In this document: piece after piece, positions 1 through 24,221 of the stretch
How positions within the stretch are numbered: position 1 is the first letter of the stretch
Layout: every line of letters begins with the position of its first letter
Virus record (IMG/VR): IMGVR_UViG_3300037193_000610
Span: 1-24,221 of that record
DNA length: 24,221 nt
Direction: 5' to 3' (one strand)
Source of the DNA: a virus
Made by a program: the position numbers and the translations under genes
Notes under the pieces: model-generated
What the model saw: only the letters and a program-made list of their open reading frames with translations
What the model was told of the DNA's origin: nothing
The model's database searches: none

Positions 1-12
1 CACACACTAAAA

Positions 13-125
13 ATGAAAAACATGAAACCAAAATTTGGAGCTTACATCAAAGAAAAGAGATTGAGACAAGAGATCACTTTGAGAGAATTTTGCAGGGCAC
101 TCGGTATCGACGCATCAAATTGGAG
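13..125 (+). pseudogene. 5' fragment of an XRE-type helix-turn-helix regulator
   Basis: The first about 37 codons (ATG at 13, or a second ATG at 22) encode the start of an XRE/Cro-type DNA-binding domain: KFGAYIKEKR, then TLREFCRALGIDASNW, which is helix 2, the turn and the start of the recognition helix. Family members normally continue SKIERG after NW. Here the frame instead runs into sequence that is simply the antisense of the NinG-like gene, so the regulator is cut at about 120-130. Upstream sequence is limited to 12 bases, so the promoter is not visible. It may be a host gene interrupted by the phage, a phage gene truncated by a deletion, or an assembly join. The identity of the domain is fairly sure; the cause of truncation is not. 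Confidence 0.7.
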
Positions 126-596
126 GGCGGAACCACTTTTCAATGCCTTAATCTTGTTCTCATATTCATCCTTCAATACCTCGATCTCGAAAGCCATCAT
201 CTTGGATCTATTCATGCGCTTTATTCCCAGTAATTCAAATCTTTCCTTTCCGATCTTCTTAATCAATGCAGCCTGATAAGGAAGTAAATTACCATGCAGG
301 AAAGTATTGCACTTGAGACATTGGCCGTGTACGTTATCTTCATCGAATCTTACTGCTTCGTTTCCCCCTACTGGGTAGAAGTGACCGGCGTGCATTTGAT
401 CCATTTCTTTAGGATAGTTACAGGAGATGCAGACAAAGAAGGCTTTACCGTTCTCGTATTTGGTATCCCGCAACCTGATGTAGGTGTTGAATATTTTTTG
501 CAGTTCAGCCTTTAACGTTGACACGCTCTTTTTCTTCAAGGCTTTTTCAACTTGCTTTTTGTAATTCAGGTTCTTTGGGCCGATGTAGGATTTCAT
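42..596 (-). CDS. NinG-like recombination protein, C-terminus altered by the left junction
   Basis: The 184-residue product has the zinc/HNH-like core of the lambda NinG (Rap) family: a CxxC pair (VCISCN) at about residue 55, HAGHFYPVGG, then NVHGQCLKCN with a second CxxC, followed by a long helical tail. Lambda NinG promotes Red-type recombination and acts at branched DNA, which fits the RecT and exonuclease upstream. Residues after about 156 (SALQFDASIP onward) are read from the antisense of the truncated regulator, so the natural stop has probably been lost and the true C-terminus lies near ALKSG. It is the last gene of the leftward replication operon; its ATG overlaps the stop of the preceding gene by one base. 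Family assignment is good; the annotated end is an artefact of the junction. Confidence 0.8.
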   Translation of the reverse strand: MKSYIGPKNLNYKKQVEKALKKKSVSTLKAELQKIFNTYIRLRDTKYENGKAFFVCISCNYPKEMDQMHAGHFYPVGGNEAVRFDEDNVHGQCLKCNTFLHGNLLPYQAALIKKIGKERFELLGIKRMNRSKMMAFEIEVLKDEYENKIKALKSGSALQFDASIPSALQNSLKVISCLNLFSLM

Positions 597-811
597 TAAG
601 ACGGTTTTACGATTTCACTTTTCTTTAATATGTGTTCCTGGTCACGCAGTGTTATAAGGCAATGCTCTTTATTACTCCTCGCTTTTTGAATGGTTTCCCG
701 GTATACCTCAAATGCCTTGTGGTCTGGGTGCCATGTCATAGACTCTTTTCTAGGCTGACCATTAACAATCATTATTTTTTCTACATACGATTCTCTTTCT
801 GGTCCGCTCAT
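596..811 (-). CDS. Small unknown protein of the replication operon
   Basis: A 71-residue, charged and soluble product (MSGPERESYVEKIMIVNGQP...) that I do not recognise. It starts at 811, sharing one base with the stop of the primase-helicase gene, and its stop overlaps the NinG-like start by one base, so it is translated as part of the same operon. There are no cysteines arranged for metal binding and no membrane segment. The sequence VEVYRETIQKARSNKE-like region and the ending LRDQEHILKKSEIVKPS suggest a mostly helical small accessory protein. Position between a replicative helicase and NinG suggests a role in DNA replication or recombination, but this is only context. Confidence 0.75.
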   Translation of the reverse strand: MSGPERESYVEKIMIVNGQPRKESMTWHPDHKAFEVYRETIQKARSNKEHCLITLRDQEHILKKSEIVKPS

Positions 812-2502
812 TAGAATGGCATATCATCATCTTGCTTCGTACTCGACTCGCTGTAATCAATCAGTATTTCAGACTTATCAGCTGGTCTTAACCAATTCTG
901 AGTATCCGCTCCGTATTCGCTATATCTTCCGTTTTCCCTGTTCCAATTGTAAGCAATGCTTCCAATGCCTCCCCAGTATTTAAACTTAACCTTGAGAACA
1001 TTGAGGGTGTTTTTACCGTCTTCTTCTTTGTACATACAAAAACCAAGGTCGGCCTTGTTATAAAAATTGGCTGATCCACTGATATCGTAAAGACTTGGCT
1101 TGTCGTACTTGCCCGTTTTTTCATTCATCTTCATTTTTGTAGGGTGAGCCACTATAAAGCAATGAACGCCATTCTTTTTATTGAAGGTGGCTATTGTATC
1201 AAGACATCGGCTGACGTATGATGTACTGTCGTCGTGGTGTTCGAGTTTATTCCAAGGGTCTATCACGTACCAGTTGATACCGTGTTTTAAAACAGCCTGC
1301 CTAACCTTATTTAAAATCGATTCTAGCGTATATCCCTCTTCTGGGTATATCCAGTATACCCTTTCCTGGAAAAACGATTTAACGCGAAGGAAATCACTAT
1401 CGTAGTTTCCCCATGCCGTCTTTCCTATCATCTTCTCGACCAACTTTAAGAGATGCACTTCGGTCGGCCAGTTTTCAGGCGTGAAGAATGCGCCGCGTAA
1501 ATCATAGTCAAGGCAGAGCTGTAAAAGAATCTGATCAACGATTTCTGATTTACCATGTCCAGGTATTCCGGTTATCACGGAGGTATAACCTGGGAAGAAT
1601 TGAACATGGTCCCCTAAAGTGCCGCGTGGTTTCCAGCCTTTAGGGAACCCGTTCTTGAGTAGCTGCTCTAACGCTGACCAGTGGTCATCAATGCTAAATA
1701 TTCCTGTGATAGGGAAAGCCTTTTTTGTTTCGACGTTTACCCTGCCTTCTTTGCAAAGTTGCTCGTTAACGTCTTTGTATGGCATGATATCTACCCGGTA
1801 GCATTTTTCAACACCTATGCGCCGAGCCAGTTCATTGGCAAGATTTTCGCCTGGTTCGTCGTTGTCGGTTAGGATGTACACCTTCGCAACATCCTCGAAG
1901 TATGATGCACAGTTGTCGAAGTATTCAAAGTTGTTAGTTTTCTTATTAGCTCCATTCGGAACGCTGACGGTGTTTCTGAATCCAGCCTGAACCATTGTCA
2001 AACAATCCATTTCACCCTCGACAATGTAAACCTCTTTTTGGTCCCGGATTCCATCGAGATTGTAGAATATTAATTCCGCGTTCTTGTAAAGCTTGAAGTT
2101 TTTTTCACGGTCACGGTACTTAATATTCACCAAGTGGCCGTCCCGGAAGTAATTAAAGTTTATCACCTTACGCTCAGATTCAACTTGCGGCATCCATTGC
2201 ACGCTTTCCGTAACCTTCATTTCAAGCAATGTTGCCTGGCTAATATTCCTTGATTGGAACCATTCAACGATAGCGTCCGACAATCCTGTTTGGTTCTCCC
2301 ACTTCGGCATGGCATACTGCTTTTTGTGGATAGATCCCTTCCAGTTACAATGATTGCAGTGCCAAATACCGTGGTCGATATTAACACCAAGACACTTCTG
2401 GTTTTTCTTCTTACGATCGTGGCTGCAGTTCGGGCAAGTAGTGTAAACCTGACCTGAAACCTTACCGCGTGGTATTTCGATATTGTAGTCAGAATAGGTC
2501 AT
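811..2502 (-). CDS. Bifunctional primase-helicase (T7 gp4/Twinkle type)
   Basis: This 563-residue protein combines an N-terminal zinc ribbon (C23xxC26, C49xxC52), a TOPRIM fold (acidic E162 in YIVEGEMD; D213 and D215 in ILTDND) and a RecA-like DnaB/Twinkle helicase domain with Walker A GIPGHGKS at 312-319 and a Walker B-like strand YVIDPW at about 420-425. Proteins of this architecture make primers and unwind the fork as ring helicases in phage replication. The intact TOPRIM acidic residues argue that primase activity is retained. Its start overlaps the stop of the initiator gene by 4 bases (ATGA), indicating coupled translation. The length is near that of T7 gp4. The GMY-type polymerase is not in the window, so the phage probably uses the host polymerase. 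Confidence 0.93.
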   Translation of the reverse strand: MTYSDYNIEIPRGKVSGQVYTTCPNCSHDRKKKNQKCLGVNIDHGIWHCNHCNWKGSIHKKQYAMPKWENQTGLSDAIVEWFQSRNISQATLLEMKVTESVQWMPQVESERKVINFNYFRDGHLVNIKYRDREKNFKLYKNAELIFYNLDGIRDQKEVYIVEGEMDCLTMVQAGFRNTVSVPNGANKKTNNFEYFDNCASYFEDVAKVYILTDNDEPGENLANELARRIGVEKCYRVDIMPYKDVNEQLCKEGRVNVETKKAFPITGIFSIDDHWSALEQLLKNGFPKGWKPRGTLGDHVQFFPGYTSVITGIPGHGKSEIVDQILLQLCLDYDLRGAFFTPENWPTEVHLLKLVEKMIGKTAWGNYDSDFLRVKSFFQERVYWIYPEEGYTLESILNKVRQAVLKHGINWYVIDPWNKLEHHDDSTSYVSRCLDTIATFNKKNGVHCFIVAHPTKMKMNEKTGKYDKPSLYDISGSANFYNKADLGFCMYKEEDGKNTLNVLKVKFKYWGGIGSIAYNWNRENGRYSEYGADTQNWLRPADKSEILIDYSESSTKQDDDMPF

Positions 2503-3194
2503 TGCAATTTGTTGGGGTTAACTTGTTCCGATATCGTGGCCGGTTTCTTGAAGTTGTTCCGACTCCAGCGCGCGAGGCGTTTCTGAACATCCCAAGTCCT
2601 TTCCATCTCGAACCGAACCTTGGTGTTTTTGTTATTGCCCTCAGTCCAGTAATCGTAAAAGTCTCGGATCATCTCCTTTCCGTAAACCGCAACAAATGGA
2701 GCTAACGTCTTACCGAACTCACGGACCCTTTCCTCAACAGTTTTTGAATCAACACTATCATATATATTATTCTTCTTTACATTCTTTACATTCTTACATT
2801 CTTGTATAGTGTTCACTTGTTGTTCACTCGTTGTTCGGTTGTTGTTCACTCGTTGTTCATCTTGCTGTTCACCACCTTGGTATTCTTCCCATGAAATCAA
2901 TGAAATTAGCCTGCATTCGCTGCTTGTTTGTTGTTCAATTTGTTGTTCACTTTCGAAGGTTTTTAAAATTCTTTGAACCTTGCTCTCAGAAATTTTTAGT
3001 TTACTTGAGATAAGTTTTCGCCCAGTTATGAGTTGGCCAGGCACCAGAGTGATTTTTTTACCGCAAAAAAATGTTTGATATTCCTTGTGCGTCGCGTTAA
3101 GTAGAATGTAATTCCACACAGCGATGTGATCGCTATCCTTGCACACGACGGGGTTATCTAGCACCTTACGGTGTAGCTTAATCCAGCCTTCCAT
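2499..3194 (-). CDS. Replication initiator/replisome organiser, winged-helix N-terminus
   Basis: A 231-residue protein. Residues 1-105 (start MEGWIKLHRKVLDNPV, then WNYILLNATHKE, and ITGRKLISSKLKISESKVQRIL) match the winged-helix N-terminal domain common in phage O-like and DnaD-like initiators, including a clear helix-turn-helix. Residues about 110-150 are a low-complexity Q/N/E/T linker that is encoded by the 11-bp DNA repeats described separately. The C-terminal third carries RFEMERTWDVQKRLARW, resembling helicase-loader tails. It starts the block initiator, primase-helicase, small gene, NinG-like; the ATGA overlap with the helicase gene indicates coupling. By analogy to lambda O it should bind the origin within its own gene and recruit the helicase. 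Function inferred from architecture and context. Confidence 0.8.
   Translation of the reverse strand: MEGWIKLHRKVLDNPVVCKDSDHIAVWNYILLNATHKEYQTFFCGKKITLVPGQLITGRKLISSKLKISESKVQRILKTFESEQQIEQQTSSECRLISLISWEEYQGGEQQDEQRVNNNRTTSEQQVNTIQECKNVKNVKKNNIYDSVDSKTVEERVREFGKTLAPFVAVYGKEMIRDFYDYWTEGNNKNTKVRFEMERTWDVQKRLARWSRNNFKKPATISEQVNPNKLQ
2748..2808. other. AT-rich tract with tandem TTCTTTACA repeats, candidate unwinding element
   Basis: Directly beside the phased repeats, on the side toward the helicase gene, lies an AT-rich stretch: TATATATTAT at about 2760-2770, then TTCTTTACA at 2773-2781, the same nine bases at 2782-2790, a shortened TTCTTACA at 2791-2798 and a partial fourth copy. AT-rich tandem repeats next to initiator iterons are the usual layout of a DNA unwinding element. 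These nine-base repeats are in codon phase, so here a peptide repeat (KNVKNVK) could also explain them; the case rests on position and composition. Confidence 0.5.
2809..2950. repeat. Phased iteron-like repeats (TGTTCAC), candidate replication origin
   Basis: The heptamer TGTTCAC or a one- or two-base variant occurs at 2810, 2821, 2832 (TGTTCGG), 2843, 2854 (TGTTCAT) and 2866, a spacing of 11, 11, 11, 11 and 12 bases, with two further copies at 2932 (TGTTCAA) and 2944. All lie on one strand within the initiator gene. Because 11 is not a multiple of three, the repeats fall in different codon phases, so they are conserved as DNA and not as a peptide repeat. One repeat per helical turn puts every site on the same DNA face, which suits an array of initiator dimers. 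This is the arrangement seen in lambda, where iterons for O lie inside gene O. Confidence 0.65.
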
Positions 3195-3226
3195 AATTTG
3201 ATTTCTAGTGGGTTGTTAGGATGATC

Positions 3227-3607
3227 TCACGTGTTATGTAAGAAATCCGTTAGGTCTTGAAACTTCTCCTCTCTATTCCCGGAACCTTGAAAATGTCTTC
3301 TTAACGATGTCGCCAACGCGTATAATTTACGTCGGTTCAATCCTGTCATTGAAAACATGTTGATCAAAAACTGATCGTTGCTTTTAAGGTTCTCCTCATC
3401 TTTATGGCACGTATCACACACGGTTAATAAATGCTCATCATCGTACTCCCAAGGTTTGCGATTTGGGAGGTAAAGGACGTGGTGACTATTTAGTGTCTCT
3501 TCCGTGTTACCACAGAAACGACACTTCCAGTTGTCCCTTTCCATAATTTGCAACCTCTTTTTCTGCCAATGCGGCGAACGCAACAGTGTTGAATAATCCT
3601 CTTTCAT
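3227..3607 (-). CDS. HNH endonuclease
   Basis: A 126-residue protein with a complete HNH nuclease: a first CxxC (WKCRFCGN), the paired histidines in NSHHVLYLP, the conserved asparagine region around EHLLTVCDTCHKDEENL, and a second CxxC. These residues bind zinc and a catalytic metal. The N-terminal RSPHWQKKRLQIMERDNW is the usual lead-in helix of free-standing phage HNH enzymes. In phages such proteins cut DNA during replication, recombination or packaging, or are homing nucleases; its site at the head of the replication block rather than next to the terminase favours the first group. It is the first gene after a 217-base gap with a candidate promoter and operator. The next gene starts 32 bases beyond its stop. 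Confidence 0.88.
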   Translation of the reverse strand: MKEDYSTLLRSPHWQKKRLQIMERDNWKCRFCGNTEETLNSHHVLYLPNRKPWEYDDEHLLTVCDTCHKDEENLKSNDQFLINMFSMTGLNRRKLYALATSLRRHFQGSGNREEKFQDLTDFLHNT

Positions 3608-3728
3608 AAAATAATCTATCTAGCACATTTCGAAAATGCGGGACGGAGATGAGAGATGAATTTGTATCAGGGGGGTCAACAAATGTCTGCGACAAACTCC
3701 TGAAACACAACACAGACTGCAAATTTAT

Positions 3729-3779
3729 TTATCAACATCGTCTATGTTGATAATATGTTTTATTGTCACCTGGTGTCAA
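3729..3779 (-). promoter_or_regulatory. Candidate leftward promoter overlapped by a 10-bp inverted repeat
   Basis: On the minus strand TTGACA (plus 3774-3779) is followed after 18 bases by TATTAT (plus 3750-3755), a good sigma70-like pair. The second hexamer overlaps a perfect inverted repeat, TTATCAACAT at 3729-3738 and ATGTTGATAA at 3744-3753, with a 5-base spacer. There is also TAAATTTG just downstream, which fits the Bacteroidota -7 consensus TAnnTTTG, although no good -33 box sits at the right distance. No T-tract follows the hairpin, so an operator is a better reading than a terminator. It would control the HNH-initiator-helicase block. The gap 3608-3824 otherwise shows no convincing gene. 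Confidence 0.45.
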
Positions 3780-3824
3780 AGTAGTCTTGGATGTTCATAA
3801 TTATTTAATGGTTTGTTTGTTTTT

Positions 3825-4064
3825 CTAGTCTTGGTTTTGCACTGCTAAGAAATCAGGGATTAACGGACCCTCATGTGCTTTTATATCACACCGCCTAAGA
3901 TCCTTATCCCAGAAGTAAATGATATGTCTTGTATCTACGTACTTCTGGTAATGGTAGAACTCCGGAGTTTCGTCTTCCCGGTATCTCCAAAAGAACATCT
4001 CCATACCTCGCACCAGGTACTTACGATGCGGGCGTAACTCTGATATGTAAACTTCCTTAGCCAT
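3825..4064 (-). CDS. Unknown small protein rich in aromatic residues
   Basis: A 79-residue product, MAKEVYISELRPHRKYLVRG onward, with unusually many aromatic residues (MFFWRYRED, FYHYQKYVD, HIIYFWDKD). It has alternating short hydrophobic and charged stretches typical of a small beta-rich fold, no membrane segment and no zinc motif. I do not recognise the family. It lies alone between two small gaps, followed by the candidate promoter region of the HNH gene. Coding is supported by length and coherent composition only. Confidence 0.65.
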   Translation of the reverse strand: MAKEVYISELRPHRKYLVRGMEMFFWRYREDETPEFYHYQKYVDTRHIIYFWDKDLRRCDIKAHEGPLIPDFLAVQNQD

Positions 4065-4128
4065 TATTAATCAATCCCCCAAAGTTTTTATTTGATATAG
4101 TACATGGTTTATTCTAGTGGTCATGGAT

Positions 4129-4338
4129 TCATGATTTTTTGTACCACTCTTTCATCACCCGGTCAGCTTCTTCGATTTTCATAGTGGCAATGAAATCACT
4201 AGGATAGAATGCGCAGCCACTCCGTAACTCCTTTAAAGCTTTCCTGAACGCGTTCCATCTCTTGCGAACATCTCTCTTCCATTCGCGCTTGTTTTTGTAG
4301 GCCCAATGAGGCCAAGATTCTTTGGTTCTCGTCTTCAT
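4129..4338 (-). CDS. Unknown small basic protein
   Basis: A 69-residue protein with a strongly basic, tryptophan-containing N-terminal half (ESWPHWAYKNKREWKRDVRKRW) and an acidic-basic helical C-terminus (IEEADRVMKEWYKKS). Such composition suits nucleic-acid contact, but no named domain is visible. It is 15 bases from the next gene upstream, in the same direction, consistent with a shared transcript. Function unknown. Confidence 0.65.
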   Translation of the reverse strand: MKTRTKESWPHWAYKNKREWKRDVRKRWNAFRKALKELRSGCAFYPSDFIATMKIEEADRVMKEWYKKS

Positions 4339-4353
4339 AGATTATACATGGCT

Positions 4354-4563
4354 TTACCGGCGGTCCTTTTTCAATTGCTTCAATAGCTTTACCACCTCAT
4401 CAATCGTTTCGTAGTTGATGTTGATGTGGCGACCCTCTTGCGTGATAGTGATCACGTCAGAATATTTCTCAACTAGCAGGGCGGCTTCTGAGACTCCGAG
4501 ATCCTCTGAGACGTTCTGCCAAATAATGTGATTGCCCTCGGCAAATGCGATTCCTTCTGTCAT
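4354..4563 (-). CDS. Unknown small acidic protein
   Basis: A 69-residue product beginning MTEGIAFAEGNHIIWQNVSED and ending in a helical EVVKLLKQLKKDRR. The middle (VITITQEGRHININYETID) looks like two beta strands, so a small alpha/beta fold is likely. No recognised motif. It follows the coiled-coil zinc-ribbon gene after 12 bases and precedes a small basic protein gene after 15 bases, all leftward. Function unknown. Confidence 0.65.
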   Translation of the reverse strand: MTEGIAFAEGNHIIWQNVSEDLGVSEAALLVEKYSDVITITQEGRHININYETIDEVVKLLKQLKKDRR

Positions 4564-4575
4564 AGTATTTTCAGT

Positions 4576-5214
4576 TTATACATCTTCCTTTCCATTGGTT
4601 AAACTGTCTGCTCCTTTAACAGAGTCAACTTTAGATGATGATAGAGCGGAGTCGACCGCGTCCGCAAACTTTCGTAAGTCTTCTTGACATTCTCGACCTC
4701 GTTTGGAGCCGGTCATTGCCTCAGCCTTCTCATCTATTTTGTCAAGGTATTGAGCTAACAATCTGATTTTTGAAGATGGAAGAATATCCAGCGCCTCTCT
4801 AAGCCGGATAACTTCGGATTCTGCTTCCAATCTTTTAACTTGAAGAAGGTCACGATCTTTTTTCCATGCTGCTCCTGTCCATTCTACCTCCTTTTTCAAC
4901 TGTTCTATCTCTGCTACTAGTGGCTCTGTACGGGAGGTGGCGAGAGGAGTTCTACCATTACCACAGTTATAGCATCTTTCAAGACCTTCGATGATTTTAT
5001 GATCCACATAGCCATCATCAACACCACATTCTATACAAGAATCTGTCTTTCCTCCCTGTTGTGGTTGGGATTGGAGAGGGACTACGTAGTCGTTCCAGAT
5101 GCGTTCACAAGCAGCAACAGCACCTTGTCGCCTAAAAAAATAGTATGTCCCCATGTTCGGCGTTGGAAACAATTCTTCCGCTATCTGTTCGAAATCTGGT
5201 TTCTCGTTATTCAT
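4576..5214 (-). CDS. Unknown protein with CxxC pairs and a coiled coil
   Basis: A 212-residue protein. Residues about 1-50 are a mixed region (FEQIAEELFPTPNMGTYYFF). Two cysteine pairs follow, CIECGVDDG near residue 60 and CYNCGNGRT near residue 81, which together could bind one zinc in a rubredoxin-like knuckle. From about 95 to 165 there is a heptad-like helical region (EIEQLKKEVEW, LEAESEVIRLREAL), and the tail is acidic and serine-rich. Metal knuckle plus coiled coil suggests a scaffold or nucleic-acid-binding role. I do not recognise the family. Neighbours are small unknown early genes. Confidence 0.7.
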   Translation of the reverse strand: MNNEKPDFEQIAEELFPTPNMGTYYFFRRQGAVAACERIWNDYVVPLQSQPQQGGKTDSCIECGVDDGYVDHKIIEGLERCYNCGNGRTPLATSRTEPLVAEIEQLKKEVEWTGAAWKKDRDLLQVKRLEAESEVIRLREALDILPSSKIRLLAQYLDKIDEKAEAMTGSKRGRECQEDLRKFADAVDSALSSSKVDSVKGADSLTNGKEDV

Positions 5215-5265
5215 AGTGCTTCTTCTCTTTACTTTTCAAGTGATTGATACCAGCGGATTTTTTAA

Positions 5266-5508
5266 TCAATCGTCAGTATTCTCATCTTCATCACTTGCAA
5301 ACTTCAAGCGTTCGGTAGAGCTTATCTGCCAGTATGCACAATTATCAACACACCATTTAAGGGCTACTTGGGCCTCAGCCGCTTGATGTGGGTCCCACTT
5401 GTAGTCAAACGTACGTATGTAGACTACTTCATTTTTATCATTCCACCCGATCACAATTGTATCGTGGTGTTTTATTGGGCATTCGCTCTTAGGTGTTAGT
5501 GTTTCCAT
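5266..5508 (-). CDS. Unknown small protein, start set at the METLT methionine
   Basis: The frame is open back to 5646, but the part above 5508 is antisense-like and overlaps the YopX gene deeply. Starting at the ATG 5506-5508 gives an 80-residue protein that overlaps the YopX end by only 20 bases. It reads as a small beta-strand protein (IVIGWNDKNEVVYIRTFDY), then a helix (AAEAQVALKWCVDN) and an acidic tail (SDEDENTDD). No known motif. Start choice is an inference from overlap economy. Confidence 0.65.
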   Translation of the reverse strand: METLTPKSECPIKHHDTIVIGWNDKNEVVYIRTFDYKWDPHQAAEAQVALKWCVDNCAYWQISSTERLKFASDEDENTDD

Positions 5509-5938
5509 GATTAAGAAGATTAGGGTTTTGAAAGATGTTGCCGATACGTTCAAAGAAATGGTATTTATGCAGGAACTCATTAGCGTGTCCGTTAAAGCAG
5601 TTCTCGTATCGCAGTTGAAACGCTTGAGCGTGATCGTTCCAGACAATCACACCTCTAGTTTTACTGTTTGGGTAACGACTTGTCCATGCGAGAACTATAT
5701 CACCTTCATACAAATCATTAGCCCCCTTTCTTGGCTCCATCTCCCACGGAGGCGTTATATCTGTGCGCCCCGTGAATTGCACGATCACTAGGTTTCCGGC
5801 AACAGGCCATTCCCTTTCATTATCATCGTACCAGAACAAGCCATCCATTGAAAGTGACCAACCTCCTTCGTACCACTGTTCATTCTTCAAGTCCCACGCT
5901 CTGAACTTTATCTCTCTTTGTTTAAATTCTTGTTTCAT
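5489..5938 (-). CDS. YopX-family protein
   Basis: The 149-residue product opens with REIKFRAWDLKNEQWYEGG and later has VIVQFTGRTDI and NDLYEGDIVLAW. This order (xREIKFRAWD, then QFTG, then YEGDIV) is the signature of the YopX family of phage and mobile-element proteins, which form beta-barrel-like folds. The family is common in phages of Firmicutes and Bacteroidota and its biochemical role is not established. Length and start agree with the family. It sits downstream of the methyltransferase-like gene by 15 bases. Confidence 0.88.
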   Translation of the reverse strand: MKQEFKQREIKFRAWDLKNEQWYEGGWSLSMDGLFWYDDNEREWPVAGNLVIVQFTGRTDITPPWEMEPRKGANDLYEGDIVLAWTSRYPNSKTRGVIVWNDHAQAFQLRYENCFNGHANEFLHKYHFFERIGNIFQNPNLLNHGNTNT

Positions 5939-5953
5939 AAATTCGGTGTTTTA

Positions 5954-6538
5954 CTATAGTGGGTTGTTACCGATTAGCTGGACTGTCCATTGATCCGCCA
6001 TTGCCTTTGCTATTCCTTCGAAGGTTTTACTTCGCTCTTTTGCCCGATGTTCTGACGGCGGCATTTTCCAGATCCGTTGCTCACGTCCTTCGACTATTTC
6101 CGTGGGCACCAGTTTAGGAAGTCCTTTTAGCCATAGGCACGTAGCTTTCGTTTCCCCGTGTCCGAACTGCCACGGCTGGATAATCTGATCCGGTTTCCGA
6201 TAAAGGCTTGACAGGATCCCGATAGGGTTTTCAAAAGCGGTCTTCGGTATGTGTGCGCTCTCCTTCACGCATCGCATGAAGAACGAAACAGATGCGTACT
6301 GTCTGCCGTCCAGCTTCTTCACCTCGAAATGTTTCGCGCCGCTAACCGCGAGATCTGTACACGGCGTGAAGAATAAAGCCATATCCCACGGGTAATGAAT
6401 GACATCAAACAGATCGCCTTCGTAGTGTGGCCCGGGTTTGCGGCTTGGCAACAGATCGCACGACAATACTTCATGACCCCGCTTTATCAGCTCATCACGC
6501 ACTACCGCACTTTCTTCGCAAGCCACCAGGATTCTCAT
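5954..6538 (-). CDS. Small DNA cytosine methyltransferase-like protein
   Basis: The 194-residue protein starts with a Rossmann-type strand and loop (MRILVACEESAVVRDEL) followed by an acidic strand end (LSCDLLP), which fits SAM binding. Motif IV-like FFTPCTDLAVSG carries a Pro-Cys pair at C60, and AFENPIGIL at about 102-109 gives the ENP of motif VI. A late segment HGETKATCLWLKGLP and the ending RSKTFEGIAKAMADQW are typical of a phage family annotated as C5-methyltransferase-like. It lacks a full target-recognition domain, being roughly half the size of classical enzymes, so base specificity cannot be read and activity is unproven. No restriction partner is near; protection of phage DNA is the likely role. 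Starts with a 4-base ATGA overlap with the gene upstream. Confidence 0.8.
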   Translation of the reverse strand: MRILVACEESAVVRDELIKRGHEVLSCDLLPSRKPGPHYEGDLFDVIHYPWDMALFFTPCTDLAVSGAKHFEVKKLDGRQYASVSFFMRCVKESAHIPKTAFENPIGILSSLYRKPDQIIQPWQFGHGETKATCLWLKGLPKLVPTEIVEGREQRIWKMPPSEHRAKERSKTFEGIAKAMADQWTVQLIGNNPL

Positions 6539-6792
6539 AGATTCGCTGCCCTCCCTTTATTTCTAGTCTTCTCAGATATAGTGTATAGCGATCTTTTCTT
6601 TTTGTGCTTGGCGTTGTAGACTTTTTGTCTCTCCTTCTCTGCGGGCTTGTCAATAGTCAGTTTTTCAAAAGGATCAGTAAAGGGATCGTTAACCCTGTTG
6701 AATCCTCCATCGCTTTTGCTTACTAAGGGGCGGTATATTTTCTTGCTGCTCATATCTCCAGCTTTAATTGACTTTTGTATTGAGGGAATCAA
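6535..6792 (-). CDS. Unknown small basic protein
   Basis: An 85-residue product starting at 6792 with a 4-base overlap with the previous stop. The first 14 residues may be optional, since MSSKKIYRPL offers a second start. Composition is strongly basic and disordered-looking toward the C-terminus (KERQKVYNAKHKKKRSLY). Nothing recognisable. It precedes the methyltransferase-like gene, overlapping it by 4 bases, so the three genes are likely cotranslated. Confidence 0.65.
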   Translation of the reverse strand: MIPSIQKSIKAGDMSSKKIYRPLVSKSDGGFNRVNDPFTDPFEKLTIDKPAEKERQKVYNAKHKKKRSLYTISEKTRNKGRAANL

Positions 6793-7229
6793 ATAGCGCC
6801 AACACGTAACTTATCCTTGGCGTAGCGCGCTTGCCACTCGTTTGCTATCAGTTCGCGGTCTTCTTTTTTGAGGAATGATTTCAGTGCGGACGGGATGTTG
6901 ATCACCTTGTCTTGTCCAGCTTCCTTATTTTTCGCTAGGTGTTTCTCGGGGAAGTCGCATAGAATCCACTTTTTCGACGCTGGTCGCTTGAGGTAGTTTT
7001 CACAAATGTCATCGACTGATTGTTGGAGTGTTGGCAGATTTAATTTCTCAGCCAGCATATCAATCGGCATAGCGACCGGGTAAGGGTCTACGAGTTTACC
7101 TTTTGCATTTCGTTCGGCTTTGTTTTCCTCTCCTTTATCAGAGGACCAGGCTACACACATCTTTGCACGCGCGTCTTCTTTCTTGATGTCAAGGACGAAC
7201 GCTAATTGTTGGGCATTTAAGAATTTCAT
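6789..7229 (-). CDS. Unknown protein with N-terminal HTH-like segment
   Basis: A 146-residue protein beginning KFLNAQQLAFVLDIKKEDARAKM, which has the look of a helix-turn-helix of the excisionase/HTH_17 kind. The middle (PVAMPIDMLAEKLNLPTLQQSVDDI) is helical and the end basic. It could be a small DNA-binding regulator. Start at 7229 overlaps the preceding small gene by 4 bases. The HTH reading is tentative and no domain is certain. Confidence 0.65.
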   Translation of the reverse strand: MKFLNAQQLAFVLDIKKEDARAKMCVAWSSDKGEENKAERNAKGKLVDPYPVAMPIDMLAEKLNLPTLQQSVDDICENYLKRPASKKWILCDFPEKHLAKNKEAGQDKVINIPSALKSFLKKEDRELIANEWQARYAKDKLRVGAI

Positions 7230-7357
7230 TTCGCTTCCTTTATTATTTCTTCGATCTTGTCAATCATGTATTCAATGGCGCAATCTTCTGACACAAGGTC
7301 TTCAAGCTGATCGATTGCCTTGTCTAGCTTCTGCTCCGCGTCGATTTCCTTATCCAT
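7226..7357 (-). CDS. Small acidic helical protein (43 residues)
   Basis: The ORF starts at ATG 7357-7355 on the minus strand and ends in a TGA that overlaps the next ATG by 4 bases (7226-7229). The product begins MDKEIDAEQKLDKAIDQLED and ends KIEEIIKEAK; it is acidic, alpha-helical and has heptad-like hydrophobic spacing. The ATGA overlap is the main evidence for translation, since the size alone is not. It is the first gene after the tRNA-like element and gap. Confidence 0.7.
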   Translation of the reverse strand: MDKEIDAEQKLDKAIDQLEDLVSEDCAIEYMIDKIEEIIKEAK

Positions 7358-7442
7358 AGACACTTACTACAGCTATGTCTTAAAATCCGACACAAATGAT
7401 TTTTCATCTTTTTCCAACCCCTTGCGTCTTCGTCCACTTTAG

Positions 7443-7532
7443 CACAGGGAAGGGGATTTGCACCGCTCGACGAGTCATCCTATCTCCGGGGTCGGCCAAC
7501 ACCCGGCGTTTTATCTGTTAAACTATCCCTGT
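7443..7532 (-). tRNA. tRNA-like element, 90 nt, non-canonical anticodon and T arms
   Basis: On the minus strand ACAGGGA (7532-7526) and TCCCTGT (7450-7444) form a perfect 7-bp acceptor stem, with discriminator G at 7443 and no encoded CCA. Positions 8-9 are TA. The D arm is GTTT/AAAC (7523-7520, 7511-7508) with a loop carrying one G of the usual GG. The T loop TGCAAAT (7462-7456) is closed by CCCCT. The anticodon arm is CCGGG/CCCGG but leaves an 11-base loop. The T stem is either AGCGG/CCCCT with one mismatch after a long variable arm, or AGGGG/CCCCT if a 14-base insert at 7465-7478 is removed. The anticodon cannot be assigned; GTT (Asn) is one reading. Phage-encoded or decayed tRNA are both possible. 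Confidence 0.5.
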
Positions 7533-7614
7533 AAAAAAGAAGCCGGAGCCATTAACCAAAACCTATAAACCTTGATTATGAAAAGAATTACTCTCACTTG
7601 TTTTTGCTCCGGCT
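7533..7614 (-). terminator. Hairpin with T6 tract, leftward
   Basis: Inverted repeat AGCCGGAGC (7541-7549) and GCTCCGGCT (7606-7614), 9 bp, loop 56 bases. Read leftward the second arm is followed by TC and six Ts ending at 7533, right against the 5' end of the tRNA-like element. It would stop transcripts from the gene ending at 7642, although the long loop is unusual and it may instead be a processing or attenuation site. The remaining gap 7358-7442 shows no gene. Confidence 0.5.
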
Positions 7615-7641
7615 ATTGATCGCGTCCCGATCAAATGAGTT

Positions 7642-8034
7642 TTATATCGTTACTCCGAGTTTTTTAATTTGCTTCAAGGCCAATTCTCGGATATGCTTTT
7701 TATCCTCTATGACCACGCCAAGCAATTGCAAGGCAAGAGTATCACTGACGATTTCAGAGAATTTGTGATCATATTTCTTAACATCTTTTTTCTTTGTAGG
7801 TGGGCTGTACAAGCCACCAAACATGCCTTGGAATGAAATCACTAACTCATCACTGCACGTAGTTTTTTTTGGAACTTCGGTCTTCTCCAAGTCATTCACT
7901 TTAAGACTGAACTTCAATTCAGTTTTCTTCGTAGCGACCATTAACGCTAGCCGCTCGATGTCGATAATCTCTTTGTCAAGCTGCTTGATTCGCTCATGTA
8001 ATTTTGCTGCCTTGTCAAGTTTCTTGAAATCCAT
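7642..8034 (-). CDS. Unknown coiled-coil protein
   Basis: A 130-residue product. The N-terminal 45 residues are heptad-like (LDKAAKLHERIKQLDKEII, IERLALMVATKK), likely a coiled coil; the centre has LVISFQGMFGGLYSPPTKK and the C-terminus is basic and helical (HIRELALKQIKKLG). No recognised family. It stands before the hairpin terminator, so it is the last gene of its segment. Role unknown. Confidence 0.65.
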   Translation of the reverse strand: MDFKKLDKAAKLHERIKQLDKEIIDIERLALMVATKKTELKFSLKVNDLEKTEVPKKTTCSDELVISFQGMFGGLYSPPTKKKDVKKYDHKFSEIVSDTLALQLLGVVIEDKKHIRELALKQIKKLGVTI

Positions 8035-8067
8035 AGAAAGTGTTTTCGTAAGTGGTTGTTGATGGTT

Positions 8068-8241
8068 TTATTTCAGTAATAGTTTATTCAGTGATATTCC
8101 AGCCTCTGCCAGAACCTTTTTTACATCCTTATCTCGTTCAGTTTTTATCATGTCTTTTATCTGAGCGATCACAAATCTTACCCGCTCGTAATTCACTCTC
8201 TTCTTCCTTTTGGTGATCCAGATGTCGCTCAGATGTTCCAT
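8068..8241 (-). CDS. Unknown small basic protein (57 residues)
   Basis: Open frame from ATG 8241-8239 to TAA 8070-8068. The product begins MEHLSDIWITKRKKRVNYER and ends AGISLNKLLLK; it is basic and helical. The gene starts two bases after the stop of the two-pass membrane protein gene, and fills what would otherwise be a 200-base gap, which supports coding. No recognised domain. Confidence 0.6.
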   Translation of the reverse strand: MEHLSDIWITKRKKRVNYERVRFVIAQIKDMIKTERDKDVKKVLAEAGISLNKLLLK

Positions 8242-8242
8242 G

Positions 8243-8476
8243 TCATTTCTTTCTCAACCATAAAGCCCACACACTGAAAGAAAGCAATCCAGCGCACACC
8301 ATGAATACTCCTACAAACTGGCTTTTGGAGTCAATCCAGTCCTCGTAATGCTTCACTACTGCAAGACATATCCAGAAGAAAGCAAACACTGAAAAGGTGA
8401 CTACCTTGCCGATGTTAATGAAGTGCTTTCCCTTCTCTCTGTTAAGCTCTTCTACTGCTTTATCGTGACGTGTCAT
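8243..8476 (-). CDS. Small membrane protein with two predicted spans
   Basis: The 77-residue protein has a charged N-terminus (RHDKAVEELNREKGKHF), a hydrophobic span at about 23-42 (VVTFSVFAFFWICLAVV), a short charged loop with KHYEDWIDSKSQF, a second span at about 53-73 (VGVFMVCAGLLSFSVWALW) and a basic LRKK end, giving both termini in the cytoplasm by the positive-inside rule. It overlaps the preceding gene by 4 bases. Two-span proteins in phage early operons are often of unknown role; holin is less likely here because it is far from lysis or late genes. Confidence 0.7.
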   Translation of the reverse strand: MTRHDKAVEELNREKGKHFINIGKVVTFSVFAFFWICLAVVKHYEDWIDSKSQFVGVFMVCAGLLSFSVWALWLRKK

Positions 8477-8760
8477 AACTCGACTGGTTGTAGTTCTTCA
8501 ATCATTTCCTTCTCTATACGGGTAGCTGTTTCTTCTCCGAAGGTTTCGTCGATAGGACGGAAGCGATAACTATTATACCCTCCACTAGGATGCGAGGAAA
8601 TCACTTCAATCAGAACCAAGCCATGATCTTGGATGTGGTATTCCTTTACTGTGTAGATTTCATTGAGAACTAGCCGTTGGAGAGAATCATTGTATGGATT
8701 ACAAAAATCCATTGGCTTATTACTTACACACACTACTTTTTGACCAATTTTAAAGCTCAT
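8473..8760 (-). CDS. Small beta-rich phage protein
   Basis: A 95-residue protein with KIGQKVVCVSNKP, VLNEIYTVKEYHI, HGLVLIEVIS and YRFRPIDE. This order of a KxGQxVVCV strand, an LxxNxIYTV strand and an RFRPI segment is a recurrent small family in Bacteroidota phages, probably an SH3-like barrel. No function is established. It starts 6 bases after the stop of the cysteine-containing gene and overlaps the two-span membrane gene by 4 bases. Confidence 0.7.
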   Translation of the reverse strand: MSFKIGQKVVCVSNKPMDFCNPYNDSLQRLVLNEIYTVKEYHIQDHGLVLIEVISSHPSGGYNSYRFRPIDETFGEETATRIEKEMIEELQPVEL

Positions 8761-8766
8761 ATACAG

Positions 8767-9060
8767 TTAAGCGTTTATTTGTTTTTCTCCGAGTTGCTTT
8801 GGTTCTTCTGAGGATTGAAGGGCGGACTGTATACCCAACTGCTCAATCTGCCTGACTCTTGCGTCGTACTGTCCTTTAGGCACAATCTTAGAAGGACAAT
8901 TCGGCAGATCAGCACATACAGTAGCGCATTTGAATACGGTATACCCACCTACTTTTTCATGACACATTCCGAATGTTGTGCGTAGGTCTTTGATATGTTG
9001 ATCCCAATTGTGAATTACAATCTCTGACTGATCGTTTTGTTCTTTATTATCTGTATTCAT
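8767..9060 (-). CDS. Unknown cysteine-containing protein
   Basis: A 97-residue product with four cysteines in the middle (GMCHEKVGGYTVFKCATVCADLPNC shortened here to positions about 32-56), arranged C-x11-C-x3-C-x5-C, which could bind a metal or form a small knuckle. The C-terminus has a helical RVRQIEQLGIQSALQSS. No family recognised. ATG at 9060 overlaps the stop of the 3'-5' exonuclease gene by 4 bases. Confidence 0.65.
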   Translation of the reverse strand: MNTDNKEQNDQSEIVIHNWDQHIKDLRTTFGMCHEKVGGYTVFKCATVCADLPNCPSKIVPKGQYDARVRQIEQLGIQSALQSSEEPKQLGEKQINA

Positions 9061-9758
9061 ACAGCAGAGGGTTTAAGAATAGGTTCCAAGTATTGCATCT
9101 TACGGTACACATTCACAAGTGCGACCACATCACCAGCGCAGTAATCTTCAATAGCGTGCAAATCCTTTGCGATGTAGTACTTCATCCATACAGAATCTCC
9201 GGACATATTCTGTTTTGGTGACTGGAGGCCGAACACCTTACATAGTGTTGCCAGTGAAACGGAATGCTTGAATTGGCCGAAGCGCCACATATCCATAGTG
9301 TCTTCAAGCGGAATATCCCATGGCTTTTTGTTTTGAATTTGAAGAACACCGGGCAATGGAATACCGAGCGCAATCATCCTGCGGCAGAGAAACGGATAAT
9401 CAAAATCTTTCCCGTTATGTGCTACTAGTGTTGTCGCTTTATTAAGCGCAACCGACACCGCTTCCAAATCTTTACGCTCATCCCCTGAGCAAAATGATTT
9501 CATTGTAATCTGACCTTCATGAATGTAGGCCATCGACACGCAGGCAACTTTACCAAACTCAGCATACAGAGCCGCGTTTTCGATATAATGCCGGTCAAGC
9601 GCTTCCATTTCTGAAACAGATTTGACAAGAGATAATTCCCTGATTGGCGATTTGAAACGCCTCAGATATAACTCTGTTGTTTCTTCGTCCATATCTACAG
9701 TGTAATCCTGACGAATTGCGCATGATGGGACAGTTTCGATGTCTATAAATATTTTCAT
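9057..9758 (-). CDS. DnaQ-like 3'-5' exonuclease
   Basis: The 233-residue protein carries DEDD exonuclease motifs: ExoI FIDIETVP (D6, E8), ExoII LVAHNGKDFDYPFL with the catalytic Asp, and ExoIII-like EDYCAGDVVALVNVY near the end. The sequence style matches the predicted PolB-type exonucleases of phages, which degrade single strands and may proofread or process recombination ends. Next to RecT and a YqaJ-like exonuclease, it is likely part of the recombination set. Length is normal. The start METhionine gives a natural N-terminus directly at the first catalytic strand. Confidence 0.88.
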   Translation of the reverse strand: MKIFIDIETVPSCAIRQDYTVDMDEETTELYLRRFKSPIRELSLVKSVSEMEALDRHYIENAALYAEFGKVACVSMAYIHEGQITMKSFCSGDERKDLEAVSVALNKATTLVAHNGKDFDYPFLCRRMIALGIPLPGVLQIQNKKPWDIPLEDTMDMWRFGQFKHSVSLATLCKVFGLQSPKQNMSGDSVWMKYYIAKDLHAIEDYCAGDVVALVNVYRKMQYLEPILKPSAV

Positions 9759-9762
9759 AGTC

Positions 9763-9852
9763 TCAATTACTTTTAACTTCTTTATTACAGTACCTACACT
9801 TCCAGATCATTCCATATTGATGGATGAAGGGAGTGATCCTGAGTTGGCGACA
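9763..9852 (-). other. In-frame extension of the exonuclease beyond its TGA, zinc-ribbon-like
   Basis: Codons after the exonuclease stop read CRQLRITPFIHQYGMIWK then CRYCNKEVKSN before a second TGA. With the last residues before the stop (VCA), the cysteines make CxxC, 17-18 residues, CxxC. No normal start codon opens this part except an internal ATG that would give only 15 residues. TGA is a working stop elsewhere here (recT), so this is a nonsense mutation, a rare readthrough, or chance. Confidence 0.35.
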
Positions 9853-10599
9853 TCAGGCACATACGAGCTCCTTTTTTATGGACAGCATTCCGTTCGACGC
9901 AAACTCATTCAGCCATTGTCTCCACAGTGGGACACGCTCGTAAACCTTATCGATGGTTTCGCTATTCTTTTTGACTACCGATTCATGAATCCTGTCTTTC
10001 AGCGGGATGTCCTCAAACTTCATCTCTCTTTCAATGGCCGAGCACACTTCCAGGTATTCCGGGTTCTCCATAGTCGGTACGTTCATTTTATAGAACGTGC
10101 GGCGCTTCTCATCCTCTATAAGCACCGATGGCGTGTCGATCAGGCAGAAGCCGACAGAACCTTCATTGAAGTCGTACAGGTCGCAATAGCCATTGATCTG
10201 GTATTCGTACTCCTTTTTCAGTTTACTGATCTTATGAGCCATGAACGTGTGAAGATCCCAGCAACTTTTTGTGTCAATCAGACGTGGATTGATAATGTCG
10301 GCCTCTCCGGTAATGAACTCGTTGGACTTTCGTTCGGTGTTCTTAAAGAAGGGAATCATGTGAACTCTTGAAAGGAGCGTAATCGAATCCTCTTCAACCT
10401 GTAATCCCTTTTCAATGTATTTGCTTGTGATCTCCTTGTCCCGACCGTAAACTTCCTTCACGTAGATTTTTACAAGTTCCTTAATGGCGGTTTCTGAAAG
10501 CTCACCGATTGACTTTGTGTCTTTCTTCCCTGGTTGATTGGTCATCAGATTACCAAGGGATGAGCAGCGGAATAACTGTTTTGAAAAATCGTGTGTCAT
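9853..10599 (-). CDS. YqaJ-like PD-(D/E)XK recombination exonuclease
   Basis: The 248-residue protein has the lambda-exonuclease/YqaJ type active site: helix KGLQVEEDSITLL, then GEADIINPRLIDTKSCWD with the D and x-T-K acid-lysine set, and EYEYQINGYCDLY downstream. These nucleases digest one strand of dsDNA ends to feed an annealing protein. The start overlaps the stop of recT by 4 bases, giving an Exo-RecT pair. The TGA at 9855-9853 is followed in the same frame by 29 further sense codons to a TGA at 9765-9763; if the first stop were read, CA-x-C would complete a CxxC pair matching a later CRYC, that is, a zinc ribbon. The gap to the next gene otherwise holds no gene. Confidence 0.85.
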   Translation of the reverse strand: MTHDFSKQLFRCSSLGNLMTNQPGKKDTKSIGELSETAIKELVKIYVKEVYGRDKEITSKYIEKGLQVEEDSITLLSRVHMIPFFKNTERKSNEFITGEADIINPRLIDTKSCWDLHTFMAHKISKLKKEYEYQINGYCDLYDFNEGSVGFCLIDTPSVLIEDEKRRTFYKMNVPTMENPEYLEVCSAIEREMKFEDIPLKDRIHESVVKKNSETIDKVYERVPLWRQWLNEFASNGMLSIKKELVCA

Positions 10600-11324
10600 G
10601 ACAAATCCCTCATGCGTTCGTTGAACAATTCCATTTGCTCAGGTTGTACGTGTGGACGGATCGTTTTAAGATCATCAAGGTTACGCGCATCCTTTATCAT
10701 AAGCTCGATTCGCTCGGCTTCTTTTGTTTTCCGTGCTACTTCCGGTGTAACTACTTCAACCGGGGTAATATCAATCGCCTCATCTTCGGTGTGCATACCC
10801 ATAAGCAGGTCCGGGGCGTGAAGCCGTCCGAAGAATGCAGCGGAACGATAGCGGAACATAAGCTCAGGCATTGTTTTCCATTTGCTTCCGGGTTTAGAAA
10901 GCCAGCCCTCAGCCTTAACCATATCCCAGGTCACAGCAGGGCTAACAAGTTCTTCGCCTGTCTTTCTGTCTTTGGCGTATGCCTCATAACCATAAGAGTC
11001 CTTTCCGGTCTCACCGACCTGACGGAAATTCAACTTTGTAAATCGTCCGCAGCTATTGATTGTCGCGATGGTGAACGGGCTGGACCATGATGGCTTACCC
11101 TGGATAACGTGAAGGTTTTGCATTACCATGAGCGGCGAGGCGTTGATCCGATGCGCCATTTCCAGAGCGATGAGGCAGTTTGAAATCTTACCTCTGTACA
11201 CTTCAGGGACTAGATTAGAATCAGACATAATCTTTGCAATGCGTTGAGCGTGATCGAAGCCGGCGACCGAAAAGACACCCGATTCTTCAATCGTCGCTGA
11301 TGCTGTTGTTAAAGCGGTTTCCAT
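10596..11324 (-). CDS. recT: RecT-family single-strand annealing protein
   Basis: The 242-residue product has the RecT family order: ALEMAHRINASPLMVMQNLHV, GKPSWSSPFTIATINSCGRF, ATYA-like YGYEAYAKDRKTGE, WLSKPGSKWKTMPELMFRYRSAAFFGR and a variable C-terminal tail. RecT-type proteins coat ssDNA and anneal homologous strands. The next gene is its partner nuclease, overlapped by 4 bases. The tail from about 195 is helical and charged, likely the interaction part. Family call is firm. A terminator-like hairpin lies upstream (11372-11400), so it may be the first gene of its own segment, with a promoter in 11325-11365. Confidence 0.92.
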   Translation of the reverse strand: METALTTASATIEESGVFSVAGFDHAQRIAKIMSDSNLVPEVYRGKISNCLIALEMAHRINASPLMVMQNLHVIQGKPSWSSPFTIATINSCGRFTKLNFRQVGETGKDSYGYEAYAKDRKTGEELVSPAVTWDMVKAEGWLSKPGSKWKTMPELMFRYRSAAFFGRLHAPDLLMGMHTEDEAIDITPVEVVTPEVARKTKEAERIELMIKDARNLDDLKTIRPHVQPEQMELFNERMRDLS

Positions 11325-11365
11325 TATTGTGGGTTTTGTTGTTTTTAAAATTGTTGTGTGGAGTA

Positions 11366-11400
11366 AATAAAACCGCCCCTTGAAGTGATCGCAGGGCGGT
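11366..11400 (-). terminator. Intrinsic terminator, leftward
   Basis: ACCGCCC (11372-11378) and GGGCGGT (11394-11400) form a 7-bp GC-rich stem with a 15-base loop; read leftward it is followed by TTTATTT. It lies 9 bases past the stop of the gene ending at 11409 and 48 bases before recT, so it would separate the two transcripts unless antitermination acts. Confidence 0.65.
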
Positions 11401-11408
11401 AAACCCCA

Positions 11409-11807
11409 CTAGCTAACTTTTGGCATCACCATTTCAAGAGTCTTTGATTCAGATAGGATCCGGTAGACTTCGGATATGCCGATGGATTGAATGACTGAGT
11501 CAGGTACTTCTATTTCAAAGGAGAGTTCAGGAAGGTTCAGACGCTCCTCAGGAGAGTTCCACAAATGATCAAAGCCCCAGATAAAATCACTGACAGCTTG
11601 GGAATGTGTTACATCATAAATTTGCCTTTCAACACGCAGGCGATTGATTATATAGTCATCACCAATGCACATGCCGCTTGCTCCTACACAAGCTGATGGG
11701 AAGAGTTCTCTTACCGCCACAGCGATAGCGCAATTACTTCCGTATTCATTCTCACACATCATCGACCTTCTCAGAACATCCTTAGTTACCTTGATTAGTA
11801 TTTTCAT
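11409..11807 (-). CDS. Unknown small protein, start set at MKILIKVT
   Basis: The frame is open to 11876, but the ATG at 11807 avoids a 56-base overlap with the gene upstream and gives a protein with a natural first strand (MKILIKVTKDVLRRS). The 132-residue product has SNCAIAVAVRELFPSACVG, a segment resembling the core of a family of small phage proteins of unknown role, and a C-terminal EIEVPDSVIQSIG region. There is no membrane span. It is followed at once by the terminator. Function unknown. Confidence 0.65.
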   Translation of the reverse strand: MKILIKVTKDVLRRSMMCENEYGSNCAIAVAVRELFPSACVGASGMCIGDDYIINRLRVERQIYDVTHSQAVSDFIWGFDHLWNSPEERLNLPELSFEIEVPDSVIQSIGISEVYRILSESKTLEMVMPKVS

Positions 11808-11820
11808 AAATGATATGGGT

Positions 11821-12030
11821 TTATTTAAAAACTGATTTAGGGAGCGACTTAACATCAGATAGAAATTCGAAGTCACTTCGCTGGTAGGCTCTTCTGTAGC
11901 CCTTGCATTGGTTCTTGAACATTACGACGTAGGTGTAAAGGCTGTGCTGCTCAATCTTTTCAACAACGTAGCCGATATGACCTTTGAAGAGATCGTGTTT
12001 GTGTTTTATCCTGATCCGTTGCATAATCAT
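11821..12030 (-). CDS. Unknown small basic beta-rich protein
   Basis: A 69-residue product; starts at 12030 or 12024 (MQRIRIKH) are equally plausible. The sequence RIKHKHDLFKGHIGYVVEKI then YTYVVMFKNQCKGYRRAYQRSDFEFL alternates like a small SH3/KOW-type barrel, where HKHDLFKGHIGYV resembles the G-x-I-G-x-V turn. A nucleic-acid or ribosome contact is possible but unproven. It follows a weak hairpin in the gap 12031-12114. Confidence 0.6.
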   Translation of the reverse strand: MIMQRIRIKHKHDLFKGHIGYVVEKIEQHSLYTYVVMFKNQCKGYRRAYQRSDFEFLSDVKSLPKSVFK

Positions 12031-12051
12031 TCAGTAAGGTTTAAAAGGTGT

Positions 12052-12094
12052 TTTTTAAAAAGTAGCCGGCATACTTGATACTATCGCAACCGGC
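12052..12094 (-). terminator. Weak terminator-like hairpin, leftward
   Basis: GCCGG (12065-12069) and CCGGC (12090-12094) make a short stem with a 20-base loop; leftward it is followed by TACTTTTT. It lies between the genes ending at 12115 and starting at 12030. The stem is only 5 bp, so termination would be partial. Confidence 0.35.
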
Positions 12095-12114
12095 CTGCAC
12101 TTACCTGGCTCCTT

Positions 12115-12369
12115 CTATAAGTTCTTTTGAATGTCTGTTATCTCAGTAGCGTACTGGCTCATTCTTCCGGCGAAGACCATCAGATTGAACTTCTGATTAT
12201 CTGTCAAATGCTTCTGCATCTTCTCATGATTGAGTGCTATCTCGCAGCGTTCTTTCATTTCTGCCATACTCTGAATAAGAATGTTGGCTTCTGCTTCGAT
12301 GCGGTTCATATAGTCCTCTGTGAGGTGCTGCTCTGCGAATGTTGGGTTGATAAGACTTAGTAGGCTCAT
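12115..12369 (-). CDS. Unknown helical protein
   Basis: An 84-residue, largely alpha-helical product (DYMNRIEAEANILIQSMAEM, CEIALNHEKMQKHLTDNQKF). The hydrophobic spacing suggests a helical bundle or coiled coil. No recognised motif and no membrane span. It starts 12 bases after the stop of the previous gene. Function unknown. Confidence 0.65.
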   Translation of the reverse strand: MSLLSLINPTFAEQHLTEDYMNRIEAEANILIQSMAEMKERCEIALNHEKMQKHLTDNQKFNLMVFAGRMSQYATEITDIQKNL

Positions 12370-12381
12370 AATGTTGTTGGT

Positions 12382-12660
12382 TTATAGTTCACCATTCATT
12401 GCCGCCAATAGCAGGACCATGTTCTGACGTGTCGGACCAAAGCCTCTTTGTAGATCATAACCGAAGTCACTTGCGTAATACCCCCAGCTGTAAACATTAT
12501 AGATGCTACACTCCTCTTTGGAGGGGGTAAAAATCTCCATGACATCTTTCCCGAGAAGGCCACACAGACCACGGTCTTGGCCGTCTTTACACCCAATAGG
12601 GATCATTCGGCAGGCAAGACTTTCCTTATAGAGATTCAGGTAAGGTTTCTTGTTTCTCAT
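12382..12660 (-). CDS. Unknown cysteine- and glycine-rich protein
   Basis: A 92-residue product with cysteines at IGCKDGQDRGLCGLLG and ECSIYNVYSWGYYASDFGYDL. The aromatic-rich centre and the ending RQNMVLLLAAMNGEL suggest a compact fold. I do not recognise it. It starts 12 bases beyond the stop of the neighbouring gene and runs leftward like the rest. Confidence 0.65.
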   Translation of the reverse strand: MRNKKPYLNLYKESLACRMIPIGCKDGQDRGLCGLLGKDVMEIFTPSKEECSIYNVYSWGYYASDFGYDLQRGFGPTRQNMVLLLAAMNGEL

Positions 12661-12672
12661 AACTGCAAGGGC

Positions 12673-12966
12673 TTAAAATCTTAACCTGTCGATCCACTCT
12701 TTCACCAACCGGATCCGGTGGTTCTTTCTTCCGAAGTTGTCGGCCATGTACTGGGCGGCCTCGATGTACTCTATGTACTCTTCGTCGCTCAACTGGCGGG
12801 GATCTGAGTCGAACAATCCTTCTACTCTGCACAGTTGCAGGGCGAGGTATTTTTTCAGGAACTCTATCTTTGCTGAACCGTCGAGAAGGTTTGTGGTCAT
12901 CATGTTGTAGTCAGGCTCGCCGATGGCAAGGACCTTCACGCCGTATTTTGTGTTGTTAGTTGTCAT
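12673..12966 (-). CDS. Unknown small protein, start set at MTTNNTKYG
   Basis: The frame is open up to 13149, but the section above 12966 is the shadow of a better 44-codon gene in another frame. From ATG 12966 the product has 97 residues: a beta-type start (KYGVKVLAIGEPDYNMMTTN), then helices (IEFLKKYLALQLCRVEGLF, EEYIEYIEAAQYMADNFG) and a basic end. No known domain. The start lies 2 bases past the upstream stop, fitting a compact operon. Confidence 0.7.
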   Translation of the reverse strand: MTTNNTKYGVKVLAIGEPDYNMMTTNLLDGSAKIEFLKKYLALQLCRVEGLFDSDPRQLSDEEYIEYIEAAQYMADNFGRKNHRIRLVKEWIDRLRF

Positions 12967-12968
12967 AA

Positions 12969-13103
12969 TCAGAGTGTGGTTATATTCCAGTACTTCAAGA
13001 ATCCTTCTGCATCTTGTCTTGAAGAGAAAGCAAACTTTGTATTTCCGTAAGGGTAGTTCACCCAGAACCAAACCTCTTCGTTTAATTGAATGCGCTGGAT
13101 CAT
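12969..13103 (-). CDS. Small aromatic-rich protein (44 residues)
   Basis: Reading from ATG 13103-13101 to TGA 12971-12969 gives MIQRIQLNEEVWFWVNYPYG and then KFAFSSRQDAEGFLKYWNIT. The start overlaps the stop of the membrane-protein gene by 4 bases (ATGA), and the stop lies 2 bases before the next start. The product looks like a natural small beta-beta-alpha fold, while the alternative longer frame through here does not. No known family. Confidence 0.7.
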   Translation of the reverse strand: MIQRIQLNEEVWFWVNYPYGNTKFAFSSRQDAEGFLKYWNITTL

Positions 13104-13579
13104 ACTCTGGCGTTGTAATTTTCAATTTCATCCACACAGGTACGCGCATGTCTTATAGCCGTGTCCGCGTCTACATTTGGAGCCTTGATGATTCCGAAGA
13201 GTGACGCAAACGGACGTGTTGCCAGATGGGACTTTCTGTAAACCAGGTAGTCCGCAGCTTTGATGAAACCTAATCCTGCACCCAACGCGAACAGCATCAC
13301 ATACCATACAGGAAAGGAGTGATAAGAAATGTTATCGTTTACAAAGAATGAGTAGTGTATAAGACCCGCAATGCCGACACTAACAGCCAACCCATACACT
13401 ACCCAATGACTTTTCCATTTAACCGGGACACAAAGAAACTTAGCAGTCGAAAAGAAAATGATTGCAAGCCACGGACGGAGAGTGAAGAATAAATAGTAGT
13501 TGTTTCTATAGTACCAGTTGTAATTTCTGGCGGACTCAGGGAAAAGGAGGTGGGCGAATATCGACCCTGCGCCCACCAT
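13100..13579 (-). CDS. Multi-span membrane protein, unknown
   Basis: The frame is open to 13813, but its first 75 residues are the shifted reading of a proline-rich gene. From ATG 13579 (or TTG 13600) the product is about 159 residues. It has four likely spans: around WLAIIFFSTAKFLCV, VVYGLAVSVGIAGLIHY, FPVWYVMLFALGAGLGFI, and possibly the N-terminal AGSIFAHLLF. A cytoplasmic tail follows (HLATRPFASLFGIIKAP, ending in CVDEIENYNARV). I do not know its role; candidates are membrane anchoring of phage functions or a lysogen membrane effect. It is translationally coupled to the 44-residue gene. Start uncertain. Confidence 0.65.
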   Translation of the reverse strand: MVGAGSIFAHLLFPESARNYNWYYRNNYYLFFTLRPWLAIIFFSTAKFLCVPVKWKSHWVVYGLAVSVGIAGLIHYSFFVNDNISYHSFPVWYVMLFALGAGLGFIKAADYLVYRKSHLATRPFASLFGIIKAPNVDADTAIRHARTCVDEIENYNARV

Positions 13580-13622
13580 TCCCAAACCTAAACCTACCAA
13601 AAGTCTTCTGTTACTGATCAGT

Positions 13623-13769
13623 TCATCCAGCGCACTGAGGCCATGTTGAACTGCCGGGAGTGCAAGGAGGTGGCGGAGGTGGAGGATCGGGAGTTGTAAT
13701 GAAGAGCAAACCGCCGACCAAAGCACCGACCACAAGCCATGCAAGAACCTTCTTGAAGAAATGTCGCAT
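13623..13769 (-). CDS. Small signal-anchored proline-rich protein (48 residues)
   Basis: From ATG 13769 to TGA 13625-13623 the product begins MRHFFKKVLAWLVVGALVGG: two lysines, then a hydrophobic span. Next comes TTPDPPPPPPP, then two cysteines spaced by 9 residues and a short end. This is the layout of a tiny membrane-anchored protein with a rigid outward linker. It is nested in an alternative frame (open to 13813) that gives an implausible N-terminus to the membrane protein, so I take this frame as the gene. It resembles small spanin- or entry-exclusion-like proteins only in shape. Confidence 0.55.
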   Translation of the reverse strand: MRHFFKKVLAWLVVGALVGGLLFITTPDPPPPPPPCTPGSSTWPQCAG

Positions 13770-13840
13770 TCTTTACTTATTATTTTCTGGTGAGATAATG
13801 ATGACGTGTCCATATTTTAAATTGAATTGATGATGCTTTA

Positions 13841-14113
13841 CTATGCCGCCTGTTTAGCGTACTTGAGAATGATCGCTTCTGCTTTCAGTCTCTTGATCGT
13901 GTTCCTCATGATCTCTTTCCAAACTCTGCGTGATCTACTGCGGCCACCGAGGATGTCATAGACCTGGTTGTGAGTAGCTAACTTCAATCGCTTCTGAATG
14001 TCCTTAGCATCCCCATCGATCCATTTATCCCTTGCCATTTTGTAAAGTGCGTTGTCTTTATCGACTGGCTGTGGGATGTCGTCTAGGTCTATGTTGTCGA
14101 GATCCAGTTTCAT
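13841..14113 (-). CDS. Unknown acidic-basic small protein
   Basis: A 90-residue product: acidic N-terminus (MKLDLDNIDLDDIPQPVD), then ATHNQVYDILGGRSRSRRVWKE, an HTH-like helix pair rich in arginine, and a helical basic end. It could bind DNA. It is the second gene of the leftward early operon, its start 1 base from the stop of the first. No family recognised. Confidence 0.65.
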   Translation of the reverse strand: MKLDLDNIDLDDIPQPVDKDNALYKMARDKWIDGDAKDIQKRLKLATHNQVYDILGGRSRSRRVWKEIMRNTIKRLKAEAIILKYAKQAA

Positions 14114-14114
14114 G

Positions 14115-14312
14115 CTATGCCTTTATATTTTCTTTGTTCGCACCGATCTCAGCCAACTCACACAATGCTTCCGGCATTTTTAACTTCCGGCCCTTCTCGC
14201 GCTCCCGTGACTTGTATGTATTTACCATGCTCCAGATTTTAACCGGCGCTTTTACATCACCAATGGTTACAAAGTCACTTGCTGCGTTACCCCCTGTTTC
14301 GTCTGCTTTCAT
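14115..14312 (-). CDS. First gene of the leftward early operon, unknown
   Basis: A 65-residue product (KADETGGNAASDFVTIGDVK, then SREREKGRKLKMPEALCELA) placed directly after the repressor's divergent control region, where Cro-like or early regulatory proteins usually sit. No HTH is obvious; the C-terminal PEALCELAEIGANKENI is a single helix. Function unknown. Confidence 0.6.
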   Translation of the reverse strand: MKADETGGNAASDFVTIGDVKAPVKIWSMVNTYKSREREKGRKLKMPEALCELAEIGANKENIKA

Positions 14313-14403
14313 ATTTTGTCATATATTGTCCTATTGATATGATAAAGGTATAAAAAAGTATAAGACATTCTAACACTTTAGTGTAATTTTTTTTACAGGA
14401 AAA
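14313..14403. promoter_or_regulatory. Divergent early/repressor control region with two palindromes
   Basis: This very AT-rich gap separates the leftward operon from the rightward repressor. It has an imperfect inverted repeat, TTTgTCATAT (14315-14324) and ATATGAtAAA (14337-14346), and a second palindrome ACACT-TT-AGTGT (14373-14384) just before the repressor start. For leftward transcription TACCTTTA (plus 14343-14350) resembles the Bacteroidota -7 box, with a weak TTAG 19 bases upstream. A tract of eight Ts and AGGA precede the repressor ATG. The palindromes are the natural operator candidates. Confidence 0.5.
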
Positions 14404-14790
14404 ATGACATTGCGAGAGAAATTTAATAAGATACTGAAGCACAATGAGTTAGGGTTAACTTCAATAGAAGATATTGCTCAGTATTGTGGGCTAAAGGTTA
14501 GTACTTTATACCGTGCAATGACCAGAAATGAGGAACAAGGTGGCGACTTAAGTACTGATACAGTTAAGACAATAGTGGATAAAATTGGACTTAGGTGGGA
14601 ATGGTGGGATGAGCAGAAAGATCCGATGTTTAAAGAAAAATCTTACACCGGCAATAAAACCAACGAACCGACATTAAATGAAAAAAGCGAGGATCCTTAC
14701 GAATTGATAAGGATCCTCGCCAGAAATATTGATCGATTAGGAGAAACGAATGAGTATCTTCTAAAGCGAGTCAAAGAACTTGGTGGTTAA
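14404..14790 (+). CDS. CI-like phage repressor with HTH and C-terminal coiled coil
   Basis: A 128-residue protein on the strand opposite to the early operon. Residues 1-70 form an HTH (IEDIAQYCGLKVSTLYRAMT, with a second helix pair around LSTDTVKTIVDKIG). A short polar linker follows and the last 35 residues are a heptad-type coiled coil (DPYELIRILARNIDRLGETN). The position and orientation are those of a lysogeny repressor. It lacks the S24 LexA/CI-like autoprotease domain that gives SOS-cleavable repressors, so induction must work otherwise. It could also be an antirepressor-type or Cro-like regulator. It overlaps a convergent gene by 4 bases. Confidence 0.75.
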   Translation: MTLREKFNKILKHNELGLTSIEDIAQYCGLKVSTLYRAMTRNEEQGGDLSTDTVKTIVDKIGLRWEWWDEQKDPMFKEKSYTGNKTNEPTLNEKSEDPYELIRILARNIDRLGETNEYLLKRVKELGG

Positions 14791-14981
14791 TGATTCAGGT
14801 GATACATGATGATTTCCGCCTGCTCTTTTAGTTGAGCTGCGACCAAAAACGAAAGTGCGCTCTTATTTGCGCTTGGATGTTTCTTGACATACTCGGCAAG
14901 AAAGAATGCAAATGAAGATGGGCGAATGCCAGAATCTTTTAAGAACTGAATAAGTTGGTTGTGAGATCTACGCTTTTGCAT
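14787..14981 (-). CDS. Unknown small convergent protein
   Basis: A 64-residue product (MQKRRSHNQLIQFLKDSGIR, then SFAFFLAEYVKKHPSANKSALS) lying tail-to-tail with the repressor, sharing TTAA at the stops. It is helical and basic at its start and has no known motif. No frame on the other strand competes. The region could be an antisense shadow of nothing, so existence is moderately supported. Confidence 0.5.
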   Translation of the reverse strand: MQKRRSHNQLIQFLKDSGIRPSSFAFFLAEYVKKHPSANKSALSFLVAAQLKEQAEIIMYHLNH

Positions 14982-15291
14982 AGTGCAGTAATATTATAGG
15001 TTGAACATCATTTACAAATCGTGCGCCACTTTCAACCTTGCCATTACTGCCATTATAATGGTAGGAAAAAATCAGTTTTACCGTGTGCGGTAGATGAGTC
15101 ACTATCATATACTTTGGGTTTTGAGGTATTTAATAACGACTAAAAAACCCGGTTATGACATATAATGTTTAATGACTTTCATCATAAAAATGAAAAATCA
15201 GGGAAACCCGCAGATTGGGTATCAGTGCCAGTACTTACCCATTTACGGTTAGTTTCCGTATATAAACAAACATAGTATAGACCATTGACAA
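14982..15291. promoter_or_regulatory. 310-bp non-coding region with an 18-bp palindrome
   Basis: No gene is visible. The most striking element is CTGCCATTATAATGGTAG at 15047-15064, symmetric at 16 of 18 bases around a perfect 12-base core, preceded by an extra half-site CCATTA at 15041. Also present are TACCG/CGGTA (15079-15092, 4-base loop) and TACGG/CCGTA (15244-15260, 7-base loop). These are operator-like. The lipoprotein promoter must lie in the right end, but no box stands out. Confidence 0.5.
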
Positions 15292-15888
15292 ATGATGACA
15301 CCACGACTCCTTCTTATCGTATTTTTTATCACGGCCTGTTCAAAAGATGAACCAGTTGAACCGATAGATACATCGAAAACTCCTTTTGATATTTTTCACT
15401 TGCAATATTCTTTTAATGTTGTTTCTGAAGCTCAGTTTTACACGAACCAACCTTGGAACGGCGAAGTATATGCGGCATTGCAAGGTTTTGAAAGTGGGGA
15501 ATATCGACAGTTCCACAAAGTCATGACCGCGATGGAAGAACGAATAATAGAGGAACACCAAGCAACAGACGAGGTTCGGCTATCAGATTACGGATTAGTA
15601 GATTACACAGACGCAATGATACCAGGTGGAGTATCGAATACAAAGGCGTGGGAAAGAAGGGTTAATTATGAGATAAGAATATACATGAATAAACACACCA
15701 AAGTGATTTCTCAGGCATATATTAAAATTTACAACTATTATTTCAATTACAATGAATCACTAATGGGAATGTTGCAATTTAATAGCATCAGTGATAATGG
15801 TGAGGTGTTTTGGGTGATCAGCAACACAATGTCGCCAGAAGTATTTAAGGATTTTAAGATAGAAGTGAGGATACACCTAGATGAATGA
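15292..15888 (+). CDS. Lipoprotein in the lysogeny region, possible conversion or exclusion factor
   Basis: A 198-residue protein with a type II signal peptide: MTPRLLLIVFFITAC, cysteine at 16, and then SKDEPVEPID. The acidic stretch right after the cysteine resembles the export signal that sends Bacteroidota lipoproteins to the cell surface. The mature part has mixed alpha/beta segments (IYMNKHTKVISQAYIKIYNYY) and no enzyme motif. It lies between repressor and integrase with its own terminator, is more AT-rich than the late genes, and so fits a moron expressed from the prophage, for example a receptor-masking exclusion protein. A second possible start is the next methionine. Function is inference from place and topology. 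Confidence 0.75.
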   Translation: MMTPRLLLIVFFITACSKDEPVEPIDTSKTPFDIFHLQYSFNVVSEAQFYTNQPWNGEVYAALQGFESGEYRQFHKVMTAMEERIIEEHQATDEVRLSDYGLVDYTDAMIPGGVSNTKAWERRVNYEIRIYMNKHTKVISQAYIKIYNYYFNYNESLMGMLQFNSISDNGEVFWVISNTMSPEVFKDFKIEVRIHLDE

Positions 15889-16003
15889 CAGCATAAAAAA
15901 ATCACTCAGTTGGTTGCTATCGTCTTTATGAACCGTGTTACCTTTACACCGCTGTACTACGCTACGGTGAGAATCGAAAGTTCAGTACGGACAATCCATA
16001 TTT

Positions 16004-16030
16004 AAGCCGGAGTGATGACCCGGCTTTTTT
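16004..16030 (+). terminator. Strong rho-independent terminator
   Basis: AAGCCGG (16004-16010) and CCGGCTT (16020-16026) form a 7-bp stem with a 9-base loop, followed by TTTT. It ends the lipoprotein transcript and, because of the complementary As, may also stop leftward transcription of the integrase, whose stop is at 16064. The rest of 15889-16063 holds no gene. Confidence 0.8.
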
Positions 16031-16063
16031 ATTCCACGTGGAGCCGTAATATAGGTGGTGAAA

Positions 16064-17353
16064 TCATCCGACGACACGATCGACAGCGGTCACTATGTGT
16101 TCAGACTTCCATCCGATATAATCCTCGGTCTGCTTAATATTTGAGTGGCCATAGTAAATCTGAAGGCTGCGGATATCCTCCCCTACTTCAAGCCAGCGCC
16201 GGCCGAAGGTTCGTCTGGCTGTATGCGTGGTGATCATGGAGTATTTTGGTAGCATATCGCGCACGCGCTCACTTCCGCGAAACCGCACTTTCTCGACAAG
16301 ATCCAAAAGCCCGCTTTTCTTGCCTTTCTTCTCCCAAGCCTTGCCAGCAGCTAAAGCGATGCTCTTTATTTTCACATTCAAGTCACTTTCTGAGCATCTG
16401 GGTACCCGGTAGTTCCATTGCTTGAGCAGGGTGGCGGCCTTCCCGGCCATCTTAATATTATGATCGAGTTTTGTTTTGATGACCGTACAATCCAGGTAAA
16501 CGCCATCCTTCCGCTTGATGAAGTTCTCGGGCTTTGCGTTGTACGCGTCTGAATGTCTCAGACCTGTATAGCATTGGAATAGAAAGAAGTCACGGTATGG
16601 CTCATCCTCTTCAAGTGGCTCGAACTCTTCCAAGCAGGCAATATCTGTTTCCCAATCCAGAAAGAAAGGCTTTGGCTTTACGTACGTGTCTTTGAATTGC
16701 TGGAAGTCAATTGGTATATCCTGATGCCTGGTGCGCGGATCTGACAGAGCTGATTTCATAACCGAGCATATTTTTTTAATAATCCCGGATGCGGTGTTGC
16801 TCTCGCGTTCAAGGGTTTCAAACAGATGGTTAAGGAGGTCGTAATAGAATTGAATAGTGATATCGGTAAAATATATTTGATCCCGGTCGACCACTGTTTT
16901 AATGTGACCCATTGCCGATTTGAATTTCCTTAAGTAGCCCTTATCTGAGCAGGTCGAACGCCGGTCTTTTATATACATATCCCAATATTCATCGAAACGG
17001 TATTCTGGCTTTTTAAGCACGACATTCAGCGGCTGATGTTTTCGAACCGCATTGTATCGCCGACGCACCTCTTCAACGGTTGGGGCGACGCGCTCATAAT
17101 CCAGTTCATCAAATACACGTTGTAGGTCTCCTTTCCTTTTATCGAGATCGCCGGTAAGCTTCTGGCGCAGCTTCCGCTCCATCTTATCTGACTTAATAAC
17201 TTTATTTACCCGGTCCCATGCATCCTTATGAACTTTTACTCCGGTTGGAAACCAACCTGGTTTGTTGTTAATTGAGACATACATATAAAGTCGACAGAAA
17301 TCATCACTGTCAACAGTTGAATAGGGGAAGATGCTTATATCACGGACAGCCAT
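16064..17353 (-). CDS. int: Tyrosine integrase/recombinase, Bacteroidota type
   Basis: A 429-residue protein with three parts: an N-terminal arm-binding domain (about 1-110, with GWFPTGVKVHKDAW), a SAM-like core-binding domain (about 118-225) and a catalytic domain holding R266 (CYTGLRHSDA), HTAR (H377, R380), GHS (H403) and the nucleophile Y412 (EDYIGW). All the catalytic residues expected of an active enzyme are present. It performs site-specific integration and excision between attP and attB. It starts beside the candidate attP and its first codons overlap an arm-type repeat, so its binding could repress its own gene. The length is usual for the family. Confidence 0.95.
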   Translation of the reverse strand: MAVRDISIFPYSTVDSDDFCRLYMYVSINNKPGWFPTGVKVHKDAWDRVNKVIKSDKMERKLRQKLTGDLDKRKGDLQRVFDELDYERVAPTVEEVRRRYNAVRKHQPLNVVLKKPEYRFDEYWDMYIKDRRSTCSDKGYLRKFKSAMGHIKTVVDRDQIYFTDITIQFYYDLLNHLFETLERESNTASGIIKKICSVMKSALSDPRTRHQDIPIDFQQFKDTYVKPKPFFLDWETDIACLEEFEPLEEDEPYRDFFLFQCYTGLRHSDAYNAKPENFIKRKDGVYLDCTVIKTKLDHNIKMAGKAATLLKQWNYRVPRCSESDLNVKIKSIALAAGKAWEKKGKKSGLLDLVEKVRFRGSERVRDMLPKYSMITTHTARRTFGRRWLEVGEDIRSLQIYYGHSNIKQTEDYIGWKSEHIVTAVDRVVG

Positions 17354-17580
17354 TTGACTAAGGATTTGACTAAGATTAAGGGAAAAATATCACATATTAT
17401 AGTACGTCCGCAATACTATTAATATTACGGTATTGTACTAAAAATCAGTGACTTGGCAAAGATAAACCTTTATTTCAGATTAAAACAAAAGCTTTTGCGT
17501 ATCCCCTGCTGGGCCCACATACAGCCTGAATTTAGCCCAAATTCGGGCTTTTTTATTTCCTGACTAAGCTACTGACTAGC
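17352..17580. other. Candidate attP: integrase arm repeats around a core
   Basis: TGACTAAG occurs at 17355 and 17367, and TGACTAAG/TGACTAGC at 17561 and 17573: two tandem pairs, each with exact 12-bp period, same direction, 206 bp apart. Between them are an inverted repeat CCGCAATA (17408-17415) and TATTACGG (17423-17430) with one mismatch and a 7-base spacer CTATTAA, the geometry of a tyrosine-recombinase core, plus a larger AGTAC/GTACT frame at 17401-17439. Paired arm sites on both sides of a core next to int define an attP. The exact crossover cannot be set without attB. Position 17354-17617 contains no gene. Confidence 0.65.
17523..17554 (+). terminator. Strong rho-independent terminator inside the attP region
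   Basis: AGCCTGAATTT (17523-17533) pairs with AAATTCGGGCT (17539-17549), 11 bp with one T-G wobble, loop AGCCC, followed by six Ts (17549-17554). The sequence just upstream, CCCTGCTGGGCCCACA, has the look of a tRNA 3' end, so this might be a captured host tRNA end and terminator; that is tentative. Confidence 0.75.
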
Positions 17581-17617
17581 GTTTTCTTTCTATGCAAATT
17601 CGTATTGAAAGCACGTA

Positions 17618-17851
17618 ATGCCGGCAGCCTCCACATCTACACAACCCTGCATAGAGAAACGCAACCATGTATGCGATTTCTCTGACTGTCCTTGCAGACC
17701 ACAGCCAAAGTATAGAACACTATCCGAAGAGATGACACGCGGTCGTTTCCAAAATCAAAGACTAATCTACAAGCCGGTAGTAATGCCGGCCAGAGATAGG
17801 ATGTACTTCGAAGAGGGGATGACGCGATTCGCGAAGGAGGTAAAGAGATGA
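17618..17851 (+). CDS. Small cysteine-rich protein opening the late operon
   Basis: A 77-residue product with CDFSDCPCRPQP near residue 20, several more basic residues, and a helical end. The four cysteines (one earlier at QPC) could bind zinc. Its TGA overlaps the terminase small subunit ATG by 4 bases, which supports translation; the start at 17618 is the first ATG available. Function unknown; placement suggests a packaging or late regulatory accessory. Confidence 0.65.
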   Translation: MPAASTSTQPCIEKRNHVCDFSDCPCRPQPKYRTLSEEMTRGRFQNQRLIYKPVVMPARDRMYFEEGMTRFAKEVKR

Positions 17852-18315
17852 GCACCGGCGCACCTTCAATATTCACTCAAGAGATAGCGGATAAGATCTG
17901 TGAGGAATTAGCTACATCCTCAAAAAGCCTCAGAACAATATGCAAGGAAGACAATATGCCATCTGTCCGCACAGTATTGTATTGGCTTTCACAGGGAGAG
18001 AAAGAAGATGCTAAACCGGAGTTGCGCGATTTCCTGCACCAGTACGCGCGCGCGCGCGAGGCACAGGCCGACCACCTGGTCGAAGAGATCATAGAGATAG
18101 CCGACGATGGTAGCAATGACCTGATGACTATCACAAAGGGCGACATCAGTTATGAGCAGGAGAACAAAGAAGTCACAAACAGGTCAAAACTAAGGGTTGA
18201 GGCCCGTAAGTGGATTGCCAGTAAATTAAAGCCAAAGAAGTACGGGGATAAGGTAGACCTGAATCACGGCGGCGAGATAGCCGTCAAACAGATTACAGGT
18301 ATGGAGGTAAAGTGA
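17848..18315 (+). CDS. Terminase small subunit
   Basis: The 155-residue protein has an N-terminal HTH (IFTQEIADKICEELATSSKS, LRTICKEDNMPSVRTVLYWL), a helical middle (HQYARAREAQADHLVEEIIEIADD) and the ending RKWIASKLKPKKYGDKVDLNHGG, all typical of small terminases, which recognise pac or cos DNA and load the motor. A good ribosome site (AAGGAGG) lies 9 bases before the ATG. The gene overlaps both neighbours by 4 bases. Confidence 0.9.
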   Translation: MSTGAPSIFTQEIADKICEELATSSKSLRTICKEDNMPSVRTVLYWLSQGEKEDAKPELRDFLHQYARAREAQADHLVEEIIEIADDGSNDLMTITKGDISYEQENKEVTNRSKLRVEARKWIASKLKPKKYGDKVDLNHGGEIAVKQITGMEVK

Positions 18316-19673
18316 AACTTGTATTTGAAACCCACGGTAACGAAAGGCAGAAGGAGGTTTGCAGGTATTGGATCGATCCGGAGGTGTTCGATATTGTTTA
18401 CGGTGGTTCGAAAGGATCCGGTAAAAGCTATTTAGGATGTTCTTTGATATTCGGGGATGCGTTAACCTATCCAGGTACGCATTACTTTATTGCTAGGAAG
18501 AAACTCAATGATCTTCGAAAGTTCACACTGCCATCGATTTATGAGGTCTTCAAAGATTGGGGATTGACGTCGGAGTATTACAAGTTCAACGCTACCGATA
18601 ACGTCTTCACGCTTTACAATGGCTCAAAGGTCTTTCTGTTGGAAGCGGCATATCAACCGAGTGATCCGCTTTACATGCGGTTCGGCTCGATGCAAATGAC
18701 ACGGGGATGGATTGAAGAGGCCGGAGAGTTCGACGTTGCTGCAAAGAACAATTTAGCAGCGAGTATCGGGCGATGGATGAACGAAGTTTACAATCTCCCT
18801 GCTAAACTGCTTCAGACCTGTAACCCTGCAAAGAATTATCTGTATCGAGAGTATTACAAGAAATTCAAAGACGGGACTTTAGAGAAGTGGAGACGTTTTG
18901 TCCAGGCGTTACCGCAGGATAACAAAAAGCTGCCAAAAGACTACATCGAGCATTTAAAGCGGACGTTATCGAAAAACGAGATCCTCCGTCTTGTATTTGG
19001 CAACTGGGAGTACGACGATGACCCGGCAACACTGTGTGAGTATGCGAATATCTGCAACATCTTCACCAATAAGTTTGTGTCAGGCGGGACGCGATACATT
19101 ACTGCCGACATAGCCAGGATGGGTAAAGACAGCACCACAGCGCGGGTTTGGGACGGATGGAGGGTGGTCGAGCGGGTCCAGCGAAAGAAGTTGAGGATCG
19201 ACGAATCCGCGGAACTGATCAGGGATTTAGCCAACAAGCACAGTATACCGATGAGTAACACGATAGTAGACGAGGGAGGTGTAGGCGGCGGCGTGGTGGA
19301 CATACTTAGGTGTGTGGGATTTGTGTCAAATGCCCGGCCTTTGCCAACAGGGGAATACGACGCAAACGGAAAGGAGATAGTTGACAACTACGACATGCTT
19401 AAAAGCCAGTGCGGGTTTAAGCTGGCCGAACGGATAAACGCGAACGAGGTGTACGAAGAATGTTCAGCAGAAGTTCAGGATTTAATCACCGAACAACTGG
19501 AACAGCTAAAGCAGAAAGCGGTAAATTCGGATATGAAAAAAGGATTGATGCCAAAAGAGGAAATCATTGCGATGATTGGTTATTCCCCGGATGACATGGA
19601 CACCTATATCATGCGCGCGTACTTCGATATTCAGAAACCATTAACAGCACCAGTTTTAACATTCCATAGATGA
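18312..19673 (+). CDS. terL: Terminase large subunit
   Basis: A 453-residue packaging motor starting at GTG 18312 after GGAGGTAAA, with the stop of the small subunit overlapping (GTGA). Walker A is GGSKGSGKS (31-39), Walker B RGWIEEAGEF (E135/E136), the C-motif-like LQTCNPAKN, and the C-terminal RNase H-like nuclease has D266 in ITADIARMGKDS and a second Asp in TIVDEGGVGGG near 319. These are the expected ATPase and DNA-cutting sites. The length is standard. Strand, order and context show the start of the late operon. Confidence 0.96.
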   Translation: MKLVFETHGNERQKEVCRYWIDPEVFDIVYGGSKGSGKSYLGCSLIFGDALTYPGTHYFIARKKLNDLRKFTLPSIYEVFKDWGLTSEYYKFNATDNVFTLYNGSKVFLLEAAYQPSDPLYMRFGSMQMTRGWIEEAGEFDVAAKNNLAASIGRWMNEVYNLPAKLLQTCNPAKNYLYREYYKKFKDGTLEKWRRFVQALPQDNKKLPKDYIEHLKRTLSKNEILRLVFGNWEYDDDPATLCEYANICNIFTNKFVSGGTRYITADIARMGKDSTTARVWDGWRVVERVQRKKLRIDESAELIRDLANKHSIPMSNTIVDEGGVGGGVVDILRCVGFVSNARPLPTGEYDANGKEIVDNYDMLKSQCGFKLAERINANEVYEECSAEVQDLITEQLEQLKQKAVNSDMKKGLMPKEEIIAMIGYSPDDMDTYIMRAYFDIQKPLTAPVLTFHR

Positions 19674-20425
19674 GGTTAACAATAAGACTACCGCACAAGA
19701 CAGAATACGGCAACATCCCGGTATGCTGGGATCAGGTTACATGGAGGCAGTTCATGCAGCTGGCCGAGGCCAAAGACAGGATTCAGGAGCTGGCTATAGT
19801 AACCAATCTGGACGAAGGACTGATCAGAAGGGCGATAGAGATCAAAGGACTCGATCACGCGATGTCTGTTATATCCTTCCTTCGCAGGCCATGCCCGACT
19901 TTTGTTCCTCACAAAATACTGTTCTATCCCCTGCCTAAAGACCTTGGATTTGAAACAGTAGCTCAATATGAGGACATCCGGTCAACACTGGAGAAGCTGA
20001 AAGACGAAAAGGACCAGCAGAAAATCCTTGCCCAGTACCCATACTTCGTCGCTGTCTATGCCTGTAAGCACATGAGCCGGGAGCGTTGTGAGGCGTTAAG
20101 AGAATCAACCGGGAACGATGAAATCAAGTATGGTGAATATCACTGGCAGAAAGCCGAAGCGATGGTAGAGGACTTTATGAACAGCCCGGCCCCGGAGGTG
20201 CTTGGCATCGGAAATTTTATCATGGTAAAATTCTGGAGCTTGAACATGGGCATCAATCTGGCCTCCCTCAGAACTCTTACACCAGCGAAGAGATTGAAGC
20301 TGGTTATCAAAAGATGGGTGTTGCGTTTGGATTTAAAGGAACGCTTCATTGGATTGCTAAAGAGACTGGGGAAAGCACTGAAGCTTTACAACGATGGAGC
20401 GCCTACAAGTTCCATCACACAGTAA
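19670..20425 (+). CDS. Tail-assembly-chaperone-like protein, zero-frame form
   Basis: A 251-residue protein that overlaps terL by 4 bases. The N-terminal pattern (PVCWDQVTWRQFMQLAEA, LAIVTNLDEGLIRRAIEIKG, MSVISFLRRP) and the middle (PKDLGFETVAQYEDIRSTLE, YPYFVAVYACK, HWQKAEAMVEDFMNSPAPEV) fit a family of Bacteroidota phage proteins that I associate with tail assembly chaperones, like lambda gpG. After about residue 183 the zero frame becomes a simple L/K/R-rich tail (AKRLKLVIKRWVLRLDLKER). At 20212-20218 there is an in-phase slippery heptamer and the -1 frame stays open. The chaperone identity is inference; coding of the first 183 residues is firm. Confidence 0.7.
   Translation: MRLTIRLPHKTEYGNIPVCWDQVTWRQFMQLAEAKDRIQELAIVTNLDEGLIRRAIEIKGLDHAMSVISFLRRPCPTFVPHKILFYPLPKDLGFETVAQYEDIRSTLEKLKDEKDQQKILAQYPYFVAVYACKHMSRERCEALRESTGNDEIKYGEYHWQKAEAMVEDFMNSPAPEVLGIGNFIMVKFWSLNMGINLASLRTLTPAKRLKLVIKRWVLRLDLKERFIGLLKRLGKALKLYNDGAPTSSITQ
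20212..20218 (+). other. Candidate -1 ribosomal frameshift site A_AAT_TTT
   Basis: Bases AAATTTT fall in the phase X_XXY_YYZ of the 19670 frame (GGA AAT TTT). Tandem slippage would re-pair on AAA and TTT and continue TAT CAT GGT in the -1 frame, which has no stop for 91 codons. The zero-frame codons at the site (Asn, Phe) and the position late in a tail-chaperone-like gene match the known use of frameshifting in lambda G/GT. Confidence 0.65.
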
Positions 20426-20493
20426 GGTTCTTTGCATGGTCAGGGTATACACAGAAAAGGTATCATGAGATAATGAGTGATAAGAATAAATGA
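20218..20493 (+). CDS. -1 frame extension (gpGT-like), ends TGA 20491-20493
   Basis: After the slip the -1 frame reads 91 codons: YHGKILELEHGHQSGLPQNS, then YTSEEIEAGYQKMGVAFGFK, a core TGESTEALQRWSAYKFHHTV and the end SGYTQKRYHEIMSDKNK. Amino acid use is balanced and natural, unlike the zero-frame tail. Up to the ATG at 20314 no ATG, GTG or TTG occurs in this frame after the preceding stop, so an independent start would miss the coherent EEIEAGY part. The stop overlaps the next ATG (ATGA, 20490-20493), as for coupled genes. Fusion would be 274 residues. Confidence 0.6.
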   Translation, partial: YHGKILELEHGHQSGLPQNSYTSEEIEAGYQKMGVAFGFKGTLHWIAKETGESTEALQRWSAYKFHHTVRFFAWSGYTQKRYHEIMSDKNK

Positions 20494-20654
20494 TGCACGA
20501 TAGTAATATATATGAAGTTTGCAGGGCGTCGGCATTTTTCGAGAGCGTGACAGCTGGCCCATTTAGGTATTTAGTCTATCGTGCTATGTGGTCAGCTATG
20601 CTGTCTCAATATGTTGATTTGACTAAGTTGGGCGAAGAATCAGGAGACTTATGA
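20490..20654 (+). CDS. Small unknown late protein (54 residues)
   Basis: Starts at ATG 20490 in an ATGA with the -1 frame stop and ends at TGA 20652-20654 in an ATGA with the next gene. The product begins MMHDSNIYEVCRASAFFESV and continues with YRAMWSAMLSQYVDL. Two precise overlaps support translation. It is helical with a mildly hydrophobic centre. No family known. Confidence 0.7.
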   Translation: MMHDSNIYEVCRASAFFESVTAGPFRYLVYRAMWSAMLSQYVDLTKLGEESGDL

Positions 20655-20905
20655 CACCACTTGAAAAAGAAATAGCGTACAATATTTCAGTTAAATGGCT
20701 GTTCGGTTCTGACGGAGCAGGCAAAATGGGGCAAGACGATTTGGATATAGTTACAAAAGCCGCTGCCTCGGTAGCTAAGAAGTATATCGAGAAGGCGTAT
20801 AAGGGAGCGTGGAATCGGACCATGCAGGGCCATCAAAAGCGACCTTATAATTATCAACAAGAACAGTTTTTAAACGAGTGGCTTAAAGAAAACGGAGTGA
20901 TATGA
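20651..20905 (+). CDS. Unknown small late protein
   Basis: An 84-residue product (MTPLEKEIAYNISVKWLFGS, then IVTKAAASVAKKYIEKAYKG and QQEQFLNEWLKENGVI). It is helical and basic. It overlaps both neighbouring genes by 4 bases. No recognised domain; the position within the tail-like block suggests a structural or chaperone role. Confidence 0.7.
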   Translation: MTPLEKEIAYNISVKWLFGSDGAGKMGQDDLDIVTKAAASVAKKYIEKAYKGAWNRTMQGHQKRPYNYQQEQFLNEWLKENGVI

Positions 20906-21552
20906 TAGAAGTAACATTTAAATCGCAATTCATACCTGTTGACTTCGCTATGAAGTTATTTGGATTATCTAGGTCTTATCTTTACAAGCTAAGACAGAAG
21001 GGGAAAATAAATCATTATCACGTAGGGGCAAGAACATTTGTTAGTATAACTGAAATAGAAGCCCTGATAGCGAAGTCAATAGATAAAAATTTTGAATCAG
21101 AAGCCAAAAAACCAGCCCCGACACAGGAGCCAATACTTGATAAAGCGCTTCAAGACGGCTTCAAAGAAATGGCAGAAGCTTTTGAAATCATAGAGAACAT
21201 CATAATATGTCATGCCTGTAATAATCCTGCATATAAACTACCACCCGATGCCGATCGGTTGACTGAGTTACGATTCAAGGCGCTCAAAGACAAGCCGATA
21301 TTACATTTTTGTAGGGACTGCAAATCTTACTTGCAGAGAAACGACGGCGGAACTATGCCGAACATTCAGCCGATCATCGATAGTGGAAATTATGAATTAT
21401 TAGCAGCCGAAATCTTAGTACGAAAAATCAATAACTATGGAAAAAATAAAAAACGTAGACGCCCTGCGTCAAGATCTACTGACAGCGTACAGCCAATTGA
21501 GAGCAGGCAAGATGGAATTAAAGGAGGCCAAACAAGTGGCGTTAATGGCTAA
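20902..21552 (+). CDS. HTH and zinc-knuckle protein within the late operon
   Basis: A 216-residue protein. Residues about 10-58 form an excisionase/MerR-type HTH_17 winged segment (FAMKLFGLSRSYLYKLRQKG, then NHYHVGARTFVSITEIEALI). A helical linker follows, then CHACNNPAY and HFCRDCKSY, two CxxC pairs spaced for one zinc. The end from about 190 is basic and low in complexity (KNKKRRRPASRSTDSV), where the frame overlaps the next gene by 116 bases. It probably binds nucleic acid; a late-gene regulator is one idea. The C-terminal 35 residues may be an incidental extension. Confidence 0.7.
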   Translation: MIEVTFKSQFIPVDFAMKLFGLSRSYLYKLRQKGKINHYHVGARTFVSITEIEALIAKSIDKNFESEAKKPAPTQEPILDKALQDGFKEMAEAFEIIENIIICHACNNPAYKLPPDADRLTELRFKALKDKPILHFCRDCKSYLQRNDGGTMPNIQPIIDSGNYELLAAEILVRKINNYGKNKKRRRPASRSTDSVQPIESRQDGIKGGQTSGVNG

Positions 21553-21637
21553 CACCATTATTTCATCCGCAAAAGTTCAGGTTAAGTACAATGAAATAAC
21601 ACAGTCATCAGCAAAGATTGACTTTCTGGAGTCATGA
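21437..21637 (+). CDS. Small helical late protein
   Basis: A 66-residue product (MEKIKNVDALRQDLLTAYSQ, then AGKMELKEAKQVALMANTII) with a clear amphipathic helical pattern. It overlaps the end of the previous gene by 116 bases in another frame and its stop overlaps the next ATG by 4 bases. The natural helical composition supports this frame. Family of short phage proteins with no named function. Confidence 0.75.
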   Translation: MEKIKNVDALRQDLLTAYSQLRAGKMELKEAKQVALMANTIISSAKVQVKYNEITQSSAKIDFLES

Positions 21638-22071
21638 AACGCACCGAGGTAAAGACATTCATACAGGCAGGGATCAACGCTCTCAATGACGGCATAGCCT
21701 ACGGCACCGGGCGCATTTCAGAGTTTAACTCAAACCGCGTCCTATCCTATCCTCATATCTGGATGGAGCCGTTAGAAGTGGATGGGGATATACCAAACAA
21801 TGTTCCCCAAGATGATTGGGTTGTGACCTTGCATATAGCGAAGAAAGACAGACCAGACAGCGATCCGGATGAATATGAATTACTAGTCGATCAGTGTGAT
21901 GAAGTAGCACAGGAATTGATTCACAAGTACAATAACATTGTTAATAGTTATAAAACAGTCACTATTAAAGGGTACAACCGAGTCCCTGAAATAAAGAAAA
22001 ATGCTGACTGCTTAACAGGTGTAAGATTAAGATTCACTATAAACGCGCCGGATACGGCGAACTGGTGTTGA
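21634..22071 (+). CDS. Head-tail or tail completion-like protein
   Basis: A 145-residue protein with YPHIWMEPLEVDGDI, DDWVVTLHIAKKDRPDSDPD, YELLVDQCDEVAQELI and GVRLRFTINAPDTANWC. The alternation of strands and one helix, and the size, suit the gpU-like tail terminator or completion fold; the pattern of a W-V-x-LHIA strand followed by a CDEVAQELI helix recurs in Bacteroidota phages. GGAG is placed 5 bases before ATG. Function is inferred from fold guess and operon order. Confidence 0.65.
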   Translation: MKRTEVKTFIQAGINALNDGIAYGTGRISEFNSNRVLSYPHIWMEPLEVDGDIPNNVPQDDWVVTLHIAKKDRPDSDPDEYELLVDQCDEVAQELIHKYNNIVNSYKTVTIKGYNRVPEIKKNADCLTGVRLRFTINAPDTANWC

Positions 22072-22280
22072 AAATAAAAAAAGAAAACCCTCAAGAAATC
22101 GCCAATTCAGGATGGTACGGCGAAGCGACAAGAGCACTGAAATCACTTACGAAAGAAGAGATCGATGATGTGCTAAAAGATGTTACTGAGTACCCAGAGG
22201 TGTACAGAAAACTAGCAGCGAGAGAAAAAGAGCGTAGAACGCCAGTAAGATTGACAGATTTGCTACGGAACATCGGGTAA
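22065..22280 (+). CDS. Small unknown late protein
   Basis: A 71-residue, charged helical product (KIKKENPQEIANSGWYGEAT, then KSLTKEEIDDVLKDVTEYPE). It starts at GTG 22065 or TTG 22068, overlapping the previous stop. It ends directly before the HK97 gp10-like gene. No known domain. Non-ATG start fits the overlap and lack of an ATG in the frame. Confidence 0.65.
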   Translation: MLKIKKENPQEIANSGWYGEATRALKSLTKEEIDDVLKDVTEYPEVYRKLAAREKERRTPVRLTDLLRNIG

Positions 22281-22766
22281 ATGGAAGGCAACGAACTCAT
22301 AAGGAACACACTCACCCGCTACGGCAACCTCGGCGTTGAAGGCTTAAAGAACGACGTTCAGAAGGTTTCCGCAACAGGTAAGACAGCCGAGTCTATCCGT
22401 TATGAAGTGCAGTATAAGGATCAGCAATGGGCATTAACATTCATCGGGCGGTCTTTCTTCAAAGCCTTAGAGACAGGTAGAGGCCCGAGGACATCCGACG
22501 AGGATCACAACTTCAAATCCAACATGCTGGAGTATATGAAAGCCCGTGGCATTGGAGCAGACTTGGACGAAAAGAAAAGAGAAGCATTGGCGCGGTACCT
22601 GGTTCTTAAAATAAACCGGGAAGGCGATTCAACATATAAGAAGGGAGGGCGTATAGTTTATTCAGCCACGCTTAGTAAATTAGTGGACGAATTAATAAAC
22701 GCCCTCAAAAAAGATGTAGTTAACCAATACATAAAAGAAAACATTAGAGAAGTTAAAGCTGCCTGA
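22281..22766 (+). CDS. HK97 gp10-like head-tail/tail protein
   Basis: A 161-residue protein. GLKNDVQKVSATGKTAESIR, YEVQYKDQQWALTFIGRSFF and KALETGRGPR make the pattern of the HK97 gp10 (tail completion or head-tail joining) family: helix, GKTAxSI strand, then FFxALETGRGPR. The C-terminal half is helical and basic. It starts immediately after the previous stop. Role: joining of tail to head or stabilising the tail tube. Confidence 0.75.
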   Translation: MEGNELIRNTLTRYGNLGVEGLKNDVQKVSATGKTAESIRYEVQYKDQQWALTFIGRSFFKALETGRGPRTSDEDHNFKSNMLEYMKARGIGADLDEKKREALARYLVLKINREGDSTYKKGGRIVYSATLSKLVDELINALKKDVVNQYIKENIREVKAA

Positions 22767-22797
22767 ATCCGTGCTGATGGCTTAACAAAACAGAGAG

Positions 22798-24129
22798 ATG
22801 GCAGTAAGCGTTTTAACACGTCCATTATCATTCGTTTTAGACCCCACACCGATAGCCTGCTTTATTGGCAATGATGGCACCGGAAAGGCCCTCGTCACTA
22901 AAACAACTCACGGACTCACAGACGGGGATTACATTTACCTCAAAAGCTACGTAGAAGATTATTGCGGTTTCTGGTATGTGGACGTCATCTCTGCCGATAC
23001 CTTCAAACTTCTGGCTTATGCCGGGGCAACCGCACAGAACTACCTTTCCAATGACCTTGACGCGGACTATTACGAGAACACCCGCAGCACATCATACCCC
23101 GGCTGGAACTGCGCCCACCTGCCGATAGTCTACGAGTTATCAAACACCCTATGGCCTACCAACTCAGCGGACACTATCAGGGATATATCATCAGTAAGTG
23201 ATTCTAACGGGTATTGCCAGATCACACCAGCAGGAGATATTAAAGCTACCGGAAGCGCGGCTAAGTTAGAGTTCGTAAAGATCACAGGAGCATCAGACGA
23301 TACGCTTAACGGGGTTTATCAAATCATCAGTTATACATCCGACACAAACTTCGTGATCGACCTCGTCTATTCATCAACAATAGATACTGACCTCACAAAC
23401 AACGCCTCGATTCAGTATTACTACAACAACTATTGCATAAAGGCTAAGGTGTACGGCGGCATCCCTTCCGGGCATGAATTTGAGGATTTAAGACCGATAG
23501 AAGAAATAGAAGAGCTGAAACTGATTCCTGACTCTGATAACAAGGTAAAGTTCTCGATTCACGAGCTGGTACTTTCCCAGTTGAAAACCCGCAACAACGC
23601 GCTACTGGGAACCCTGCCGAACAACATCGACTTCTGGACTCAGTTCTACATCACCTACGCGGAATCCTACGATGATTCGAACGGAACAACATTAAGCACA
23701 ACCACCACCTCGTACACAGATGATAGCGCCACCTTCAAAGGGTTTGCAGTAAACGCGCTGCTGCCATTTAAAAACGTCTTTTCAGGATCTCTTTCAGAAT
23801 ACATTATGACAAGAAATACAGCGAAGTTTTTAACCCTGTTCACCCTTCCGGTGTTCTTCTCCGGGTGTGATCATGAGGTATGCGGGATAGTGCCGGGGAA
23901 CAGCGACACGCTAAGCATGCAATTCAACAACAACTCGTTTGCTTCAGACCTGAGTAACTGGGAGCAGAGTGAGAACGGCGGCGCTGCGTGGTCACAGAGC
24001 GGAGGTCAGGCGGTGGCATCATCAGGTAGTTTGTATTACACTAAAGTGCTGTTCCAGCAAAGACAGGACACAAGTTTACACTGGCCTGCGGGCAACTACA
24101 AGATAGACTTCGTTGTCACCAATAACTAA
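22798..24129 (+). CDS. Large tail or surface protein, interrupted by TAA at 24127
   Basis: A 443-residue, T/S/D/Y-rich protein. It begins with KTTHGLTDGDYIYLKSYVED, a beta-rich motif (HGLxDGDYVY..SYVxDYxGFWYVDV) found in Bacteroidota phage tail proteins, then an L/I-strand-rich middle. From about residue 385 a jelly-roll-like region (SFASDLSNWEQSENGGAAWS, HWPAGNYKIDFVVTNN) starts, as in carbohydrate-binding modules. The stop falls inside this module and the same frame continues as natural sequence beyond it. So the true protein is probably longer, and the stop a mutation, an error or a readthrough site. Identity as tail/adsorption protein is inference. Confidence 0.7.
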   Translation: MAVSVLTRPLSFVLDPTPIACFIGNDGTGKALVTKTTHGLTDGDYIYLKSYVEDYCGFWYVDVISADTFKLLAYAGATAQNYLSNDLDADYYENTRSTSYPGWNCAHLPIVYELSNTLWPTNSADTIRDISSVSDSNGYCQITPAGDIKATGSAAKLEFVKITGASDDTLNGVYQIISYTSDTNFVIDLVYSSTIDTDLTNNASIQYYYNNYCIKAKVYGGIPSGHEFEDLRPIEEIEELKLIPDSDNKVKFSIHELVLSQLKTRNNALLGTLPNNIDFWTQFYITYAESYDDSNGTTLSTTTTSYTDDSATFKGFAVNALLPFKNVFSGSLSEYIMTRNTAKFLTLFTLPVFFSGCDHEVCGIVPGNSDTLSMQFNNNSFASDLSNWEQSENGGAAWSQSGGQAVASSGSLYYTKVLFQQRQDTSLHWPAGNYKIDFVVTNN

Positions 24130-24221
24130 ACAGGTGGATCAAGCCCGCTTAATGAGGCCATGATTATTTACGTAACTAATGTTTTAGCAGGGCCATACAC
24201 CCAAATAGGGTATCCTTCCCC
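24130..24221 (+). pseudogene. In-frame continuation of the large tail protein after the TAA
   Basis: The codons after TAA read TGGSSPLNEAMIIYVTNVLA and go on to the window edge without a stop. The strand pattern completes the jelly-roll region begun before the stop. No separate start is suggested by a ribosome site. It belongs to the same protein, and is cut by the window end. Confidence 0.55.

Follow-up and report, generated by a model that had tools for sequence, protein, structure and literature searches.

The 24,221-bp virus record analysed here (the window, whose full length all record-wide scans cover) very probably carries a replication origin inside the gene of its initiator, which would be read by that gene's own product and would have a geometry of its own and an AT-rich box. 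At the sequence level, this reading is based on the sites, their spacing, evidence of DNA-level selection, covariation between a protein helix and the iterons, and a module boundary. The conjunction of iterons, the record's least stable 50-bp stretch, a helicase-loader gene and an adjoining primase-helicase gene points to an origin (Table 1). The first-pass annotation had proposed a lambda-like origin internal to the initiator gene, its iterons shorter than those of lambda and spaced by the helical turn, and the comparative evidence presented below fits that proposal. The record may be a fragment, and so a second origin could exist elsewhere.

By profile match and structure prediction, the initiator is a DnaD-like phage helicase loader with a winged-helix N-terminus, a disordered linker and an exchangeable C-terminus. 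Residues 1-151 match PHROG 2514 (E 3.6e-32) and residues 1-225 match PHROG 186 (E 4.1e-15), whilst the Pfam model Phage_rep_org_N scores below its cut-off (16.6 against 23.3 bits). The product of the adjacent primase-helicase gene is likely to be the helicase loaded by the initiator. The host is likely to belong to the Bacteroidota, judging from matches to the C-terminal domain of the initiator, to the terminase (the best 10 of 13 records being from phages of Bacteroidota or from a faecal phage) and to RecT (Flavobacterium phages among the best 10 of 190). A RecT-like annealing protein (10596-11324; PHROG 561, E 5.4e-76) and a NinG-like protein (42-596; Pfam NinG, E 3.2e-34) make up a lambda-style recombination set, and a tyrosine integrase is encoded at 16064-17353.

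Table 1. Features of the putative origin, the initiator gene and its neighbours (window coordinates).
Feature	Coordinates	Strand	Basis or remark
Primase-helicase (Toprim + RecA-like)	811..2502	-	PHROG 239, E 7.3e-86; Toprim_2, E 3.4e-11
Initiator gene, 231 aa	2499..3194	-	DnaD-like helicase loader / phage replisome organiser by profile match
HNH endonuclease gene, upstream of initiator	3227..3607	-	PHROG 119, E 1.3e-14
Winged-helix DNA-binding domain, residues 1-106	2877..3194	-	AlphaFold2 and fold search
Recognition helix (predicted), residues 70-82	2949..2987	-	Residues 71, 74 and 75 covary with iteron bases
Iteron A1, GTGAACAACAA	2940..2950	-	Within wing-coding stretch
Iteron A2, TTGAACAACAA	2928..2938	-	Within wing-coding stretch
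Iteron B1, GTGAACAGCAA	2862..2872	-	Tandem repeat and site scan
Iteron B2, ATGAACAACGA	2850..2860	-	Tandem repeat and site scan
Iteron B3, GTGAACAACAA	2839..2849	-	Translated VNN
Iteron B4, CCGAACAACGA	2828..2838	-	Translated RTT
Iteron B5, GTGAACAACAA	2817..2827	-	Translated EQQ
Iteron B6, diverged 3' end (GTGAACACTAT)	2806..2816	-	In relatives, first seven iteron bases abut box
AT-rich box, ACAAGAATG then AAGAATG repeats	2773..2805	-	Window form of family box ACAAACAAGAATGnnAAGAATG
Least stable 50-bp stretch of record, proposed unwinding element	2760..2809		Nearest-neighbour energy
Homology end / exchanged C-terminal module boundary	2773..2773		DNA comparison with L002, L003, L004, L083
Helical C-terminal domain, residues 153-216	2547..2738	-	Common to Riemerella and Flavobacterium phages

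Eight GTGAACAAC-type sites lie on the minus strand, approximately 245-390 bp inside the initiator gene, with the G of GAACA at 2948, 2936, 2870, 2858, 2847, 2836, 2825 and 2814. The steps between them are 12, 66, 12, 11, 11, 11 and 11, and their codon phases are 0, 0, 0, 0, 2, 1, 0 and 2, such that all three phases are used. The sites originally described, five steps of 11, 11, 11, 11 and 12 bases plus two further copies out of codon phase, are thus recovered at the coordinates given for them, as are the AT-rich repeats said to lie alongside (AAGAATG at 2797, 2789 and 2780). In Tandem Repeats Finder, 5.6 copies of an 11-bp period span 2810-2872 and 3.6 copies of a 9-bp period (TTCTTTACA) span 2773-2803, and a pair of 12-mers is reported at 2927-2953. 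The region had been delimited as 2748-2950; its end stands, but its start does not, the useful limits being about 2760-2950. Similarly, the suggestion of a continuous array on one face of the helix survives in its 11-bp spacing but not as a strict single face, since successive sites drift by approximately 17 degrees relative to a 10.5-bp helix. The best self-match lag in the initiator gene is 11 (36/55 matches), a score reached by none of 2000 dinucleotide shuffles and 2/2000 synonymous-codon shuffles of the gene; neither chance nor peptide coding accounts for these repeats. When up to one mismatch is allowed, GTGAACAAC occurs ten times in the window, six of these within the initiator gene, in which no DnaA-box-like site was found at the same stringency.

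As 11 is not a multiple of three, the 11-mer is translated in three frames (EQQ, VNN and RTT), and this frame order is preserved in relatives having other iterons, namely GTGACCAGCAA in L005 and L011 and GTGATAAACAA in L009. It had been proposed that synonymous-site conservation be compared between relatives. At residues shared by the window and a relative, the proportion of identical codons is greater in iterons A and B than in the DNA-binding domain in all four comparisons made: 23/25 against 25/60 for L002, 22/27 against 25/61 for L003, 19/25 against 18/63 for L004 and 18/23 against 23/56 for L083.

The array was then surveyed in 67 non-redundant proteins with an MxGWIKLH start, including that of the window; exact duplicates and loci without this N-terminal start were excluded. 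Six peptide patterns were used to retrieve the relatives; since two of them (WEEYQGGE and QECKNVKN) overlap the linker, the sampling is not entirely independent of it. The strongest repeat step is 11 bp in 48/67, in spite of widely different iterons. Relatives that keep the Q/N linker but lose the repeat had been put forward as evidence against an origin; the lag-11 signal stands above synonymous shuffles (at most 3/300) in 48/67 and fails to reach this threshold in 19/67, and on these comparisons array loss is confined to part of the distant family, with close relatives keeping the array. The exceptions to the 11-bp step include L047, L049, L053, L056, L061, L068, L069, L092, L095 and L097. 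In some relatives, such as L092, L095 and L097, the lag test detects no clear repeat, whilst L068, L076 and L091 have 12-bp in-frame repeats that are poorly judged by the synonymous-shuffle test.

A step of 11 bp, or its double, is found in Pseudomonas phage KLEP17-4, Staphylococcus phage SAP33, Lactobacillus phage Lc-Nu and Shewanella phage 3/49, and the arrangement of initiator, iterons and box appears to recur in phage relatives of different bacterial phyla. Amongst carriers of the C-terminal domain that lack the MxGWIKLH start, 4/15 have an 11-bp array; one carrier, L015, has an N-terminal relative at 22%, and another, L043, was cut by the match starting inside an N-terminal relative. CRP5 and 11b, which have only the C-terminal domain in common with the window, showed no 11-bp step in the lag test. 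Several other arrangements were observed. In Riemerella phage CRP5 (L113:812-1495), 24-bp in-frame repeats (DTVSDTVL) replace the 11-bp iterons; L027 and L034, despite a quite different N-terminus (start MSKELPFFKFNATEW), have an 11-bp array near gene position 294 (0/300 synonymous shuffles), and the 11-bp layout may extend beyond one DNA-binding family; and a large plasmid of Segatella hominis (L238:1159-2466) encodes a 436-aa protein with two tandem GWIKLYR-type N-terminal domains, the gene having an 11-bp repeat near position 809.

A box of almost constant sequence, ACAAACAAGAATGnnAAGAATG, terminates the arrays of the family. Only the first seven bases of the final iteron remain in 41 of 51 arrays, ACAAACAAGAATG coming directly after them (at most four mismatches), in frame 0 (TNKN) in 35 and in frame 1 (KQE type) in six. 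The window box has three mismatches at the fixed spacing because it is positioned one base further out, and one array, that of KLEP17-4, lacks the box at the fixed place (five mismatches). TNKN is present in 29/71 proteins, and the codons AAC, AAG and AAT are each used in 29/29, as against 45%, 30% and 55% elsewhere in these genes; in the KN repeats that follow TNKN, AAG and AAT are each used in 46/46. Hence both iterons and box bear the mark of selection that, on the codon comparisons, operates at the level of the DNA.

A scan of viral contigs with ACAAACAAGAATGNNAAGAATG returned at least 120 stretches in at least 104 distinct contexts. All 104 contexts listed fall within an open frame, at a median position of residue 140, with 101 of them in frame 0 and three in frame 1; the best upstream step is 11 in 71 and 22 in 24. 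An HMM built without any of the scan sequences identifies the initiator N-terminal domain in 100 of the 104. Of the remainder, three start near the edge of the open frame; the fourth, L210, has the box in a protein without a GWIKLH-type domain and without an upstream 11-bp array, and is possibly a box-only user or a chance hit. As the box pattern was derived from the initiator family, recovery of that family is expected, and the informative part is that almost nothing else matched. Neither the reversed pattern nor the box with a single synonymous base change had any match in the viral contigs, whilst a fully synonymous form had six, none in an initiator. In whole genomes, a shortened box was found in 2/398 of the Paenibacillus phylum, the centre genome itself among them, and 6/395 of the Sphingobacterium phylum, its reversed control being found in none of either set; the eight loci from these two sets and one further locus, three of the nine being L082, L100 and L105 found again, are all in initiator genes. 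Two initiator frames are interrupted: that of L067 by a stop within the box (about 3383-3396), and that of L107 (about 3270-3434) by a stop in the DNA-binding domain, downstream of which array and box persist.

The N-terminal domain is predicted with AlphaFold2 block means of 94-98 across residues 21-100, including a further helix at residues 59-66 and wing strands at 86-90 and 95-99. The predicted fold aligns with CAP-type winged helices (Z 9.3, rmsd 2.7, 74 aligned), and fold searches return generic winged helices (CAP, CzrA). Foldseek gave nothing at E 0.001 or better, and no RepA_N or DnaD chains were among the matches listed; a PDB sequence search with the N-terminus alone produced none at a useful E-value, and profile A1 against structures gave a weak FadR-type match (E 0.0022).

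For covariation analysis, the register of each array was taken from the position of the box without reference to the protein; that of the window was set by hand, as its box lies one base further out. From 155 arrays, 123 had a consistent register, 120 of these a recognisable N-terminus, 100 were non-redundant and 75 were below 75% identity; unanchored arrays of the 51, L093 and L099 (by hand) and scan matches with fewer than 100 residues upstream had already been excluded. Amongst the 75 representatives, a Gln at residue 71 is accompanied by A at iteron base 4 in 19/19, whereas Lys or Arg is accompanied by G in 19/21 and C in 2/21 (Lys, G 12/12; Arg, G 7/9 and C 2/9); with Ser, the residue of the window, base 4 is G in 10/13 and A in 3/13. 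Amongst 35 disjoint nearest pairs, identity at base 4 is seen in 10/11 of those sharing residue 71 against 10/24 of those not sharing it (Fisher p 0.009), each of the six pairs that set Gln against Lys or Arg has A with the Gln and G with the other residue, and residues 71, 74 and 75 rank first to third of 78 for identity of the iteron core. In raw association scores, for which invariant columns are unscored, residue 71 (Z 10.5) is surpassed by two residues that are not part of the recognition helix, 58 (Z 14.6) and 59 (Z 15.2), so relatedness still contributes. From the covariation we infer that the initiator probably reads the iterons of its own gene.

The two A sites were assessed using the 60 wing-coding bases of 95 genes, five of the 100 having been dropped. 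Iterons of a gene's own type fit these bases better than the iterons of relatives in 87/95 genes (p 4.8e-16), whilst a control stretch of the DNA-binding domain has no own-type preference (47/95, p 0.54); the A sites at 2928-2950 are therefore likely to be real.

DNA homology between the window and each of its four close relatives (L002, L003, L004 and L083) stops at 2773, at which point, on this comparison, the C-terminal domain has been exchanged. In L002 homology resumes at 2504, and the intervening C-terminal domain is unrelated to that of the window, with no alignment better than E 2.8. A link between the type of C-terminal domain and the helicase encoded next to it found no support, as L002 keeps both the syntenic HNH gene (58% identity) and the primase-helicase (54%) alongside an unrelated C-terminal domain. 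The initiator of L003 is the same as that of the Paenibacillus alvei locus L082.

One likeness is to lambda, in which iterons and an AT-rich tract are described in the middle of the initiator gene O (PMC7466680). The 11-bp steps of the window differ from ori-lambda proper, as the first-pass annotation had remarked: the lambda record is annotated with four 18-bp iterons, at 39034, 39054, 39078 and 39101, in steps of 20-24 bp. When gene O was used as a control, a lag of 23 was recovered (2/300 shuffles), a lag of 11 was not detected (237/300 shuffles reach the score), and ACAAACAAGAATG has no exact match at the lambda locus, L109. In its published description, SPP1, for which nanomolar binding of gp38 and oriL is reported (PMC6316719), is a precedent for an origin within an initiator gene. 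The account of plasmid pSK41 places its origin centrally in rep, the N-terminal domain binding Rep boxes, with a dispensable linker peptide and a genus-specific C-terminal domain; its four Rep boxes are not reported there as a contiguous 11-bp array, unlike the array of the window. The same source describes a pPR9 hybrid in which about 500 bp of a pSK41-type rep (N-terminal domain plus origin) was replaced by a phage-like counterpart (PMC5703833), which, as described, parallels the N-terminal and origin cassette of the window. The RepA_N domain (PF06970) has no match in the window initiator at E up to 0.1. The lactococcal genes TP901-1 rep and r1t orf11 also have internal repeats, with a best step of 15 bp, in frame, and in r1t orf11 a weaker lag-11 signal too (0/300 shuffles), but they belong to other N-terminal families. 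Repeats inside a replication gene of Francisella phage KIRK were proposed, by analogy alone, to be a lambda-like origin (PMC7924643), and this putative origin resembles that of the window as far as its description goes.

Three other explanations of the array merit consideration. It is highly improbable that the repeats are a mere reflection of repeated residues in a low-complexity Q/N/K linker, perhaps expanded by slippage. The stretch does encode a Q/N-rich linker, predicted to be disordered (pLDDT <50 at residues 128-147), and the 9-bp and 12-bp repeats are in frame; however, frame and peptide shift along the 11-bp repeats, just 2/2000 synonymous shuffles match the signal, the box codons are fixed in 29/29 and a box altered by one synonymous base had no match in the viral contigs. 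This explanation is already strongly disfavoured. A disordered linker is also the expected outcome if its peptide matters little. Initiators often autoregulate, and an operator array through which the initiator represses or times its own operon, replication starting elsewhere, would covary with the recognition helix just as an origin would. The sites, however, lie well inside the gene, next to very unstable DNA and at a set distance from a conserved AT-rich box that an operator would not need; this, and the fact that precedents of the same layout are origins, makes an operator decidedly unlikely.

It also seems unlikely that the main origin is intergenic, near 14.3 kb, and that the array is a secondary or late-phase site serving in the stalling of forks or in recombination-dependent replication. 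Cumulative GC skew, which had been suggested as a check on the origin, gives no support to one at 2.8 kb, as its minimum is near 13.5-14.5 kb, in favour of this alternative; the stretch 14312-14361 is nearly as unstable as 2760-2809, and SPP1 is described as having two origins, one of them also a proposed stalling site (PMC6316719). However, the skew minimum coincides with a change of gene orientation, which suffices to explain the switch, and no GTGAACAAC-type site with up to one mismatch was found near 14.3 kb in the scan of the whole record. The very unstable DNA at this orientation change and skew minimum extends over 14306-14405.

If the origin does lie within the initiator gene, the winged-helix domain would bind the 11-bp iterons at roughly one site for each turn of the helix, two of them amongst the wing-coding bases and five full copies plus one diverged copy in the linker, to form a compact nucleoprotein array. 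This array would strain the adjoining AT-rich box (2760-2809) and so promote its opening, and the C-terminal domain, held on a flexible linker itself encoded by the origin, would then recruit and presumably load the replicative helicase, for which the adjacent primase-helicase gene provides the probable candidate.

Origins inside initiator genes have so far been described for individual phages and plasmids. In the papers searched we met with no account of the box, the 11-bp family or the helix code, although reviews, such as that of Weigel and Seitz (2006), may cover part of them. We consider it an even prospect that a large family of initiators, from phages of Bacillota, Bacteroidota and Proteobacteria, follows one origin grammar: variable 11-bp iterons, a residue-71 code (Gln specifying A, and Lys or Arg specifying G, at base 4), own-type iterons in the wing, a near-invariant ACAAACAAGAATGnnAAGAATG at fixed spacing with a constant reader, and an N-terminal and origin cassette with exchange of the C-terminal domain at the box. 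Candidates for the constant reader would be a constant surface of the initiator acting on the opened single strand, the helicase or a host factor.

Were this grammar true, the origin could be located from sequence in any phage with this initiator, one helix would be enough to predict part of the iteron, and incompatibility or the exchange of cassettes would become predictable. The near-invariance of the box raises the question of what reads the same AT-rich sequence across phyla. A single stretch of DNA would thereby serve three roles, as iterons, as a linker peptide encoded in shifting frames and as a recombination boundary.

Follow-up and report, generated by a model that had tools for sequence, protein, structure and literature searches.

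A conserved -1 frameshift gene with a dual-coding tail beside the phage terminase, and an internal Shine-Dalgarno-like element as its candidate stimulator

Analysis of a viral DNA of 24,221 nucleotides (the complete stretch analysed, hereafter the window; IMG/VR record IMGVR_UViG_3300037193_000610) revealed, directly after the gene for the large terminase subunit (TerL), a gene in which -1 frameshifting is, judging from the sequences of its relatives, almost certainly a real and conserved coding signal. The full reading, in which the two products form a tail chaperone pair comparable to G/GT of lambda and the slip is stimulated by an internal Shine-Dalgarno (SD) element, is considered likely. 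It is supported by the conserved frames, the slippery heptamer, a GGAGGT element at fixed spacing, hairpin covariation on two null models, and gene order. Points that weigh against SD stimulation include a spacing of 12 nt, slightly outside the range known from Escherichia coli, and a relative (L094) that keeps the element ahead of G_AGT_TTT. The features are listed in Table 1.

The preliminary description of this DNA had proposed a programmed -1 frameshift at AAATTTT, and its reading of the site was borne out. The heptamer lies in the exact X_XXY_YYZ phase of the frame starting at 19670, where the zero-frame codons are GGA AAT TTT, and the -1 frame remains open for 91 codons until the TGA at 20491-20493. 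The product sizes given there, 251 and 274 residues (183+91 for the fusion), are correct. It had also seen no usable start before the coherent part of the -1 frame; in agreement, ATG, GTG and TTG are all absent from that frame between the upstream stop, 27 codons 5' of the slip, and 30 codons 3' of it, the first start codon being located at 20314. The stop overlaps the start of the next open reading frame (ORF) in ATGA (20490-20493), as had been noticed, and this arrangement is shared by 11 of the 22 non-redundant members of the family. At its other end, the start of the 19670 ORF overlaps the 3' end of the TerL gene. The seventh codon, for leucine, is the rare CTA in 10 of 17 relatives, against a gene-wide frequency of 0.13, a synonymous bias near the start.

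Table 1. Features of the frameshift gene and its surroundings, in window coordinates
Feature	Position	Strand	Remarks
TerL	18312..19673	+	Immediately 5' of the 19670 gene; PHROG terminase large subunit, E 7e-23; Pfam Terminase_3
Zero-frame gene, 251 aa	19670..20425	+	Residues 1-183 form the N domain common to both predicted products, followed by a 68-aa tail; conserved in relatives
Predicted hairpin with GGAGGT in loop	20185..20205	+	Arms 20185-20190 and 20200-20205; 5/6 pairs in the window, including one G-U
GGAGGT, internal SD-like element	20194..20199	+	12 nt 5' of the heptamer; in 22/22
Slippery heptamer A_AAT_TTT	20212..20218	+	Zero-frame codons AAT TTT; identical in 20/22 non-redundant members
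-1 frame extension, 91 codons and stop	20218..20493	+	C-terminal domain of the predicted 274-aa fusion; HMM and BLAST matches in the -1 frame of relatives; alignment of 21 sequences; helical model
Zero-frame tail overlapping the -1 extension (dual-coding)	20219..20425	+	Zero stops in 21/21; similarity 13 SD above null
Next ORF, 54 aa	20490..20654	+	Start shares ATGA with the -1 stop
Conserved operon gene, about 147 aa, unnamed	21634..22071	+	41-43% identity in L002, L006 and L041
Conserved gene, about 155-165 aa, unnamed	22281..22766	+	48-54% identity in L002, L006 and L041

When the 251-aa protein was used as a direct query, no relative was found in viral contigs or phage records. Relatives were reached via the terminase, with 80 loci retrieved, and a profile of the N part then added further close ones. 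The family set consists of the window plus 21 relatives found by protein similarity, 22 non-identical sequences in all; the searches behind it used back-translated degenerate patterns that do not select GAG over GAA. Kinship among the sequences inflates every conservation test, an effect that is limited since most pairs share less than 62% DNA identity. Three of the terminase-linked loci (L002, L006 and L041) carry after TerL a gene in which the -1 part is set back by exactly one frame relative to the N part, with an identical GGAAATTTTA. In the window, extra small genes (20490-21637) separate the frameshift gene from the conserved 21634 gene; their products are 54, 84, 216 and 66 aa long, the 216-aa one having an HTH_17 domain. 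At this place the same three loci have other short genes or none.

The string GGA-AAT-TTT is identical in 20 of the 22 non-redundant members at only about 25-40% protein identity to the window. Such recurrence, together with conservation of the -1 frame, is far beyond chance, and the alignment of homologues thus supports programmed frameshifting, as both the heptamer and the -1 extension are retained. The two exceptions are L101, with a T-run (T_TTT_TTT) one codon further on, and L094. The latter, with G_AGT_TTT at L094:4492-4498, retains GGAGGT and a perfect hairpin, and may have a weak shift site or slip at the P site alone. Loci in a wider terminase-linked set carry the same gene, with T_TTT_TTT at the equivalent point and a -1 extension of about 81-105 codons after it. 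A test of synonymous constraint on 38 conserved columns ranked G181, E176, F183 and N182 highest; three of these four codons (G181, N182 and F183) make up the slip site, and the fourth belongs to GGAGGT, so that the strongest constraint in the gene falls on these two elements. In a distant pair, L034 and L036, the N part and the -1 part are joined in one frame as a natural fusion, which speaks for a functional fusion protein and does not refute the shift. The join, of an N-type and a -1 domain in a single frame of 161 aa, lies at L036:7773-8258 (also in L034), in a phage whose terminase is related.

The GGAGGT element, its hairpin and the dual-coding tail go beyond what the preliminary description had observed. 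GGAGGT is a perfect SD core, always exactly 12 nt from the slip site and written in the reading frame as xxG GAG GTx. Glutamate 176 is encoded by GAG in 22/22 sequences against a gene-wide GAG frequency of 0.45 (p=2e-8). The preceding residue varies widely (P, S, G, V, T, Q, E, M, K), while its codon always ends in G, for which the product probability on gene codon usage is about 7e-12. GGAGGT is therefore held by codon choice; sequences later retrieved with the GGAGGT pattern itself were left out of this test. Among relatives with a T-run, the element is lost in L120 and L121 and kept in L101 and L123, which suggests, on small numbers, an order of change. In none of 24 sequences does it precede a conserved start codon that it could serve. 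Across these phages generally, SD motifs occur in 10.6% of start regions vs 12.3% inside genes, so there is no enrichment, and the start regions are A-rich, a combination usual in Bacteroidota. Further copies of GGAGGT were seen at 17836-17841 and 18303-18308, 6 and 3 bases before the starts of TerS (17848) and TerL (18312); the TerL start was located in three relatives, with GGAGGT nearby in L006 and not in L002 or L041. The motif also stands 12 nt 5' of A_AAT_TTT_TTT in a distant relative that has an N domain of its own (L161:5806-5830, and L130 on the minus strand, with the slip ending at 822 on the reverse complement), possibly an independent or an ancestral use of the element.

The six bases on either side of NNN-GGAGGT are able to pair, in combinations that change together: GCCATG/CATGGC, GCCAGC/GCTGGC, GCCATC/GATGGC, GCCAAG/CTTGGC and GTCAAG/CTTGGC. 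Arms of CCAAGC/GCTTGG, with the register shifted by one base, occur where residue 179 is glycine. The predicted fold of the window is the hairpin of Table 1 plus one extra pair (20184-20206), and its stem, like those of L006 and L041, is weaker than in other members. Over 27 sequences, 83.3% of cells were paired vs 69.6 +/- 2.2 after shuffling, and the covariation score was 0.326 vs 0.151 +/- 0.024, a value reached by 0/500 shuffles and falling to <=0.094 when the arms were slid by 1-3 columns. Under a null that preserves the peptide (codons redrawn from gene usage, 2,000 draws), 3.30 +/- 0.14 pairs were expected, with a maximum of 3.80, and 5.31 were observed. Five of the 27 sequences had been found with the GGAGGT pattern, without selection on the arms, with the exception of L123, found by its -1 domain. 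RNAalifold alone did not return the 5' hairpin as the consensus and gave a weak 3-pair alternative instead; the call rests on the pair counts, the same-peptide null and single-sequence folds. It was downstream of the slip that a stimulatory hairpin had been envisaged, and none was detected there: the downstream region of the window folds no more stably than its shuffles, and neither do the 75 nt downstream in the 22 members (mean z +0.08). As far as simple folds go, a 3' hairpin or pseudoknot is rejected. The GGAGGT motif within the small hairpin before the slip, kept in all close relatives, probably drives the slip.

Past the slip, family members keep the zero frame open for 41-71 codons, most of them for 57. 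In its first 52 columns no stop occurs in any of 21 sequences, whereas synonymous shuffles of the -1 frame give 14.4 (minimum 8 in 400). Zero-frame similarity amounts to 1.126 BLOSUM per site vs 0.600 +/- 0.040 in the null, and for pairs below 55% DNA identity to 0.96 vs 0.47 +/- 0.04. The absent stops and the excess similarity indicate that both tails are under selection, and about 50-60 codons thus appear, from these sequence comparisons, to be read in two frames. The AlphaFold2 model of the 251-aa product has a mean pLDDT of 88.6, with a confident N domain (about 90-98) and, in the tail behind it, a long helix of lower certainty (48-80); the -1 part is modelled as helical.

The identification of the pair as tail assembly chaperones of the G/GT type derives by analogy from architecture and gene order. 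In long-tailed phages, the hallmark of tail chaperones is a mainly helical protein made in two forms through a -1 shift and encoded 5' of the tape measure gene. Chaperones of the lambda G/GT type bind the tape measure and the major tail proteins and are absent from the virion, and their gene usually, though not universally, lies directly upstream of the tape measure gene. The closest known pair is gpG/gpGT of lambda itself (Xu, Hendrix and Duda 2004; reviewed in PMC5009743). Like it, the window gene belongs to a late morphogenesis operon, 5' of the tape measure gene, and would slip at an X_XXY_YYZ heptamer in its 3' part to give products with a common N domain. Unlike it, the window gene comes immediately after TerL, with several genes between it and the tape measure gene; it has an upstream SD and hairpin; its zero-frame product runs 68 aa past the slip in conserved, dual-coded sequence, while that of lambda ends soon after; and there is no detectable similarity in sequence or fold. 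The lambda pattern is a -1 shift, 5' of the tape measure gene, from which one shorter and one longer product result (PMC5009743).

Gene order was followed furthest in L083, where TerS, TerL and the frameshift gene are succeeded by genes of 147 + 155 aa, 355 + 701 aa and 714 aa and then by the tape measure gene (phrog_1506, E 1e-20), about five genes 3' of the frameshift gene and not adjacent to it; a ClpP-type head protease follows, and the portal much later. The window ends before the tape measure gene. Gene order is similar in the cultured Nonlabens (Persicivirga) phage P12024S (NC_018271), which carries a Neck1-like gene and a weak match to a tape measure; its gp42, similar in size and place to the 22281 gene, matches phrog_5, the tail completion/Neck1 family (E 4e-4). 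Also directly after TerL, P12024S gp38 meets a T-run heptamer at 23579, and an 81-codon -1 extension takes in the annotated gp39. These two, annotated as separate hypothetical genes, look like one frameshift gene (L198, 23136-23830). The protein gp38 matches the window model structurally; it differs in a shorter N domain and in lacking GGAGGT.

The earlier designation of the gene as tail-chaperone-like accordingly draws on architecture and gene order: neither the N domain, the fusion end nor 22 homologues match a chaperone in Pfam or PHROG, with one distant homologue reaching Phage_TAC_7 below the cut-off (E 0.013), and several genes separate the frameshift gene from the tape measure gene downstream of it. 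Fold searches, which covered PDB and BFVD for the N domain and BFVD for the -1 domain, gave no PDB match for the N domain, and in BFVD it matched only unnamed phage proteins. The position after TerL instead of before the tape measure gene, and the lack of a family or fold match, would also suit two frameshift products with another task, such as head-tail joining or scaffold-like factors. This alternative is considered unlikely, given the chaperone hallmark of a two-form, mainly helical protein upstream of the tape measure; the intervening genes also look tail-related in P12024S. From the sequences and their arrangement we infer a useful shift efficiency, stimulation by GGAGGT and the chaperone identity.

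In the favoured mechanism, most ribosomes would stay in frame and make the 251-aa protein, whereas at A_AAT_TTT a fraction would have its P- and A-site tRNAs re-pair with AAA TTT, one base back, and would continue in the -1 frame to the 274-aa form; the two proteins would share the 183-residue N domain and differ in their ends. GGAGGT would pair with the anti-SD of the same ribosome, paused at the slip site, and pull it back. The hairpin might control the availability of GGAGGT, hiding it from other ribosomes and freeing it when melted by the translating one; alternatively, it could compete with SD pairing and set the product ratio. The two products would then act in tail assembly as gpG and gpGT do. 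On E. coli ribosomes an SD 8-11 nt upstream stimulates -1 shifting, and upstream hairpins close to the slip site can dampen it (PMC6321510). As in E. coli dnaX and IS911, an internal SD-like element lies a short way 5' of a -1 heptamer (PMC6321510, PMC5009743). In contrast to these, the window lacks a 3' stem-loop, its SD occupies the loop of a covarying 5' hairpin, the heptamer is A_AAT_TTT vs A_AAA_AAG at a spacing of 12 nt vs 8-11, and the hosts of the phage probably hide their anti-SD. The ribosomes of Bacteroidia sequester their anti-SD by means of bS21, bS18 and bS6 and do not use it for most starts (PMC9976891). Even so, a perfect SD-like element for the +1 shift in prfB is kept there in 72% of genomes (PMC8710568). 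Both elements are perfect and within coding sequence in bacteria without SD initiation; that of prfB serves a +1 shift at a stop codon and is adjacent to it, vs a -1 shift 12 nt away in the window.

GGAGGT and its hairpin might instead be unconnected with an otherwise genuine frameshift, as a packaging (pac/cos) DNA site, a protein operator or a mask against internal initiation. The element adjoins the terminase genes, and in the window GGAGGT also precedes the starts of TerS and TerL. Its spacing to the slip is nevertheless invariant in 22/22, it is gone in L120 and L121, whose slippery T-run is longer, and the compensatory changes fit pairing in RNA, all of which makes such a role rather improbable. 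The T-runs could also be explained by transcriptional slippage; A_AAT_TTT is not easily accommodated in this way.

An independent gene in the -1 frame, or one reached by re-initiation, is very improbable. It could draw on the separate annotation of gp39 in P12024S and on a -1-frame ATG 10 codons before the slip in 9/24 sequences. This ATG is a by-product of the hairpin arm CCATG and lies 5' of GGAGGT, which therefore cannot serve it. No start is conserved among the 24 sequences, of which the window and 7 others have none at all from the -1 stop 5' of the slip to a point 30 codons beyond it; moreover, the heptamer is constrained at silent sites, and -1 conservation begins exactly at the slip. 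A sequencing indel or pseudogene, for which nothing was found in favour, can practically be dismissed: the frame switch falls at the same codon in 21 independent relatives, and none of the family has a single continuous frame across 20218.

Scanning of genome contigs for relatives of the frameshift gene found none, so that the host assignment rests on the kin of TerL, the integrase family and the A-rich starts without SD enrichment; on these grounds the host is very probably a member of Bacteroidota. No report of the arrangement was found in the literature searched, with most subscription papers outside the search. The more specific picture is of a family of Bacteroidota phages using an SD core in a hairpin loop as a 5'-only stimulator of -1 shifting, on ribosomes whose anti-SD is thought to be sequestered, to feed about 57-70 codons of two selected tails. 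It is put forward tentatively, with slightly more doubt than belief.

If true, this would be a second, unrelated SD-like case beside prfB in Bacteroidia, here for -1 shifting. The family offers natural variants that lack GGAGGT as well as naturally occurring compensatory changes in the hairpin, and the question of whether a hidden anti-SD can act during elongation becomes directly testable. The finding would add a selected dual-coding stretch to the G/GT theme, and would supply a candidate function for many unnamed genes beside TerL in Bacteroidota phages, whose -1 part is split off or missed in annotation.
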